DNA of 64,000 bases, taken from positions 1-64,000 of the forward strand of contig JAIUPH010000031.1 in assembly GCA_020161065.1 (NCBI GenBank), written 5' to 3'. The position numbers and the translations under genes were made by a program. This document shows positions 1-64,000 of the stretch, in pieces; the first letter of the stretch is position 1, and each line of letters starts with the position of its first letter. The notes below the pieces were generated by a model. It saw only the letters and a program-made list of their open reading frames with translations, did not search any database and was not told the origin of the DNA. Source of the stretch: Pseudomonadota bacterium. GTDB lineage: Bacteria > Pseudomonadota > Gammaproteobacteria > Burkholderiales > Burkholderiaceae_C.

Positions 1-128
1 CCCGAGGCCATCGAGTGCGGCTGCGTCGCGCCCCACGTGAACGAGTCGATGTTCGTCCAGCCCTTGTGGTTGGCGTCTTGCGACTCGCCACTGGCTCCCT
101 CCACCTTCATGAACATGTCTACGGCCAT
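1..128 (-). CDS. hcp: Hcp tube protein of the T6SS, 3' part cut by window edge
   Basis: The reverse strand encodes 42 complete codons before the left edge; the protein begins MAVDMFMKVEGASGES and continues with HKGWTNIDSFTWG, the typical opening of Hcp (SciM/COG3157 family). Hcp forms stacked hexameric rings that make the T6SS inner tube and carry effectors. The start is fixed by an AAGGAG ribosome site at 136-141, 7 nt before the ATG. The gene is divergent from the T6SS operon that starts at 313, so hcp is transcribed separately from tssBC, next to which it often lies. Only the N-terminal quarter is visible, so it could in principle be an Hcp with a C-terminal extension. Confidence 0.9.
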   Translation of the reverse strand, partial: MAVDMFMKVEGASGESQDANHKGWTNIDSFTWGATQPHSMAS

Positions 129-222
129 GCGATTGCTCCTTCGTTTGATCGCCAAGCCATTGTGCCCAGCCCGTCGGGAATTGCCTCGGTCGGATTTGGG
201 AGGGTCGACGTGAAAACTCACA

Positions 223-246
223 GGGCCGGCGGCGCTCCGCCGGCCC
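223..246. repeat. Perfect 10-bp inverted repeat in the hcp/tagH divergent spacer
   Basis: GGGCCGGCGG (223-232) is followed by a 4-nt loop and its exact complement (237-246). There is no T-run on the + side; on the minus side the arm is followed by TGTGAGTTTT, giving a short U-rich stretch that would lie upstream of hcp. It sits in the 184-nt spacer between hcp and tagH, which otherwise shows no clear promoter. It could be an operator, an mRNA structure in either 5' leader, or a chance GC palindrome. Confidence 0.6.
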
Positions 247-312
247 CGTCGGCGTGCGGCAAGCAACAAACGCAAGCGCCTGTATGCGCGCCAAACGGCG
301 CATTAGCATGCG

Positions 313-2247
313 ATGCTCGCAGCACCGACCGCCATGGACAAGATCGAGATCCGGGTAGAAAGCTTCAACGGCGAGGCCGTGACCAAGCCCTGGTCGGCCG
401 TCTTCGGCCTGGCCGGCGGCACCATCGGCCGCGGCGGCCAGAACAAGCTGGTGCTGCCCGACCCCGATGCACACGTCGCCCGCGTCCACGCCATGGTGCG
501 GCTGGAGACCGACAAGGCCTTGATCGCCAACCTGTGCGAGCGCCGCGCCATCGTGGTGGGCGGCCAGGAACTGCCCTCGGGCCAGGAGACGGTGCTGCCG
601 ATCGGCACGCAGGTCCACGTCGGGCCTTACCGGCTGCGCGCGCTGCGGCCCGGCACGCCGTGGCAGGCGGCCGGTGAGGCGCTGCCGGCGGCGGCGCCGC
701 CGCCGGCCGCTGCAGCCGCGGCGCTGGACGAGAACCCCTTCGCCTTCATCGGCCGCGTCGAAGCGTCGCCGTCGCCACCCGCCGCCGCACCTTCGCCGCG
801 CGCCGCGCCGGCGCCGGCGCCGCCGGGCGCCTTGCTGATCCCCGACGACTTCGACCCCTTTGCCCGCGACATCGAGCAGGAGCGCCGCGACAAGGACCCC
901 TGGGCCGGCGGCCTGCCGATGCACAACCTCGCCGAGATGGCGCCGCTGCGCGACGAGTTGCTGCGCTCGCTGCCGGCGATTGACCGCGTCGACCAGCCTT
1001 CCCCGCTGGAGCGCTCGGCGGTCAAGGGGCTGCCGGCCTCGCTGGACCCGCAGATGGAGCTCGACCCGCTGCGCCTGTTCGAGAGCGCGCCCACGCTGCC
1101 GGGCCTGCCGCCGGATGCCGCGCGGCTGCTGCACGGCTCCGAACTGGGCCAAGCGCTGCGCCTGCCGCGCGAGGCGGCGATGCCGGCGGCCGAAGCACCG
1201 GTGATCGCACCGGTGATCGCGCCCATGATCACGCCAGCGATCCCACCCGCGATCCCATCATCGATCACGCCGCCCCCGCCGCCCGCCCCGCTGCAGGCCG
1301 CCGGCCTGCACCGCGTGGACGGGCTGGACCTGACGATGTTCGACCGTGCGCCCGGCGCGCTGCCCGCCGGCGGCGGCGAGCCGCCGGTGGCGCCCGAGGC
1401 CACGATCTTCAGCAACATCGACGCCAACCTCACCTCCACCCAGTTGCTGCCGATGCGCGCGCCCGTGCCGCTGCCGCAGGTGCCGACGCTGGCGGTGGTG
1501 GCGCCCGGCCTCGATCTCGATCTCGACGGGCCCGCGCCCACGCCCTTCGATCCGCCCGCCGCGGCCGCCGCGCCGCCGGTGCCCGTGGACCCGGCCCCGG
1601 CCCCGGCCATGACATCGGCGGCCGACCTGCAAGCCCTGATGCAGGCCTTCATCGAAGGCATCGGCCTGCCGCCCGAGCGCGTGAAGTCCGAGCTGACGCC
1701 CGAGTTCATGCAGCGCGTCGGCCAGACCTTCCGCACGGCGATCCAGGGCACGATGGACCTGCTGCATGCGCGCTCGGAGATCAAGCGCGAGTTCCGCGCC
1801 GACGTCACCATCATGGCCAACCGGGCCAACAACCCGCTGAAGTTCCTGCCCGACGCCGACGGCGTGATGATGCAGATGTTCGGCCAGACCTTTCCCGGCT
1901 TCATGCGGCCGGTGCCGGCGATGCAGGAGGCCTACCGCGACCTGCGCGTGCACCAGCTCGCGCTGATGGCCGGCATCCGCGCCGCCTATGCCGAGGCGCT
2001 GACGCGCTTCGACCCGGCCGAGCTCGAACGCCAGGCCGGCGACCCCGGCGGCCTGCTCGCCCGGCTGGGCCGCAACCGCCACAAGGCGGCGCTCTGGGAC
2101 GACTACAAACAGCGTTATGCCGAGATCCGCCGCAACGCCGAGGACGACCTCACCGCCTTTTCCGGGCGCACCTTCGTCAAGGCCTACGACGCCGCCGCCG
2201 ACGCCGCGCTGGACGAGGACGAGCTGCTGCTGAGGAAGAAGACTTGA
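313..2247 (+). CDS. tagH: T6SS FHA-domain scaffold protein TagH (Fha)
   Basis: 644 residues. Residues about 8-115 form a forkhead-associated domain that binds phosphothreonine (the GGTIGRGGQNKLVLPD stretch with a downstream R-V-H is FHA-like). A long Pro/Ala-rich linker follows (about 120-430), including a repeat of the type APVIAPVIAPMITPAIPPAI. The C-terminal ~190 residues, beginning near ADLQALMQAFIEGIGL and including NNPLKFLPD, match the conserved C-terminal domain of T6SS TagH proteins. In related systems Fha is the substrate of the PpkA kinase and PppA phosphatase and licenses assembly. First gene of the operon; the pppA start overlaps its stop. No clear ribosome site; ATG at 334 (MDKIEIRVES) is an equally likely start. 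Confidence 0.93.
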   Translation: MLAAPTAMDKIEIRVESFNGEAVTKPWSAVFGLAGGTIGRGGQNKLVLPDPDAHVARVHAMVRLETDKALIANLCERRAIVVGGQELPSGQETVLPIGTQVHVGPYRLRALRPGTPWQAAGEALPAAAPPPAAAAAALDENPFAFIGRVEASPSPPAAAPSPRAAPAPAPPGALLIPDDFDPFARDIEQERRDKDPWAGGLPMHNLAEMAPLRDELLRSLPAIDRVDQPSPLERSAVKGLPASLDPQMELDPLRLFESAPTLPGLPPDAARLLHGSELGQALRLPREAAMPAAEAPVIAPVIAPMITPAIPPAIPSSITPPPPPAPLQAAGLHRVDGLDLTMFDRAPGALPAGGGEPPVAPEATIFSNIDANLTSTQLLPMRAPVPLPQVPTLAVVAPGLDLDLDGPAPTPFDPPAAAAAPPVPVDPAPAPAMTSAADLQALMQAFIEGIGLPPERVKSELTPEFMQRVGQTFRTAIQGTMDLLHARSEIKREFRADVTIMANRANNPLKFLPDADGVMMQMFGQTFPGFMRPVPAMQEAYRDLRVHQLALMAGIRAAYAEALTRFDPAELERQAGDPGGLLARLGRNRHKAALWDDYKQRYAEIRRNAEDDLTAFSGRTFVKAYDAAADAALDEDELLLRKKT

Positions 2248-3086
2248 TCGCCCACCTCGCCGGCGCCGGACATCGGCACCTGATGCGGGTGGCCTGCCGC
2301 ACCGAGCGCGGCGCACGGCCGGCCAACGAAGACTTCATGGGCCTGGCCGACCTCGGCACGCGCGGCCTGTGCTGCGTGCTGGCCGACGGCGCCGGCGGCC
2401 ACGGCAACGGCGCGCTGGCGGCGCGCCTCACGGTCGACGCGGTGCTCGAAGCCTGGCGCCAGCACCCGCTGTTCGCGCCGGCCGGCCTGGCCTCGCTGAT
2501 CTCGCTGGCCGAGCAGGCGGTGGCCAGCGAGCAGCCCACCGCCGTCTCGCGCCGCGAGATGACGGCCACCGTGGTGCTGCTGTGCATCGACCCGCTGCAC
2601 GCGCGCGCGCTGTGGGCGCACTGGGGCGACTCGCGGCTGTACTGGTTCCGCGGCGGCGTGGTCTGCAGCATCACGCAGGACCACAGCGTGGTGCAGCAGT
2701 TGCGCAAGGCCGGCCTCTACCAGGACGAAGACCTGCGCCAGCTGCCGCACCGCAACGTGCTGGTCGGCGCGGTCGGCGCCGATTCGCAGGTGCCGCCCAG
2801 CGTGCTGCAGCAGGCGGTGGACCTGCACGCCGGCGACGCCTTCTTGCTGTGCACCGACGGCCTGTGGGACCGCCTGGACGAGCCGGCGATGGAGGCTGCG
2901 CTCAAGCACTGCCCGTCGCCGGCGGTCTGGCTCGAACGCATGGCCAAGGCGGTGCTGGCCGCCGAACACCCCGACCAGGACAACCTGAGCGCGCTGGCGG
3001 TGTGGATCGCCCCCGGCGATGACGAGGCCGACGCCGAGGCCGACGCCACCGCACCCGAACCCGACCTGTCTTCCAAGGAAGCTTGA
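2244..3086 (+). CDS. pppA: PP2C-type Ser/Thr protein phosphatase of the T6SS
   Basis: 280 residues from a TTG overlapping the tagH stop; an in-frame ATG at 2283 (MRVACRTERGARPANEDF) is the alternative and may be the true start. PPM/PP2C metal-binding motifs are visible: RPANEDFMG near the start, LADGAGGHGNG, WGDSRLYWFRGG and, near the end, CTDGLWDRLDE and HPDQDNLSALAV. The family removes phosphate from the FHA protein and from the transmembrane kinase, switching the T6SS off after firing. Its place between tagH and tssJ supports that role. The acidic C-terminal tail (DDEADAEADATAPEPD) is probably unstructured. Confidence 0.93.
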   Translation: MIAHLAGAGHRHLMRVACRTERGARPANEDFMGLADLGTRGLCCVLADGAGGHGNGALAARLTVDAVLEAWRQHPLFAPAGLASLISLAEQAVASEQPTAVSRREMTATVVLLCIDPLHARALWAHWGDSRLYWFRGGVVCSITQDHSVVQQLRKAGLYQDEDLRQLPHRNVLVGAVGADSQVPPSVLQQAVDLHAGDAFLLCTDGLWDRLDEPAMEAALKHCPSPAVWLERMAKAVLAAEHPDQDNLSALAVWIAPGDDEADAEADATAPEPDLSSKEA

Positions 3087-3691
3087 TGACGATGAACACC
3101 CCCCTCCGAGACCGGCGCCGCGCGCTGCACGGCCTGCTGGGCGGCGGCGCCTTGCTCGTGCTGCCGGCGTCGTCGCTGCTGTCGGGCTGCGGCGCGGTCA
3201 GCGCCATCGCCACGCCGGCGGCGCCGCCGCCACCGGTCACCGCGGTGCCCAACGCCATCTTCGAGCTGAGCGCCGACGCCAACCTCAACCCCGACATCAA
3301 CGGCGCCGCCAAGCCGGTGCTGCTGCGCCTGTACGAGCTGAAGGCGGCGGCCAGCTTCGAGCGCGCCAGCTTCCTCGACCTGATCGAAAAGGACGAGGCG
3401 GCCATCGGCGCCGACTTCGTGCGCCGCGAGGAATGGCTGATCGCCCCGCGCGAGCGGCGCAGCGTCGACCGCAAGGGCAACCCCGAGGTGCGCGCCTTCG
3501 GCCTGCTGGCCGCCTTCCGCGACCTCGAGCGCAGCTCCTGGCGGACCACCATCGACGCCCCCGGCTCGGTGGAGATGCGGCGCCGCTTCCTGGGCCTGGG
3601 CGCGGCCGAAAAGCTGCTGCCGGTGCGCTACAAGGTGACGCTGACGCGCGATGCGGTGCGCGTCGAACTGCAACCGCAAGCCGCGAGGTAG
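3083..3691 (+). CDS. tssJ: T6SS outer-membrane lipoprotein TssJ
   Basis: 202 residues; the ATG overlaps the pppA stop (ATGA). A basic N-terminus, hydrophobic core and lipobox (LSGC, Cys36) mark a lipoprotein. The mature part has the TssJ pattern: F-E-L-S-A-D-A-N-L-N-P-D followed by PVLLRLYEL, then a region ending in SSWRTTI and the final RYKVTLTRDAVRV strand. TssJ anchors the TssL-TssM-TssJ envelope complex in the outer membrane. Position directly before tssK, tssL and tssM is the standard order. The lipobox and context make this secure although TssJ sequences diverge strongly. Confidence 0.93.
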   Translation: MMTMNTPLRDRRRALHGLLGGGALLVLPASSLLSGCGAVSAIATPAAPPPPVTAVPNAIFELSADANLNPDINGAAKPVLLRLYELKAAASFERASFLDLIEKDEAAIGADFVRREEWLIAPRERRSVDRKGNPEVRAFGLLAAFRDLERSSWRTTIDAPGSVEMRRRFLGLGAAEKLLPVRYKVTLTRDAVRVELQPQAAR

Positions 3692-3697
3692 CGCCCC

Positions 3698-5035
3698 ATG
3701 GTCTGGCGACGCAAGGTCGTGTGGTCGGAGGGCATGTTCCTGCGGCCACAGCATTTCCAGCAGCAGGAACGCCACTTCGAGGCGCTGGTGCAGCAGCGCA
3801 GCCACGGCGCGCAGCCCTTCTTCTGGGGCTACTCGCAGTTGACGCTGGACCGCGAGCTGCTGGCCTTGGGCAAGATCGCCGTGCTCGCCGCCGAAGGCGT
3901 GTTCCCCGACGGCACGCCGTTCTCGGTGCCGCAGGACGACGAGCCGCCGGCGCCGCTGGAAGTGCCGCGCGAGCTGAAGGACAGCCTGGTCAGCCTGGCG
4001 CTGCCGATGCGCCGGCGCAGCGGCATCGAGGTCGGCTTCGACGGCGCCGACGCGGCGCTGGCCCGCTACCGCGCCCAGGTGCAGGAGGTGGCCGATGTCA
4101 ACGAGGCCGGCGCCCAGGCGGCCGAGCTGCAGCTGGGCCAGGCCCAGCTCGTGCTGCGGCCCACCGCCGAGGTGGCCGGCGGCTGGGTCGGCCTGCCGCT
4201 GGCCCGCGTGGTCGAGCGCCGCGCCGACGGCTCGCTGCTGCTCGACCCGGCCTTCATCCCCACCGTGCTGAACAACGGCGACAGCTCCAGCCTGCTGGCG
4301 ATGTGCCAGGAGCTGCTGGGCCTGCTGCGCCAGCGCGGCGCGGCGCTCGACGCCCGGCTGTCGCAGCCCGGCCGCAGCGGCACCGGCGAGTTCGGCGACT
4401 TCCTGATGCTGTCGCTCCTCAATCGTTGGGAGCCGGTGGTCGAGCACTGGGCGCGGCAGCGCGCCATCCACCCCGAGCGGCTGTTCCAGGAGTTGCTGCG
4501 CCTGGCCGGCGAGCTGGCCACCTTCAAGCGCGACAGCAAGCGCCCGGGCGAGCTGCCGGCCTACGACCACGACGACCTGCAGGGCTGCTTCGCGCCGCTG
4601 CTGCTGGAGCTGCGGCGCGGGCTGTCGTCGGTGCTGGAGCAAAACGCCATCCAGATCGAGATCCGCGAGCGCCAATACGGCGTGCACGTGGCCATCATCC
4701 CGAGTGTGGAGATGCTCGACAGCTGTGAATTTGTCCTGGCAGCGCACGCCCAGACCAGCCCAGAATTCCTGCGCAGCAACTTTCCTGCGCAAGTCAAGAT
4801 GGGCCCGGTGGAGCGCATCCGCGATCTGGTCAACCTGCACCTGCCGGGGGTGGTGATGTCGCCGCTGCCGGTGGCGCCGCGCGACATCCCCTACCACGGC
4901 GGCTTCACCTACTTCCAGGTCGACACCGGGCACGAGCTGTGGCGGCAGTTGCAGAAGTCGGGCGGCCTGGCACTTCACGTCTCCGGCGCCTTCCCCGAGC
5001 TGCAGCTCGAGCTGTGGGCGATCCGCCGGCACTGA
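3698..5035 (+). CDS. tssK: T6SS baseplate protein TssK
   Basis: 445 residues, full length for the family. The N-terminus MVWRRKVVWSEGMFLRPQHF, with QQQERHFEALV just after, is the hallmark of TssK (VasE/ImpJ family). TssK trimers connect the baseplate wedges (TssE, TssF, TssG) to the membrane complex. Visible family features include the FIPTVLNN segment, the NAIQIEIRERQYGVHVA block and a C-terminal PYHGGFTYFQVD motif. The gene starts 6 nt after tssJ and ends 9 nt before tssL, so it is part of one operon. Confidence 0.96.
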   Translation: MVWRRKVVWSEGMFLRPQHFQQQERHFEALVQQRSHGAQPFFWGYSQLTLDRELLALGKIAVLAAEGVFPDGTPFSVPQDDEPPAPLEVPRELKDSLVSLALPMRRRSGIEVGFDGADAALARYRAQVQEVADVNEAGAQAAELQLGQAQLVLRPTAEVAGGWVGLPLARVVERRADGSLLLDPAFIPTVLNNGDSSSLLAMCQELLGLLRQRGAALDARLSQPGRSGTGEFGDFLMLSLLNRWEPVVEHWARQRAIHPERLFQELLRLAGELATFKRDSKRPGELPAYDHDDLQGCFAPLLLELRRGLSSVLEQNAIQIEIRERQYGVHVAIIPSVEMLDSCEFVLAAHAQTSPEFLRSNFPAQVKMGPVERIRDLVNLHLPGVVMSPLPVAPRDIPYHGGFTYFQVDTGHELWRQLQKSGGLALHVSGAFPELQLELWAIRRH

Positions 5036-5044
5036 GGCTGATGC

Positions 5045-6436
5045 ATGGCCACTGACCCCTTCGGCGGCGCGGTTCCGGGCGAGTTCCGCACCATCTTCGG
5101 CGCCACCGGCGAGCAGCCGCGGCCGTTCGGCGCCGCCGCGGCGGCGGCGGCCAGCCGCTCCGACCTGCCCGACGTGGTGAGCGGCGGCAACCCGCTGGTG
5201 GCCGCCGCCAACGGGCTGCTGAACCTGATCCCGCAGATCCGCGCGATGGCCACCAACGAAGACCCGGCCGCCTTCCAGCAATACCTGCTGGAGGCGATGC
5301 GCGGCTTCGAGCGCAAGGCCGCCGGCTCGGGCGTGCCGATGGAGACCGTGATCGGCGCGCGCTACTGCCTGTGCACCGCGATCGACGAGGCCGCGGCGCA
5401 GACGCCCTGGGGCGGCGGCGGCGTCTGGCCGCGCTACAGCCTGCTGGTGGCGCTGCACAACGAGACCTGGGGCGGCGAGAAGTTCTTCCAGCTGCTGGCC
5501 AAGCTGGTGCAGTCGCCGCGCCAGCACATCGACCTGCTGGAGCTGATGTACTTCTGCCTGATGCTGGGGCTGGAGGGCCGCTACCGCGTGATCGACGACG
5601 GTCGCAGCAAGCTGGAGACGCTGAAGGCCCAGCTGCTGCAGGTGATCGAGAACGAGCGCGGCGACCGTTCGTCGGCGCTGGCCGTGCACTGGCGCGGCGT
5701 CGAGCGCGCCGCCGCGCCGCCGTGGACGCTGGTGCCGCTGTGGGTGGCCGCCGCCGTGGCGCTGCTGCTGGCCTTCCTGATCTGGCTGTGGTTCAGCTGG
5801 CGGCTGGCCGGGCAGTCCGACGAGGTCTACGCCGCGCTCAACGGCATCCGCTTCCCCAAGGTGGTGGCGGCCGCGCCGCCGCCCACCGCGGCGCCCACGC
5901 CGCCGCGGCTGCGCCAGTTCCTGGAGCCCGAGATCCGCGACCGCCTGGTCGAGGTCGCCGACGAGGCCGACCGCAGCACCATCGTGCTGCTCGGCGACGG
6001 GCTGTTCGACCCCGGCGCCGTGGTCGTCAAGCCGCGCTACGTGACGGTGCTGCAGCGCGTGGCGGCGGCGCTGAACCAGGTGCCCGGCCGCGTGCTGATC
6101 AACGGCTACACCGACAACGCGCCGATCCGCTCGGTGCGCTTCCCGTCCAACTGGCACCTGTCGCAGGCGCGCGCCGAGGCGGTGGCCGAGATCCTGCAGC
6201 GCTCGATCAGCGACAGCCACCGCCTGCGCCCCGAAGGCCGCGGCGACGCCGACCCGGTGGCGCCCAACACCACGCCCGAAGGCCGCTCGCGCAACCGGCG
6301 GGTGGAAATTGTGCTGCAGGTGCCGCCCGCCACGCGCGACGCCGCGCTGCAACCGCCGCCGGCGGCCGCGCCTGCCGCGCCCCTGACCCCCACCGCGCCC
6401 GCCGCCCGCCCGGCCGCGCCCAGCCCCGGAAACTGA
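5045..6436 (+). CDS. tssL: T6SS inner-membrane protein TssL with OmpA-like C-terminus
   Basis: 463 residues. The N-terminal DotU/IcmH domain (about 50-220) contains NPLVAAANGLLNLIPQIR and RYCLCTAIDEAAAQTPWG. A single membrane helix lies at about 225-248 (PLWVAAAVALLLAFLIWLW). The periplasmic part ends in an OmpA/MotB-like peptidoglycan-binding domain (VLINGYTDNAPIRS, then RAEAVAEIL), which makes this an 'evolved' TssL able to grip the cell wall itself rather than relying on TagL. A Pro/Ala tail follows. It forms the membrane complex with TssM and TssJ. The gene lies 6 nt before tssM. Confidence 0.96.
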   Translation: MATDPFGGAVPGEFRTIFGATGEQPRPFGAAAAAAASRSDLPDVVSGGNPLVAAANGLLNLIPQIRAMATNEDPAAFQQYLLEAMRGFERKAAGSGVPMETVIGARYCLCTAIDEAAAQTPWGGGGVWPRYSLLVALHNETWGGEKFFQLLAKLVQSPRQHIDLLELMYFCLMLGLEGRYRVIDDGRSKLETLKAQLLQVIENERGDRSSALAVHWRGVERAAAPPWTLVPLWVAAAVALLLAFLIWLWFSWRLAGQSDEVYAALNGIRFPKVVAAAPPPTAAPTPPRLRQFLEPEIRDRLVEVADEADRSTIVLLGDGLFDPGAVVVKPRYVTVLQRVAAALNQVPGRVLINGYTDNAPIRSVRFPSNWHLSQARAEAVAEILQRSISDSHRLRPEGRGDADPVAPNTTPEGRSRNRRVEIVLQVPPATRDAALQPPPAAAPAAPLTPTAPAARPAAPSPGN

Positions 6437-6442
6437 ACGACG

Positions 6443-9400
6443 ATGCTGCGCAAGCTCGCCGCCTTCTTCTTCAACCGCATCACGCTGGCGCTGGTCGGCC
6501 TGGTGCTGCTGAGCCTGCTGATCTGGTTCGTCGGGCCGCTGATCGCGATCGACCGCTACCGCCCGCTGGAGGGCGAGGGCATCCGCTGGCTGATCATCGG
6601 GCTGCTGTGGGCGCTGTGGCTGCTCAAGCTGCTGCTGCAGTGGTGGCGCAACAAGAACATGAACGGCCGCATGATGGCGCAGCTGGTGCGCTTCACCGCG
6701 GCCGACCCCAACGCCGCCGCGCCCAGCGCCGGCCGCCAGGAGGTCAAGGAACTCGAAGGCCGCTTCAAGGAGGCGGTGGACACGCTGGCCAAGGCGCGCT
6801 TCGCGCAGGCCGACAACAGCCTGTTCGGCCGCCTGACCAAGCGCTACCTCTACCAGCTGCCCTGGTACCTGATCATCGGCTCGCCGGGCTCGGGCAAGAC
6901 CACGGCGCTGGTCAACTCGGGGCTCAACTTCCCGCTGGCCGACAAGTTCGGCAAGGGTTCGATCCGCGGCGTCGGCGGCACCCGCAACTGCGACTGGTGG
7001 TTCACCGACCAGGCCGTGCTGCTGGACACCGCCGGCCGCTACACCACGCAGGAAAGCGACGCCCAGCAGGACAGCACCGCGTGGACCGGCTTCCTGCAAC
7101 TGCTCAAGCGCTTCCGCGGCCGCCAGCCGATCAACGGCGTGCTGGTCACGCTCAGCGTGCAGGAGCTGCTGTCCAGCACCGAGGCCGAGCGCAGCCAGCT
7201 CGGCCGCGCCATCGGCCAGCGCCTGGCCGAGCTGTGTGAGGAGCTGTCGCTGCGCTTCCCGGTCTACGTGCTGGTCACCAAGACCGACCTGCTGGCCGGC
7301 TTCACCGAGTTCTTCGGCACGATGAGCCGCGAAGAACGCGCCCAGGTGCTGGGCTTCACGCTGCCCTATGCCGAGGGCACGGAAGCCGGCCTGCAGCCCG
7401 AGCCGCTGACGCTGTACGGCGAAGAGTTCGACCTCGTCGCGCGCCAGATCGACCGCCTGCTGCCGCAGCGCCTGGCCTCCGAGCCCGACCTCGCGCGGCG
7501 CGGCCTGCTGTACGCGCTGCCGCAGCAGTTCGTCGGCCTGCGCGACGTGGTGCACGACACGCTGCGCCAGGTCTTCGCGTCCACTCAGTTCAAGGAAAAG
7601 CCGCTGCTGCGCGGCATCTACTTCACCAGCGGCACGCAGGAAGGCATGCCCTTCGACCGCGTGATGTCGGCACTGGCGCGGCGCTTCGCCGTGCAGCCCG
7701 CCGGCGCCCAGGCGCTGAAGGCGCAAAGCGGCCGCAGCTACTTCATCGAGACGCTGTTCAAGAACGTCATCTTCAACGAGGCCGGCCTGACCGGCCGCAA
7801 CACCAAGAAAGAGCGCCAGCTGCGGCTGCTGCAGGCCGGCGGGCTGGTGCTGCTGGCGCTCGGCCTGGTGGGACTGACGGCGGCCTGGTTCTACAGCCAC
7901 GCCAACAACAGCGCCTACCTGGGCGAGGTGAGCGCCAATGCCGGCGTGCTGAAGCAGGCCGTCGACGAGGCCAAGCAGGCCGACCCCGACAGCATGGTGG
8001 CGCTGCTGCCGATGCTCGACCACGCCGCCGCGGTGGCCACCAGCAGCCGCTACCAGGGCGACTCGGCGCCGCTGGGCTGGCGCTACGGGCTGCTGCAGGT
8101 GCCCAAGATGCAGGCCGCCGCCGAAGGCACCTACCTGCGGCTGCTGGAAGACGCCTGGCTGCCGCGGCTGGCGCGGCAGATGCGCCGCTCGCTGCAGGAG
8201 GTGTCGACCAGCAACCCCGAGGCCAGCTACGAGGCGCTGAAGGCCTACCTGATGCTCTACGACCCGGAGCATTTCGACGCCCGCGTCGTCAAGGCCTGGA
8301 TGGCCACCGAATGGGCGCGCACGCTGCCGCCCGAGGCCCAGCAGCGCGGCGTGGCCGACCGCCTGGCGCGCCACCTCGACGCGCTGATGGACGAGCGCAC
8401 CGTCACCGCGCGCGAGCCGATGGACACCGCACTGGTGGCCGACGTGCGCCAGCGCCTGGCGCAGCTCTCGCCGGCGCAGCGCGCCTACAGCCGGCTCAAG
8501 CAGCTGCTGCTGACGGCGAAAGACCAGCCGCCCGAGTTCACCGTGGTGCGCGCCGCCGGCCCCGAGGCGCCGCAGGTCTTCACGCGGCACAGCGGCAAGG
8601 CGCTGACCCAGGGCATCCCGGGGCTGTTCACCTACGACGGTTATTACGGCCTGTTCGCGCGCGAGCTGCCCAAGACCACCACACTGCTGAGCAGCGAGGA
8701 AGGCTGGGTGCTGGGCCAACAGGCCGACCGCAGCCGCGGCAGCGCCGCCGCCGCGGCCGGCGAGGCGCTGACCGGCCAGCTCGCCAACGAGGTGCGGCGC
8801 CTTTACCTGATGGAGTACGCCAAGCGCTGGGAGGACTTCCTGGCCGACGTGCGGCCGGTGCGCGCCACCTCGCTGGAGCAGGCCGGCGAGCAGGCGCGGC
8901 TGTACTCGGCGCCCAACTCCAGCATCGAGCAGTTCGTGCGCGCCGTCGCCCGCGAGACCACGCTGGCGCAAAAGCCCGGCAGCGCCGGCGCCGGCGGCAG
9001 CACCACCAGCAGCTGGCTGGGCGACAAGATCAACCGCATCAAGGAAGAGCAGGAGCAGCTCAGCCGCCTCACCGGCCGCCAGGTCAACGTCGGCGGGCTG
9101 GCATCCAGCGGCACGCTGGAGGCCGACATCGTCGACGTGCGCTTCCGCGAGTACCGCCGCCTGGCCGGCATCGGCGCCACCGGGCCGGCGCCCATCACCA
9201 ACAGCCTGGCGGTGATCAACGAGGCGGCCGCCGTCATCGCCTCGGCGCGCCAGCAGGTCAAGGCCGGCGGCAGCGTGCCGCCCACGCTGTCGGGCACGCT
9301 GGAAAAGGTGCGCGGCGAGGCGCGGCGGCTGCCGGTGCCGATGTCGGTGATGTTCACCGACCTCGCCGCCGCCACCTCGGGCTTCGTCGGCAGCGACGTG

Positions 9401-10105
9401 CGCAGCACCATCGGCGGCAACCTCAACGCGCAGATCGGCGACTTCTGCCGCCGCTCGATCAACGGCCGCTACCCCTTCACGCGCGGCGCCGCCAAGGACG
9501 TGACGGCCGACGACTTCTCGCGCCTGTTCTCGATGGGCGGGCTGTTCGACGAGTTCTTCCGCGCCCAGTTGCAGCCCATGGTCGACATCTCGCGCGAGCC
9601 CTGGACCTTCAAGCAGGGCATCGACGGCACGCCGGTCGGCGGCTCGGCGGCGCTGGCCGCCTTCCAGCGCGCGGCCACCATCCGCGACGTCTACTTCCGC
9701 TCCGGCGGCAAGGCGCCGGCGCTGCGCGTGGAGATCAAGCCGCTGGACATGGACGCCACCATCTCGCAGATGGTGCTCGACGTCGACGGCGACGTGCTGC
9801 GCTACCAGCACGGGCCGCAGATTCCCAAGTCGATGAGCTGGCCCGGCGCGCGCGGAACCAACCAGGTGCGGCTGCAGCTCACCACCTCCAGCGGCGAGAA
9901 CGTGGGCCTGCTGAGCGAAGGGCCCTGGGCCCTGCACCGCCTGTTCGACCGCGCCCAGTTGTCGCCCGGCAGCACGCCCGAGCGCTTCGTCGCCAGCTTC
10001 GCCGTCGAAGGCCGGCGCTTGCGCTTGGAAGTCACCGCCAGCAGCGTGCAGAACCCGTTCCGTCTGAAGGCGATGGAGGAGTTCGCTTGTCCCAGCAACC
10101 TGTGA
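6443..10105 (+). CDS. tssM: T6SS inner-membrane protein TssM (IcmF)
   Basis: 1220 residues. Two N-terminal membrane helices (about 13-36 and 48-67) are followed by a cytoplasmic NTPase-like domain with an intact Walker A, GSPGSGKT at 146-153, then a third helix near residues 455-475 (GGLVLLALGLVGLTAAWF) and a large periplasmic region. The C-terminal TssM domain, ending with the hydrophobic EGRRLRLEVTASSVQNPF block, binds TssJ. TssM is the trans-envelope core of the secretion channel. Walker A is kept, unlike in some TssM proteins. A GC-rich spacer with palindromic sequence separates it from tagF. Confidence 0.96.
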   Translation: MLRKLAAFFFNRITLALVGLVLLSLLIWFVGPLIAIDRYRPLEGEGIRWLIIGLLWALWLLKLLLQWWRNKNMNGRMMAQLVRFTAADPNAAAPSAGRQEVKELEGRFKEAVDTLAKARFAQADNSLFGRLTKRYLYQLPWYLIIGSPGSGKTTALVNSGLNFPLADKFGKGSIRGVGGTRNCDWWFTDQAVLLDTAGRYTTQESDAQQDSTAWTGFLQLLKRFRGRQPINGVLVTLSVQELLSSTEAERSQLGRAIGQRLAELCEELSLRFPVYVLVTKTDLLAGFTEFFGTMSREERAQVLGFTLPYAEGTEAGLQPEPLTLYGEEFDLVARQIDRLLPQRLASEPDLARRGLLYALPQQFVGLRDVVHDTLRQVFASTQFKEKPLLRGIYFTSGTQEGMPFDRVMSALARRFAVQPAGAQALKAQSGRSYFIETLFKNVIFNEAGLTGRNTKKERQLRLLQAGGLVLLALGLVGLTAAWFYSHANNSAYLGEVSANAGVLKQAVDEAKQADPDSMVALLPMLDHAAAVATSSRYQGDSAPLGWRYGLLQVPKMQAAAEGTYLRLLEDAWLPRLARQMRRSLQEVSTSNPEASYEALKAYLMLYDPEHFDARVVKAWMATEWARTLPPEAQQRGVADRLARHLDALMDERTVTAREPMDTALVADVRQRLAQLSPAQRAYSRLKQLLLTAKDQPPEFTVVRAAGPEAPQVFTRHSGKALTQGIPGLFTYDGYYGLFARELPKTTTLLSSEEGWVLGQQADRSRGSAAAAAGEALTGQLANEVRRLYLMEYAKRWEDFLADVRPVRATSLEQAGEQARLYSAPNSSIEQFVRAVARETTLAQKPGSAGAGGSTTSSWLGDKINRIKEEQEQLSRLTGRQVNVGGLASSGTLEADIVDVRFREYRRLAGIGATGPAPITNSLAVINEAAAVIASARQQVKAGGSVPPTLSGTLEKVRGEARRLPVPMSVMFTDLAAATSGFVGSDVRSTIGGNLNAQIGDFCRRSINGRYPFTRGAAKDVTADDFSRLFSMGGLFDEFFRAQLQPMVDISREPWTFKQGIDGTPVGGSAALAAFQRAATIRDVYFRSGGKAPALRVEIKPLDMDATISQMVLDVDGDVLRYQHGPQIPKSMSWPGARGTNQVRLQLTTSSGENVGLLSEGPWALHRLFDRAQLSPGSTPERFVASFAVEGRRLRLEVTASSVQNPFRLKAMEEFACPSNL

Positions 10106-10180
10106 CCACCCCCAGGTCCGGGCCGCGCCCGGCCCGCCCCCCGAGGGGGTGCGGCCTCCTTGGGGCGGCCCGGCGGAGGC
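10106..10180. repeat. Degenerate GC-rich palindromic spacer element between tssM and tagF
   Basis: The tssM-tagF spacer contains GGTCCGGGCCGCGCCCGGCCC and CCCCCCGAGGGGG (10137-10149), then a CGGCCCGGCGG run. It resembles the spacer at 60722-60797, which has GGGTCCGG and the perfect palindrome CCCCCTCGAGGGGG. Such spacers may be members of a short dispersed palindromic repeat family. The first GTG of the tagF frame (10149) falls inside it, which argues against that start. Confidence 0.45.
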
Positions 10181-10184
10181 CGCT

Positions 10185-10874
10185 GTGACCACAGCTTGCT
10201 GGTTCGGCAAGCTGCCGTCGATCGGCGACTTCGTCGGCCGCCGCATGTCGCACGAGCTGACCACCGACTGGGACTACTGGCTGCGCAGCGGCCTCGACCA
10301 GTTGCGCAGCGACGCGGCCGACAGCTGGACGCAGCGCTTCGTGCACTCGCCGATCTGGTTCTTCCTGACGCCGGCGCGCGTCACCGGGCTGGCGGCCTGC
10401 GGCGTGATCGCGCCCAGCGTCGACCGCGTCGGCCGCTTCTACCCGCTGACCGTGATGGCGCTGGCCGCCGAGCGCCAGCAGGCGATGGCCGACGCGCCGA
10501 CGCTCAGCCGCTTCCTGGCCGGTGCGCACGCCGCGGTGGTCGACGCGCGCCGGCTGCCGCTGTCGCCCGACGAGCTGGACACGCGGCTGGCCGAGCTGCC
10601 CTCGCCCTTCGAAAGCCGCCAGGCCGCGGCGCCGGCGGTGTCGCCGCTGATCGCCAACATGCTGGCCGACCTCAACGCCGCCAGCGAGGCGGTGGCCGCC
10701 GGGCCCACGGTGGCGCTGCCCTCGGCCGAGTTGCGCGCGGTGCTGCAAAAGGGCGCCGACACCAGCGTCTGGTGGGTCTCGCCCACGGCGCAGTGGCCGT
10801 TTCAGGAATTCAGCCACGGCGGCGTGCTGCACCGGCCGCTGTTCCTGCGCCTGTTCCAGGGCGCGCAGCGCTGA
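10185..10874 (+). CDS. tagF: T6SS-associated protein TagF
   Basis: 229 residues from GTG 10185, chosen because GGAGG at 10175-10179 sits 5 nt upstream; a longer reading from GTG 10149 would start inside a palindromic spacer. The family (DUF2094/SciT) signature is clear: CWFGKLPSIGDFVGRRM at the start, WTQRFVHSPIWFF, and DRVGRFYPLTVMA. In related systems TagF is a post-translational repressor of firing, in some species fused to PppA; here the two are separate genes. It is followed 11 nt later by tssA. Confidence 0.94.
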   Translation: MTTACWFGKLPSIGDFVGRRMSHELTTDWDYWLRSGLDQLRSDAADSWTQRFVHSPIWFFLTPARVTGLAACGVIAPSVDRVGRFYPLTVMALAAERQQAMADAPTLSRFLAGAHAAVVDARRLPLSPDELDTRLAELPSPFESRQAAAPAVSPLIANMLADLNAASEAVAAGPTVALPSAELRAVLQKGADTSVWWVSPTAQWPFQEFSHGGVLHRPLFLRLFQGAQR

Positions 10875-10885
10875 CGAAAGCCCCC

Positions 10886-11893
10886 ATGACCGATCTCGAC
10901 CGCTTGCTGCAACCCGTGAGCGAGGCCTCGCCCAGCGGCGACGACCTCACCTACGACGCCGACTTCCTGGCGCTGGAGACCGCCGCCGCCGGCAAGCCCG
11001 AGCAGCAGTTCGGCGACACGCTGATCGCCGCCGAGCCGCCCGACTGGCGCGACATCGAGTCGCGCAGCGAGGCCTTGCTGGCGCGCACGAAGGACCTGCG
11101 CGTGGCCGGGCTGCTGTGCCGCGCCTGGGTCAACCTGCGCGGCGCCGCCGGGCTGGCCGACGGCCTGGAGCTGATGGCGCGGCTGCTCGAACAGCACTGG
11201 GACGGCCTGCACCCGCAGCCCGAGGACGGCGACTACTTCATGCGCATGAACGCGCTGGGCCAGGTCGACGACGCGGTGGGCCTGCTGGGCGACCTGCGCC
11301 AGTCCGAGCTGCTGCGCCTGGGCGGCAGCGCCATCGTCGTGCGCGACGCGATGACCGTGCTACGCGGCCAGCCGCTGCCCGAAGGCGCCCCCAAGCTCGG
11401 CGCCGAGCAGTTGCGCCTGGCCGCCGCCGACGCCTGGCGCCAGGAGCAGCCGGCGATCAAGGGCCTGGTCGCGGCGCGCGACAGCCTGCAGCGCGTCATC
11501 GCCGTGTGCAACCAGCAGTTGCAAGGCCAGCAGCGGCCGCCGTTCGAGAACGTCAAGCCGATGCTGGACCTGCTGGCGCAACTGCGGCCGCGCGACGAGG
11601 CCGCCGCCGCGGCCACGGCCACGGCCGATGCCGCCGCGGCGCCCGGCGGCCCGACGGCGGGCGCACCCCCGGCCGCGCCCGGCGAACTGCGCAGCCGCGA
11701 CGACGCGCGTGCCCAGCTGCTGGCAGTGGCCGAGTTCCTGGAGCGCAGCGAGCCCACCAACCCGGCGCCGCTGCTGATCCGCCGCGCCGCGCGGCTGATG
11801 GGCATGAACTTCATCGACATCCTGCGCGAGCTGGCGCCCGACAGCGTCGGCCCGGTGCAGAACGTCACCGGCGCGGCCCCCGGCGATGAATGA
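10886..11893 (+). CDS. tssA: T6SS assembly cap protein TssA (short type)
   Basis: 335 residues from ATG 10886. The N-terminal ImpA_N domain begins with LLQPVSEASPSGDDLTYDADF and includes WRDIESRSEALLARTKDLRVA. After an Ala/Pro-rich linker near 255-275, the short C-terminal domain ends with PTNPAPLLIRRAARLMGMNFIDIL, as in the ~340-residue TssA1 of Pseudomonas aeruginosa. TssA interacts with baseplate and sheath proteins during tube and sheath assembly; the short class is thought to act at the baseplate. It is the last gene of the first T6SS block. Confidence 0.94.
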   Translation: MTDLDRLLQPVSEASPSGDDLTYDADFLALETAAAGKPEQQFGDTLIAAEPPDWRDIESRSEALLARTKDLRVAGLLCRAWVNLRGAAGLADGLELMARLLEQHWDGLHPQPEDGDYFMRMNALGQVDDAVGLLGDLRQSELLRLGGSAIVVRDAMTVLRGQPLPEGAPKLGAEQLRLAAADAWRQEQPAIKGLVAARDSLQRVIAVCNQQLQGQQRPPFENVKPMLDLLAQLRPRDEAAAAATATADAAAAPGGPTAGAPPAAPGELRSRDDARAQLLAVAEFLERSEPTNPAPLLIRRAARLMGMNFIDILRELAPDSVGPVQNVTGAAPGDE

Positions 11894-12041
11894 GGTCGGC
11901 GCGCGGCGCCCCCCAACGATGCACGGTCCGCGGCGCCGGGGGCACTGTTATCGTCATCCTGGAGAGGCTTGGGGCCGCGGTCGATCTGGATCGACAATGC
12001 CCCGGCGCAGCTGAGCAACCCCATCCCATCGAGGTGAACCG

Positions 12042-12566
12042 ATGAGCAAGACAGGCAAGAGCGGCCAGAAATTCATCGCCCGCAACCGGGCGCCGCGGGT
12101 CCAGATCGAATACGACGTGGAGATCTACGGCTCGGAAAAGAAGGTCCAGATCCCCTTCGTGATGGGCGTGATGGCCGACCTGGCGGGCAAGCCGCTGGAG
12201 CCGCTGCCCGAGGTGGGCGACCGCAAGTTCCTCGAAATCGACATCGACAACTTCGACGCGCGCATGAAGTCCATCAAGCCGCGCGTGGCCTTCAACGTGC
12301 CCAACACGCTGACTGGCGAAGGCATGCTCAACGTCGACCTCACTTTCGAGAGCATGGACGACTTCTCGCCGGCGGCCATCGCCGGCAAGGTGGGCGCGCT
12401 GAAGTCGCTGCTGGACGCGCGCACCCAGCTGCACAACCTGCTGTCGTACATGGACGGCAAGCAGGGCGCCGAGGACCTGATCGCCAAGGTGCTGCAGGAC
12501 CCGGCGCTGCTGAAGTCGCTGGCCGCCGCACCGAACAGCGCGCCGGCCGCCGGCGACAAGGCCTGA
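12042..12566 (+). CDS. tssB: T6SS contractile sheath small subunit TssB (VipA)
   Basis: 174 residues. The protein carries the TssB signature: RNRAPRVQIEYDVEIYG near the N-terminus, PFVMGVMADLAG, and FNVPNTL followed by LTFESMDDFSPA. TssB pairs with TssC to form the sheath whose contraction drives the Hcp tube. The start is supported by GAGGTGA at 12031-12037, 4 nt upstream. A 148-nt gap before it is the largest within the T6SS genes and may hold the promoter of the second block, though no convincing -35/-10 pair was found. tssC follows 16 nt later. Confidence 0.97.
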   Translation: MSKTGKSGQKFIARNRAPRVQIEYDVEIYGSEKKVQIPFVMGVMADLAGKPLEPLPEVGDRKFLEIDIDNFDARMKSIKPRVAFNVPNTLTGEGMLNVDLTFESMDDFSPAAIAGKVGALKSLLDARTQLHNLLSYMDGKQGAEDLIAKVLQDPALLKSLAAAPNSAPAAGDKA

Positions 12567-12582
12567 ACCTCGGAGGACCCCC

Positions 12583-14082
12583 ATGAACGCCCCCCAGACC
12601 GAACGCAGCGCCGGCGCAGGCCAGGTACAGGAAAGCAGCGAGTTCGCCGCGCTGCTGCAAAAGGAGTTCCGGCCCAAGACCGACCAGGCGCGCGAGGCCG
12701 TCGAAGCCGCGGTGCAGACGCTGGCGCAGCAGGCGCTGGCGGCCAGCGGCACCATCTCGGGCGACGCCTACAAGACCGTGCAGGCCATCATCGCCGAGAT
12801 CGACAAGCGGCTGTCGGAGCAGGTCAACCTGATCATCCACCACGCCGAGTTCCAGCAGCTCGAAGGCGCCTGGCGCGGCCTGCATCACCTGGTGACGAAC
12901 ACCGAAACCGACGAGATGCTCAAGATCCGCGTGATGAACATCTCCAAGAAGGAGCTGCATCGCACGCTGCGCCGCTACAAGGGCGTGGCCTGGGACCAGA
13001 GCCCGGTGTTCAAGAAGGTCTACGAGGAAGAGTACGGCCAGTTCGGCGGCGAACCCTTCGGCTGCCTGGTGGGCGACTACCACTTCGACCACAGCCCGCC
13101 CGACGTGGAACTGCTCGGCGAGATGGCCAAGGTGGCCGCCTCGGCGCATTGCCCCTTCATCAGCGGCGCCTCGCCGGCGCTGATGCAGATGGAGTCGTGG
13201 CAGGAGCTGGCCAACCCGCGCGACCTGACCAAGATCTTCACCAACACCGAATACGCCGCCTGGCGCAGCCTGCGCGATTCGGAAGACTCCAAGTACATCG
13301 GCCTGGCGATGCCGCGCTACCTGTCGCGGCTGCCCTACGGCGCCAAGACCAACCCGGTGGACGAGTTCGACTTCGAGGAAGAAACCTCCGGCGGCGACCA
13401 CGGCAAGTACTGCTGGGCCAACGCGGCCTACGCCATGGCGGTCAACATCAACCGCTCGTTCAAGTACTACGGCTGGTGCACCTCGATCCGCGGCGTCGAA
13501 TCCGGCGGCGCGGTGGAGAACCTGCCGGCGCACACCTTCCCGTCGGACGACGGCGGCGTCGACATGAAGTGCCCGACCGAGATCGCGATCAGCGACCGCC
13601 GCGAGGCCGAACTCGCCAAGAACGGCTTCATGCCGCTGGTGCACCGCAAGAACAGCGACGTGGCCGCCTTCATCGGCGCGCAGTCGCTCAACAAGCCGGC
13701 CGAGTACTACGATGCCGACGCCAGCGCCAACGCCAACCTGTCGGCGCGGCTGCCCTACATGTTCGCCTGCAGCCGCTTCGCGCACTACCTGAAGTGCATC
13801 GTGCGCGACAAGATCGGCTCCTTCCGCGAGCGTTCGGACATGGAGCGCTGGCTCAACGACTGGATCATGAACTACGTCGACGGCGACCCCGCCAACTCCT
13901 CGCAGGAGACCAAGGCGCGCAAGCCGCTGGCCGCCGCCGAGGTCAAGGTCGAGGAGGTCGAGGGCAACCCCGGCTACTACAGCTCCAAGATGTTCTTGCG
14001 CCCGCACTACCAGCTCGAAGGGCTGACCGTGTCGCTGCGCCTGGTGTCCAAGCTGCCGTCGGTCAAGGCCGCCGCCAACTGA
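12583..14082 (+). CDS. tssC: T6SS contractile sheath large subunit TssC (VipB)
   Basis: 499 residues, normal length. Family landmarks include LEGAWRGLHHLV, the KKVYEEEYGQFGG block with LVGDYHFDHSP, FISGASPALM, and the conserved RLPYG followed by WANAAYAMA. The C-terminal region (KARKPLAAAEVKVEEVEGNPGYY and the final FLRPHYQLEGL) contributes the sheath handle strands. It assembles with TssB around the Hcp tube and is later disassembled by ClpV. An ATG-proximal GGAGG at about 12571 precedes the start. In many related clusters hcp follows directly; here two unassigned genes do. Confidence 0.97.
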   Translation: MNAPQTERSAGAGQVQESSEFAALLQKEFRPKTDQAREAVEAAVQTLAQQALAASGTISGDAYKTVQAIIAEIDKRLSEQVNLIIHHAEFQQLEGAWRGLHHLVTNTETDEMLKIRVMNISKKELHRTLRRYKGVAWDQSPVFKKVYEEEYGQFGGEPFGCLVGDYHFDHSPPDVELLGEMAKVAASAHCPFISGASPALMQMESWQELANPRDLTKIFTNTEYAAWRSLRDSEDSKYIGLAMPRYLSRLPYGAKTNPVDEFDFEEETSGGDHGKYCWANAAYAMAVNINRSFKYYGWCTSIRGVESGGAVENLPAHTFPSDDGGVDMKCPTEIAISDRREAELAKNGFMPLVHRKNSDVAAFIGAQSLNKPAEYYDADASANANLSARLPYMFACSRFAHYLKCIVRDKIGSFRERSDMERWLNDWIMNYVDGDPANSSQETKARKPLAAAEVKVEEVEGNPGYYSSKMFLRPHYQLEGLTVSLRLVSKLPSVKAAAN

Positions 14083-14101
14083 GCCGGGAAGGCGCCGCGC
14101 C

Positions 14102-14818
14102 GTGGCCGAGTGGCAGTTCGAATCCGCGTCGGGCGACGAGCGGCTGCTCGACGCCGCGGTGCAAAGCTTCGAGGCGCAGCTGGCCAACGTCGGCGCGCAC
14201 CTGGGGCTGGACGGCGTGACCCGTGCGCAGTACGGCCGGCGCATCGCCGCGCTGGCCGACGACTTGCGCCGCCAGGCGCGCGCCGGCCAGATCACCTGGG
14301 CGCAGGCCGCCGAGCAGGCCAACGAGGCGCGCAACGCGGTGATGGACATCATCCGCAGCCGCAGCACGCCGGTCGGCCGCGCGCTGGCCGAGCGGCTCAA
14401 GCGCGAAGGCCGCACGCTCAACGAGCTGATCGCGCGCAAGGTGGTGCAACTGCACGGCCCGCAGGCCGAGTTTGGCCGCCTGTCGCCCAGCCAGCAAAAC
14501 GCCGTCTACGCCGAGATCGTGAACTCGGCCGGCAAGTCCAACCCGCAGGTCACGCTGATGATGCGGCGCTTCTCGGCGGCCGGGCGCGGGCTGCTGGTGC
14601 TGTCGCTGGCGGTGTCGATCTACCAGGTCGCCATCGCCGAGGACCATGTGGCCGCCGCCCAGCGCGAGGCCGCCGTCACCGGCGCCGGCATCGGCGGCGG
14701 CATTGCCGGCGGTGCGCTGGCCGGCCTGGCCTGCGGCCCCGGCGCGCCGGTGTGCGTGACGGTGGGCGCCTTCGTCGGCGGCGTGCTGGCGGCCTTCGGC
14801 GCCTCGTACTTCTGGTGA
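14102..14818 (+). CDS. Unassigned T6SS-locus protein with C-terminal glycine-zipper membrane segment
   Basis: 238 residues from GTG 14102 (GGGAAGG about 9 nt upstream). Residues 1-158 are soluble-looking and helix-rich, with LSPSQQNAVYAEIVNSAGK at 128-145. A hydrophobic helix follows at 162-179, then a Gly/Ala-rich stretch at 191-236 with a glycine zipper (TGAGIGGGIAGGALAG) and two cysteines (211, 218) flanking a GPGAPV turn. There is no signal peptide. Glycine-zipper segments are found in membrane-inserting and pore-forming proteins, including some T6SS effectors. I infer a candidate effector or a membrane accessory of the apparatus; no named family was recognised. It lies 19 nt after tssC and 10 nt before the next gene. 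Confidence 0.6.
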   Translation: MAEWQFESASGDERLLDAAVQSFEAQLANVGAHLGLDGVTRAQYGRRIAALADDLRRQARAGQITWAQAAEQANEARNAVMDIIRSRSTPVGRALAERLKREGRTLNELIARKVVQLHGPQAEFGRLSPSQQNAVYAEIVNSAGKSNPQVTLMMRRFSAAGRGLLVLSLAVSIYQVAIAEDHVAAAQREAAVTGAGIGGGIAGGALAGLACGPGAPVCVTVGAFVGGVLAAFGASYFW

Positions 14819-14828
14819 GCGCAAGACC

Positions 14829-15296
14829 ATGCGGCTGGCCGACGAGGTGAGCATCCGGCCGCTGCCCGCGTCCAGCGACAACGAGCCGCCGCGCAGCGCC
14901 GTGCTGCTGGGCGGGCGCGACAGCGGCGCCGTGGTGGCCGGCCGGGTGCTGGAGGCGGCGGTCGAGGCCGATGGCCGCTATCTGCTGTTCCTGACCGACG
15001 ACACGCCCTACGAGGAACTGCTGCACCTGTGCCTGCTGGACGGCCAGGGCCATGCGCTGGACAGCGCCACGCTGGGCGGCCCCTATGCCACCGGCCACTT
15101 CAGCGGGCCGCGCCTGCTGGATGGTCAGCGCGTCGGGTTTGGCTTCATCGACGACAAGGACTGGGAGGTCGAGTTGCTGCCCACCGCCCGCCTGCGGCTG
15201 CCGCTGTGGTCCGAGCCCAAGGGCGTCTGGCGCGCGCGGCCGCTGCGCTGCCACTTCGTGTTGCGGGCCCGGCCCCGAGCCGCGATCCCGTCCTGA
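14829..15296 (+). CDS. Unassigned small protein encoded with the glycine-zipper gene; possible partner or immunity protein
   Basis: 155 residues, no signal peptide and no clear membrane helix; it looks beta-rich and acidic in the middle (LLFLTDDTPYEELLHLCLLD, then GFGFIDDKDWEVELL) with a basic C-terminal tail. No family was recognised. It starts 10 nt after the glycine-zipper gene and ends 41 nt before tagJ, so the two unassigned genes form a unit inside the T6SS operon. A cognate immunity protein or an adaptor/chaperone are both possible; a soluble protein would be an unusual immunity factor for an inner-membrane pore, which weakens that reading. No strong ribosome site is visible. Confidence 0.5.
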   Translation: MRLADEVSIRPLPASSDNEPPRSAVLLGGRDSGAVVAGRVLEAAVEADGRYLLFLTDDTPYEELLHLCLLDGQGHALDSATLGGPYATGHFSGPRLLDGQRVGFGFIDDKDWEVELLPTARLRLPLWSEPKGVWRARPLRCHFVLRARPRAAIPS

Positions 15297-15337
15297 TCCA
15301 CCTTGCCGCGGCTGCCGCCGCCTGCCGAGTGCACACC

Positions 15338-16120
15338 ATGGCCCGCTTCGACCCTTCACGCCCGCTCGACGAGCAGCTTGCCGAGCTGAGAGCCGCGATC
15401 CGCGCCGCGCCCGGCCAGGCCTCGCTGCGCGTGTACCTGTTCCAGTTGCTGGCCGTGATGGGCCAGTGGCAGAAGTCGCTCGACGCGCTGCAGATGGCGG
15501 CCCAGCTCGACGACAAGGCGCAGCCGATGGCGCGCGCCTACCGCGAGGCCATCCGCTGCGAGGTGCTGCGCGCCGAGGTCTTCGCCGGCCGCCGTTCGCC
15601 CAACATCCTGGGCGAGCCGCCGGCCTGGATGGGCCTGCTGGTCGAGGCGCTGCGCCTGCTGGGCAACGGCGACGCGGCGGCGGCCGCCGCCTTGCGCGCC
15701 CAGGCCTTCGAGCAGGCGCCGGAGAGCGCGGGCCGCCTGAACGACGAGCCCTTCGAGTGGATTGCCGACGCCGATTCGCGCCTGGGCCCGGTGTGCGAGC
15801 TGCTGGCCAACGGCAACTACTACTGGCTGCCGTTTGCCGCCATCGCCCGCATCGGCTTCGAGGCGCCGCAGGACCTGCGCGACTTCGTCTGGGCCGCTTG
15901 CGAGGTCACCCTGGTCGGCGGCGGCACGCTGGCCGGCTTCATCCCGGCCCGCTACCCCGGCAGCGAAGCCGGCGACGACGCGCTGCGCCTGGCGCGCCGA
16001 ACCGAGTGGACCGATCTCGGCGACGGCCACGCCAGCGGCCTGGGCCAGCGCATGTGGCTGGCCGACGGCGACGAGCAGGCGCTGCTCGACGTGCGCCGGC
16101 TGCAGCTCGGCGCCGCCTAG
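15338..16120 (+). CDS. tagJ: T6SS accessory protein TagJ (ImpE/SciE)
   Basis: 260 residues from ATG 15338. Tetratricopeptide-like helices open the protein (PLDEQLAELRAAIRAAPGQ, then LRVYLFQLLAVMGQWQKSLDAL), and FEWIADADSRLGPV and NYYWLPF are typical of ImpE/TagJ. In P. aeruginosa TagJ1 binds the sheath protein TssB and is linked to ClpV recruitment; it is found only in a subset of T6SSs. Its presence classes this system with those TagJ-bearing clusters. Location between the two unassigned genes and tssE is consistent. Confidence 0.92.
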   Translation: MARFDPSRPLDEQLAELRAAIRAAPGQASLRVYLFQLLAVMGQWQKSLDALQMAAQLDDKAQPMARAYREAIRCEVLRAEVFAGRRSPNILGEPPAWMGLLVEALRLLGNGDAAAAAALRAQAFEQAPESAGRLNDEPFEWIADADSRLGPVCELLANGNYYWLPFAAIARIGFEAPQDLRDFVWAACEVTLVGGGTLAGFIPARYPGSEAGDDALRLARRTEWTDLGDGHASGLGQRMWLADGDEQALLDVRRLQLGAA

Positions 16121-16136
16121 CCAGGCCGTTAGCCGC

Positions 16137-16661
16137 ATGGCATCGTCGCGACCTTCCAGGGCCGGGCCCGACGGCGGCAAGGACCGCCTGCAGCCGGCGC
16201 TGCTGGACCGGCTGACCGACGACGAGCCGCTCAAGCGCAGCGAACGCGTCGACAGCGTCTACGTCAACGAATCGCGCCTGCGCGCGGCGTTGCTGCGCGA
16301 CCTGGGCTGGCTGCTCAACGCCAACAACGCCAGCGGGCTGATCGACTTCGCAGGCCTGCCGCTGGCCGAGCGCTCGGTGCTCAACTACGGCATCACGCCC
16401 AAGGCCGGGCAGTTGCTGTCCGAGCTGGACTGGCCGGCGCTGGAGGCCGACATCCGCCAGTGCATCGTCAACTTCGAGCCGCGCATCCTGCCCGACACGC
16501 TGCAGGTCACGCTGGCGCCGTCGGCCGCCGGGCTGAGCCACCACAACACGCTGCAGTTCGAGATCCGCTGCCAGTTCTGGTCGATGCCCTACCCGATGGA
16601 GATGCTGCTCAAGACCAGCCTCGACCTGGAAACCGGCCAGGTGGCGGTGGAAGGGGGCTGA
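16137..16661 (+). CDS. tssE: T6SS baseplate protein TssE (gp25-like)
   Basis: 174 residues from ATG 16137. The gp25/TssE pattern is visible: LLDRLTDDEP near the N-terminus, a run with LRAALLRDLGWLLNANN, then SVLNYGI and the helical IRQCIVNFEPRIL block, ending with a beta region NTLQFEIRCQFW. TssE is the phage gp25-like wedge component that starts sheath polymerisation. tssF begins 4 nt after the stop, supporting translational coupling within the baseplate genes. Confidence 0.95.
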   Translation: MASSRPSRAGPDGGKDRLQPALLDRLTDDEPLKRSERVDSVYVNESRLRAALLRDLGWLLNANNASGLIDFAGLPLAERSVLNYGITPKAGQLLSELDWPALEADIRQCIVNFEPRILPDTLQVTLAPSAAGLSHHNTLQFEIRCQFWSMPYPMEMLLKTSLDLETGQVAVEGG

Positions 16662-16665
16662 GGCC

Positions 16666-18540
16666 TTGAATCCCCAGCTCGTCGAGGTCTACAACCGCGA
16701 GCTTGCGTACCTGCGCGAGCTGGGCGCCGAGTTCGCGGCCGCCTTCCCCAAGGTGGCGGGCCGGCTGACGATGCGCGAGCTGGAGGTCGCCGACCCCTAC
16801 GTCGAGCGGCTGCTCGAAGGCTTCGCCTTCCTCACCGCGCGCATCCAGCTGAAGATGGACGCGGAGTTCCCGCGCCTGTCGCAGCGCATCCTGGAAATGG
16901 TGTGCCCGCATTACCTGGCGCCGACGCCGGCGATGCTGGTCGCGCAGATCGAGCCCAGCGCCAGCGAAGGCAGCCTGGCCGCGGGCTTCCCGCTGCCGGC
17001 CGGCACGGTGCTGCGCAGCCGCAAGACGGCCGACGAGCAGACGCCTTGCGAGTTCCGCACCGGCCACGACCTGCTGCTGTGGCCGCTGGACCTGGTGCGC
17101 GCGCGGCTGGGCGGCGCGCCGGTGGAACTGCCGCCGTCCAGCCTGCGGCTGCCGGCCGAGGCCGCCGGCCACCTGCGGCTGGACTTGGCCGTGCGCAGCG
17201 GCCTGACCTTCGACCAGTTGCGGCTGGACCGGCTGGACCTGCACCTGGCCGGCCCCGACACCGTGGCCACCCAGTTGCAGGAGCTGATCCACGGCTCGCT
17301 GCTGGGCGTGGTGGTGCACGACGCGCAAGACCCGACGCGCGTGTTCGCGCAGCTCGGCCCCGCGGCCGTTCAACCCGAGGGTTATGACCAGTCGCAGGCG
17401 CTGCTGCCCTACACCCACCGCGCCTTCCAGGGCCACCGCCTGCTGCACGAGTACTTCGCGTTCCCGGCGCGCTTTCGCTTCCTGTCGATCCGCGGGCTGG
17501 CGCCGGCGCTGCGCCAGGCCCGGCAGCGCCAGGTGGCGCTGACGCTGCTGCTGCGCAAGCCGCGGCCCGAGCTGGAGGCCTCGGTCGACCAGCACAACTT
17601 CCTGCTGCACTGCGTGCCGGCGATCAACCTCACCCAGCGCACGGCCGACCGCATCCACCTCAGCCCCAGCGTCAACGAGTACCACGTGGTGCCCGACCGC
17701 ACGCGCCCGCGCGACTACGAGGTCTACGGCGTGCGCTCGGTCGTCGGCCACCAGGAGGGCCGCGTCGAAGACCGCGAGTTCGTGCCGCTGTACGCCGCGG
17801 TGCACGGCATCCGCACCGACGACCAGGCCTACTACGCGCTGCGGCGCGAGCCGCGACTGTTCTCCGAGCACGCGGCCCGCTTCGGCGCGCGCACCCGCTA
17901 CCTGGGCAGCGAGGTCTTCCTGTCGCTGGTGGACCAGCGCGCCGCGCCCTTCTCCGACGACCTGCGGCAGTTGAGCGTGGTGACGCTGTGCACCAACCGC
18001 GACCTGCCGCTGCTGATGTCGGTGGGCCAGGGCGGCGGCGACCTCTCGCCGGTGGAATCGGCGCCGATCGGCGCCGTGCGCGTGGTGGCCGGCCCATCGC
18101 GCCCGGTGGAGGCGATGGCCGAGAACGAAATCACCTGGCGGCTGATCTCGCACCTCACGCTCAACTACCTGGCCTTGAGCGACCGGTCCGACGAGGAAGG
18201 CGCGGCCACGCTGCGCGAGCTGCTGGGTTTGTACAAAGACCTCGGCAACCGCGACCTCGGCGGCCAGATCCAGGGCGTGGCGTCGCTGGCCATCGAGCCC
18301 ATCACGCGGCGGCTGCCGCAGCACCGCCAGCTCGTCTACGGGCGCGGCGTGGGCGCCCGGCTGACCGTCGACGACACGCCGTTCGCCGGCGTCAGCCCGT
18401 GGCCGCTGGCCGCGGTGCTGGAGCAGTTCCTGGCCCGCCACGTCGGCATCAACAGCTTCACCGAGCTGGAGCTGCGCTCGCGGCAGCGCGGCCGCCTGGC
18501 CACGTGGCCGGCGCGCATGGGCGCGAGGCCGGCGGCATGA
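16666..18540 (+). CDS. tssF: T6SS baseplate protein TssF
   Basis: 624 residues, typical of VasA/ImpG. The start is TTG at 16666, giving NPQLVEVYNRELAYLRELGA; the N-terminal YNRELAYLRELGAEFA and AGRLTMRELEVADPYVERLLEGFAFL are hallmarks of TssF. Later blocks include FPLPAGTVL, PCEFRTG and LHCVPAINLTQRTADRI. TssF combines with TssG in the wedge (TssF2-TssG) around the spike. The use of TTG right after tssE suggests coupled translation. Its stop overlaps the tssG start. Confidence 0.96.
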   Translation: MNPQLVEVYNRELAYLRELGAEFAAAFPKVAGRLTMRELEVADPYVERLLEGFAFLTARIQLKMDAEFPRLSQRILEMVCPHYLAPTPAMLVAQIEPSASEGSLAAGFPLPAGTVLRSRKTADEQTPCEFRTGHDLLLWPLDLVRARLGGAPVELPPSSLRLPAEAAGHLRLDLAVRSGLTFDQLRLDRLDLHLAGPDTVATQLQELIHGSLLGVVVHDAQDPTRVFAQLGPAAVQPEGYDQSQALLPYTHRAFQGHRLLHEYFAFPARFRFLSIRGLAPALRQARQRQVALTLLLRKPRPELEASVDQHNFLLHCVPAINLTQRTADRIHLSPSVNEYHVVPDRTRPRDYEVYGVRSVVGHQEGRVEDREFVPLYAAVHGIRTDDQAYYALRREPRLFSEHAARFGARTRYLGSEVFLSLVDQRAAPFSDDLRQLSVVTLCTNRDLPLLMSVGQGGGDLSPVESAPIGAVRVVAGPSRPVEAMAENEITWRLISHLTLNYLALSDRSDEEGAATLRELLGLYKDLGNRDLGGQIQGVASLAIEPITRRLPQHRQLVYGRGVGARLTVDDTPFAGVSPWPLAAVLEQFLARHVGINSFTELELRSRQRGRLATWPARMGARPAA

Positions 18541-19727
18541 CGGCCGAAACGAGCGGAACGGCGCCGGCGGTGACGGCAGCGGCCGCCGCCGTCACCGTCA
18601 CCGCCACCGCCACCGCGCTGCCCGCGGCCCGGCCGCCGGAGCTGCCGGGCTTCGGCGCGCGCGAGTTCTGGCGCCGCCTGAAGGCCGACCCCAACGCCTA
18701 CGACCTCTTCTTCGCGCTGCGCATGCTGCAGGCGCGGCACCCCGCGCTGCCGCGCCTGGGCCGCGCCGAGCGGCCGCGTGCCGAGCCCATCCGCCTGGGC
18801 CAGGACCCCTCGCTCGCCTTCGCGCCGGCCACGCTGGCCGAGGTGCTGCCGCCGCCGGCGCGCGCGCCGCACCTGCCCGAGCGGCTGACGGTGTGGAGCT
18901 TCGGCCTCTACGGCCCCAACGGCCCGCTGCCGACCCACCTGACCGAGTACGTGCGCGAGCGGCTGCGCCAGCATGACGACCCGACGCTGGCTCGCTTTGC
19001 CGACATCTTCCACCACCGGCTGCTGCTGCTGTTCTTCCGCGCCTGGGCCGACGCGCAGCCCACCGTTTCGCTGGACCGGCCGGGCGCCGATCATTTCGGC
19101 CGTTATCTCGGCAGCCTGATCGGCCTCGGCGAGGCCGGCATGCTGGACCGCGATGCCGTGCCCGACCACGCCAAGCGCTTTGCCGCCGGCCACTGGAGCC
19201 GCTGGACGCGCAACCCCGAAGGCCTGGCGGCGGCGCTGCGCCTGTTCTTCGGCGTGCCGGTGCAGCTGCAGGAGCACCGGCTGCACCACCTGCAACTCGA
19301 CCCGGCGCAGCAGACGCGGCTGCAGCCCTTCGGTGGCAACACGCAGCTGGGCGTCGACGCGGTGGTCGGCTCGCGCGTGCCCGACGCGCAGTACGCCTTC
19401 CGGCTGCGCCTGGGGCCCATGCCACTAACGAATTACCTGCGCCTGCTGCCGGGCGCCGAAGACTTCCGCGCCCTGGTCGACTGGGTGCGCAACTACGTCG
19501 GCATCGAGTACGCCTGGGACCTGCAGCTCGTGCTGCGCCGGCCCGAGGTGCCGGGCACGGCGCTCGGCGGCCAGGCGCGGCTGGGCCACAGCAGCTGGCT
19601 GCTGGCCGGCCCGGCGCCGCGCGACGCCGACGACTTCTGCTTCGACGCCGAACGCTGGCTGCGCCGCCAGCGCCGGCCCGTGCGCGGCGACGGCCGCCGC
19701 CGCGCCTCATCCACCCCCACCCAGTGA
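18537..19727 (+). CDS. tssG: T6SS baseplate protein TssG
   Basis: 396 residues from ATG 18537, overlapping the tssF stop (ATGA). An Ala/Thr-rich N-terminus of about 30 residues is followed by the VasB/ImpH family core: FWRRLKADPNAYDLFFALRML, AFAPATLAEV, and VWSFGLYGPNGPLPTHLTEY with the LFFRAW block. TssG is the second main wedge protein. The extra N-terminal tail (VTAAAAAVTVTATATA) is low-complexity and probably not structural. The tssH start overlaps its stop. Confidence 0.95.
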   Translation: MTAETSGTAPAVTAAAAAVTVTATATALPAARPPELPGFGAREFWRRLKADPNAYDLFFALRMLQARHPALPRLGRAERPRAEPIRLGQDPSLAFAPATLAEVLPPPARAPHLPERLTVWSFGLYGPNGPLPTHLTEYVRERLRQHDDPTLARFADIFHHRLLLLFFRAWADAQPTVSLDRPGADHFGRYLGSLIGLGEAGMLDRDAVPDHAKRFAAGHWSRWTRNPEGLAAALRLFFGVPVQLQEHRLHHLQLDPAQQTRLQPFGGNTQLGVDAVVGSRVPDAQYAFRLRLGPMPLTNYLRLLPGAEDFRALVDWVRNYVGIEYAWDLQLVLRRPEVPGTALGGQARLGHSSWLLAGPAPRDADDFCFDAERWLRRQRRPVRGDGRRRASSTPTQ

Positions 19728-22390
19728 GCTCGCCCGTGTCCGAAATCAGTCGTCTGGCCCTGTTCGGCAAGCTCAACCCGCTGCTGTTCAAGTCGCTCGA
19801 AAGCGCCACCGTCTTCTGCAAGCTGCGCGGCAACCCCTATGTCGAGCTGGTCCACTGGCTGCACCAGTTGCTGCAGGAGGCCGACTCCGACCTGCTGCGG
19901 CTGTCGCGCCACTTCGGCGTCGATGCCGAGAAGCTGGCCGCCGACGTGGTGGCCAGCCTCGACCGGCTGCCGCGCGGCGCCACGGCGATCAGCGACTTCT
20001 CCGACCAGATCGAAACCGCGATCGAGCGTGGCTGGGTCTACGCCACGCTGATGTTCAACGAGTCGCAGATCCGCAGCGCCTACCTGCTGTCGGGCATGCT
20101 GCGCACGCGCGTGCTGACCAACGAATTGCGCGCCATCTCCAAGGAGTTCGACAAGCTCGCCGAGCCGATGCTGAGCGAGGCTTTCGGCAAGATCCTGCCC
20201 GGCTCGCCCGAGGCGCGGCTGCAGGCCAGCGACGGCAGCGGCCTGCAGGGCGCGCCCGGCGAGGCCAGCAACGCGATGCCGGGCGCCGGCGGCGGCAAGG
20301 GCACGGCGCTGGAGAAGTACACGCAAGACCTCACCGAGCGCGCCCGGCGCGGCGAGATGGACCCGGTGACCGGCCGCGACGACGAGGTGCGACAGATGAT
20401 CGACATCCTGCTGCGCCGCCGCCAGAACAACCCCATCCTGGTCGGCGAGGCCGGCGTCGGCAAGACCGCGGTGGTCGAAGGCATGGCGCTGCGCATCGCC
20501 GAAGGCGACGTGCCGCCGCCGCTGCGCGGCGTGCAGCTTCGCGTGATGGACGTCGGCCTGCTGCAGGCCGGCGCCAGCATGAAGGGCGAGTTCGAGAACC
20601 GGCTGCGCACGCTGCTCGACGAGGTGCAGGGCAGCGCCACGCCCATCATCCTGTTCATCGACGAGGTGCACACGCTGGTCGGCGCCGGCGGCGCGGCCGG
20701 CACCGGCGACGCCGCCAACCTGCTGAAGCCGGCGCTGGCGCGCGGCACGCTGCGCACCATCGGCGCCACCACCTGGGCCGAATACAAGAAGTACATCGAG
20801 AAGGACCCGGCGCTGACGCGGCGCTTCCAGGTCGTGCAGATCCACGAGCCCGACGAGGCCAAGGCCACCGCCATGCTGCGCGGCGTGACGGCCAAGCTGG
20901 AGGCCCACCACAAGGTGCGCATCGGCGACGACGCGGTGCAGGCCGCGGTGAGCCTGTCGCACCGCTACATCCCGGCGCGCCAGCTGCCCGACAAGGCGGT
21001 GAGCCTGCTCGACACCGCGTGCTCGCGCGTGGCGATGGGCCTGCACGCGGTGCCGGCGCGGCTGGAGCACGTGACGCGCCGGCTGCAGGCCCTGCAGATC
21101 GAGCTGGACGTGGTGCAGCGCGAGCTGGCGCTGGGCGTCGACCACGGCCAGCGGCTGGACGAGCTGAAGGCCACGCAGGCCAAGCTGGAAGAAGAACGCG
21201 CGGCGCTCAACGCCCGCTTCGAGGCCGAGAGCCAGCTCGTGCAGCAGATCGGCGCCGCCGAAGCCAAGCTGGTGGCCGCCGAGCCCGGCGCCGACGCCGC
21301 CGAGCTGCAGCGCCTGCGCAAGGAACTGGCCGCGCTGCAGGGCGACGACCCGCTGCTGCAGCCCACGGTGGACGCCAGCGCGGTGGCGGCGGTGGTGGCC
21401 GAATGGACCGGCATCCCGGTCGGCCGCATGGTGCGCAACGAAATCCAGGCCGTGCTGCAGCTGGCCGACACCTTGGGCAAGCGCGTGATCGGCCAGCGCC
21501 ACGGGCTGGACGCGATCGCCCGGCGCATCCAGACCGCGCGCGCGCAGCTCGACAACCCGAGCAAACCGGTCGGCGTCTTCATGCTCGCCGGCCCTTCGGG
21601 CGTCGGCAAGACCGAGACCGCGCTGGCGCTGGCCGAGTCGCTGTACGGCGGCGAGCACAACCTCATCACCATCAACATGAGCGAGTTCCAGGAGGCGCAC
21701 ACCGTCTCCACGCTGAAGGGCTCGCCGCCGGGCTACGTGGGCTACGGCGAAGGCGGCGTGCTGACCGAGGCGGTGCGCCGGCGGCCGTACAGCGTGGTGC
21801 TGCTCGACGAGGTCGAGAAGGCGCACAGCGACGTGCACGAGATGTTTTTCCAGGTCTTCGACAAGGGCTGGATGGAGGACGGCGAAGGCCGCTACATCGA
21901 CTTCAAGAACACCGTCATCATCCTCACGTCGAACGTTGGGACCGACGTCATCGCCAGCCTGTGCCGCGACCCCGACCTGATGCCCGGCGTCGACGCGCTG
22001 GCCAGCGCCTTGCGCAAGCCGCTGCTGGAGAAGTTTCCGCCGGCGCTGCTGGGGCGGCTGGTGGTGGTGCCGTACTACCCGATCAGCGACGAGATGCTGG
22101 GCCAGATCATCCGGCTGCAGCTCGGCCGCATCCAGCAGCGCGTGGCCGACCGCCACGGCGCCCGGCTGGACTACACCGACGCCGTGGTCGAGCTGATCCG
22201 CCGCCGCTGCACCGAGGTGGAATCGGGCGGCCGCATGGTCGATGCCATCCTCACCCAAAGCCTGCTGCCGCGCCTGGCCACGCACTTCCTGCAGCACGCC
22301 GGCGAGGCGCAGGTGGTCGAAGCCATCCAGGTCGACGCCGCCGACAACGACTTCGTGCTGGACTTCCGCAGCGCGCCGGCCGCGGCCTGA
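19724..22390 (+). CDS. tssH: T6SS AAA+ disassembly ATPase ClpV (TssH)
   Basis: 888 residues from GTG 19724, overlapping the tssG stop; GTG 19736 is an alternative. The N-domain covers about 1-170. The first AAA+ module has Walker A GEAGVGKT near 241-248 and Walker B LFIDEVHTLVGAGG; a coiled-coil middle region follows (about 410-520). The second module has GPSGVGKT near 623-630, the GSPPGYVGYGEGG pore-loop region and VVLLDEVEKAH. ClpV remodels contracted TssB/TssC sheaths for reuse. It ends the T6SS block, 9 nt from the convergent OmpA-family gene. Confidence 0.97.
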   Translation: MSSPVSEISRLALFGKLNPLLFKSLESATVFCKLRGNPYVELVHWLHQLLQEADSDLLRLSRHFGVDAEKLAADVVASLDRLPRGATAISDFSDQIETAIERGWVYATLMFNESQIRSAYLLSGMLRTRVLTNELRAISKEFDKLAEPMLSEAFGKILPGSPEARLQASDGSGLQGAPGEASNAMPGAGGGKGTALEKYTQDLTERARRGEMDPVTGRDDEVRQMIDILLRRRQNNPILVGEAGVGKTAVVEGMALRIAEGDVPPPLRGVQLRVMDVGLLQAGASMKGEFENRLRTLLDEVQGSATPIILFIDEVHTLVGAGGAAGTGDAANLLKPALARGTLRTIGATTWAEYKKYIEKDPALTRRFQVVQIHEPDEAKATAMLRGVTAKLEAHHKVRIGDDAVQAAVSLSHRYIPARQLPDKAVSLLDTACSRVAMGLHAVPARLEHVTRRLQALQIELDVVQRELALGVDHGQRLDELKATQAKLEEERAALNARFEAESQLVQQIGAAEAKLVAAEPGADAAELQRLRKELAALQGDDPLLQPTVDASAVAAVVAEWTGIPVGRMVRNEIQAVLQLADTLGKRVIGQRHGLDAIARRIQTARAQLDNPSKPVGVFMLAGPSGVGKTETALALAESLYGGEHNLITINMSEFQEAHTVSTLKGSPPGYVGYGEGGVLTEAVRRRPYSVVLLDEVEKAHSDVHEMFFQVFDKGWMEDGEGRYIDFKNTVIILTSNVGTDVIASLCRDPDLMPGVDALASALRKPLLEKFPPALLGRLVVVPYYPISDEMLGQIIRLQLGRIQQRVADRHGARLDYTDAVVELIRRRCTEVESGGRMVDAILTQSLLPRLATHFLQHAGEAQVVEAIQVDAADNDFVLDFRSAPAAA

Positions 22391-22399
22391 GGCTGCGGA

Positions 22400-22978
22400 C
22401 TACTGCCGCTTGGTGACGATAGTGACGCGGCGGTTCTCCGGCGCGTCGGGGCGCTCGGTGTTCAGCAGTTCGGCCGAGCCCTTGCCCACCGGCGACAGGC
22501 GGTCCGCCGCGATGCCTTGCGCGGCGACGAGGTAGTTCACCACCGACTGCGCGCGCGCGGCCGACAGGCGCTGGTTGAGGTCGGCATTGCCGCGCGGGTC
22601 GGCATGGCCTTCCACGCTGAAGGCGTAGGGCGCCAGCTTGTCCGACTGCATGGCCTTGGCCACCGTGCCGAGCGCGTGCTTGCTCTCGTTGGTCAGCTCG
22701 GCCGAGCTGGTGTTGAAGGTGATCAGCAGGTTGGACTTGCCGGCCGCCACGCGCGACGGCGTGTTGCCGCTGTTGTTGTTGCTGCGCGCGGTGGGGCGGA
22801 TGCTGCGCGTCTTGGCGCCTTCCTCGGCGCCGGGCTCGCCGATGTCCAGCGCGTCGACCAGGGCCTGTTCGGTGACCTGGTTCATCTTCAGCACCGGGGC
22901 CGGCGCCTGTGCCTGGGCAGCGGCACCCCCGATCAGCAACAGCGCGGCCGCGATGGCCTGCAGCGGGGTGGTCTTCAT
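22400..22978 (-). CDS. OmpA-family periplasmic/outer-membrane protein
   Basis: 192 residues from ATG 22978, with GGAGG a few nt upstream. An N-terminal signal peptide (MKTTPLQAIAAALLLIGGAA, cleavage near AQAQA) is followed by a short linker and a C-terminal OmpA-like peptidoglycan-binding domain with the motif FSVEGHADPRG, a following Asn and LSAARAQSVVNYL. There is no lipobox and no beta-barrel domain. It is convergent with clpV and divergent from the kinase at 23119; it may be a cell-wall anchor linked to this envelope locus, but a general envelope role is equally possible. Confidence 0.85.
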   Translation of the reverse strand: MKTTPLQAIAAALLLIGGAAAQAQAPAPVLKMNQVTEQALVDALDIGEPGAEEGAKTRSIRPTARSNNNSGNTPSRVAAGKSNLLITFNTSSAELTNESKHALGTVAKAMQSDKLAPYAFSVEGHADPRGNADLNQRLSAARAQSVVNYLVAAQGIAADRLSPVGKGSAELLNTERPDAPENRRVTIVTKRQ

Positions 22979-23118
22979 GCTCGTTCCTCCGTGACGCCTT
23001 GGGAGCGCGGGCCGTATCTTGTCACCGCCGCGGCCCGCCGCGAGGCCCGAAATCGACGACTTAATCCGCGGCCGGGGCGATTGGGCCAGCGGATCTGGCA
23101 GACTGCGGCCCGGCCGCC

Positions 23119-25113
23119 ATGAACAACGACACGCCCGACAACGACCGCACGGTGGTGACACCGCCGCAGGACGGGCCGCCGGGCGAAACCCCCGCCGGGG
23201 CGCCGCCGGCGCCGCCGCTGCCGGGCCGCCAGGACTCGGGCAACGCGCTGCCGCTGGGCACCTTCCTCGACGAGTTCGAGCTGAAGAGCGTGGCCGGCGA
23301 AGGCGGCTTTTCCATCGTCTACCGCGCCTGGGACCACTCGCTCAAGCGCCACGTGGCGGTGAAGGAGTACTTCCCGTCGGGCATGGTCGGGCGCTCTGCC
23401 GGCACGCAGGTGGTGGTGCGCTCCGAGCGGCACGCCGAGGCCTTCGAGGCCGGGCTGCGCAGCTTCGTCGAGGAAGCGCGGCTGCTGGCGCAGTTCGACC
23501 ACCCGGCGCTGATCAAGGTCTACCGCTTCTGGAAGGCCAACGGTTCGGCCTACATGGTGATGCCCTTCTGCGAAGGCATCACGCTGCGCGACGAGTGGAA
23601 GTCGCTGCCCGAGCCGCCCGACGAGCTGGCGCTGATGACGCTGCTCGACCCGCTGACCGAGGCCTTGGGCGTGGTGCATGCCGAGCGCTGGTACCACCGC
23701 GACATCGCCCCCGACAACGTGATGCTGCTGGCCGGCACGCGGCGGCCGCTGCTGCTGGACTTCGGCGCCGCACGCCAGGTCATCGGCGACATGACGCATG
23801 CGCTGACCGTGATCTTGAAGCCCGGCTACGCGCCGATCGAGCAATGGGGCGAGGTGCCGGGCATGAAGCAGGGCCCGTGGACCGATGTCTACGCGCTGGC
23901 CGCCACCATCCACTTCGGCATCACCGGGCGCACGCCGCCGCCGTCGGTGGGCCGGCTCATCAACGACGGCTACGAGCCGCTGGCGCAACTGGCCGCCGGC
24001 CGCTACAGCGCGCGCTTCCTGGTCGCGGTGGACCGCGCGCTGGCGGTGCGGCCCGAGGAGCGCACGCCATCGATCGAGCAGTTCCGCGACGAGCTGGGGC
24101 TCAACGAGTTCACGCGCGAGCGCACGCAGCCCTGGCAGGGGCCCGGCGCCGTCACGCAGATCCAGCGGCCGACCACCGTGTACGCCCCCGCGGCGCCGCT
24201 GGTGCCCGATGTCGAGCTGGCCACCGCGGCGCCCGGCGAGGCGGTGGCCGCGCCGCCAGTGGAAGCCACGCCGGCCGCGCCCGCCGCGCCGCAGTTCACG
24301 GTGCGGCCGGGCGAGACGCCGTTCGACTTCGAGGCCCGCACGCAGCCGCTGACGCCGCCGCCGTCGCTGTCGCCGCCCCAGTCCGGGCCGCGGCCGCTGC
24401 TGCTGTTCGCCTCGGCGCTGCTGGCCACCGGCGCCTTGGGCTTTGGCGCCTACGCCTGGCTCAAGCCGCCGGCCGCGCCGGCGCCAAGCGCCGCGCCGGT
24501 GGCGGCAACGCCGGCGGCAACATCGGCGGCAACACCCGCCCCGCCGCCGGCGGTCGCGGCGGCGCCGGCGCCCCCTCCGGCCGCGGCCGCGGCCGCGTTC
24601 GACGCGCTGGCCGACTTCAAGCGCATCGTGGCCGCGCAGGCGCCCGAGCACAAGGTCGAGGTCAGCCTCGTGCGCACGACGGTGCGCAGCGAGAAGGACG
24701 CCATCGAGTTCACCGTCAAGTCGCAGCGCGACGGCTACCTCTACGTGTTCAACCACGGCTCCGACGGCTCGCTGCTGCGCCTGTACCCGAACAAGATTTC
24801 CGGACTGCCCAAGGTGCGCAAGAACGTGGCGCTGAACCTGCCGACCGATGTCGACTTCAAGATCGCCGGGCCGAGCGGCGCCAACCAGCTGCTGGTGATG
24901 GTCTCGGCGCTGCCGCGCGACCATTCGGCGCTGCCCGAGCGCGACGAAGGCGGCTTCGCCTTCTATCCCACCGGCGACGCGGCCAACGCCTTGTCGCAGC
25001 GGCACGCCGGGCCGCTGCCGTGGATCGCCGGCGTGCCCAAGTGCCCGCAGGGCGGCAGCGGCTGCAGCGACGTTTTCGGCGCCACCATCGTCGGCTTCAA
25101 CGTGGTCCAGTAG
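23119..25113 (+). CDS. Membrane Ser/Thr protein kinase with DUF4384-like C-terminal domain
   Basis: 664 residues. The eukaryote-type kinase domain (about 52-325) has a glycine loop GEGGFSIVY (60-68), VAVKEYFP with the catalytic Lys near 81, HRD at 193-195 (HRDIAPDNVML) and DFG at 214-216, so it should be active. An Ala/Pro-rich linker, one membrane helix (about 426-446) and another linker lead to an extracytoplasmic domain (about 495-620; DGYLYVFNHGSDG, LRLYPN) resembling DUF4384. Proximity to the T6SS suggests it could phosphorylate TagH; it lacks the von Willebrand domain of classic PpkA. An independent regulatory role cannot be excluded. Divergent from the OmpA gene by 140 nt. Confidence 0.85.
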   Translation: MNNDTPDNDRTVVTPPQDGPPGETPAGAPPAPPLPGRQDSGNALPLGTFLDEFELKSVAGEGGFSIVYRAWDHSLKRHVAVKEYFPSGMVGRSAGTQVVVRSERHAEAFEAGLRSFVEEARLLAQFDHPALIKVYRFWKANGSAYMVMPFCEGITLRDEWKSLPEPPDELALMTLLDPLTEALGVVHAERWYHRDIAPDNVMLLAGTRRPLLLDFGAARQVIGDMTHALTVILKPGYAPIEQWGEVPGMKQGPWTDVYALAATIHFGITGRTPPPSVGRLINDGYEPLAQLAAGRYSARFLVAVDRALAVRPEERTPSIEQFRDELGLNEFTRERTQPWQGPGAVTQIQRPTTVYAPAAPLVPDVELATAAPGEAVAAPPVEATPAAPAAPQFTVRPGETPFDFEARTQPLTPPPSLSPPQSGPRPLLLFASALLATGALGFGAYAWLKPPAAPAPSAAPVAATPAATSAATPAPPPAVAAAPAPPPAAAAAAFDALADFKRIVAAQAPEHKVEVSLVRTTVRSEKDAIEFTVKSQRDGYLYVFNHGSDGSLLRLYPNKISGLPKVRKNVALNLPTDVDFKIAGPSGANQLLVMVSALPRDHSALPERDEGGFAFYPTGDAANALSQRHAGPLPWIAGVPKCPQGGSGCSDVFGATIVGFNVVQ

Positions 25114-25132
25114 GCGCGGCGGGCCGGCGCCG

Positions 25133-25729
25133 ATGAGCAAGCTGTATTTCCGTTATGCGGCGATGAACGCCGGCAAGTCCACCGCCTTGCTGCAGGCCGC
25201 ACATAACTACGAAGAGCGCGGCATGCGCGTGCTGCTGTTCACCGCGGCGCACGACGCGCGCGCCGGCCACGGCGTGATCGGCTCGCGCCTGGGCCTGCAG
25301 CGCACGGTGGCCACCTTCGGGCCCGACACCGAGTTCGTGCGCGAGCACCTGGGTGCCGACCTGGCCTGCCTGCTGATCGACGAGGCGCAGTTCCTCAGCC
25401 GCGCCCAAGTGCGCCAGTTGCACCGCCTGGCGCACCGCGGCCACCTGCCGGTGATCTGCTACGGATTGCGCAGCGACTTCCGCGGCGAGGCCTTTCCGGG
25501 CTCGGCCGAACTGCTGACGCTGGCCGACGACCTGGAGGAGATGAAGACCATCTGCGCCTGCGGGCGCAAGGCGTCGATGAACATGCGGCTGGGCGCCGAC
25601 GGCCGCCGCGTGACGCAGGGCGAGCAGGTGGAGATCGGCGGCAACGAGCGCTACCGTGCAGTTTGCCCGTCCTGCTTCTACAGCGACGACGACGCGCCGG
25701 CCGCGCAGGCGCCCGGGCTGTTCGACTGA
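25133..25729 (+). CDS. tdk: Thymidine kinase
   Basis: 198 residues, standard type II thymidine kinase that phosphorylates thymidine to dTMP with ATP in the salvage pathway. Walker A region FRYAAMNAGKSTALLQAAHNY at the N-terminus, the FTAAHDARAG stretch, LLIDEAQFLS (Walker B) and the zinc site CACGRKASMNMR with a later CPSC pair are all present. It starts 19 nt after the kinase stop and may be co-transcribed with it by proximity alone. Nothing unusual. Confidence 0.96.
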   Translation: MSKLYFRYAAMNAGKSTALLQAAHNYEERGMRVLLFTAAHDARAGHGVIGSRLGLQRTVATFGPDTEFVREHLGADLACLLIDEAQFLSRAQVRQLHRLAHRGHLPVICYGLRSDFRGEAFPGSAELLTLADDLEEMKTICACGRKASMNMRLGADGRRVTQGEQVEIGGNERYRAVCPSCFYSDDDAPAAQAPGLFD

Positions 25730-25824
25730 ACGCCGGATGACCCATAACTGCACGACAACACTTGCCCGCGGGCATGGACCTGGGCAGCCGGCTGGCGCAT
25801 GATCGGCCCCGCAACACGATCGAC

Positions 25825-27671
<1,847 letters not shown>

Positions 27672-27675
<4 letters not shown>

Positions 27676-28817
27676 GGCCACCGGTGGCGCGCCGGCGGCG
27701 GGCCGCCGCGGCCTCGGCCTTGGCGTCGGCCTTCTGCGCGGCCTGGCTGCTGGCCGCTTGCTCGTCGGCGCCGCCGGCGCCGGCTGCCGCCCCGCCACCG
27801 CCGCCCCGCCCGCCCGCCGCCGAAGCGGCCGCCGCGCCGGAGCGCATGGCCGCCGCCGGCGGGCCCTGGCTGCAGGCGCAGGGCCAGGTGCTGGGCCGCA
27901 ATGAACGGCTGCTCGTCTACCGCCCGGCGGCGGGCGACAGCTTCGAAGGCATTGCCGAGCGCTTCCTGGGCTCTGCTGCGCAGGCGTGGCAGGTTGCCGA
28001 CGCCAACGACGACGATGGCGACGGCAGCCGCAGCCCGGCGCCGCCCTCGCCGGCCGTGCCGCTGCTGGTGCCGCTGCGGCCGCTCAACCCGCTGGGCGTC
28101 GGCGCCGAACGGCTGCAGACCGTACCCATCCTGTGCTACCACCGTCTGGGCCCCGGCAACGCCAAGATGGTGGTCTCGCCGGCGGCCTTCGAGGCGCAGA
28201 TGGCCTGGCTGGTGCGCAACGGCTATCGCGTCGTGCGGCTGGCCGACCTGGCGGGCTTCCTGGCCGGGCGCAAGGCGCTGCCGGCGCGCTCGGTGGTCAT
28301 CAGCTTCGACGACGGCTACGAATCGGTCTACCGCCACGCCTATCCGGTGCTGAAGAAGTACCGGCTGCCGGCCACCGTCTTCGTCTACACCGACTTCCTG
28401 GGCGGCGGCGACGCGCTCACCTGGGCGCAGTTGCAGGAGATGCAGGCCTCGGGCCTGGTCGACGTGCAGTCGCATTCCAAGAGCCACCGCAACCTGATCG
28501 AACGCCGCGCCGGCGAGACCGACGAGCGCTACCGCGCCGCGCTGGACACCGAGATGCGCGCCCCGCGCGAGCTGCTGGAGCGTCGGCTGCCGCCGCTGAA
28601 GGTGCGGCAACTGGCGTATCCCTTCGGCGACGCCAACGAGGCGGTGCTCGAAGCCGCCGCGCGCAACGGCTACGAACTGGGCGCCACCGTGGTGCCCGGC
28701 GGCAACGCCTTCTATGCGCAACCGCTGATGCTGCGGCGGACCATGATCTTCGGCGACACCAGCCTGGAAGCCTTCAAGTCCAAGCTGCAGACCAGCCGCG
28801 CGCTGGCGGCGCCGTGA
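27672..28817 (+). CDS. Lipoprotein polysaccharide deacetylase (NodB domain)
   Basis: 381 residues; the ATG overlaps the kinase stop. A basic N-terminus and lipobox LAAC (Cys30) mark a lipoprotein. A Pro/Ala linker is followed by a LysM-like segment (LVYRPAAGDSFEGIAERFLG) and a NodB-homology domain: VPILCYHRLG, SFDDGYESVYRHA (metal Asp pair), QSHSKSHRNL (metal His pair) and LAYPFGDANEAVL. The family removes acetyl groups from peptidoglycan or exopolysaccharide amino sugars in the envelope. Tight coupling to a sensor kinase and to the next lipoprotein suggests a regulated cell-wall or polysaccharide remodelling unit. Confidence 0.88.
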
Positions 28818-29755
28818 AGGCCGCGACCGCCGTGCACGCCGTGCACGCCGTGAACGCCTTGCGCGCGGTGACCGTCGCGAACGCCACGAATGCCACGAAT
28901 GGCGCCAGCGGCCGCCGCCCGCGGCGCTGCCTGGCGATCGCCGCTGCCGCGGCTGCCGTTGCGATCGCGCTGGCCGGCTGCGCATCGCGGCAGACCGCAC
29001 CGGCGACCAGCCAGCCCGCGGCCGGCGCCGACGCCGCCGAGCCCTTGCAGGCCGACCCGCCGCTGGCGGAGCCCGAGCGGCTGCTGGCCGGCCGCGCCGC
29101 CCGCGCCGAAGCGCAAGGCCGCTGGGCCGACGCCGCGCTGGCCTGGGAGGCGCTGAGCCTGCTGCGCCCGCAAGACCAGCGCATCGGCGAGCGGCTGCGC
29201 GCCACGCGCCAGCGCATCGACCAGCTCGCCGGCGAGCGGCAGGCCGCCGCCGCCGGTGCCCAGCGCCGCGGCGACCTCGACGGCGCGGTGCAGGCCTACC
29301 TCGACGTGCTGGCGCTCGACCCCGAGCGCGAGGCCGCCGCCGATGCGCTGCGCCAGATCGAGCGCGAGCGCACGCGTCGCTCGGCCGTCGGCCGCTTCAG
29401 CGCGACGCCGGCGCCGCGCCGCGCCGACGCCGAACCGCCCGCCTCGGCGCAAGCCGGCGAAGCCGCGCGCACCGCCAACAGCCAGCGCGAACACGCGACG
29501 ATGCTGGCGCGGCAAGGCGACATCGACGGCGCCATCCAGTTGCTGCGCGACAGCGCCGCCTTGCGCCACGACGCGGCGCAGCGCGCCTTGCTGGCCGACC
29601 TCTACGTGCAGAAAGCCGAGTCGCTGCGCCTGCGCCAGCCCGACCAGGCGCGCCAGGCGGTCAATGCCGCGCTGGCGCTGGACCGCCGCCATCCGGGCGC
29701 GCTGGCCCTGCAAAGCCAGCTCGGCCCGCGCGCCGGCGGCAACACACGTCCTTGA
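28814..29755 (+). CDS. Repeat-type lipoprotein (TPR-like)
   Basis: 313 residues from GTG 28814 overlapping the deacetylase stop (GTGA). A long N-terminus precedes a basic stretch (RRPRR) and lipobox LAGC at Cys56; the true start may lie at a later GTG (for example near 28868). The mature part contains TPR-like helix pairs: RWADAALAWEALSLLRPQDQ, GDLDGAVQAYLDVLALDPE, GDIDGAIQLLRDSAALR and PDQARQAVNAALALDRRHP. Probably an outer-membrane-anchored scaffold for an envelope complex; no specific function recognised. It is the last gene of the kinase-deacetylase-lipoprotein unit. Confidence 0.8.
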   Translation: MKAATAVHAVHAVNALRAVTVANATNATNGASGRRPRRCLAIAAAAAAVAIALAGCASRQTAPATSQPAAGADAAEPLQADPPLAEPERLLAGRAARAEAQGRWADAALAWEALSLLRPQDQRIGERLRATRQRIDQLAGERQAAAAGAQRRGDLDGAVQAYLDVLALDPEREAAADALRQIERERTRRSAVGRFSATPAPRRADAEPPASAQAGEAARTANSQREHATMLARQGDIDGAIQLLRDSAALRHDAAQRALLADLYVQKAESLRLRQPDQARQAVNAALALDRRHPGALALQSQLGPRAGGNTRP

Positions 29756-29801
29756 CGGCGGCCTTGATGGCGGCCCTGAAGACGGCCGGCCGCGCGCCGG
29801 C

Positions 29802-30749
29802 CTACTTCACCTGCTGCAACCGGTTGCGGTCGGCAATCGCCTTGTCGCGCTCGGCCTTGGCGGCGGCGTTGTCGGGCTCGCGTGCGATCTGCCCGTCCAG
29901 CCGCTTGATGGTGTTCTCCAGCAGCCGGATCAGCCCGGCCACCTGGCTGAGCGCCTGCGCCCGCTTGAGCTTGGCGTTGGCGTGGCCGGGGTCGCGCTCG
30001 AGCACCTTGTCGAAAGCGGCGATGGCCTCGGCCGGCTTCTGCTGCGCCATCAGCGAGAGGCCGCGGCGGTATTCCTGGGCGATCACCGCGTCGGGTGCCG
30101 GCGGCCGCGGCTCGGGCCGCGCCGCCGGCGGCGGCGCCGGTGCGGGGGCCGGCGCAGGCGGTGGCGGCGCCGCCGGGGCGGGCGCCGGTGACGGCGGCGG
30201 CTGGCGGCCCGGCACCTTGATCAACTGCCCGCCCTGCAACTGGCGCGGCACCTTGATGTCGTTGTAGCGCGCCAGTGCGTAGAACAAGTGCACGTCGCGC
30301 AGGAAGCGGCCGGCGATGCGCGACAGGCTCTCGCCCGGCTCGACGCGGTAGACGAAGGACTCACGCCCCAACAGCTGCTGCGGGTCGGTCTGGATCTGCT
30401 TGAGCAGGCTTTGCGCCAGGCGGTTGCTTGGGTCGGTCTGCAGCGCGCGCTGGATCTCGGTCAGCGCCTGCTCTTCGTTGCCGACTTCCAGCAGATCGAT
30501 CGCCGCGTTGGCCATGCGCTGCGCCTGCTGCGCGGCGGCCGGCGATGCCGGCGGCGGCTCCGGCGGCGGGGCTGGTGCGGGCTCGGGCGTTGCGGCCGGC
30601 GCCGACGCCGCGCCGCTGCCCGGCTTGGGTGCGGGCCCAGAGGTTGGCGTTTGGCCCGCCGGCGGCGTGGTGCAGGCCACCATCCAGCCGGCGCCGGCGG
30701 CGGCCATGCTCAACAGCGCCAGCCGCCGCAGTCTCGTCGTTCGATCCAT
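29802..30749 (-). CDS. LysM and TPR domain lipoprotein
   Basis: 315 residues from ATG 30749 (GTG 30758 also in frame). A signal sequence ends in MVAC with Cys26 as the likely lipidated residue. A Pro/Ala linker, a TPR-like repeat (AAIDLLEVGNEEQALTEIQRAL), a LysM domain (VYRVEPGESLSRIAGRFL, then LQGGQLIKVPG) and a second TPR segment (YRRGLSLMAQQKPAEAIAAF) follow, ending in a coiled coil. LysM suggests peptidoglycan binding. It converges on the neighbouring TPR lipoprotein, which has related repeats, so both may serve the same envelope complex. Confidence 0.83.
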   Translation of the reverse strand: MDRTTRLRRLALLSMAAAGAGWMVACTTPPAGQTPTSGPAPKPGSGAASAPAATPEPAPAPPPEPPPASPAAAQQAQRMANAAIDLLEVGNEEQALTEIQRALQTDPSNRLAQSLLKQIQTDPQQLLGRESFVYRVEPGESLSRIAGRFLRDVHLFYALARYNDIKVPRQLQGGQLIKVPGRQPPPSPAPAPAAPPPPAPAPAPAPPPAARPEPRPPAPDAVIAQEYRRGLSLMAQQKPAEAIAAFDKVLERDPGHANAKLKRAQALSQVAGLIRLLENTIKRLDGQIAREPDNAAAKAERDKAIADRNRLQQVK

Positions 30750-30857
30750 GCTTGCCACCTGCTGCCGCAGGCACTCTTGTTGTGATGGCCCGGCGCCGGC
30801 CCAGGCAGCCGGCGCCGCGATCAGGCAAGCATTATCCGTGAGGCGCCGGCTGCCGGT

Positions 30858-31052
30858 TTACTGGCGCGGCATCGGGCAGGTGCTGAAGCCCAGCATGCTG
30901 TACAGCGGGCAGGTGCCCAGCGCCCCGGTGATGACCGGGACGATGCCGATCCAGCCCCAGGCGCCGATGTGGCCGGTGACGGCCAGGCCGATCAGCACCA
31001 GGCCGACGACGATGCGCAGGATGCGGTCGATGCCACCAACGTTTGACTTCAT
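30858..31052 (-). CDS. Small inner-membrane protein, DUF2892 family
   Basis: 64 residues: MKSNVGGIDRILRIVVGLVL is the classic opening of DUF2892 proteins, followed by a second membrane helix (WGWIGIVPVITGALGTCPLY) and a C-terminal FSTCPM. The family occurs alone or fused to rhodanese domains (YgaP) in sulfur-related loci. Two cysteines in the C-terminal part are conserved in the family. It lies downstream of the Crp/Fnr regulator gene on the same strand, 97 nt away, so it could be a target or co-transcribed. Confidence 0.88.
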   Translation of the reverse strand: MKSNVGGIDRILRIVVGLVLIGLAVTGHIGAWGWIGIVPVITGALGTCPLYSMLGFSTCPMPRQ

Positions 31053-31149
31053 GCTTTGCTCCGGACGGACACGGCGGGATCGCCGCTGACAGGCAGTGTC
31101 GGCGCCGGCCGCCCGGCGGGTCTGTGACCTGGGTTACTTTGCGCGCCGG

Positions 31150-31824
31150 TCAGGCCGGCGGCTGCCCCGCGGCCACCTGGCGCAGTGCGGCGGCATCGAG
31201 GATCTGCACCCGTTCGCGCGCCAGCTGCACCCAGCCGGCCCGCTCGAAGCGCTTGAGCAGCCGGGTGACGATCTCGCGCACGGTGCCCAGTTCGTCGGCC
31301 AGCGATTGGTGCGTGCAGCGCAGCACCTCGCCATGCCCCAGCAGGGCATGGGCCAGGCGCTGGTCCAGGCGCTGGAAGGCCACCGCCTCGGCCAGCGCCA
31401 TCAGGTCCGACAACCGGCCGGCGAAGACGCCGAACACGTAGCGCCGGAAGGCCTCGTGCGCCGACCAGCGCGCGAAGCCGGCCGGCGACAGCACCACCAG
31501 TTCGGTGGACTCGGCGGCCTCGCCATAGGCCGTCAGCGCTGTCTGGCCGAACAGGCAGGCGGTCGACACCACGCACAGCTCGCCGGCGCTCACGCGGTAC
31601 AGCTCCAACCGGCGACCCTGCGGCGAGCCGCGGGCCACGCGCACGCTGCCGCTCAGCACCATCGGGAAGCCGCGGCAGGGCTGGCCTTCGTCGAACAGCA
31701 AGGCGCCGGCGGGCACACTCAGCGCCTGCGCCTCGCCGGCGAGGACATGTCTGCGCTCACTCTCGTCGATCGTCAACAGCGACGGGTACAGGGCCAGCAG
31801 CCGCTGGTCGATCGACTCAGCCAT
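31150..31824 (-). CDS. Crp/Fnr-family transcriptional regulator
   Basis: 224 residues from ATG 31824. An N-terminal cyclic-nucleotide-binding-fold domain (about 15-135; [49 protein letters not shown]) joins a long dimer helix to a C-terminal winged helix with the recognition region [20 protein letters not shown]. The Gly-Glu-Leu-Cys patch replaces the usual cAMP-binding GELG/E-R-S arrangement and the FNR cysteine cluster is absent, so the ligand is unknown. Its start overlaps the YkgJ gene stop by 8 nt, so both are co-translated. Confidence 0.9.
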
Positions 31825-32119
31825 CGGCGTACCGCGTGGCGGCGGTCGCCGCTTCCAGCCGGGCCAGCCAGGCCATGGCCTGGGCGGGCGACGAGCCGCA
31901 CATCTCGGCCTGCGGCCGCAGCGAGCGGCAGACCGCCGGCCGCTCGGGCCGCCCGAACAGCCGGCAGCGGCGCTGCGCGTCGAGCTGCGGGCAGGCCTCG
32001 CCGGCGGCCTTGGGCCTGGGCGCGGCGCCGCCGGGCTGCGGGATCGGCGTCGAGATCGACGGCGCGATGCAGCAGGCACCGCAGGCGGGCCGGCAGTCGA
32101 GCGGCGGCGGGGTGGACAT
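31817..32119 (-). CDS. YkgJ-type cysteine-cluster protein (putative zinc/iron chelator)
   Basis: 100 residues from ATG 32119. Eight cysteines at 9, 13, 16, 17, 43, 52, 64 and 74 follow the family pattern (CRPACGACC near the start, [14 protein letters not shown], then PAVCRSLRP and MCG). The family (UPF0153/YkgJ) is presumed to bind Zn or Fe-S; the function is not established. Overlap with the Crp/Fnr-type regulator gene suggests the two act together, possibly with the metal site as sensor or maturation factor, but that is speculation. Confidence 0.87.
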
Positions 32120-32172
32120 GCGGCGATTATGGGCAGCCGCGAGCCGGGCTATGAAGCGCCGGGGTGCGCTCC

Positions 32173-32178
32173 TAAAAT
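32173..32178 (+). promoter_or_regulatory. Candidate -10 box of the mnmG promoter
   Basis: TAAAAT, one mismatch from the sigma-70 -10 consensus, lies 39 nt before the mnmG ATG in the 97-nt spacer between the divergent ykgJ-like gene and mnmG. The -35 region 17 nt upstream (TATGAA) is poor, so the assignment is tentative. Confidence 0.4.
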
Positions 32179-32216
32179 CCGCGCCTTTGCCTGCCCGTCG
32201 GGCACTTCTGCGCGCC

Positions 32217-34205
32217 ATGCTGCACCCCGAGTCGTTCGACGTCATCGTCATCGGCGGCGGCCACGCCGGCACCGAGGCCGCGCTGGCCGCGGCCCGCATG
32301 GGCTGCCGCACGCTGCTGCTGACGCACAACATCGAGACCCTGGGCCAGATGAGCTGCAACCCGTCGATCGGCGGCATCGGCAAGGGCCACCTCGTCAAGG
32401 AGGTCGATGCGCTGGGGGGTGCGATGGCCGCCGCCACCGACGAAGCGGGCATCCAGTTCCGCATCCTCAACGGCTCCAAGGGCCCGGCCGTGCGCGCCAC
32501 GCGGGCGCAGGCCGACCGGCTGCTGTACAAGGCCGCCATCCGCCGGCGGCTGGAGAACCAGCCCAACCTCTGGCTGTTCCAGCAGGCGGTGGACGACCTG
32601 CTGGTCGAGGGCGACCGCGTGGTCGGCGCCGTCACCCAGATCGGCCTGCGCTTTCGCGCGCGGGCGGTGGTGCTGACGGCCGGCACCTTCCTCGACGGCC
32701 GCATCCACGTCGGCCTGCAGAACCACGCCGCCGGGCGCGCCGGCGACCCGCCGGCGATCAGCCTGTCGGCGCGGCTGAAAGAGCTGAAGCTGCCGCAGGG
32801 CCGACTGAAGACCGGCACGCCGCCGCGGCTGGACGGCCGCTCGATCGACTTCTCGCGCCTGACCGAGCAGCCCGGCGACCGCGACCCGCTGCCGGTGTTC
32901 AGCTTCCTCGGCCGGCCCGAGCAGCACCCGCGGCAACGGCCCTGCTGGATCACGCACACCAACGAGCGCACCCACGCCATCATCCGCAGCGGCTTCGACC
33001 GCAGCCCGATGTTCACCGGCGTCATCGAAGGCGTGGGCCCGCGCTACTGCCCGAGCATCGAAGACAAGATCAACCGCTTCGCCGACAAGAGCAGCCACCA
33101 GATCTTCCTGGAGCCCGAGGGGCTGACGACGCACGAGTTCTATCCCAACGGCATCTCGACCTCGCTGCCGTTCGACGTGCAGATCGCCGCGGTGCGCTCG
33201 ATGGCCGGGCTGGAGCAGGCGCACATCCTGCGGCCCGGCTACGCGATCGAGTACGACTACTTCGACCCGCGCGAGCTGCGGCCGAGCTTCGAGACGCGGG
33301 CGATCGGCGGCCTCTTCTTCGCCGGCCAGATCAACGGCACCACCGGCTACGAGGAAGCGGCTGCACAAGGCCTGTACGCCGGCGCCAACGCCGCGCTGCA
33401 GGCGCTGGGCCGCGAGCCCTGGCTGCCGGCGCGGCACCAGGCTTACCTGGGCGTACTGGTCGACGACCTGGTCAGCAAGGGCGTGACCGAGCCTTACCGC
33501 ATGTTCACCAGCCGCGCCGAGTACCGGCTGCAGCTTCGCGAAGACAACGCCGACCTGCGGCTGACCGAAATCGGCCGCCGGCTCGGCCTGGTCGACGACG
33601 AGCGCTGGAGCGCCTTCAGCCGCAAGCGCGACCGCCTGGCCGCCGAGCTGCAACGGCTGCGCAGCACCTGGCTGCGGCCGCAGACGCTGCCCGCCGCCGA
33701 TGCCGAGCGCGTCCTGGGCAAGGCGCTGGAGCACGAGTACAGCCTGGCCGAGCTGCTGCGGCGCCCGGGCATCGGCCACGACCAGGTGAGCGAGCTGCAA
33801 GCGCTGGCGCGGGCGGGGTCGGTTGAGCAGCCGGCTGTGGTTTCACGTGAAACCTTGCGGCGCGACTGGGGCCTGGCCGAGGCTGACGCGGTGATCGAAC
33901 AGGCCGAAATCGCGCTGAAGTACGCCGGCTACATCGACAAGCAGAACGACGAGGTCGAACGCGCCGCGCACTACGAGCAACTGCCGCTGCCGGCGGAGCT
34001 GGACTATCAGCAGATCGCCGCCCTCTCCTTCGAGGTGCGGCAACAACTCAGCCGCCACCGCCCGGCCACGCTGGGCCAGGCGGCGCGCTTGTCGGGCATG
34101 ACGCCGGCGGCGGTGTCGCTGCTGCTGGTGCACCTGAAGAAGGGCCGCTTCCGCGGCTTCGGCGACGCCGCGGCCAAGCCCGCTGCGCAAGATGCCGCTG
34201 CCTGA
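32217..34205 (+). CDS. mnmG: tRNA uridine-5-carboxymethylaminomethyl modification enzyme MnmG (GidA)
   Basis: 662 residues from ATG 32217. The FAD-binding site GGGHAG (13-18), [29 protein letters not shown]-type [11 protein letters not shown], and the C-terminal helical domain ending in [18 protein letters not shown] are all present. With MnmE it adds the carboxymethylaminomethyl group at wobble uridine 34 of several tRNAs. The gene is usually near the replication origin, followed by rsmG, parA and parB as here. A parS site (33839-33854) is embedded in its coding sequence at the VVSRETL codons. Confidence 0.98.
33839..33854. promoter_or_regulatory. parS centromere site inside mnmG
   Basis: GGTTTCACGTGAAACC contains the 14-bp parS core GTTTCACGTGAAAC without mismatch; only the outermost pair (G/C instead of T/A) differs from the usual TGTTTCACGTGAAACA. 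ParB binds such sites and spreads to organise the origin region for segregation. The site is coding (Val-Ser-Arg-Glu-Thr of MnmG), and the parB gene in this window is 5.4 kb away. Confidence 0.9.
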
Positions 34206-34860
34206 CCGCGCCGCCGTGCTGGCGGCGGCCGCCACGCTTGGCCTGGCGCTCAGCGACGACCAGGCCGATCGCCTGCTGGCCTACCTGGCGCTGCTGCAGC
34301 GCTGGAACGCCACCTACAACCTGACCGCCATCCGCGACCCCGATGCGATGTGGTTGCAGCACGGGCTGGACTGCATGGCCGCCGTGCCCGCCGTCGGCAC
34401 CTTGTCGAACGACGGCCGGCGCTTGCGCATCCTCGACGTCGGCAGCGGCGGCGGCCTGCCCGGCGTGGTATGGGCGCTGCTGCTGCCGCAGGCCGACGTG
34501 GTCTGCGTCGACGCGGTCGGCAAGAAGGCGGCCTTCATCCGCCAGGCGGCGGGCGCGCTGCGGCTGCCCAACCTGCAGGCGCGACACGCCCGGGTGGAAG
34601 ATTTGAGCGAAGCGCCGTTCGACCTGGTCGCCTCACGCGCCTTCGCTTCGCTGGCCGACTTCACGCGGCTGACGCGCCGGCTGCTGTCCCCCGGCGGCCG
34701 CTGGCTGGCGATGAAGGGCAAGCCGCCGGCCGACGAACTGGCGGCGCTCGATCCCCAGGAACTGATGTTTCACGTGGAACCACTCGCGGTGCCGGGCTTG
34801 GCCGCGGAACGCTGCCTCGTCTGGCTGCAACCCGCCACCGTCGACAGCCCCAAACCCTGA
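34192..34860 (+). CDS. rsmG: 16S rRNA 7-methylguanosine methyltransferase RsmG (GidB)
   Basis: 222 residues; the ATG overlaps the end of mnmG by 14 nt. It methylates N7 of G527 in 16S rRNA using S-adenosylmethionine. The fold markers are [14 protein letters not shown], the SAM motif [31 protein letters not shown] and [11 protein letters not shown], followed by [10 protein letters not shown] near-perfect parS lies in its 3' part at the MFHVEP codons (34766-34781). Loss of RsmG gives low-level streptomycin resistance in other bacteria. Confidence 0.97.
34766..34781. promoter_or_regulatory. parS-like site inside rsmG
   Basis: TGTTTCACGTGGAACC matches the 16-bp parS consensus at 14 positions; the mismatches are the twelfth base (G for A) and the last base (C for A). 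The left half is perfect. It encodes Met-Phe-His-Val-Glu of RsmG, the place where many bacteria carry a parS. Two sites 0.9 kb apart mark this as the likely ParB loading zone. Confidence 0.75.
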
Positions 34861-34904
34861 AGCCAAAACTACACTAGCGGCTTCCTCCAAGGACGCCCTT
34901 TTCC

Positions 34905-35516
34905 ATGTTCGGCATCTCCGACTACGGTGCCTTCTGCGCCGCCATCCTGCTGTTCCTGGCGCTGCCCGGGCCGGGCACCTTCGCGCTGCTGACCTCCACG
35001 GCCAAGGGCGGTTTTCGCGGCGGCGCCGCGGCCACACTGGGCGTGATCCTCGGCGACCAGGCGCTGCTGTGGCTGGCCGTGGCCGGCGTGGCGGCGCTGC
35101 TGGCCGCCCATCCGGCCTGGCTGCACGGCGTGCAGTACCTGGGCGCCGCCTACCTCGGCTGGATCGGCCTGCGGCTGCTGCTGGCCAAGCCCGGCGGCGC
35201 CAGCCCGATCCGCATCACCAGCGGCCACTACCTGCGCCAGGCGCTGCTGATCACGCTGCTCAACCCCAAGGCCATCGTCTTCTACATGGCCTTCTTCCCG
35301 CTGTTCATCAACCCGGCCACCCACCGCGGCCTGCCCACCTTCGTGGCGATGGCGGCCACCATCGCCGCCATCACGGCCGTCTACTGCCTGCTGCTGTGCG
35401 CCTTCGCGCAGGCGGTCAGCGCCCAGGTCAAGGCCCATCAGGGCCTGGCGCGCGCGCTGGAACGGCTGGCCGGCATCTTCCTGATCGGCTTCGGCATCCG
35501 GCTGGGCACGCAATGA
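34905..35516 (+). CDS. LysE-family amino acid exporter
   Basis: 203 residues with about six membrane helices. The LysE/RhtB family motif is seen as LALPGPGTFALLTSTAKGG in the first third, then LYLGAAYLGWIGLRLL-like YLGAAYLGWIGLRLLLAKP and LLITLLNPKAIVFYMAFFPLF. Exporters of this family use the proton gradient to expel amino acids or derivatives; the substrate cannot be read from sequence. A weak -10 (TACACT, 34870-34875) is in the 44-nt spacer after rsmG. Its stop overlaps the parA start, so it interrupts the usual rsmG-parA pairing but is coupled to parA. Confidence 0.92.
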   Translation: MFGISDYGAFCAAILLFLALPGPGTFALLTSTAKGGFRGGAAATLGVILGDQALLWLAVAGVAALLAAHPAWLHGVQYLGAAYLGWIGLRLLLAKPGGASPIRITSGHYLRQALLITLLNPKAIVFYMAFFPLFINPATHRGLPTFVAMAATIAAITAVYCLLLCAFAQAVSAQVKAHQGLARALERLAGIFLIGFGIRLGTQ

Positions 35517-36321
35517 GTGCCGCTGCCGCGCGCGACGCCCGCATCTTCTGCGTCGCCAACCAGAAAGGCGGCGTCGGCAAGACCACCACCACGGTCAACC
35601 TGGCGGCCGGCCTGGCCCAGGTGGGGCGGCGGGTGCTGGTGGTCGACCTCGACCCGCAAGGCAACGCGACGATGGGCTCGGGCATCGACAAGCGCACGCT
35701 CGACCTCAGCGTCTACGACGTGCTGCTGGGCAACTGCACGCTGGCCGAGGCGCGTCAGCCCAGCCCCAAGGGCGGCTACGACGTGCTGGGCGCCAACCGC
35801 GAGCTGGCCGGCGCCGAGGTCGAGCTGGTCGACCTGGAGCGGCGCGAACGCCGGCTGAAGGAAGCGCTGGCCGCCGTCGCCGACGGCTACGACTTCGTGC
35901 TGATCGACTGCCCGCCGTCGCTGAGCCTGCTCACGCTCAACGGCTTGTGCGCCGCGCACGGCGTGATCGTGCCGATGCAGTGCGAGTACTTCGCGCTGGA
36001 AGGACTGTCGGACCTGGTCAACACCATCCGCCAGGTGCACGCCAACCTGAACCCCGAGTTGCAGATCATCGGCCTGCTGCGCGTGATGTACGACCCGCGG
36101 GTGACGCTGCAGCAGCAGGTCAGCGAGCAGCTCAAGTCGCACTTCGGCGACAAGGTGTTCAACACCGTAATCCCGCGCAACGTGCGCCTGGCCGAGGCGC
36201 CCAGCTACGGCCAGCCGGGTGTGGTGTTCGACCCGGCGGCCAAGGGCGCCCAGGCCTTCATCGAGTTCGCCCGCGAGATGGTTGCGCGCCTGGGCCGGCC
36301 GGCCGGCGTGGCCGCCCCGGC

Positions 36322-36325
<4 letters not shown>
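35513..36325 (+). CDS. parA: Chromosome-partitioning ATPase ParA (Soj)
   Basis: 270 residues from ATG 35513, overlapping the LysE-family stop. Deviant Walker A KGGVGKTT (18-25), LVVDLDPQGNATMGSGIDK, VLIDCPPSLSLLTLNGL and VRLAEAPSYGQP identify chromosomal ParA/Soj. The protein forms ATP-dependent DNA-bound gradients that move ParB-parS complexes. The short N-terminus without a DNA-binding domain fits the chromosomal type. The next gene (GNAT) overlaps its stop; parB, normally next, is 2.9 kb downstream. Confidence 0.97.
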
Positions 36326-37110
<785 letters not shown>

Positions 37111-37125
37111 CTGCTCCGGGCAGGC

Positions 37126-38070
37126 CTACAGCCCCAGGCCCTCGTCGACGCCCAGGTGCACGTTCATCGACTGCACCGCGGCGCCGCTGGCGCCCTTGCC
37201 CAGGTTGTCCAGCCGCGACATCAGCAGCACCTGATGGTCGTTGCCGAAGACGAAGAGGTCGGCGTTGTTGCTGTCGTTGTTGGCCTGCACGTCGAAGAAG
37301 CCGCTTTCCAGCGTGGCCGGGTCGCGCAGCGGCTGCACGCGCACGAAGCGTTCGCCGGCGTAGCGCTCGGCCAGCGCCGCGTGCAGGCGTTCGGCCGTGG
37401 TGCCGGCCGGCAGTTGCGACAAGGCCAGCGGCACCGTCACCGCCAGCCCCTTGTAGTAGTTGGCCACCACCGGCAGGAAGATCGGGGCTTGCCGCAAGCC
37501 GGTGTGCGCCATCATCTCCGGCAGGTGCTTGTGCGCCAGCGCCAGCCCGTAAGGCCGCGGCGAAGTGAGTGCGGGCTCAAGCGGTTGGGCCTGGTATTGC
37601 TCGATCATCTTCTTGCCGCCGCCGGAGTATCCGGTGATCGAGGTGGCACTCAGCGGCAGCGTGGCCGGCACCAGGCCGGCATCCACCAGCGGCCGCAGCA
37701 GCAGGATGAAGGCGCTGGCGTGGCAGCCCGGGTTGGCGATGCGCTTGGCCTGCCGCAGCTTCTCGCGCTGGCCCGGCGCCAGTTCGGGCAGGCCGAAGGC
37801 CCAATCAGGGTGCGTGCGGAACGCCGTGCTGGCGTCGATCAGACAAGTGCGCGGGTTGCTCACCATCGCCGCCGCTTCGCGCGAGGCGGCGTCGGGCAGG
37901 CACAGAAAGGCCACGTCGGCGGCGTTCAGCAGCCGGGCGCGCTCGGCCGGATCCTTGCGCTTGGCGGCGTCGATGCGCAGCAACTCCACGTCACGGCGCC
38001 CGGCCAGCACTTCGTGGATGCGCAGGCCGGTCGTGCCCTCCTGCCCGTCGACATAAACCGTGTAGGCCAT
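37126..38070 (-). CDS. argC: N-acetyl-gamma-glutamyl-phosphate reductase, short (type 2)
   Basis: 314 residues from ATG 38070 (GAGGGG upstream). It reduces N-acetyl-glutamyl phosphate to the semialdehyde with NADPH, third step of arginine synthesis. Evidence: [18 protein letters not shown] at the N-terminus, [16 protein letters not shown], active-site Cys116 in [12 protein letters not shown], and HKHLPEMM. Length and sequence fit the shorter ArgC class rather than the ~345-residue type. It is on the opposite strand to, and between, parA and parB. It converges on the GNAT gene with a 15-nt gap. Confidence 0.95.
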
Positions 38071-38147
38071 GGCCAAACCCCTCGCGCACAATGCGGCGCG
38101 CCTGGGCAAGCATAAAGCCGCGGCGTCGACATCACGTTGGACACCCC

Positions 38148-38675
38148 ATGCAAGTTCGATCCGCACGGCTGCACGATCTGCCGGACCTGGACCGCATCGC
38201 GCTCGAAGCCAAGTCGCACTGGGGCTACGCACAAGAGCAACTCATTCGTTGGGAGTCCGACCTGCGAACGCGGCCGGAGACGATTGCCGCCTGGCCGACC
38301 AGCGTGGCCGAGATCGAAGGGCGCGTCGCGGGCTTTGCCCAGATCGACCCCACCGCCAGTCCGTGGGAGCTGGTCTCGCTTTGGGTCCAGCCCGGCCACA
38401 TGCGCCAAGGCATCGGAGCGGCCTTGCTGCGCACCATGCAGGAGGTGGCGCAGCAGTCCGGCGTGCGGGAGATCCATATCGACTCGGACCCGAATGCGTT
38501 GGCGTTCTACATCGCCTGCGGCGCCTCGGTTGTCGGCTCGGTGGCTGCCCCCATCGAGGGCGAGCCGTCCAGGGTCAGGCCGCAACTGCGTCTGCCGACC
38601 AGCCGACCGGTCGGCCCGCCGGATGCGCTGCCGCAAGACAACCAGGCCGCCGCGCGCCGCTTGCCGCCACGATGA
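38148..38675 (+). CDS. GNAT-family N-acetyltransferase
   Basis: 175 residues from ATG 38148. A compact GNAT domain: [20 protein letters not shown] at the start, [22 protein letters not shown] (acetyl-CoA site) and [20 protein letters not shown] tail of about 35 basic/Pro residues follows. Codon choice is less GC-biased than in neighbours (for example several att, caa and cga codons), hinting at a more recent arrival. No ribosome site is obvious. The stop overlaps the next gene. Confidence 0.88.
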
Positions 38676-39205
38676 GCCTGAAGACGCCGCTGATCGACGC
38701 CGTCGTCCTGGGCCTGGCCGCGGCCGCCGGCGCCTGGGTCTTCAGCCGCTGGGACGGCGCATTGCGGTTGGTGCTGCTGCTGGCGCTGGCCGGTGCTTAC
38801 GTGGCCTTGCGGCAGCCGCACCTGGGCGTCGCGGCGCTGGACCGGCTGCTGCTGGCTGCCCGCGCCTTCCACTGGCGGCACGAGCAAGGCCGCCACCATG
38901 CCTTCGGCGGCGTGACACTGCGCGTGGAAGACGACGGCCGCCACCAATGGGTGGGCGGCGCCGGCCTGCGCCGCGTGCTGGGCAGCCAGGATGCCGACGA
39001 CGTGTTGGCCGCGCGCCATGCCGGCCGCTGGCGGCGCGACGACGAAGGCGAACTGCTGCTGCGCGTGGACGCGGTGGTCGAGGTGCTGACCCATGGCCCC
39101 GGCCGCATGGACCCGCGCACCGTGCGCCTGCGCCGCTACTTCGAGCGCGAGGTGCTGTTCCCGGCCGCCGAGCGCCGCCGGCGAAGACAGCAGCGGGGCT
39201 CATAG
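38672..39205 (+). CDS. Small membrane protein of unknown function
   Basis: 177 residues; the ATG overlaps the preceding stop. Two membrane helices fill the first ~45 residues (IDAVVLGLAAAAGAWVF and LRLVLLLALAGAYVAL). The rest is cytoplasmic or periplasmic and basic, with a conserved-looking segment HAFGGVTLRVEDDGRHQWVGGAGLRRVLG and an Arg-rich C-terminus. No family recognised. It sits 13 nt before parB, so it may be co-transcribed with it. Confidence 0.7.
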   Translation: MSLKTPLIDAVVLGLAAAAGAWVFSRWDGALRLVLLLALAGAYVALRQPHLGVAALDRLLLAARAFHWRHEQGRHHAFGGVTLRVEDDGRHQWVGGAGLRRVLGSQDADDVLAARHAGRWRRDDEGELLLRVDAVVEVLTHGPGRMDPRTVRLRRYFEREVLFPAAERRRRRQQRGS

Positions 39206-39218
39206 ACAATCTCGGTCC

Positions 39219-40109
39219 ATGGTCACCAAGAAAGCCAAAGGCCTGGGTCTGGGCCTCGAAGCCCTGCTCGGCCCCAAGGTCGCCGACGCGCCCGTCTCCG
39301 GCGACAGCGCTCCGGCCACCCTGCGCCTGGAGCTGCTGCAGCCCGGCCGCTACCAGCCGCGCACGCGCATGGACGAAGGCTCGCTGTACGAGCTGGCCGA
39401 GAGCATCAAGAGCCAGGGCGTGATGCAGCCCATTCTGGTGCGGCCGGTGGCCGCCGGGCGCTACGAGATCATCGCCGGCGAACGGCGCTTCCGCGCCGCC
39501 GGCCTGGCCGGCCTCAGCGAGGTGCCGGTGCTGGTGCGCCAGGTGGCCGACGAAGCGGCCGCGGTGATGGCGCTGATCGAGAACATCCAGCGCGAAGACC
39601 TCAACCCGCTGGAAGAAGCGCAAGGCCTGCAGCGCCTGATCGACGAGTTCAAGCTCACCCACGAACAGGCCGCGCAGGCGGTGGGCCGCTCGCGCAGCGC
39701 GGCCAGCAACCTGATCCGCCTGCTGCAGCTGTCGCCGCCGGTGCAGCAGATGCTGATGGCCGGCGACCTGGAAATGGGCCACGCGCGCGCGCTGCTGCCG
39801 CTGCCCGCCGCGCAGCAGGTGATGGCGGCGCAGACGGTGGTGGCGCGCAAGCTCAGCGTGCGCGAGGCCGAAAAGCTGGCCGCCGGCCAGGCCAACGGCC
39901 GCCAGGCGCCGCTGCTGCGCGTGCGCAAGGACAAGCCGCGCGACCTGCTGCGGCTGGAAGAACAACTGTCGGATCAGTTGACGGCGACGGTCGAAATCCG
40001 CGTCCGCGGCAAGGGCAAGCAGGGCCAGCGCGGCGAGGTGGCCATCGCCTTCGGCTCGCTGGACGAGTTGAACGGCCTGCTGTCCAAGCTGGGCCTGCCC
40101 GCGCAGTAA
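39219..40109 (+). CDS. parB: Chromosome-partitioning protein ParB (Spo0J)
   Basis: 296 residues from ATG 39219. The opening KKAKGLGLGLEALLG matches the ParA-stimulating N-terminus. The CTPase/spreading domain has QPRTRMDEGSLYELAESIK, GVMQPILVRP and GERRFRAA; the helix-turn-helix follows (THEQAAQAVGRSRSAASNLIRLL). The C-terminal ~60 residues form the dimerisation domain. It binds the parS sites in mnmG and rsmG. Unlike in most relatives, it is separated from parA by three other genes plus a small membrane protein gene. Confidence 0.97.
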   Translation: MVTKKAKGLGLGLEALLGPKVADAPVSGDSAPATLRLELLQPGRYQPRTRMDEGSLYELAESIKSQGVMQPILVRPVAAGRYEIIAGERRFRAAGLAGLSEVPVLVRQVADEAAAVMALIENIQREDLNPLEEAQGLQRLIDEFKLTHEQAAQAVGRSRSAASNLIRLLQLSPPVQQMLMAGDLEMGHARALLPLPAAQQVMAAQTVVARKLSVREAEKLAAGQANGRQAPLLRVRKDKPRDLLRLEEQLSDQLTATVEIRVRGKGKQGQRGEVAIAFGSLDELNGLLSKLGLPAQ

Positions 40110-40132
40110 GCCCGGCGCCAGCCAGGCACGAC

Positions 40133-40157
40133 GCGGCGCGGCGCGGCGCGGCGCGGC
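40133..40157. repeat. GCGGC pentanucleotide microsatellite, five copies
   Basis: Five perfect tandem copies of GCGGC, followed by GGC, lie 23 nt after the parB stop. The unit is outside coding sequence. It could vary in copy number by slippage; any effect on the parB 3' end or on prkA transcription is unknown. Confidence 0.85.
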
Positions 40158-40171
40158 GGCAGACCGCGCGT

Positions 40172-40195
40172 TTGGCACGTCAGTTGGCACGTCAG
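40172..40195. repeat. 12-bp tandem duplication upstream of the sigma-54 promoter
   Basis: TTGGCACGTCAG occurs twice in perfect tandem (40172-40183, 40184-40195), about 55-75 nt upstream of the -24 element. The position suits an activator-binding site, but the unit itself resembles a -24 box (TTGGCACG), so it may equally be a decayed or duplicated promoter half. Confidence 0.7.
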
Positions 40196-40248
40196 CGCGC
40201 ACGGCACTTGGCGCGTTGTGGATCGATGAAGCGCCGCCCTCGGCAAGC

Positions 40249-40263
40249 GGCACATGTCTTGCA
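40249..40263 (+). promoter_or_regulatory. Sigma-54 promoter of the prkA operon
   Basis: GGCAC (40249-40253), five bases, then TTGCA (40259-40263), with GG and GC exactly 10 nt apart, matches the -24/-12 pattern recognised by RpoN. The start of transcription would be near 40274, giving a leader of about 220 nt before prkA. In enteric bacteria the homologous yeaGH operon is reported to respond to nitrogen limitation through NtrC and sigma-54, which agrees with this assignment. Confidence 0.75.
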
Positions 40264-40496
40264 TAGTCGACATCAGCCGCCAGATCGAGAAACAGAACCG
40301 CAATGGTCGTTCTCTTTCCTGCACTGGCAGGCGCAGAATGAACCATCCTGAGATCGCGTCGTCACAGCCGGTGACACGCTGACCGGAAAGCTCTGATGGA
40401 GCCTGGGCCTCGTACGGCCGGGACTTCATCAGAACTTCCCAGGCCCGGCCGCAGCCATCCCGCTTCGGCCGCGCCTTCCCTCACCAGGAGGTCCGC

Positions 40497-42419
40497 ATGG
40501 ACGTGATGAGCAGTCTCAAGGCCCGCTACGAGCGGCTGCGAGAAGAAGAGATGTCCCTCGAGGACTATCTCGCCGAGTGCAAGCGCAACCCGCTGGCCTA
40601 TGCCACCGCCGCCGAGCGCATGCTCAAGGCGATCGGCGAGCCGACCACGATCGACACGCGCAACGATCCCCGGCTGTCGCGCCTGTTCGCCAACAAGGTC
40701 ATCAAGACCTACCCCGCGTTCGCCGAGTTCTTCGGCATGGAAGACGCCATCGAGCAGGTGGTGTCGTACTTCCGCCATGCGGCGCAGGGGCTGGAAGAGA
40801 AAAAGCAGATCCTCTACCTGCTGGGCCCGGTGGGCGGCGGCAAGAGCTCGATCGCCGAGCGGCTGAAGCAGTTGATGGAGCAGGTGCCCTTCTACGCGTT
40901 GAAAGGCTCGCCGGTGAACGAGTCGCCGCTGGGCCTGTTCGACGCCACCGAAGACGGCGCCCTGCTGGAACAGCAGTACGGCATTCCGCGCCGCTACCTC
41001 AACCGCATCCTGAGCCCCTGGGCCGTCAAGCGGCTGGAAGAGTTCGGCGGCGACATCCGGCAGTTCAAGGTGGTCAAGCGCTACCCGTCGATCCTGCGGC
41101 AGATCGGCATCAGCAAGACCGAGCCGGGCGACGAGAACAACCAGGACATCAGCTCGCTGGTCGGCAAGGTCGACATCCGCAAGCTGGAGACCTATGCGCA
41201 GGACGACCCCGACGCCTACAGCTACAGCGGCGGCCTGTGCCTGGCCAACCAGGGCCTGCTGGAGTTCGTGGAGATGTTCAAGGCGCCGATCAAGGTGCTG
41301 CACCCGCTGCTCACGGCCACGCAGGAAGGCAACTTCAAGGGCACCGAAGGCTTCGGCGCCATCCCCTTCGACGGCGTGATCCTCGCGCACAGCAATGAAA
41401 GCGAGTGGAAGGCCTTCCGCAACAACAAGAACAACGAGGCCTTCCTCGACCGCATCTACATCGTCAAGGTGCCGTACTGCCTGCGCGTCTCGGAAGAGAT
41501 CAAGATCTACGACAAGCTGCTGAAGAACAGCAGCCTCGCGCAGGCCACCTGCGCGCCGGGCACGCTGAAGATGATGAGCCAGTTCGCCATCCTCACGCGC
41601 GTGAAGGAGCCCGAGAACAGCAGCCTGTTCAGCAAGATGCTGGTCTACGACGGCGAGAACCTCAAGGACACCGACCCGCGCGCCAAGAGCTACCAGGAAT
41701 ACCGCGACTATGCCGGCGTCGACGAAGGCATGACCGGCATCAGCACGCGCTTTGCCTACAAGATCATCTCCAAGGTCTTCAACTTCGACAGCACCGAGGT
41801 CGCCGCCAACCCCGTGCACCTGATGTACGTGCTGGAGCAGCAGATCGAGCGCGAGCAGTTCCCGCCCGAGGTGGAGCAGAAGTACCTCGCCTTCATCAAG
41901 GAGCACCTGGCCACGCGCTATGCCGAGTTCATCGGCAAGGAGATCCAGACCGCTTACCTGGAAAGTTATTCCGAGTACGGCCAGAACATCTTCGACCGCT
42001 ACGTGACCTACGCCGACTACTGGATCCAGGACCACGAGTACCGCGACACCGACACCGGCGAGGTGTTCGACCGCGCCAGCCTGAACGCCGAGCTGGAGAA
42101 GATCGAGAAGCCCGCGGGCATCGCCAATCCCAAGGACTTCCGCAACGAGATCGTCAACTTCGTGCTGCGCGCGCGTGCCAACAACCAGGGCAAGAACCCG
42201 GTGTGGACCAGCTACGAGAAGCTGCGCGCGGTGATCGAGAAGAAGATGTTCTCCAACACCGAGGAACTGCTGCCGGTGATCAGCTTCAACGCCAAGGCCA
42301 GCGCCGACGAGGCGAAGAAGCACGAGGACTTCGTCACCCGCATGGTCGCCAAGGGCTACACGCCCAAGCAGGTGCGGCTGCTGTGCGAGTGGTACCTGCG
42401 GGTGAGGAAGAGCAGCTAA
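40497..42419 (+). CDS. prkA: PrkA-family serine protein kinase (YeaG)
   Basis: 640 residues, full length; AGGAGGT at 40486-40492 fixes the start. The N-terminal AAA+ domain has Walker A GPVGGGKSS near 116-124 and FDATEDGALLEQQYGI; the C-terminal domain shows distant similarity to eukaryotic kinases and ends with KGYTPKQVRLLCEWYLRV. Members are induced in stationary phase and stress; both kinase and protease activities have been reported in the family. It is first in the conserved trio with yeaH and spoVR. Its promoter is probably sigma-54 type. Confidence 0.96.
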   Translation: MDVMSSLKARYERLREEEMSLEDYLAECKRNPLAYATAAERMLKAIGEPTTIDTRNDPRLSRLFANKVIKTYPAFAEFFGMEDAIEQVVSYFRHAAQGLEEKKQILYLLGPVGGGKSSIAERLKQLMEQVPFYALKGSPVNESPLGLFDATEDGALLEQQYGIPRRYLNRILSPWAVKRLEEFGGDIRQFKVVKRYPSILRQIGISKTEPGDENNQDISSLVGKVDIRKLETYAQDDPDAYSYSGGLCLANQGLLEFVEMFKAPIKVLHPLLTATQEGNFKGTEGFGAIPFDGVILAHSNESEWKAFRNNKNNEAFLDRIYIVKVPYCLRVSEEIKIYDKLLKNSSLAQATCAPGTLKMMSQFAILTRVKEPENSSLFSKMLVYDGENLKDTDPRAKSYQEYRDYAGVDEGMTGISTRFAYKIISKVFNFDSTEVAANPVHLMYVLEQQIEREQFPPEVEQKYLAFIKEHLATRYAEFIGKEIQTAYLESYSEYGQNIFDRYVTYADYWIQDHEYRDTDTGEVFDRASLNAELEKIEKPAGIANPKDFRNEIVNFVLRARANNQGKNPVWTSYEKLRAVIEKKMFSNTEELLPVISFNAKASADEAKKHEDFVTRMVAKGYTPKQVRLLCEWYLRVRKSS

Positions 42420-42431
42420 AAGGGGCCGCGC

Positions 42432-43721
42432 ATGCTGCAGTCCATCATCGATCGGCGGCTGGCGGGCAAAAACAAGTCCATCGGCAACCGTGAGCGTTTC
42501 CTGCGCCGCTACAAGGACCAGGTGCGCGAGGCGGTCAAGCGCGCGATCGACGGCCGCGGCATCCGCGACATCGAGCGCGGCGAGGACATCCACATCCCCA
42601 AGCGCGACATCAGCGAGCCCGTCTTCGGCCACGGCCAGGGCGGCGTGCGCGAGGTGGTGCACCCGGGCAACAAGGACTACGTGCGCGGCGACCGCATCGA
42701 GCGGCCCAAAGGCGGCCAGGGCGGCGGCAGCGGCTCGGGCCAGGCCAGCGATTCCGGCGAAGGCGAGGACGACTTCGTCTTCACGCTGTCGAAGGAAGAG
42801 TTCATGCAGGTCTTCTTCGAAGACCTGGCGCTGCCGCACCTGATCCGCACCCAGCTTGCCGAGGTGCCCGAGTGGAAGAGCCAGCGCGCCGGCTACTCCA
42901 GCGACGGCACGCCCAACAACCTGCACGTGGTGCGCAGCATGCGCGGCGCCATCGGCCGGCGCATCGCGATCGGCGCCGGCAGCCGGCGCGAGCTGCGCGA
43001 GATGCAGGACCGGCTGGCCGAGCTGAAGACGGCCTGCAAGCCCGGCGACGCCGCCGCCGAACGCGCGATCAAGGCGCTGGAAGCGGAGATCGAGCAGTTG
43101 CGCGCGCGGCTCGAACGCATTCCCTATCTCGACCCGATCGACCTGCGCTACCGCAGCCGCATCCGCGTGCCGGTGCCCACCAGCAAGGCGGTGATGTTCT
43201 GCCTGATGGACGTCTCGGGCTCGATGGACGAAGGGCGCAAGGAGTTGTCCAAGCGCTTCTTCATCCTGCTGTACCTGTTCCTGACGCGGCACTACGAGAA
43301 GATCGAGCTCGTCTTCATCCGCCACCACACGCAGGCGCAGGAGGTCACCGAAGACGAGTTCTTCCACGCCCGCGAGACCGGCGGCACCGTCGTCAGCTCG
43401 GCGCTGGTGCTGATGGAAGAGATCATCCGCGCGCGCTACAGCCCGTCGGAATGGAACATCTACGGCGCGCAGGCCAGCGACGGCGACAACTGGCACCACG
43501 ACAGCGGCCGCTGCCGCGAGTTGCTCAACGACAAGATCCTGCCGCTGTGCCGCTACTACGCCTACGTGCAGGTGGCCGAGGAAGAGCAGAACCTGTGGGA
43601 GGAGTACACCCAGCTGCTGGAGGTCAACCGCCACTTCGCGATGCGCAAGGCCACCAGCGCCGACCAGATCTACCCGGTGTTCCGCGAGCTGTTCAAGAAG
43701 GAAGGGGCGAAGGCAGCATGA
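42432..43721 (+). CDS. yeaH: DUF444 protein YeaH
   Basis: 429 residues. MLQSIIDRRLAGKNKSIGNRERFLRRYK is a typical DUF444 opening; a Gly/Ser-rich linker follows near 95-110 and a von Willebrand factor A-like domain with a MIDAS-type motif (CLMDVSGSMDEG) in the C-terminal half. The conserved FIRHHTQAQEVTEDEFFHARETGGTVVSSAL stretch is visible. The function is unknown, but it is almost always encoded with PrkA and SpoVR and is thought to act with them. 12 nt after prkA. Confidence 0.95.
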   Translation: MLQSIIDRRLAGKNKSIGNRERFLRRYKDQVREAVKRAIDGRGIRDIERGEDIHIPKRDISEPVFGHGQGGVREVVHPGNKDYVRGDRIERPKGGQGGGSGSGQASDSGEGEDDFVFTLSKEEFMQVFFEDLALPHLIRTQLAEVPEWKSQRAGYSSDGTPNNLHVVRSMRGAIGRRIAIGAGSRRELREMQDRLAELKTACKPGDAAAERAIKALEAEIEQLRARLERIPYLDPIDLRYRSRIRVPVPTSKAVMFCLMDVSGSMDEGRKELSKRFFILLYLFLTRHYEKIELVFIRHHTQAQEVTEDEFFHARETGGTVVSSALVLMEEIIRARYSPSEWNIYGAQASDGDNWHHDSGRCRELLNDKILPLCRYYAYVQVAEEEQNLWEEYTQLLEVNRHFAMRKATSADQIYPVFRELFKKEGAKAA

Positions 43722-45277
43722 GAGCTTCATCGGTTGCACGCACCCTGCTCACCGAACCGATCGCGCTGGACCAGCGTCCCGGCGAGCCGCTGCCCGGGCC
43801 CAGCGACTGGTCGTTCGAGCTGATCGAGGACTACCACCGCATCATCAGGGCCACCGCCGCGCGCTTCGGACTCGACACCTATCCCAACCAGCTGGAGATC
43901 ATCACCGCCGAGCAGATGATGGACGCCTACGCCAGCGTGGGCATGCCGGTGAACTACCGCCACTGGAGCTACGGCAAGGAGTTCATCGCCACCGAGAAGA
44001 ACTACAAGCGCGGCCACATGGGCCTGGCCTACGAGATCGTCATCAACGCCAACCCCTGCATCAGCTACCTGATGGAAGAGAACACGATGGCGATGCAGGC
44101 GCTGGTGATCGCGCACGCCGCCTACGGCCACAACAGCTTCTTCAAGGGCAACTACCTGTTCCGCATGTGGACCGATGCGGCGTCGATCATCGACTACCTC
44201 GTCTACGCCAAGGACTACGTGGTGAAGTGCGAGGAGAAGCACGGCCTCGACGCGGTGGAGACCTTCCTCGACAGCTGCCACGCGCTGGCCAACCACGGCG
44301 TGGACCGCTACCGCCGCCCCAGCCGCAAGACGCTGGCGCAGGAACTCTCGGCGCGCCAGGAGCGCGAGGCCTATGCGCAGCAGCAGGTCAACGACCTCTG
44401 GCGCACGCTGCCGCGGCGCGCCGACAAGGCCGAGGAAGAGAAGGAAAGCAAGCGCTTCCCCGAAGAGCCGCAGGAAAACCTGCTGTACTTCATCGAGAAG
44501 AACGCGCCGCTGCTGGAGCCCTGGCAGCGCGAGATCGTGCGCATCGTGCGCAAGGTGGCGCAGTACTTCTACCCGCAGCGCCAGACGCAGGTGATGAACG
44601 AAGGCTGGGCCACCTTCTGGCACCACAAGCTGCTCAACCAGATGTACGACGACGGCTTCCTGACCGACGGCGTGATGATCGAGTGGCTGAAGTCGCACAC
44701 CAACGTCGTCTACCAGCCCAAGGTGACCGACCGCGGCTACAGCGGCATCAACCCCTATGCGCTGGGCTTCGCGATGTACACCGACATCAAGCGCATCTGC
44801 GAAGCGCCGACGCCCGAAGACCGCGAGTGGTTCCCCGACATCGCAGGCGCGCCCTGGCTGCCGACGCTGGACCACGCGATGCGCAACTTCAAGGACGAGA
44901 GCTTCGTCGGCCAGTACCTCAGCCCCAAGCTGATGCGCGACCTGCGGCTCTTCGCGATCCGCGACGACGAGCAGGAGAAGGAGCTCGAAGTCGCCGCGAT
45001 CCACGACGACGCCGGCTACCGCCGCGTGCGCGAATCGCTGTCGCGCCAGTACGACCTGGGCTCGCGCGAGCCCAACATCCAGGTCTGGAACGTCAACCTG
45101 CGCGGCGACCGTTCACTCACGCTGCGCCATTTCCAGCACAACGACCGCCCGCTGCACGAAACGGCGCAGGAGGTGCTCAAGCACGTGGCGCGGCTGTGGG
45201 GCTTCGGCGTGCACCTGGAAAGCGCCAACGCCAAGGGCGAGATCACCAAGCGCTGGACGGTGCCCGGGCCCAATTGA
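43718..45277 (+). CDS. ycgB: SpoVR-family protein (YcgB)
   Basis: 519 residues from ATG 43718, overlapping the yeaH stop. The family signature is present throughout: YPNQLEIITAEQMMDAYASVGMP, YRHWSYGK, IAHAAYGHNSFFKGNYLF, and NEGWATFWHH, all His/Glu-rich segments that suggest a metal site. SpoVR was named from a Bacillus spore cortex gene, but in proteobacteria it belongs to the prkA-yeaH stress trio. Exact biochemistry is unknown. A hairpin at 45307-45321 follows and probably ends the operon. Confidence 0.96.
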   Translation: MRASSVARTLLTEPIALDQRPGEPLPGPSDWSFELIEDYHRIIRATAARFGLDTYPNQLEIITAEQMMDAYASVGMPVNYRHWSYGKEFIATEKNYKRGHMGLAYEIVINANPCISYLMEENTMAMQALVIAHAAYGHNSFFKGNYLFRMWTDAASIIDYLVYAKDYVVKCEEKHGLDAVETFLDSCHALANHGVDRYRRPSRKTLAQELSARQEREAYAQQQVNDLWRTLPRRADKAEEEKESKRFPEEPQENLLYFIEKNAPLLEPWQREIVRIVRKVAQYFYPQRQTQVMNEGWATFWHHKLLNQMYDDGFLTDGVMIEWLKSHTNVVYQPKVTDRGYSGINPYALGFAMYTDIKRICEAPTPEDREWFPDIAGAPWLPTLDHAMRNFKDESFVGQYLSPKLMRDLRLFAIRDDEQEKELEVAAIHDDAGYRRVRESLSRQYDLGSREPNIQVWNVNLRGDRSLTLRHFQHNDRPLHETAQEVLKHVARLWGFGVHLESANAKGEITKRWTVPGPN

Positions 45278-45306
45278 GGCGAGGCGAGGCCGCGCGCTGC
45301 AAGCGG

Positions 45307-45321
45307 CCGAAGGCGCTTCGG
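45307..45321. terminator. Hairpin between convergent ycgB and FAD oxidase genes; repeated at 60778
   Basis: CCGAAG-GCG-CTTCGG is a perfect 6-bp stem with a 3-nt loop between two convergent stop codons. There is no clear T-run on either strand, so it is at best a weak or bidirectional terminator. The same hairpin, within 21 identical bases, occurs just after the pilT stop (60777-60797). Confidence 0.5.
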
Positions 45322-45329
45322 GGGTGGGC

Positions 45330-46745
45330 CTAGATCGCCAGCACCTTGCCCGGGTTCATGATGTTCTTCGGGTCCAGCGCGCGCTTGATGGTCTTCATCA
45401 TCGCGACCGCGCCCTCGCCCGTCTCGTCGACCAGGTAGCCGATCTTGTGCAGGCCGATGCCGTGCTCGCCGGTGCAGGTGCCTTCCAGCCGCTGCGCGCG
45501 CTGCACCATCTTGACGTTGAGCGCTTCCACCCGCGCCGCCTCGTCGGCGTCATTGGGATCCAGCAAATAACTCAGGTGGAAGTTGCCGTCGCCGACGTGG
45601 CCCACCACCCAGTAGGGGATGCCGGCCGCTTCCGAATCGGCCACCGATTCGTTGATGCATTCGGCCAGCCGCGAGATGGGCACGCAGGCGTCGCCCGCCT
45701 GGCAGCGGCAGCCGGGGCGCGTCTGCAGCGCGGCGAAGTAGGCCTTGTGCCGCGCCGTCCACAGCTTGGTGCGCTCTTCGGGCGTGGTGGCCCATTGAAA
45801 GTCGGTGCCGCCGAATTCGCGCGCGATGTCCTGCACCGTTTGCGCCTGCTCCTGCACGCCGGCCTCGCTGCCATGGAACTCCATCAGCAGCATCGGGCTT
45901 TCCTGCAGGCTCAGGTTCGAATGCTTGTTGACGGCGCGCACGGCGTTGGCGTCCAGCAGCTCGCAGCGCGCGATCGGCACGCCCATCTGGATCACCGCGA
46001 TCGTCGTGCGCACCGCGGCGTCGACGCTCGGAAACTGGCAGATCGCCGCGCTCACGGCCTCGGGCAGCGGGTAGAGCTTGACGGTGATCTCGGTCATCAC
46101 GCCCAGCGTGCCTTCGCTGCCGACGAACAAGCGCGTCAGGTCGTAGCCGGCCGAACTCTTCTTGGCGCGCGTGCCGGTGTGGATGACCTCGCCGGCGGCC
46201 GTCACCACGGTCAACGCCAGCACGTTCTCGCGCATCGTGCCGTAGCGCACGGCGTTGGTGCCGCTGGCCCGGGTGGCGGCCATGCCGCCGATGGAGGCAT
46301 TGGCGCCGGGGTCGATCGGGAAGAACAGGCCCGAGTCGCGGATCTCGCGGTTGAGCTGTTCGCGCGTGACGCCGGCCTGCACGGTGGCCGTCAAGTCCTC
46401 GGGGTGCACGCGCACGACGCGGTCCATGCGGCCGAGGTCGATGCTGACGCCGCCCTGCACCGCCAGCAGATGGCCTTCCAGCGAGCTGCCCACGCCGAAG
46501 GGAATCACCGGCACCGCATGCTGGTCGGCCAGCTTGACGACGGCGGCCACGTCTTCGGTGCTTTCGCAGAACACCACCACCTCGGGCGGCGTCACCGGAT
46601 AGGGCGATTCGTCGCGGCCATGCTGCTCGCGCACCGCGGCCGCCGTGGAGCAGCGCTCGCCGAAGCGCGCGCGCAGCGCCTCCAGCATCGCCGCCGGCAC
46701 CGGGCGCACCTGTTGCAGCAGTTCGGTCGGCAGCGGAGCGTTCAT
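45330..46745 (-). CDS. FAD-linked oxidase / D-lactate dehydrogenase-like (GlcD family)
   Basis: 471 residues from ATG 46745, with GGGAGA upstream. The N-terminal FAD-binding domain has PFGVGSSLEGHLLAVQGGVSID, PGANASIGGMAATRASGTNA and KKSSAGYDLTRLFVGSEGTLG; the C-terminal FAD-oxidase domain has VGHVGDGNFHLSYLLDP, GTCTGEHGIGLHKIGYL and KNIMNPGKVL. Substrate is probably D-lactate, glycolate or another 2-hydroxy acid; this cannot be fixed from the sequence. A candidate -10 (TAGAAT on the minus strand, 46778-46783) lies upstream. Confidence 0.93.
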   Translation of the reverse strand: MNAPLPTELLQQVRPVPAAMLEALRARFGERCSTAAAVREQHGRDESPYPVTPPEVVVFCESTEDVAAVVKLADQHAVPVIPFGVGSSLEGHLLAVQGGVSIDLGRMDRVVRVHPEDLTATVQAGVTREQLNREIRDSGLFFPIDPGANASIGGMAATRASGTNAVRYGTMRENVLALTVVTAAGEVIHTGTRAKKSSAGYDLTRLFVGSEGTLGVMTEITVKLYPLPEAVSAAICQFPSVDAAVRTTIAVIQMGVPIARCELLDANAVRAVNKHSNLSLQESPMLLMEFHGSEAGVQEQAQTVQDIAREFGGTDFQWATTPEERTKLWTARHKAYFAALQTRPGCRCQAGDACVPISRLAECINESVADSEAAGIPYWVVGHVGDGNFHLSYLLDPNDADEAARVEALNVKMVQRAQRLEGTCTGEHGIGLHKIGYLVDETGEGAVAMMKTIKRALDPKNIMNPGKVLAI

Positions 46746-46857
46746 CGCGGGTCTCCCAGGGCACGGACGGGGTCGCCATTCTAGGAGCCGGCCTGCGGCC
46801 GTGCCTGCGTCCGTGCATGCGTTCGTGCGCACAGCCGCTGCTAGCATCGGCCCCGAC

Positions 46858-47439
46858 ATGGCCAACCGACTTTCGCAGATCGCCACCCGCACCGGCGACG
46901 ACGGCAGCACCGGCCTCGGCGACGGCAGCCGGGTGCCCAAGAGCCATTTGCGCATCGCCGCGATGGGCGATGTCGACGAGCTGAACTCCAGCCTCGGCGT
47001 GCTGCTGGCCGAGCCGCTGCCCGCCGACGTGCGCGAGCTGCTGGTGGTGATCCAGCACGAGCTGTTCAACCTGGGCGGCGAGCTGTCGATCCCCGGCTAC
47101 GAGCTGCTGAAGGCCGACGCCGTGCTGCGCCTGGACGAAGCGCTGGCGCACTACAACGCCGCGTTGCCGCGCTTGAAGGAGTTCATCCTGCCGGCCGGCA
47201 CCCGCAGTGCGGCGCTGGCCCACGTGAGCCGCACGATCGCGCGCCGCGCCGAGCGCGCGTTGGTGCTGTTGGCGGCGCAGGTCCAGGTCAACGCAGCGCC
47301 CCGCCAGTACCTGAACCGCCTGTCGGACCTGATGTTCGTGCTGGCCCGCGTGCTCAACCGCGCCAACCTCGACGGCCTGGGCGGCGACGACGTGTATTGG
47401 CATTCCGAGCGACTGGCGCGCGACGCCGACGCGCCGTAG
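46858..47439 (+). CDS. Cob(I)alamin adenosyltransferase, PduO type
   Basis: 193 residues from ATG 46858. The PduO-type ATP site TRTGDDGSTGLGDGSRVPK at the start, GDVDELNSSLGVLL, and SRTIARRAERALV near residue 120 are diagnostic. It adds the adenosyl group to cobalamin to make adenosylcobalamin. No cobalamin enzyme lies in the window; divergent from the FAD oxidase by 112 nt. A possible -10 (TAGCAT, 46842-46847) lies just upstream. Confidence 0.95.
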   Translation: MANRLSQIATRTGDDGSTGLGDGSRVPKSHLRIAAMGDVDELNSSLGVLLAEPLPADVRELLVVIQHELFNLGGELSIPGYELLKADAVLRLDEALAHYNAALPRLKEFILPAGTRSAALAHVSRTIARRAERALVLLAAQVQVNAAPRQYLNRLSDLMFVLARVLNRANLDGLGGDDVYWHSERLARDADAP

Positions 47440-47467
47440 CCGCGGCGGCCGCGCCGCTCCGTACGGT

Positions 47468-47782
47468 TCAGTACGTCAGCGTGCGGCCGCCCACGTCGAC
47501 CCGCACCACCGCCTGCCCCAGCGCCACCACCACGGCGCGCGCGAAGGCCTCGCGGAACTCGGCATCGTCCCGGAAGCGCGCCGGCCCCGCGGCATCGGCC
47601 AGCGCCAGCACCTTTTCGGCCGTCAGCACCTTGCCGCTGGCGCGCAGCGGCTCGCAGTCGTTGGCCACGTATTGCTGGTCCAGCCAGCGGCGCGCCTCGT
47701 CGGCCGCCAGGCCGGCGGCGCCGTGCACCGGAATCTCGAACTCGGTGCGCGCATCGAAGCTCACGAACACGTCCTGTCGCAT
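47468..47782 (-). CDS. Hypothetical small protein
   Basis: 104 residues from ATG 47782. It has no signal peptide or membrane helix and no recognised family. The sequence is balanced and looks folded: VFVSFDARTEFEIPVHG, RRWLDQQYVANDCEPLRASGK, and a C-terminal strand VVRVDVGGRTL. It lies 56 nt downstream of the DAHP synthase gene on the same strand, so it may be in that transcription unit. Codon bias fits a real gene. Confidence 0.65.
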   Translation of the reverse strand: MRQDVFVSFDARTEFEIPVHGAAGLAADEARRWLDQQYVANDCEPLRASGKVLTAEKVLALADAAGPARFRDDAEFREAFARAVVVALGQAVVRVDVGGRTLTY

Positions 47783-47838
47783 CGCCAACCACCTCCGTAG
47801 CCGGGCAGCATAACGGCGCCCGGCAGCGGCGGCTTGCG

Positions 47839-48978
47839 TCAGGCCAGATGCCGGCGCCGCGCCTTCACGGCGGCCGACAGGATGTGCAGCACCTCCACCG
47901 AATCGTCCCAGCCGATGCAGGCGTCGGTGATGCTCTTGCCGTACTCCAGCGCCGCCGGGTCGTCCTTGCCGGGGGTGAACTTCTGCGCGCCGGCGTGCAA
48001 ATGGCTTTCCACCATCACGCCGAACAGGCAGCGGTTGCCGGCCGCCATCTGCGCGCCGACGTCGCGCATCACGTCGATCTGGCGCTGGTGCTGCTTGCTG
48101 CTGTTGGCGTGGCTGGCGTCGATCATCAGCCGGCACGGCAGCTTGGCCGCTTCCAGGTCGCGGCAGGCCGCGGCCACGCTTTCGGCGTCGTAGTTCGGCG
48201 CCTTGCCGCCGCGCAGGATGACGTGGCAATCCTTGTTGCCCTTGGTCTCGACGATGGCGACCTGGCCGTTCTTGTGCACCGACAGAAAGTGGTGCGGCCG
48301 CGCTGCGGCCTGGATGGCGTCGCAGGCGATCTTCAAATTGCCGTCGGTGCCGTTCTTGAAGCCCACCGGTGCGGAAAGGCCGCTGGCCAGCTCGCGGTGC
48401 ACCTGGCTCTCGGTGGTGCGCGCGCCGATCGCACCCCAGCTGATCAGGTCGCCGATGTACTGCGGGCTGATCACGTCGAGGAACTCGCTGCCCGCCGGCA
48501 TGCCCAGGCGGTTGATGTCCACCAGCAACTGGCGCGCGATGCGCAGGCCTTCGTGGATGCGGTAGCTTTCGTCGAGGTAGGGGTCGTTGATCAGCCCTTT
48601 CCAGCCCACCGTGGTGCGCGGCTTCTCGAAGTACACGCGCATCACCACTTCCAGCTCGCCGGCGTGGCGCTCGCGCTCGGCCTTCAGCCGGCGCGCGTAC
48701 TCCAGCGCCGCGGCCGGGTCGTGGATCGAGCAGGGCCCGATGATCACCAGCAGCCGGTCGTCGTCGCCGGCCATGATGCGGCGCACGTTGTTGCGCGTGG
48801 CGCCCACCAGCGTCTCCACCGGCGTCTCGGCAATCGGGAAGAAGCGGATCAGGTGTTCCGGCGGCGGCAAGGGCGTGATGTCCTTGATGCGCTGGTCGTC
48901 GGTCTCGCTGGTCTTCTCCGACAGCGCGAAGCGGGCTTCGCGGGTCAGCGTGCTGCCGGGCGTGGCTTGGGGGCTCAT
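47839..48978 (-). CDS. aroG: DAHP synthase, class I (3-deoxy-7-phosphoheptulonate synthase)
   Basis: 379 residues from ATG 48978. It condenses phosphoenolpyruvate and erythrose 4-phosphate, the first step of aromatic amino acid synthesis. The AroG/AroF/AroH family blocks are visible: RFFPIAETPVETL, IIGPCSIHDPAAALEYA, YFEKPRTTVGWKGLINDPYLD, SFKNGTDGN-type VGFKNGTDGNLKIA, DASHANSSKQHQRQ and GWDDSVEVL. Which amino acid inhibits it cannot be read. The 190-nt upstream region holds a leader peptide rich in Phe, Tyr and Trp codons and an intrinsic terminator, so transcription is probably attenuated by charged aromatic tRNAs. Confidence 0.96.
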   Translation of the reverse strand: MSPQATPGSTLTREARFALSEKTSETDDQRIKDITPLPPPEHLIRFFPIAETPVETLVGATRNNVRRIMAGDDDRLLVIIGPCSIHDPAAALEYARRLKAERERHAGELEVVMRVYFEKPRTTVGWKGLINDPYLDESYRIHEGLRIARQLLVDINRLGMPAGSEFLDVISPQYIGDLISWGAIGARTTESQVHRELASGLSAPVGFKNGTDGNLKIACDAIQAAARPHHFLSVHKNGQVAIVETKGNKDCHVILRGGKAPNYDAESVAAACRDLEAAKLPCRLMIDASHANSSKQHQRQIDVMRDVGAQMAAGNRCLFGVMVESHLHAGAQKFTPGKDDPAALEYGKSITDACIGWDDSVEVLHILSAAVKARRRHLA

Positions 48979-49027
48979 CGGTTGCTTTCGGTGGGGTTGA
49001 TGCGAAAAGGGGCAAAAGGGGCGCCGG

Positions 49028-49060
49028 AAAAACAAAAACCGCCGGGGCTGCCGGCGGTTT
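49028..49060 (-). terminator. Attenuator terminator upstream of aroG
   Basis: On the minus strand a 10-bp perfect stem, AAACCGCCGG / CCGGCGGTTT (49060-49051 and 49045-49036), with a 5-nt loop CAGCC, is followed by TTTTTGTTTTT. This is a textbook Rho-independent terminator, located between the leader stop (49101) and the aroG start (48978), so it would end transcription before aroG unless an antiterminator forms. The 7-nt segment CCGGCGG at 49121-49115, inside the leader peptide gene, is identical to its 3' arm and can pair with the 5' arm. Confidence 0.88.
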
Positions 49061-49100
49061 CTGGGGGGTGCGCTGCTTGCTCGTCTGCTCTTGCGTGCGC

Positions 49101-49169
49101 TCAGGCCTCTCCAGCCGCCGGTGGGGGCGAGAACCAAAAGTACGCAAAGTAGAAGGCGGCGCAACGCAT
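49101..49169 (-). CDS. Aromatic leader peptide of the aroG attenuator
   Basis: A 22-codon ORF, starting ATG at 49169 and ending TGA at 49101, contains the run FYFAYFWF (codons 6-13): four Phe, two Tyr and one Trp in eight codons. This is too extreme to be chance in a coding-dense GC-rich genome. In leader-peptide attenuation the ribosome stalls on these codons when the charged tRNA is scarce; codons 17-19 carry CCGGCGG, which can then pair with the terminator's first arm and free aroG. When translation reaches the stop, it covers this region and the terminator forms. No ribosome site is visible, and the message may be nearly leaderless. Confidence 0.85.
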   Translation of the reverse strand: MRCAAFYFAYFWFSPPPAAGEA

Positions 49170-49177
49170 GGGGCGCG

Positions 49178-49186
49178 ACTGTAGCA
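49178..49186 (-). promoter_or_regulatory. Candidate extended -10 promoter of the aroG leader
   Basis: On the minus strand TGCTACAGT (TG-N-TACAGT) forms an extended -10 motif; TACAGT matches TATAAT at 4 of 6 positions. No well-spaced -35 is present (CTGAAA lies 20 nt upstream). Transcription would begin near 49171, 2-3 nt before the leader ATG, which would explain the missing ribosome site. Confidence 0.45.
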
Positions 49187-49205
49187 CGGTGGCCGCGCCG
49201 CCGTT

Positions 49206-51107
49206 TCAGACCAGCCGGCTGTCCGCCAGCGCGCGCAGCGGCTTGCGCAGCTTGGCGTAGGAGCCGCCCAGCGTGCAGACGAACAGGTGCAGCGGCCACT
49301 CGATGGCCGCCAGCCGGCCGACCACCTGCCGCTCGCGGCTGAGCAGCCGGCCCCACCAAGTCAGCGTCACGCCCAGCACGTAGCTGCGCGCGGCCGTGTC
49401 CGACGGCAGCACGCGCCGCGCAAGGTAGACGCGGGCGACGTGGCGCAGCGCCGGGCCGTTCAAGCGCAGGCGCACGGCCTCGCACGTGGCTTCGTCGGCA
49501 GCCACCAGCGCGTGGCGCACGTCGAGCTCGTGCAGCTCGCGCGCGCGCTGCTGCTCCCAGGCGTCGCGCGCGCGCCAGCGCTCGGCCACGCGCTCGGCAT
49601 CGGCCTGGCGCTGCTGCTTGACCCACCAGGCATGCAAGCGGTCGCAGGCCGGCTTGATGAAGTCGGCATCCAGCGCCATCGCGCGCTCGAGCAGCGCAAC
49701 GCCGCCTTCGTCGTCGTGATACAGGCGCTCGGCGCCCTCGAAGAACAGCGCCGCGGCGTGGTCGGGCTGCGCGGCGTTGAAGGCCGCCCAGGCCTCGCGC
49801 TGGTCGACCTCGACCTCCAGCGCCGTCTGCAGGCGCAGCCGCTCGAAGCGTTGCTCGCCGTCCAGCGCCGGCAGCGCGCGCAGCGCGGCCAAGCGCTCGC
49901 GGTCGTTGCGGATCTGCGCGTGGCGCTCGGCCCAGCCGGCGGCCACGCGCTCGGCCCAGGCCGACTCGAAGCGCCGGCGCAGTTCGGGCAGCACCGGCGC
50001 CAGCCAGGCCTCGGCCGCGCTCGGCCCTTCGGCGGGCGGCGGCAGCGCTTGCGGATCGGCCGCCGCGCCGGCCGCCGCGGCCAGCGCGGCCAGCCGCAGG
50101 CGCAGCACCGGGTGGGTGTCGGCCACGTCGCCTTCGCGGTCCAGCGCATCGGCCAGCCAGCGCTGGGCGTCGCCGGCCTCGGCCGGGCGCACCGCCTGCT
50201 CGGCCCAGCGCCGGCCCAGGTCGGCCGGCGGCTGCGCGTCGTCGCCCACGCGCTCGAAAGCGCGGCCGACGAAGCGCTGGTACTGCGGCGCCACCAGGTT
50301 GACGCGCTTGAGCGCACGGCTGGCCGCCGCCGCGCCCACCAGGTCGGCGCTGGCGGCGTCGGCCTCGTATTCGTTGGCGCGCGCCAGCACGAAGGTGTAG
50401 GCGTTGAAGTAAGGCGCGTACCAGCGCACCAGCGGCCGCACCAGCGCCGCCAGCCAGCCCTGCATCTGCCCGCTGAAGCCCTGGATCGTTCCCCAGCTGT
50501 GACGCAGCCGGTAGATCCACGCGCCGAAGCGCCCGTGCGAGCCGGCGAGGTGCCCGTACTCGTGCGCCACCACGGCCAGCGCCTCGTCGGGCGGCAAGCT
50601 CTCCAGCAGCGGCAGGCCCAGCAGCAGGTGGTTGCGCGCAAAGCCCACCAGCCCGAACGCCGGCCGCTGCACCACCGCGGCATTGACCTCGTCGATCACC
50701 AGCACGCGGTGCACGGGCGGCCCTTTCAGGCGCCGGCGCATGTCGTCCAGCGCGGCGAACAGCGCCGGCGCCTGGGCGCGCGCGAGCGGCTCGCCGGCCG
50801 GCGGCGGCACGCGCACGAACAAGGCCTGCACGCCATGCTTGACGAGGTAGAACATCGGCACCGCGATCACCAGCAGCAGCTTGCCCAGCTTCAGCAGCAG
50901 CAGCAGCGCGGCGCCGCCGCTCAACACCACCGCGGCCGTCAGCGCGACCAGCAGCAAGATGCCCAGCCCCACCGTGCCCAGCAGCAGCGCCAGGATGCCG
51001 AAGCCCAGCAGCGCCAACGCCGCCACCTTCAGCTTGTAGGCGCGCGGCGCCGCGGCGCTGTCGGCCTCCAGCCGGGCCACCATGGCCTGGAAACGGTCGC
51101 TGTCCAT
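49206..51107 (-). CDS. M48-family membrane metalloprotease with large C-terminal region
   Basis: 633 residues. Two or three hydrophobic helices fill residues 28-90, followed by an M48 peptidase domain with zinc site HEYGH (His182, Glu183, His186) and the third ligand in NEYEADAASADLVG. The C-terminal half (about 290-600) is helical and may be TPR-like. Other M48 proteins (HtpX, Oma1, BepA) perform membrane protein quality control; this subfamily is not assigned. Starts 15 nt after the ilvA stop on the same strand, so likely co-transcribed with tldD and ilvA. It ends 37 nt before the aroG leader. Confidence 0.87.
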   Translation of the reverse strand: MDSDRFQAMVARLEADSAAAPRAYKLKVAALALLGFGILALLLGTVGLGILLLVALTAAVVLSGGAALLLLLKLGKLLLVIAVPMFYLVKHGVQALFVRVPPPAGEPLARAQAPALFAALDDMRRRLKGPPVHRVLVIDEVNAAVVQRPAFGLVGFARNHLLLGLPLLESLPPDEALAVVAHEYGHLAGSHGRFGAWIYRLRHSWGTIQGFSGQMQGWLAALVRPLVRWYAPYFNAYTFVLARANEYEADAASADLVGAAAASRALKRVNLVAPQYQRFVGRAFERVGDDAQPPADLGRRWAEQAVRPAEAGDAQRWLADALDREGDVADTHPVLRLRLAALAAAAGAAADPQALPPPAEGPSAAEAWLAPVLPELRRRFESAWAERVAAGWAERHAQIRNDRERLAALRALPALDGEQRFERLRLQTALEVEVDQREAWAAFNAAQPDHAAALFFEGAERLYHDDEGGVALLERAMALDADFIKPACDRLHAWWVKQQRQADAERVAERWRARDAWEQQRARELHELDVRHALVAADEATCEAVRLRLNGPALRHVARVYLARRVLPSDTAARSYVLGVTLTWWGRLLSRERQVVGRLAAIEWPLHLFVCTLGGSYAKLRKPLRALADSRLV

Positions 51108-51122
51108 CGCCGCCGCGTCGGT

Positions 51123-52352
51123 TCAGATCGCGCGCGCGTCGAAGCCGGCCTGCGCGAGATGGCGCACCACGTCGTGGCCATGCTCGCGGTTGCGCGTCTG
51201 CAGCACCAGCTCGACCTCGACGTTCTGCGCCGACAGCGACGAGAACGCGCGCTGGTGGTGCACCTCGTCGATGTTGGCGCCGGCGGCGGCCACCAGCGCG
51301 GTGATGCGGGCCAGCACGCCCGGCGTGTCGGGCGCGGCGACGCGAATGCGCGCCAGCCGACCGGCGCGCACCATGCCGCGCTCGATGATCGAGGCCAGCC
51401 GCAGCGGGTCGATGTTGCCGCCGCTCAGCACCAGGCCGACGCAGCGGCCGGCGAAGCGCTCGCGGTGGCGCAGCAGCGCCGCCAGGCCGGCGGCGCCGGC
51501 GCCTTCGACCACCGTCTTCTCGATCTCCAGCAGCATCAGCACCGCCTGCTCGAGGTCGCCTTCGTCGACCAGCACGAGGTCGTGCACGCGCTCGGCGATC
51601 AGCGCGCGCGTCAGCTCGCCCGGCTGGCCGACCGCGATGCCCTCGGCCAGCGTGCTGTCGCCCGGCGCATGGCGGGTGCCCTTGATGGCGTCGAACATCG
51701 CCGCATAGCGCTCGGCCTGCACGCCGATGACCTGCAGCGCCGGCCGCAGCGCGCGCGCCGCGGTCGCAATGCCGCTGGCCAGCCCGCCGCCGCCCACCGA
51801 CACCAGCAGCGTGTCGAGCGCCGGCTGCGCCTGCAGCATCTCCAGCCCCACCGTGCCCTGGCCGGCGATGATCAGCGGGTCGTCGAAGGGGTGCACGAAG
51901 CTCAGGCCCTGCGCGGCCGCGAGCCGCAGCGCGTGCTCGCGCGCGGCGTCGAAGCTGTCGCCGTGCAGCACCACCTCGGCACCGAAGCCGAGCGTGCGCT
52001 CGACCTTCACGGTGGGCGTGAACTGCGGCATCACGATCACCGCGCGCAGGCCCAGGCGCTGCGCATGGTGGGCCACGCCTTGCGCGTGGTTGCCGGCGGA
52101 GGCGGCGATCACGCCGCGCAACTCGGCGCGGCCGGCGTCGCGCTCGGCCACCAGCGCCAGCAGCTTGTTGAGCGCGCCGCGCTCCTTGAACGAAGCGGTG
52201 AACTGCAGGTTCTCGAACTTCAGGAAGACGCGCGCGCCGGTCAGCTCGGACAGCGTGCGCGATTCCAGGCAGGGCGTGTCCAGCACCTGGCCTTGCAGGC
52301 GCGCCGCCGCCGCCTCGATGTCGGCCAGGCTAACGTCTGAAGCAGGCGTCAA
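51123..52352 (-). CDS. ilvA: Threonine ammonia-lyase (threonine dehydratase) with ACT domain
   Basis: 409 residues from TTG 52352, overlapping the tldD stop (TTGA). PLP enzyme that deaminates threonine (and serine) to 2-oxobutanoate. The Schiff-base lysine is Lys56 in FTASFKERGALNKLL; the PLP phosphate loop SVGGGGLASGIA and GQGTVGLEML are present. A single ACT-like domain ends the protein (VAAPDTPGVLARITALVAAAGANIDEV), which fits the short catabolic or ACT-type class rather than the two-ACT biosynthetic IlvA. A biosynthetic role is therefore not certain. Adjacent tldD and M48 genes suggest housekeeping expression. Confidence 0.92.
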   Translation of the reverse strand: MTPASDVSLADIEAAAARLQGQVLDTPCLESRTLSELTGARVFLKFENLQFTASFKERGALNKLLALVAERDAGRAELRGVIAASAGNHAQGVAHHAQRLGLRAVIVMPQFTPTVKVERTLGFGAEVVLHGDSFDAAREHALRLAAAQGLSFVHPFDDPLIIAGQGTVGLEMLQAQPALDTLLVSVGGGGLASGIATAARALRPALQVIGVQAERYAAMFDAIKGTRHAPGDSTLAEGIAVGQPGELTRALIAERVHDLVLVDEGDLEQAVLMLLEIEKTVVEGAGAAGLAALLRHRERFAGRCVGLVLSGGNIDPLRLASIIERGMVRAGRLARIRVAAPDTPGVLARITALVAAAGANIDEVHHQRAFSSLSAQNVEVELVLQTRNREHGHDVVRHLAQAGFDARAI

Positions 52353-53812
52353 GCGGTGCCCCCGACCGTCAGCCGGTCGATGCGCAGCGTGGGCTGGCCC
52401 ACGCCCACCGGCACGCTCTGCCCGTCCTTGCCGCAGACGCCGACGCCGGTGTCGAGCTTCATGTCGTTGCCGATCAGGCTGACGCGCGTCAGCGCCTCGG
52501 GGCCGTTGCCGATGATGGTCGCGCCCTTCACCGGGTACTGGATGCGGCCCTTCTCCACCCAGAAGGCCTCGCTCGCCGAGAACACGAACTTGCCGCTGGT
52601 GATGTCGACCTGGCCGCCGCCGAAGTTGGTGGCGTACAGGCCGCGGTCGATGCTGGCGACGATCTCGGCCGGGTCCTTGTCGCCGCTGAGCATGTAGGTG
52701 TTGGTCATGCGCGGCATCGGCACGTGGGCGTAGCTCTCGCGGCGGCCGTTGCCGGTGGGCTTGACGCCCATCAGCCGCGCGTTCAGGCTGTCCTGGATGT
52801 AGCCGCGCAGGATGCCGTCCTCGATCAGCACGCTGCGCTGCGTGGCGCAGCCTTCGTCGTCGACGTTGAGCGAGCCGCGGCGGTCGGCCAGCGTGCCGTC
52901 GTCGAGCACCGTCACGCCCTTGGCGGCCACGCGCTCGCCGATGCGGCCGGCGAAGGTGCTGCTGCCGCGGCGGTTGAAGTCGCCCTCCAGCCCGTGGCCC
53001 ACCGCCTCGTGCAGCAGCACGCCGGGCCAGCCCGGGCCCAGCACCACGGTCATCTCGCCGGCCGGCGCGGGGCGGCTGTCGAGGTTGGTCAGCGCGGCGT
53101 TGACGGCCTGCTCGACATAACTCTCGATCACCGCGTCCGTGAAGTAGCCCAGCCCGAAGCGCCCGCCGCCGCCGCCCGAGCCCACCTCGCGGCGGCCGCC
53201 CTGCTCGGCGATCACGGTCACGCTCAGGCGCACCAGCGGCCTCACGTCGGCGGCGCGGGTGCCGTCGGCGCGCGCCACCAGCACCACGTCGTACTCGGCG
53301 GCCAGCCCGGCCATCACCTGGGCGATGCGCGGGTCCTTGGCGCGCGCCAGGCGCTCCACCTTCTCCAGCAGCGCCACCTTCTGCGTGCTGTCCAGCGTGG
53401 CGATGGGGTCCAGCGGCGCGTACAGCACGCGGCTGGCCGCCACCTTGGGCGCGCGCGCCAGCTTGACGCGCCGCTCCTGCCCGGCCGCGGCAATGGTGCG
53501 CACGGTGCGCGCCGCGTCCATCAGGCTGGCCACCGACAAGTCGTCGCTGTAGGCGAACGCCGTGCGCTCGCCGGCCACCGCGCGCACGCCCACGCCCTGG
53601 TCGATGCTGAAGCTGCCGCTCTTGACGATGCCTTCTTCCAGGCTCCAGCCTTCGTGGCGCGTGGTCTCGAAGTAGAGGTCGGCGTCGTCGACGCGGTGCT
53701 CACGGATGGTCGCCAGCGCGCGCGACAGCGCCGCGTCGTCCAGCCCGAAGGGTTCGAGCATCAGCGCCTGCGCGATGGCCAGGCGTTCGAGGGTGGGTTC
53801 GCGGCTGATCAT
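52349..53812 (-). CDS. tldD: Metalloprotease TldD
   Basis: 487 residues from ATG 53812. The zinc motif HEAVGH in GPGWPGVLLHEAVGHGLEGDFNR is diagnostic of TldD (HExxxH plus a later Cys in the CGKDGQSVPVGVG block). TldD works with TldE/PmbA to degrade small proteins and unstructured peptides and to mature peptides such as microcins; pmbA is not in the window. The gene has a plausible promoter in the short spacer after rsmI. ilvA starts within its stop codon. Confidence 0.97.
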   Translation of the reverse strand: MISREPTLERLAIAQALMLEPFGLDDAALSRALATIREHRVDDADLYFETTRHEGWSLEEGIVKSGSFSIDQGVGVRAVAGERTAFAYSDDLSVASLMDAARTVRTIAAAGQERRVKLARAPKVAASRVLYAPLDPIATLDSTQKVALLEKVERLARAKDPRIAQVMAGLAAEYDVVLVARADGTRAADVRPLVRLSVTVIAEQGGRREVGSGGGGGRFGLGYFTDAVIESYVEQAVNAALTNLDSRPAPAGEMTVVLGPGWPGVLLHEAVGHGLEGDFNRRGSSTFAGRIGERVAAKGVTVLDDGTLADRRGSLNVDDEGCATQRSVLIEDGILRGYIQDSLNARLMGVKPTGNGRRESYAHVPMPRMTNTYMLSGDKDPAEIVASIDRGLYATNFGGGQVDITSGKFVFSASEAFWVEKGRIQYPVKGATIIGNGPEALTRVSLIGNDMKLDTGVGVCGKDGQSVPVGVGQPTLRIDRLTVGGTA

Positions 53813-53849
53813 GGCGGCCTTTGGCGTGGACTCGACGAGCGGGGCGCAA

Positions 53850-53878
53850 ATTGTAGGGAGCGGGGTGCCGGGCTTCAG
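53850..53878 (-). promoter_or_regulatory. Candidate sigma-70 promoter of the tldD operon
   Basis: On the minus strand CTGAAG (53878-53873), a 17-nt spacer and TACAAT (53855-53850) form a good -10 (5 of 6) and a weak -35. It overlaps the rsmI stop codon and lies 38 nt before the tldD ATG, so tldD, ilvA and the M48 gene could be transcribed from it. Confidence 0.55.
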
Positions 53879-54825
53879 TCTTCGGCGGCGATGTCCCTGC
53901 CCTCGCCGCGCCGCTGCAGCGCCCGCTGGTACAAGGCCTTGCGCGGCGCGCCGCTGATTTCGGCGGCCAGCACCACGGCCTGCTTGAGCGGCAGCTCGCG
54001 CTGCAGCACGGCCAGGCAATGTTCGGCGGCCGCCGGCAATGCATCGCCCGCCGCCGCCGGCGCCGGCGGCGCGGCGTGCAGCACCAGCACGAACTCGCCG
54101 CGCTCGCGGTGGGCATCGGCGGCCAGCCAGGCCGGGGCATCGGCGGCCGCCAGCGTGGCCACCGCTTCGAACTGCTTGGTCAGCTCGCGGGCGACGGTCA
54201 AACGGCGCTGCGGCGCGGCCGCCGCCAGGTCTTGCAGCAGGCCGCGGACGCGGTGCGGCGCCTCGAACAGGATCTGCGTGCGCGCATCGCCGCAAGCCGC
54301 CTGCAGCGCCGCCTGGCGCTCGGCGCCCTTGGCCGGCAGAAAGCCCTGGAAGACGAAGGCGCCGCCGGCGGCGTCGCCCACGTCACCGGCCACGCTCAAG
54401 GCCGCCAACGCGCTGCTGGGCCCGGGGATCGGCACCACCGCGAAACCGGCGGCCACCGCCGCGGCGACCAGTCGCGCGCCGGGGTCGGACACGCCCGGCG
54501 TGCCGGCATCGCTGACGAAGGCCACCGCGTCGCCGGCGGCCAGGCGCTGGCAGACGCGCTCGGCCGCCTCGTTCTCGTTGTGCGCGTGCACGGCCAGCAG
54601 CGGCTTCGGCGCCACGCCGTAGTGCGCCAGGAGCTGGGCGGTGACCCGCGTATCCTCGCAAGCCACGCAGTCGGCGCGCTGCAGCAGGTGCAGCGCGCGC
54701 AGCGTGATGTCGGCGCGGTTGCCGATCGGCGTGGCCACCAGGTACAGCGTGGCGCCGGGATGGCGTTGATGGCCGGCGGCGGCGGCCGCGGCGCTGCGCA
54801 GCAGGGAGGCATCGATGACGCTCAT
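53875..54825 (-). CDS. rsmI: 16S rRNA 2'-O-ribose C1402 methyltransferase RsmI
   Basis: 316 residues from ATG 54825. The tetrapyrrole methylase fold shows TLYLVATPIGNRADITLRAL, ACEDTRVTAQLLAHYG, FVSDAGTPGVSDPGARLV, PIPGPSSALAAL and FLPAKGAERQAAL, all diagnostic of RsmI. It methylates the 2'-O of C1402 in the ribosomal decoding centre. It is divergent from yraN, with which its start region overlaps: rsmI begins inside the first yraN codons. A Pro/Ala-rich insertion before the C-terminal helices is not unusual. Confidence 0.96.
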   Translation of the reverse strand: MSVIDASLLRSAAAAAAGHQRHPGATLYLVATPIGNRADITLRALHLLQRADCVACEDTRVTAQLLAHYGVAPKPLLAVHAHNENEAAERVCQRLAAGDAVAFVSDAGTPGVSDPGARLVAAAVAAGFAVVPIPGPSSALAALSVAGDVGDAAGGAFVFQGFLPAKGAERQAALQAACGDARTQILFEAPHRVRGLLQDLAAAAPQRRLTVARELTKQFEAVATLAAADAPAWLAADAHRERGEFVLVLHAAPPAPAAAGDALPAAAEHCLAVLQRELPLKQAVVLAAEISGAPRKALYQRALQRRGEGRDIAAED

Positions 54826-55225
54826 GAGGGCCAAGGCGGACGCCCCGTCGGGCAGGCAGATGGGCAGCAAGCAGCGCGGCGACGCGGCCGAGGCACAAGC
54901 CCTGGCCCATCTCCAAGAGCGCGGCCTGCGCCTGGTGGAGCGCAATTATCGAGTGGCGCGCGGGCCCTCGGCGCGCGGCGGCGAGATCGACCTGATCGTG
55001 CGCGACCGCGACGGCACGCTGGTCTTCGTCGAAGTGCGCAGCCGCGCCGGCGCCGCGCACGGCGGCGCGGCCGCCAGCATCGGCGCCGCCAAGCGCGCGC
55101 GACTGGTGTTCGCCGCGCGCCACTACCTGGCGCGGCTGGCCGTGCTGCCGCCTTGCCGCTTCGACGTGGTGACGATCGACGGCGGGCGCATCGAGTGGCT
55201 GCCCGCCGCCTTCGATGAAAGCTGA
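54815..55225 (+). CDS. yraN: UPF0102 protein YraN
   Basis: 136 residues from ATG 54815. The UPF0102 endonuclease-like fold is seen: GDAAEAQALAHLQERGLRLVERNYR, the catalytic-type GGEIDLIVRDRDGTLVFVEVRSR and a C-terminal FDVVTIDG. The function is unknown. Starts at 54824 (MRAKAD) and 54860 (MGSKQRGD) are also in frame; only the last avoids overlap with the divergent rsmI start, and it fits the family's usual N-terminus better. Confidence 0.93.
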   Translation: MTLMRAKADAPSGRQMGSKQRGDAAEAQALAHLQERGLRLVERNYRVARGPSARGGEIDLIVRDRDGTLVFVEVRSRAGAAHGGAAASIGAAKRARLVFAARHYLARLAVLPPCRFDVVTIDGGRIEWLPAAFDES

Positions 55226-55244
55226 GGGCCTATCATGCCCGCCC

Positions 55245-55787
55245 ATGCTCGAGCAGCGCATCCAGCAGCAGTTCTTCGAGGGCGCCGATCTGCAGTACCA
55301 GACGGCCGAGGCGCTGGCGCGGCCGATCAGTGAAGCGGCCGGCGCCGTCGTCAGCGCCCTCACCGCCGGCGGCAAGCTGCTGCTGTGCGGACAGGGCAGC
55401 GGCGCGCTGCTGGCGCGCCACGCCACCGGGCTGCTGGTGGGCGCGCTGGAGCGTGAACGGCCGCCGCTGGCGGCGTTGACGATCGAGCCGCAGCCGCGCG
55501 GCATCCAGGCGCTGGGCCTGCCCGGCGACCTGCTGCTGCTGGTCGACCCGGCGGCCGCCGACCTCGACGCCAGCATCGCCGCGGTGCGCGCCGCCCAGGG
55601 CAAGGACATGACGGTGGTGCTGCTGGTGGGCAGCGCCGGCGCCGGCTTGGGTGAAACTTTGGCCGAGACCGACGTTCTGATCACCGTGCCGCACGAACGC
55701 GCGAGCCGCGTCCTGGAAGTCCAGCTTCTCGTGCTGCACGCGCTGGCCGATGCGGTCGATGTGCAATTGATGGGAGACCAGGAATGA
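55245..55787 (+). CDS. diaA: SIS-domain protein DiaA (DnaA initiator-associating)
   Basis: 180 residues from ATG 55245, chosen over an upstream ATG inside yraN. A single SIS domain: MLEQRIQQQFFEGADLQYQTAEALARP, then GGKLLLCGQGSGALLARHA and a C-terminal VLEVQLLVLHALADAVD. The family includes GmhA phosphoheptose isomerases and DiaA; the position between yraN and a dolP-type BON lipoprotein matches diaA, which binds DnaA and promotes initiation. The active-site residues of GmhA are not clearly preserved. Confidence 0.9.
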   Translation: MLEQRIQQQFFEGADLQYQTAEALARPISEAAGAVVSALTAGGKLLLCGQGSGALLARHATGLLVGALERERPPLAALTIEPQPRGIQALGLPGDLLLLVDPAAADLDASIAAVRAAQGKDMTVVLLVGSAGAGLGETLAETDVLITVPHERASRVLEVQLLVLHALADAVDVQLMGDQE

Positions 55788-56410
55788 ACACCAGATCCAC
55801 TTCTCTGCGGCTGCTGGCCGCCTCGCTGGCCACCGCGGCCACGCTGGGCGCGCTGGCCGGCTGCGCGCCGCTGCTGGTGGGCGGCGCGATGCTCGGCGGC
55901 ACCATGATGTTCGTCGACCGCCGCACCTCCGGCACGCAGGTGGAAGACCAGGCCATCGAGCTGAAGGCCGCGGCGCGCGTGCGCGAGCTGGCGCTGTCGG
56001 CCAACGTCAACATCACCAGCTACAACCGCCTGGTGCTGATCACCGGCGAAGTGCCCAGCGAGGCCGACAAGGTGGCCGTCGAGCAGGTGGTCAGCAAGGT
56101 CGAGGCGGTGCGCTCGGTGGTCAACGACCTGGCGATCGGCGAAGCCAGCGGCGTCGGCTCGCGCGCCAGCGACAGCGTCATCTCCGGCAAGGTCAAGGCC
56201 TCGTTCGTCGACGCCAAGGACCTGCAGGCGCAGGCGGCCAAGGTCGTCACCGAGCGCGGCGTGGTCTACCTGATGGGCCGCGTCACCGAGCGCGAGGCGA
56301 CGCGCTTCGCCGACGTGGCGCGCTCGGTCGACGGCGTCAAGAAGGTCGTGCGCGTGTTCGAGATCCTGACCGAGGCCGAGCTGGCCACGATTCAGCCCAA
56401 GTCGAACTGA
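55784..56410 (+). CDS. dolP: BON-domain lipoprotein (DolP/YraP-like)
   Basis: 208 residues; the ATG overlaps the diaA stop. The signal peptide ends in the lipobox LAGC (Cys27). Two BON domains follow: VRELALSANVNITSYNRLVLITGEV with VEAVRSVVNDLAIG, and VISGKVKASFVDAKDLQAQAAKVV with VKKVVRVFEIL. DolP supports outer-membrane integrity and BAM complex function in E. coli. It ends the rsmI-yraN-diaA-dolP cluster, 10 nt before the convergent dehydrogenase. Confidence 0.94.
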   Translation: MNTRSTSLRLLAASLATAATLGALAGCAPLLVGGAMLGGTMMFVDRRTSGTQVEDQAIELKAAARVRELALSANVNITSYNRLVLITGEVPSEADKVAVEQVVSKVEAVRSVVNDLAIGEASGVGSRASDSVISGKVKASFVDAKDLQAQAAKVVTERGVVYLMGRVTEREATRFADVARSVDGVKKVVRVFEILTEAELATIQPKSN

Positions 56411-56420
56411 AGCCTGCGCG

Positions 56421-57314
56421 CTAGGCCAGGCGTCGGATCAGGCTGGAGGTGTCCCAGCGGCCGCCGCCCTGCGCCTGCACGTCGGCGTAGAACTGGTCGA
56501 CCAGCGCCGTCACCGGCAGCTTGGCGCCGTTGCGGCGCGCTTCGTCGAGCACCAGGCCGAGGTCCTTGCGCATCCAGTCGACGGCAAAGCCGAAGTCGAA
56601 TCGGCCGTCGACCATGGTCTTGCCGCGGTTGTCCATCTGCCAGCTTTGCGCCGCGCCCTTGCCGATGACCTCCAGCACCTGCTTCATGTCCAGCCCCGAG
56701 CGCTGGCCGAAGGCGATGGCTTCGGCCAGGCCCTGCACCAGCCCGGCGATGCAGATCTGGTTGACCATCTTGGCCAGCTGGCCGGCGCCGCTGGCGCCGA
56801 GCAGGGTCACGGCCTTGGCGTAGTTCAGCGCCAGCGGCTTCATCGCGTCGAACGGCGCGGCGTCGCCGCCGCACATCACCGTCAGCGCGCCGTTGACGGC
56901 GCCGGCCTGGCCGCCGGAGACCGGCGCGTCGACGAAGGCCAGGCCTTGGCCGGCGGCGATGCCGTGCAGCTCGCGCGCCACCGTGGCCGAGGCGGTGGTG
57001 TGGTCGACGAACACCGCGCCCTTGGCCATGCCGGCAAAGGCGCCGTGCTCGCCCAGCACCACCGAGCGCAGGTCGTCGTCGTTGCCGACGCAGGCGAAGA
57101 CGAACTCGGCGCCCTGCGCGGCCTCGCGCGGCGTGGCGGCCGACGCGCCGCCGTACTCGCGCACCCAGGCCTCGGCCTTGGCCGCCGTGCGGTTGTAGAC
57201 GGTGACGCGGTGCCCGGCGCGCGCCAGGTGGCCGGCCATCGGATGGCCCATCACGCCCAGGCCCAGGAAGGCGACACGGCGCGGCGATTGCGGTTCGTAG
57301 GTGCGGGTGCTCAT
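56421..57314 (-). CDS. NAD(P)-dependent 3-hydroxyisobutyrate dehydrogenase-family enzyme
   Basis: 297 residues from ATG 57314. The Rossmann fold opens with VAFLGLGVMGHPMAGHLARAGH; FVDAPVSGGQAGAVNGALTVMCGG and the catalytic-type KMVNQICIAG follow, with a helical C-terminal domain ending in SSLIRRL. The family reduces or oxidises 3-hydroxyacids (3-hydroxyisobutyrate, tartronate semialdehyde, glyoxylate reductase). Substrate not determined; the short-type conserved Lys in GQLAKMVNQ is intact. It is convergent with dolP and precedes a tandem repeat. Confidence 0.92.
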   Translation of the reverse strand: MSTRTYEPQSPRRVAFLGLGVMGHPMAGHLARAGHRVTVYNRTAAKAEAWVREYGGASAATPREAAQGAEFVFACVGNDDDLRSVVLGEHGAFAGMAKGAVFVDHTTASATVARELHGIAAGQGLAFVDAPVSGGQAGAVNGALTVMCGGDAAPFDAMKPLALNYAKAVTLLGASGAGQLAKMVNQICIAGLVQGLAEAIAFGQRSGLDMKQVLEVIGKGAAQSWQMDNRGKTMVDGRFDFGFAVDWMRKDLGLVLDEARRNGAKLPVTALVDQFYADVQAQGGGRWDTSSLIRRLA

Positions 57315-57366
57315 CGACAGTCCTTCGGGCTACGCCCTCCGGATTCGCCCTGCGGCGGCCCGGCGG

Positions 57367-57496
57367 GCTCATAAGGCAACCTCCGCGCTTGCGCGCTCCG
57401 GTATGAGCGCTTGGGAGCGGCCCTGCGCGCTCATAAGGCAACCTCCGCGCTTGCGCGCTCCGGTATGAGCGCTTGGGAGCGGCCCTGCGCGCTCAT
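57367..57496. repeat. 62-bp tandem direct repeat, two perfect copies plus a partial
   Basis: Two perfect 62-bp copies (57367-57428 and 57429-57490) are followed by the first six bases of a third (57491-57496). Each copy contains arms GCTCATA and TATGAGC around a GC-rich centre, so it can form hairpins. It lies 5' of the hydroxyisobutyrate dehydrogenase-family gene and 3' of the large lipoprotein gene, both on the minus strand. No coding content is credible. Confidence 0.93.
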
Positions 57497-57531
57497 GGGG
57501 GCGATGCTGCCACGAAGCACCCGCGCGCCGC

Positions 57532-59268
57532 TCAAGGCTGCGTCACCGACAGCAGGAAGCTCTTGCTCGCCGGCAGGATCAGCGGCGAGAAGCCCATGCC
57601 GCGCATCGTCAGCACCGTCCACTGGCTGACGTTCTCGGTGGCGCCGGCCGAGTTGACGGCCGCGCCCGGCTGGCGCGTGCTGTAGCCGTTGCGCGGGCTG
57701 TTGACGGCGATGGTCTCGGGCCGCGTGGTGCTCTGCCCCACCGTGCCGGCCTGGCGCAGGTAGCTGCCGGCCGCGGCGTCGACGCTGGTGATGGTGTTGG
57801 CGCTCGCGCTGAGGGCGGCGGGCGCCAGCAGGTTCTGGTTGACGGTCAGGTTCCAGCTCGCCGATGCGGTGCCCGCCGTGGGCAGCGTGAGCGTGCGCGG
57901 CCGCGTGTGGAAGCCGAAGCTGCCATCGCCGCCGACGTGCATCAGCATCAGCTCGCCGTTGCCGGCGCGGAACGCGAACACGCGCGTGTCGGCAGTGCCG
58001 CCGGCCGTCTCGGCACCGTCGAAGCCGCCGGCGGCGTTCACGCGCAGCACGCCGGCATTGCCCGCGCTGCCGCTGGGCGTGTTGCAGTCATCGGTCTTGA
58101 TGCTCCAGGTACTGCTGTTGCCGCACGCCAGCGTCTGCGTCGCGGTGCCGTCGGCGGCCAGGTGCACCGACCCGGCCGTTCCCGTGTACGTGCTGCCGTC
58201 GCGCTCCAGCCCGATGCTGTTCCAGTCGCCCGCCAGCTCGGCCAGCGTGTGGCTTTGCTTGGGCACGGCGATGGCGACGTGGTTGCTGCCGCCGTCGGCG
58301 TAGCGCCAGACGATGAGGCCGGACTGCGCCACCAGCACTTGCGAGGTGCCGGCATCGGCCGTGTAGGCGCAGCCGGTGGTGGCGGTGAGCGTGCTCGTCG
58401 AGCCGTCGTCAAAGCGGGCGGTCAGCGCGGCCGCGTCGACCACCATCTCGCCGGCCTGGTCGGCCAGCGTCGCGCTCGGGAAGGGCCCGATGACGCTGTA
58501 GGTGCCGCTGCGCAGCGCGCCGCAGCCGGCAGCCGCCGGCTGCAGGCGCAGCTCGGTGGGCAGCGACGCGGTGCCGCTGCCGGCGGTCTTGCCGGCGCTG
58601 AAGGCGGCCTCGGCCACGTAGGCCTTGGTCCAGGCGCTCAGGGTCGTGCCGCCGGTCGCCAGCGCGGCCTGCAAGCGGTCCAGCGCCTGGTCGTAGCCGT
58701 CGCCGGCGGTACTGCCGTTGCGGGCCACCAGCGGGCCGCCGCTGGCATCGGCCACGGCGCCGACGTCCACGCCGCCGGCCTTGAGCTTGGCGGCCACGGC
58801 CGTCTGCGCGGTCGCCACCGCCGAGGCGCTGAGCGCCCCCGCGGCCGTCGCGTCATAACTCGAATAATAGGTGGCAGGCGCATCGAGCGCGTGTTGCGCG
58901 ACGACCAGCTCGGTCAGCGGCGTCAGGTTGATGCGCGCGCTGCTGCCGCTGGCGGTGGACACGCCGTGCAGCACCACGCCGTCTTTGCTGGCGCGCGCCA
59001 CGCAGGGCAGCACGCCGTCGACGATGCTGACGCTGTAGCTGCCGTCGGCCGCGGTGGTGGCGCTGGCGCTGCCGGTGGCGCACTTGATGTCGACGCTGGC
59101 GTTGGCCAGCGCCGCGCCGCTGGCCGCGGTGCCGGTGATGGCCAGCTCGGGCGGGCCGTCGCCGCCGCAGGCCGCGGCCAGGCCGGCACAGGCCAGCGCG
59201 GCGACGAGCGTGCGCAAGGCGGACGAGGGATGACGGGACGAACGAAGCGTGTCGTGGTGGCGGTTCAT
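57532..59268 (-). CDS. Large hypothetical lipoprotein with Ig-like N-terminal domain
   Basis: 578 residues from ATG 59268 with AGGAGGAG about 7 nt upstream. The signal peptide ends in LAAAC (Cys34). Residues about 40-100 resemble a carboxypeptidase-regulatory-like or prealbumin-like domain (ITGTAASGAALANASVDIKCATG). The rest is rich in Gly, Ser, Thr and Ala, with many short beta-strands and scattered cysteines (for example CGALRSGTYSV, TGCAYTADAG, ACGNSS); it may be a surface beta protein. Not recognised further. The gene faces the pil genes with a 208-nt spacer. Confidence 0.7.
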   Translation of the reverse strand: MNRHHDTLRSSRHPSSALRTLVAALACAGLAAACGGDGPPELAITGTAASGAALANASVDIKCATGSASATTAADGSYSVSIVDGVLPCVARASKDGVVLHGVSTASGSSARINLTPLTELVVAQHALDAPATYYSSYDATAAGALSASAVATAQTAVAAKLKAGGVDVGAVADASGGPLVARNGSTAGDGYDQALDRLQAALATGGTTLSAWTKAYVAEAAFSAGKTAGSGTASLPTELRLQPAAAGCGALRSGTYSVIGPFPSATLADQAGEMVVDAAALTARFDDGSTSTLTATTGCAYTADAGTSQVLVAQSGLIVWRYADGGSNHVAIAVPKQSHTLAELAGDWNSIGLERDGSTYTGTAGSVHLAADGTATQTLACGNSSTWSIKTDDCNTPSGSAGNAGVLRVNAAGGFDGAETAGGTADTRVFAFRAGNGELMLMHVGGDGSFGFHTRPRTLTLPTAGTASASWNLTVNQNLLAPAALSASANTITSVDAAAGSYLRQAGTVGQSTTRPETIAVNSPRNGYSTRQPGAAVNSAGATENVSQWTVLTMRGMGFSPLILPASKSFLLSVTQP

Positions 59269-59476
59269 GAAAAGGCTCCTCCTGGCCGAGCGGGCGACGC
59301 GGGGATCGCGCCGCTGCCGGCTCGTGGAGGCGCACTCTCGGGGTCCGGGCCGCGTGCGTCGTCGTTCATGCGAACGAGTTGCGCCGGCGCCGTCCGCCGG
59401 AGGATGGACGGTGTGCGGTGGACGATGGACGCGGCGGTGCGCGCCGCCGCCGCCGCCGCAGCGGCGGCTCAGGCCG
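59269..59476. other. 208-nt spacer between large lipoprotein gene and pilU
   Basis: GC-rich spacer with a direct near-repeat GGATGGACGGTGTGCGGTGGACGATGGAC-like stretch (GGATGGAC and CGATGGAC at about 59402 and 59424) and a run of GCC/CGC triplets at about 59445-59470. No gene or convincing promoter seen. The AGGAGGAG at its left end is the ribosome site of the lipoprotein gene. Confidence 0.5.
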
Positions 59477-60679
59477 CTATTGCGGCCGCAGGTCGGTGGC
59501 GCGGCGGCCCGGCGTCAGCTTGGCCGCGTCGGCCTGCGGGTCGCCGACGATGGCCATGTGCTCGGTGCCGGCGGCCAGGTCGGGGTTGCGCGCGCGCTGG
59601 CTCTTGAGCTTGATCTGCAGCCGCAGGTCGTTCACCGAATCGGCGTTGCGCAGCGCGTCTTCCAGCGTGACCATGTTCGCTTCGTACAGGTTGAACAGCG
59701 CCTGGTCGAAGGTCTGCATGCCCAGCTCGCCCGAGCGCTTCATCAGCTCTTTCAGCTCGCCGACCTCGCCCTTGAAGATCATGTCCGAGACCAGCGGCGT
59801 GTTGAGCAGGATCTCCACCGCCGCCACGCGGCCGCGGCCTTCCTGGCGCGGCAGCAGCCGCTGCGAGACCAGCGCCTTGAGGTTGAGCGACAAGTCCATC
59901 AACAGCTGCGCGCGCCGCTCTTCGGGGAAGAAGTTGATGATGCGGTCCAGCGCCTGGTTGGCGCTGTTGGCGTGCAGCGTGGCCATGCACAGGTGGCCGG
60001 TCTCGGCGAAGGCCACCGCGTGCTCCATGGTCTCGCGGTCGCGGATCTCGCCCATCAGGATGACGTCGGGCGCCTGGCGCAGCGTGTTCTTCAGCGCGAT
60101 GCCCCAGCCGTCGGTGTCGATGCCCACCTCGCGCTGGGTGACGATGCAGTTCTTGTGCGGGTGCACGAACTCCACCGGGTCTTCGATGGTGATGATGTGG
60201 CCGAAGCTGTTCTCGTTGCGGAAGTCGACCATCGCCGCCAGCGAGGTGCTCTTGCCCGAGCCGGTGGCGCCGACGAAGATGACCAGCCCGCGCTTGGTCA
60301 TCGCCACGTCCTTCAGGATCACCGGCAACTGCAGGCTGTCGATGGTCGGCAGCGTCTGCGGGATGGTGCGGAACACCAGGCCCACGTTGCTTTGCTGGAT
60401 GAAGGCGTTGACGCGAAAGCGCCCCACGCCCTGCGGGCTGATCGCGAAGTTGCACTCCTTGGTGCGCTCGAACTCGGCGGCCTGCTTGTCGTTCATCACC
60501 GAGCGCGCCAGCTGCAGCGTGTGCTGGCCGCTCAGCGGCTGCGGGCTGACCTTGGTGATCTTGCCGTCGACCTTGATGGCCGGCGGAAAGTCGGCGGTAA
60601 GGAACAGGTCCGACCCGTTGCGGCTGATCATCAGCCGCAGCAGGTCGTTGACGAACTTCGAGGCCTGGTCACGTTCCAT
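59477..60679 (-). CDS. pilU: Twitching motility retraction ATPase PilU
   Basis: 400 residues from ATG 60679 (ATG 60703 also in frame). It begins ERDQASKFVNDLLRLMISRNGSDLFLT; the secretion ATPase core has GATGSGKSTSLAAMVDFRNEN (Walker A), TIEDPVEFVHPHKNC, MGEIRDRETMEHAVAFAETGHL and MATLHANSANQALDRI. The longer C-terminal tail relative to PilT and the ISRNGSDLFLT start distinguish PilU. It works with PilT to retract type IV pili. pilT lies just upstream on the same strand. Confidence 0.94.
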   Translation of the reverse strand: MERDQASKFVNDLLRLMISRNGSDLFLTADFPPAIKVDGKITKVSPQPLSGQHTLQLARSVMNDKQAAEFERTKECNFAISPQGVGRFRVNAFIQQSNVGLVFRTIPQTLPTIDSLQLPVILKDVAMTKRGLVIFVGATGSGKSTSLAAMVDFRNENSFGHIITIEDPVEFVHPHKNCIVTQREVGIDTDGWGIALKNTLRQAPDVILMGEIRDRETMEHAVAFAETGHLCMATLHANSANQALDRIINFFPEERRAQLLMDLSLNLKALVSQRLLPRQEGRGRVAAVEILLNTPLVSDMIFKGEVGELKELMKRSGELGMQTFDQALFNLYEANMVTLEDALRNADSVNDLRLQIKLKSQRARNPDLAAGTEHMAIVGDPQADAAKLTPGRRATDLRPQ

Positions 60680-60758
60680 GAAAAAGGCTCCGTCGCGCCA
60701 CATGCGGCGCCATCCAAGCGGCCGCCTCGGGTCCGGCTCTGCCGGCCCGCTGGCGGCG

Positions 60759-60792
60759 CCCCCTCGAGGGGGAGGCGCCGAAGGCGCTTCGG
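60759..60792. repeat. Palindrome plus hairpin in pilT-pilU spacer
   Basis: A perfect 14-bp palindrome CCCCCTCGAGGGGG (60759-60772) is followed by the CCGAAG-GCG-CTTCGG hairpin (60778-60792) that also occurs at 45307. The 21-nt identity (60777-60797 with 45306-45326) and similar GC palindromes at 10137 suggest dispersed repeats. Located between the pilT stop and the pilU start; it may attenuate pilU transcription. Confidence 0.6.
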
Positions 60793-60803
60793 GGGTGTGT
60801 CAT

Positions 60804-61847
60804 TTATCCGGGGAAGTTTTCCGGAATCTTGGCCTTGCCGCGCGCCTCGGCCGGCGAGACCACGTTGCGGCGCACCAGGTCGGCGAGGTTCTGGTCCAAC
60901 GTCTGCATGCCCAGGCTCTGGCCGGTCTGGATCGAGCTGTACATCTGCGCGATCTTGTTCTCGCGGATCAGGTTCTTGATCGCGCTGGTGGCGATCATGA
61001 TCTCGTGCGCCGCCACGCGGCCGCTGCCGTCCTTGAGCTTGCACAGCGTCTGCGAGATCACCGCCACCAGCGATTCCGACAGCATCGCGCGCACCATCTC
61101 CTTCTCGGCCGCGGGGAAGACGTCGACCACGCGGTCGATGGTCTTGGCGGCGCTGCTGGTGTGCAGCGTGCCGAACACCAGGTGGCCGGTCTCGGCCGCG
61201 GTCAGCGCCAGGCGGATGGTCTCCAGGTCGCGCATTTCGCCGACCAGGATGGCGTCGGGGTCCTCGCGCAGCGCGCTGCGCAGCGCGTTGGCGAAGCTCA
61301 GCGTGTGCGGCCCCACCTCGCGCTGGTTGATCAGGCACTTCTTGCTCTCGTGCACGAACTCGATCGGGTCTTCCACCGTCAGCACGTGGCCGTACTCGTT
61401 CTCGTTGAGGTGGTTGACCATCGCCGCCAGCGTGGTGCTCTTGCCCGAACCGGTGGGCCCGGTGACCAGCACCAGGCCGCGCGGCTTGAGCGACAGCTCG
61501 GCAAACACCTTGGGCGCGGCCAGCTGCTCCAGCGTGAGGATCTTGCTGGGAATGGTGCGGAACACCGCGCCGGCGCCGCGGTTCTGGTTGAAGGCGTTGA
61601 CGCGAAAGCGCGCCAGGCCCTGGATCTCGAACGAGAAGTCGCACTCCAGCGTGTCTTCGTACTGCTTGCGCTGGGCATCGTTCATGATGTCGTACACCAT
61701 GTCGTGCACGTCCTTGTGCTCCAGCGGGTCGACGTTGATGCGCCGCACGTCACCGTGCACGCGGATCATCGGCGGCAGCCCGGCCGACAAGTGCAGGTCC
61801 GAAGCCTTGTTCTTGACCGAGAAGGCCAGCAACTGGGTGATGTCCAT
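60804..61847 (-). CDS. pilT: Twitching motility retraction ATPase PilT
   Basis: 347 residues from ATG 61847 (MDITQLLAFSVKNKASDLHLS, the family's usual start; an ATG two codons earlier is also in frame). Walker A GPTGSGKSTTLAAMVNHLNEN, TVEDPIEFVHESKKCL, VGEMRDLETIRLALTAAETGH and the His-box LVFGTLHTSSAAKTIDRVVDVF are present. PilT depolymerises type IV pili. Divergent from yggS, as in many relatives; the intergenic stretch (61848-61929) is G-rich. Confidence 0.97.
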   Translation of the reverse strand: MDITQLLAFSVKNKASDLHLSAGLPPMIRVHGDVRRINVDPLEHKDVHDMVYDIMNDAQRKQYEDTLECDFSFEIQGLARFRVNAFNQNRGAGAVFRTIPSKILTLEQLAAPKVFAELSLKPRGLVLVTGPTGSGKSTTLAAMVNHLNENEYGHVLTVEDPIEFVHESKKCLINQREVGPHTLSFANALRSALREDPDAILVGEMRDLETIRLALTAAETGHLVFGTLHTSSAAKTIDRVVDVFPAAEKEMVRAMLSESLVAVISQTLCKLKDGSGRVAAHEIMIATSAIKNLIRENKIAQMYSSIQTGQSLGMQTLDQNLADLVRRNVVSPAEARGKAKIPENFPG

Positions 61848-61929
61848 TGCCATGGAGAAGGGCGCCGGCGGGCGCGGTCGAGAATGCGTGGATGCGCCGC
61901 GGGCGCATGGGGGAGGGGTGCGGGGGATT

Positions 61930-62625
61930 ATGGGCAGCATCGGAAGCAACCTGCAAGACGTGAGGCAGCGCATCGCCCGCGCCTGCCAGAGCGCCGGCCG
62001 CAGCGAGAACAGCGTCACGCTGCTGGCGGTGAGCAAGACGTTTCCAGGCGACGCGGTGCGCGCGGCGCATGCCGCCGGCCAGCAGGCCTTCGGCGAGAAC
62101 TACGTGCAGGAAGCGCTGGCCAAGATCGCCGCGCTGGCCGACCTGCGGCCGCAACTGCAATGGCACTTGATCGGCCCGCTGCAAAGCAACAAGACGCGGC
62201 CGGTGGCCGAGGCCTTCGACTGGGTGCACTCGGTCGACCGCCTGAAGATCGCCCAGCGCCTGGCAGAGCAGCGCCCGAGCGGCTTGCCGCCGCTGCAGTT
62301 GTGCCTGCAGGTCAACATCAGCGGCGAGGCCAGCAAGAGCGGCCTGCTGCCGGCCGAGGTGCCGGCCGTGGCCGCCGCGGTGGCCGCGCTGCCGCCCGAG
62401 CGCGTGCGCCTGCGCGGGTTGATGGCCATCCCCGAGCCGGCGGCCGACCTCGAAGCCCAGCGCCGACCGCACCGTGCCTTGCGCGAGCTGCTGAACGCGC
62501 TGCGCGACGCGCACGGGCTCGAACTGGACACGCTGTCGATGGGCATGAGCGCCGACCTCGAAGCCGCGGTGCTGGAAGGCGCCACGCTGGTGCGCGTGGG
62601 CACGGCGATCTTCGGCGCTCGCTGA
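61930..62625 (+). CDS. yggS: PLP-homeostasis protein YggS (PLPBP)
   Basis: 231 residues from ATG 61930. The PLP-binding alanine-racemase-like barrel shows VTLLAVSKTFPGDAVRAA with the PLP Lys, FGENYVQEALAKI, WHLIGPLQSNKTRPV, VNISGEASKSGL and LDTLSMGMSADLEAAVLEGATLVRVGTAIFG. The family controls pyridoxal phosphate levels and is almost always next to pilT in proteobacteria. The coding end and stop are part of a 16-bp triplication. Confidence 0.97.
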   Translation: MGSIGSNLQDVRQRIARACQSAGRSENSVTLLAVSKTFPGDAVRAAHAAGQQAFGENYVQEALAKIAALADLRPQLQWHLIGPLQSNKTRPVAEAFDWVHSVDRLKIAQRLAEQRPSGLPPLQLCLQVNISGEASKSGLLPAEVPAVAAAVAALPPERVRLRGLMAIPEPAADLEAQRRPHRALRELLNALRDAHGLELDTLSMGMSADLEAAVLEGATLVRVGTAIFGAR

Positions 62626-62657
62626 CTTCGGCGCTCGCTGACTTCGGCGCTCGCTGA
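62610..62657. repeat. 16-bp perfect triplication over the yggS stop codon
   Basis: CTTCGGCGCTCGCTGA occurs three times in tandem (62610-62625, 62626-62641, 62642-62657). The first copy ends the yggS frame with its TGA; because the unit is not a multiple of three, the later copies have TGA in other frames. It reflects replication slippage at the end of the gene. Confidence 0.93.
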
Positions 62658-62679
62658 CGGCCCTTGGCCCTTGCCGCGG

Positions 62680-63168
62680 CTACAGCGGAATCTGCGCCGT
62701 GTTCTTCACCTCTTCCATCACCGCGTAGGTGCGCGTCTCGCGCACGCCGGGCAGCGTCCAGATCACGCTGCCGATGAACTGGCGGTAGGCCGCCATGTCG
62801 GAGACGCGGGTCTTCAGCAGGTAGTCGAAGCCGCCGGCCACGAGGTGCGCTTCGAGGATCTCGGGGCGCGCCTGCACGGCGGCGCGGAAGTTGTCCATCA
62901 CGTCGTGCACGGTGCGGTCGAGCAGCACTTCGACGAAGACCAGCAGCCCGGCGTCGAGCTTGGCCGGGTTCAGCCTCGCTTCGTAGCCGAGGATGAAACC
63001 GTCGCGCGTGAGGCGCTTCACGCGCTCCAGCACCGCGGTGGGCGACAGGTGCACCAGTTCCGCGAGCTTGAGATTGCTGATGCGGCCGTCGGCCTGCAGC
63101 ACGCGCAGGATGCGGGCGTCGATCTTGTCGATGCCACGCTCGGCGCGGCTGCCGTCGGTCGAATCCAT
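62680..63168 (-). CDS. Lrp/AsnC-family transcriptional regulator (probable PutR)
   Basis: 162 residues from ATG 63168; an in-frame upstream extension is possible. The N-terminal helix-turn-helix (DKIDARILRVLQADGRISNLKLAELVHLSP, then VLERVKRLTRDGFILGY) and the C-terminal RAM/ACT-like ligand domain (GLLVFVEVLLDRT, HLVAGGFDYLLKTRVSD) are typical. It is divergent from putA, the arrangement of the proline-responsive activator PutR that induces proline breakdown. The name rests on context. Confidence 0.9.
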   Translation of the reverse strand: MDSTDGSRAERGIDKIDARILRVLQADGRISNLKLAELVHLSPTAVLERVKRLTRDGFILGYEARLNPAKLDAGLLVFVEVLLDRTVHDVMDNFRAAVQARPEILEAHLVAGGFDYLLKTRVSDMAAYRQFIGSVIWTLPGVRETRTYAVMEEVKNTAQIPL

Positions 63169-63224
63169 GCCGAATGATTCTCCATGACGAGGGGTCAAGA
63201 CCGCATCCTTCTCCAGCGGCAGGC

Positions 63225-63232
63225 GAATATTC
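63225..63232. promoter_or_regulatory. AT-rich palindrome in the Lrp/putA divergent spacer
   Basis: GAATATTC, an 8-bp palindrome in an otherwise GC-rich 103-nt spacer, lies 40 nt before the putA ATG. AT-rich inverted repeats are typical of Lrp-type binding sites and AATATT can also serve as a -10. It is a candidate operator for the neighbouring Lrp-family regulator. Confidence 0.45.
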
Positions 63233-63271
63233 TGCGCGTCCTGCGCTTCAGCTTCGCCGAGGTCGAACCCC

Positions 63272-64000
63272 ATGAGCAACGCTCCCGCCCCCCGTTTGCC
63301 GTTTCCGTACCGCCCTGAAGCCGAGGTCGTCAGCGAGTTGCTCGCCGGCCTGCAAGGCCGCCTGGATTGGGCGCGCGCCGCCGCGGCGGCCACGCCCTGG
63401 GTGCATGCGGTGCGCGCGCATCCGGCGCCGTTCTGGGCGATGGAATCGCTGCTGCGCGAGTACCCGATCAGCAGCGCCGAAGGCCTGGCATTGATGCGCC
63501 TGGCCGAAGCGCTGCTGCGCGTGCCCGATGCCGAGACCGCGGTGGCGCTGACGGCCGACCAGCTGGGCCGCGCCGACTTCAGCGGCGGCGGCGACGGCGA
63601 CGGCCCGCACCGCATGCTGGCAAGCCTGTCGGCCAGCGCGATCTCGCTGTCGAAGAAGCTGCTGCCCGAAGGCGGCGACCCGCCCGGGCTGCTGCAGCGC
63701 CTGGGCGCGCGCACCGTGGTCGCGGCCACCGTGCGCGCCATCCAGTTGCTGGGCCGGCAGTTCGTGCTGGGCCGCTCGATCGACGAGGCGATGGCCGAGG
63801 CCGACGCGCAGCGCAAGGCGCAGCCGGCGCTGCGCTTCTCGTACGACATGCTGGGCGAAGGCGCGCGCACCGAGGCCGACGCCGAGCGCTACCTGGCCAG
63901 CTACCGCCACGCGATCGACCGCATCGCCGCGGCGCGCCCCGCCGCCGCCCGTGCCGCGCCCAGCCCGATGCAGGGCGACGGCATCTCGATCAAGCTGAGC
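63272..64000 (+). CDS. putA: Bifunctional proline dehydrogenase / pyrroline-5-carboxylate dehydrogenase PutA, N-terminal part
   Basis: The frame is open from ATG 63272 to the window end: 243 codons. GAGGT at 63259-63263 supports the start. Landmarks are PFPYRPEAEVVSELL, LLREYPISSAEGLALMRLAEALLRVPD, LSASAISLSKKLL, VRAIQLLGRQFVLGRSIDEAM, FSYDMLGEGARTEADAERYL and SPMQGDGISIKLS, which belong to the PutA domain II and the start of the proline dehydrogenase barrel. PutA converts proline to glutamate in two steps. The N-terminal ribbon-helix-helix domain of trifunctional PutA is absent, which fits control by a separate Lrp-type activator. Confidence 0.95.
   Translation, partial: MSNAPAPRLPFPYRPEAEVVSELLAGLQGRLDWARAAAAATPWVHAVRAHPAPFWAMESLLREYPISSAEGLALMRLAEALLRVPDAETAVALTADQLGRADFSGGGDGDGPHRMLASLSASAISLSKKLLPEGGDPPGLLQRLGARTVVAATVRAIQLLGRQFVLGRSIDEAMAEADAQRKAQPALRFSYDMLGEGARTEADAERYLASYRHAIDRIAAARPAAARAAPSPMQGDGISIKLS

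Follow-up and report, generated by a model that had tools for sequence, protein, structure and literature searches.

The window, by which we mean the whole stretch of 64,000 nucleotides analysed here, carries on its minus strand the gene aroG, assigned to the DAHP synthases by scores of 319.5 bits against PF00793 and 529.1 bits against TIGR00034 aroFGH (cut-off 173.2). In the interval separating aroG from the next gene upstream, coding for an M48-family peptidase, lie a small ORF dense in aromatic codons and an intrinsic terminator (Table 1). The original prediction of a 22-codon minus-strand ORF at 49169-49101 encoding FYFAYFWF, followed by a perfect 10-bp stem and T-tract at 49060-49028 before aroG, was borne out base for base, and CCGGCGG, part of the 3' arm of the terminator, does recur at leader codons 17-19 (49121-49115). 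The stem is formed by AAACCGCCGG (49060-49051) and CCGGCGGTTT (49045-49036) around the loop CAGCC, and the T-tract TTTTTGTTTTT occupies 49038-49028, its initial TTT belonging to the stem. An ORF scan of both strands of the window returned the aroG leader as the sole small ORF with at least five aromatic codons in eight. The leader RNA (49175-49028) folds with a z-score of -3.13 relative to dinucleotide shuffles, and none of the 4227 families of Rfam release 15 matched above its gathering score anywhere in the 64 kb. A generic terminator scan of 47600-49700 detected two sites, compared with 1.4 expected in shuffled sequence, so that terminator shape taken alone carries little weight; it is mainly conservation among relatives that argues against a chance origin of the leader and carries the case.

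Table 1. Features of the aroG leader region in the window.
Feature	Position	Strand	Details
aroG, type-I 3-deoxy-7-phosphoheptulonate (DAHP) synthase, presumed regulated gene	47839..48978	minus	PF00793, TIGR00034
Intrinsic terminator (10-bp stem, 5-nt loop, T-tract)	49028..49060	minus	from sequence, relatives and terminator scan
Segment 3, CCGCCGG, common to putative antiterminator and terminator	49051..49057	minus	motif anchoring and RNAalifold
Leader ORF, MRCAAFYFAYFWFSPPPAAGEA	49101..49169	minus	22 aa, ATG...TGA; aromatic run at 92/110 aroG loci
Predicted 1:2 hairpin (pause / anti-antiterminator), GGTTCTCGCCCC and GGCGGCTGGAGAGGCC side	49104..49135	minus	folding
Segment 2, CCGGCGG, putative antiterminator 5' side, within leader ORF	49115..49121	minus	motif anchoring and folding
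Control codons F-Y-F-A-Y-F-W-F	49131..49154	minus	leader codons 6-13, 7/8 aromatic
Extended -10 element, TGCTACAGT	49178..49186	minus	8 nt before leader ATG; predicted start ~49169-49171
M48-family peptidase, 633 aa	49206-51107	minus	ends 36 nt before leader

Conservation was examined at 110 aroG loci (given L numbers here), comprising the best 30 of the 81 matches listed by a search in which 56 of 61 genomes gave aroG matches, together with the best 80 of at least 591 matching stretches. The aromatic runs expected upstream of aroG orthologues were found, an upstream run of at least five aromatic codons in eight being present in 92 of the 110 loci. These 92 represent 88 distinct stretches (the same-stretch pairs are L005/L032, L021/L031, L029/L036 and L091/L094), and a terminator is present at 90 of the 92, the remaining two, L077 and L084, gaining one under looser limits. 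Lack of conservation of leader frame and terminator, set out beforehand as grounds for refutation, is thus not what the relatives show. Leaders differ by lineage, with FYFAYFWF-S..AAGEA in the Rubrivivax type, FYFYFWFSVPGGREA in the Comamonadaceae type, KFYFYFFWHLKPLADREG in Burkholderia and Caballeronia and FFTGYFYFSNSNPKAVE in Rugamonas and its kin. The 18 loci without a five-in-eight run resolved on reading into four with a weaker leader and the RNA layout kept (L022, L027, L061, L070), one without upstream sequence (L064) and 13 without any visible leader. The last group, sorted by record title and in the case of L110 by sequence, consists of four Polynucleobacter-like loci, two from Cupriavidus, three from Thauera, Rhodocyclus and Azoarcus, one Ideonella copy and three others, in records labelled Planctomycetota, Verrucomicrobiia and Gemmataceae. 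Two individual loci deserve description. In L070 the leader MKNFLQFGFFKNFLTAPGAAQRV, found within the 260 nt preceding the estimated aroG start, has Phe as its sole aromatic residue, and its core, read by eye, is altered to GGGGCGG in the leader and CCGCCCC..GGGCGG in the terminator, an additional concerted change. In L084, from a Candidatus Burkholderia, the leader frame runs past the usual stop and the leader has probably decayed.

A covariance model built from 83 of 86 distinct stretches (L011, L016 and L033 were left out) extended the distribution across order and class. The window's own genome yields one full-length match, the site itself. Across the order, full-length matches at E <= 2.2e-8 were obtained in 34 of 150 genomes, the window's own included, with 13 family codes represented. 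Matches with E between 9.6e-6 and 1e-3 were not counted; most span only approximately positions 100-135, the terminator, and a few run full length (G050, G080, G174). A further 29 sites were fetched (L156-L184), of which all 29 have an aromatic-run leader and a DAHP synthase gene downstream on the same strand; none is identical to any alignment row, and six come from genomes whose aroG region had also been sampled separately. Among 143 genomes of the class there were two new matches. L185, which lies outside the order, has a leader ending ...ARFYRWYYFPKPPAEEGVRAF, a terminator and a DAHP synthase 58.7% identical; this leader either predates the order or was transferred. L186, with no DAHP synthase match and no aromatic ORF, was rejected as a leader. 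Of another 40 sampled regions, preceding other aroG matches, seven contained a leader (L115-L118, L124, L127, L128), and 16, at second-type copies of approximately 50-62% identity from the window's own genus, had none.

The nucleotides that would pair in alternative structures also recur. The GGCGG core of segment 2 is present in 118 of 122 leaders, and CCGCC in segment 3 and GGCGG in segment 4 are nearly invariant. Segments were anchored by motif because the MAFFT alignment A1 misregisters segment 2 of some lineages and RNAalifold sees only the terminator in it. Anchoring used GGCGG exclusively, dropping L039, L077, L163 and L169, which do not have this core. In the 118 anchored loci the base beside the core in segments 2, 3 and 4 is C/G/C in 60, T/A/T in 24 and A/T/A in two (57, 24 and two of 114 once duplicates are dropped), T/G/C in 13 retains a G-U pair, and the 2:3 pair is broken at this position in 17. 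Terminator pair 165:182 is G-C in 63, A-U in 18 and U-A in two of the 83 rows with none broken, and RNAalifold on A1 backs the terminator pair with 20 double changes in 83. Outward extension of the 2:3 helix amounts to 166 pairs, compared with a mean of 129 and a maximum of 146 in 2000 shuffles, a permutation that ignores kinship and for which L082 was misanchored, on GGCCG. On a protein tree the covarying segment 3 base changes just five times, a number with which a sign test cannot reach 0.05; in the tree pairs, agreement with the change in segment 3 amounts to 4.9 of 5 for segment 4 and to 2.5 of 5 for segment 2, the latter with 0.1 in the opposite direction. Covariation as statistical proof was rejected, since the permutation ignores relatedness and five independent changes are too few. 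Thus, the covariation anticipated for terminator and antiterminator is present as concerted bases and a positive permutation but is underpowered on the tree; judged from the motifs, leader, antiterminator and terminator arms appear to vary together between lineages.

Aromatic codons in the run are kept as amino acids, Phe codons alternating between TTT and TTC, and behind the run it is apparently the RNA rather than the peptide that is conserved. The peptide's C-terminal half varies from lineage to lineage (AAGEA, GGREA, PLADREG, NPKAVE) while the RNA motifs recur, and in L038, L074, L075 and L076 the frame stops at GGCGGATGA with GAGAG persisting past the stop. Phe codon choice is distinctive, TTT and TTC occurring 244 and 129 times in the leaders (65% TTT) versus 73 and 520 times in aroG (12%), and at 90 of 92 loci TTT makes up a larger share of the Phe codons in the leader than in aroG, the two shares being equal at the other two. 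A plausible source of this bias is that sensing leaders favour the codon read by wobble. TTT directly precedes the Trp codon in 66 of 76 cases.

Folding predicts the classical attenuator layout of 1:2, 2:3 and 3:4 pairings for the window, and the antiterminator suggested earlier, mutually exclusive with the terminator through the terminator 5' arm, is supported by sequence and folding alike. The 1:2 hairpin segment is predicted at -12.9 kcal/mol, and in the free RNA segment 2 lies inside this hairpin, giving a probability of 2:3 pairing, P(2:3), of 0.00. A stalled ribosome was modelled by letting the RNA pair from 13 nt past its A-site onwards, an assumed footprint with which P(2:3) becomes 1.00 for stalls at each codon of the run. 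With the same 13-nt assumption, codon 13, the last aromatic, is the final stall leaving the GGCGG core free, and codon 14 masks it. Over 90 loci, mean P(2:3) is 0.42 without a ribosome versus 0.90-0.99 with a stalled one. The distance from the last aromatic codon to the core is 11-20 nt in 114 of 118 loci with a mode of 14; measured against the assumed footprint it is 13 nt or more in 87 and less than 13 nt in 31. At most Burkholderia-type and some other loci 2:3 pairing is predicted even in the absence of a ribosome, and the no-translation state may differ there from that of the window. Compared with shuffled sequence, the 1:2 hairpin is only modestly stabilised, with a mean z of -1.12 over 105 segments, 23 of which are above 0; its longest match is TTCTC..GAGAG in 46 loci, by far the commonest.

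Initiation of the leader RNA is predicted from a second conserved block. In 67 of the 92 loci, the window included, 6-9 nt separate an extended -10 element (consensus GTGCTACATT) from the start codon, which is ATG in 66 and GTG in one, mostly with CC just before it. In the 64 distinct upstream regions of these loci the element is the only strongly conserved upstream block, and no conserved -35 block was found. GGAG, GAGG or AGGA was found within the last 20 nt before the start in none of the 91 loci with an assigned start codon. With an extended -10 at this distance and no Shine-Dalgarno motif, the leader mRNA of the window is probably leaderless or nearly so. The other loci belong mainly to the Oxalobacteraceae and Burkholderia types; at 18 the best -10 candidate lies 25-48 nt upstream and at six the pattern matched nothing, so that these leaders are probably leadered. 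Leaderless mRNAs are on record in Burkholderiales, in the B. cenocepacia start sites (PMC4603805) and in Cupriavidus (PMC7563307), and the S. meliloti trpL leader RNA, which begins with the ATG of its leader ORF, is a leaderless attenuator (PMC7298713).

The original prediction that this leader gates the first step of the whole pathway went too far. Three PF00793 matches occur in the window's own genome, namely the window aroG, an AroG-like copy at C24 and a match at C21 which we take to be KdsA; no type-II DAHP synthase was found there. The copy at C24 is 59% identical to the window aroG, and the 1 kb surrounding its start (L111) contains no aromatic leader; it is among the 16 own-genus regions without a leader mentioned above. 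As this second copy exists, just one of the two AroG-type DAHP synthases would come under the leader's control. With respect to neighbouring genes, the gene at 52349-54295 of the window presumably encodes a TldD-like protein. Read by eye at L052, L054, L055, L060, L110 and the window, the end of a TldD-like protein directly precedes aroG in the Polynucleobacter-like set that has no leader, and at L060 it precedes the leader; genes for threonine ammonia-lyase and the M48 peptidase stand between it and aroG in the window. This arrangement suggests that the TldD-like gene is an old neighbour of aroG and that the insertions came later.

The M48 gene, lying on the same strand and ending at 49206, 36 nt before the leader, raises the alternative that the terminator merely ends this gene and that the aromatic ORF is a coincidence, an alternative favoured also by the near-chance rate at which generic terminator shapes were found. 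However, no M48 homologue was found in the other 109 aroG loci (tblastn, E 1e-5), the one in 110 being the window's own, and leader and terminator therefore travel with aroG. In addition, the longest upstream ORF at the 92 leader loci lies on the minus strand in 48 and on the plus strand in 44 while leader and terminator stay, and the window's sole small ORF rich in aromatic codons falls exactly at the site. As the element is conserved across differing upstream genes, assignment of the terminator to the M48 gene was rejected, and we consider it extremely improbable. A different possibility is that the leader mainly makes a trans-acting peptide or small RNA, comparable to peTrpL and rnTrpL in Sinorhizobium, with attenuation being secondary. 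The terminated RNA would indeed be a leaderless mRNA of ~140 nt, and such products are described as acting in trans in S. meliloti (PMC7298713). Nevertheless, variation of the peptide C-terminal half among lineages that share the RNA motifs, and the four loci in which a stop cuts the peptide short with GAGAG retained behind it, argue against a mainly trans-acting role, which we regard as very unlikely.

Which amino acids the attenuator would read is less settled. The proposal that Phe, Tyr and Trp are all sensed is consistent with the codons, but Trp is not universal. In the run plus three residues on either side, F occurs in all 122 leaders (118 distinct), Y in 113 and W in 95, and 89 leaders have all three; with duplicates dropped the values are 118, 109, 91 and 85 of 118. 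Mean codon numbers per leader are 4.05 for Phe, 1.64 for Tyr and 0.85 for Trp, and by these counts Phe appears to be the constant, with Tyr and Trp as common companions. Essentially Phe-only sensing, or sensing of Phe and Tyr with the Trp codon incidental, would fit this gradient, as well as the L070 leader, missed by the five-in-eight scan, in which Phe stands alone, and the C. glutamicum aroR leader (Phe-Tyr-Phe), reported in a review to be unaffected by Tyr availability (PMC11802643). Conversely, 76 of 92 loci retain a Trp codon, which in the window holds a good stalling position, and all three residues occur together in 89 of the 122 leaders. We hold a Phe-centred attenuator to be a serious possibility, although one falling short of an even chance.

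Conserved frame, terminator, complementarity and a ribosome-compatible geometry strongly support attenuation, and the site is very probably a ribosome-mediated transcription attenuator of aroG. Anatomy, complementarity and geometry are conserved among the loci; from them we infer a start site, translation, termination and an amino-acid response that would operate as follows. RNA polymerase would start at the leader AUG or one to two bases off, and a ribosome would load on the leaderless 5' end and translate the leader. Scarcity of charged Phe, Tyr or Trp tRNA would stall the ribosome on one of the seven aromatic codons, covering segment 1 and leaving segment 2 (CCGGCGG, codons 17-19) free to pair with segment 3 (CCGCCGG), in which case no terminator would form and aroG would be transcribed. 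When all three amino acids are plentiful, the ribosome would proceed over segment 2, 3:4 pairing would follow and transcription would stop after ~140 nt at 49028. If the leader is not translated, the 1:2 hairpin would sequester segment 2 and termination would again be favoured. The most far-reaching version is an OR gate: one leader RNA, itself leaderless and coupled to an extended -10 promoter of its own, kept across many Burkholderiales families and having a relative outside the order in one family or more, in which lack of any one aromatic amino acid would open the committed step and the ~140-nt RNA or its peptide would also act in trans. Taken in its entirety, this version is unlikely.

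DAHP synthase sets flow into the whole shikimate pathway. If attenuation operates as proposed, this enzyme would be controlled at the RNA level by a widespread leader that could read all three end products. For many sequenced species the proposal predicts start sites, a terminated RNA of ~140 nt and a small ORF ahead of aroG, and efforts to engineer aromatic production in Burkholderiales would have a switch ready to use. With the -10 directly before the leader AUG, the site could furthermore provide a clean case for how a leaderless ribosome matches polymerase pace in attenuation. An earlier description of an aroG leader in Burkholderiales was not encountered in the open-access literature searched, as judged by titles and the beginnings of abstracts. 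The main texts of PMC4603805 and PMC7563307 contain no aroG, leader peptide or attenuat-, and in that of PMC2864571, which presents 104 RNA candidates, the terms aromatic, leader peptide and attenuation do not occur. Taken singly, attenuation of DAHP synthase, leaderless attenuators and leaders reading several residues are already known or proposed; their combination, place and spread were not found in the open-access literature searched.

The 1:2, 2:3 and 3:4 logic, with control codons followed by segment 2, is that of the E. coli trpL-trpE and pheL-pheA attenuators, and the enterobacterial ilvG and thrA leaders provide a precedent for one leader reading several amino acids of a branched pathway, as proposed here, albeit for another pathway and other codons. 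An attenuator preceding a DAHP synthase gene, Corynebacterium glutamicum aroR-aroF, was reportedly described by Neshat et al. in 2014. There, a Phe-Tyr-Phe leader peptide before the DAHP synthase gene is associated with ribosome-mediated attenuation (PMC11802643, PMC4046766, PMC3890552), the review reporting a response to Phe and none to Tyr (PMC11802643). From these partial descriptions, aroR-aroF is the closest known system, sharing an aromatic leader peptide before a DAHP synthase gene; it belongs to an actinobacterium, however, and has three aromatic codons with Trp unmentioned in the text available, whereas the Burkholderiales leaders mostly have six to eight in a run of eight. In Shewanella, regulatory RNAs are likewise predicted before the DAHP synthase genes aroF and aroH, aroF being tabled as an 'attenuator sensing tyr-tRNA' with citation of a 1980 E. 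coli study, but the accessible description, on which the comparison is based, includes no aromatic leader peptide (PMC2659441). For the E. coli DAHP synthase genes, the parts of the sources available name the repressors TyrR and TrpR (PMC5343134, PMC11802643), and trpL-trpE and pheL-pheA, while sharing the segment logic, act on terminal branches and read one amino acid each (PMC11802643). The S. meliloti trpL leader is leaderless, as is proposed for the window, but is described as responding to Trp only, preceding trpE(G) and having trans functions (PMC7298713).
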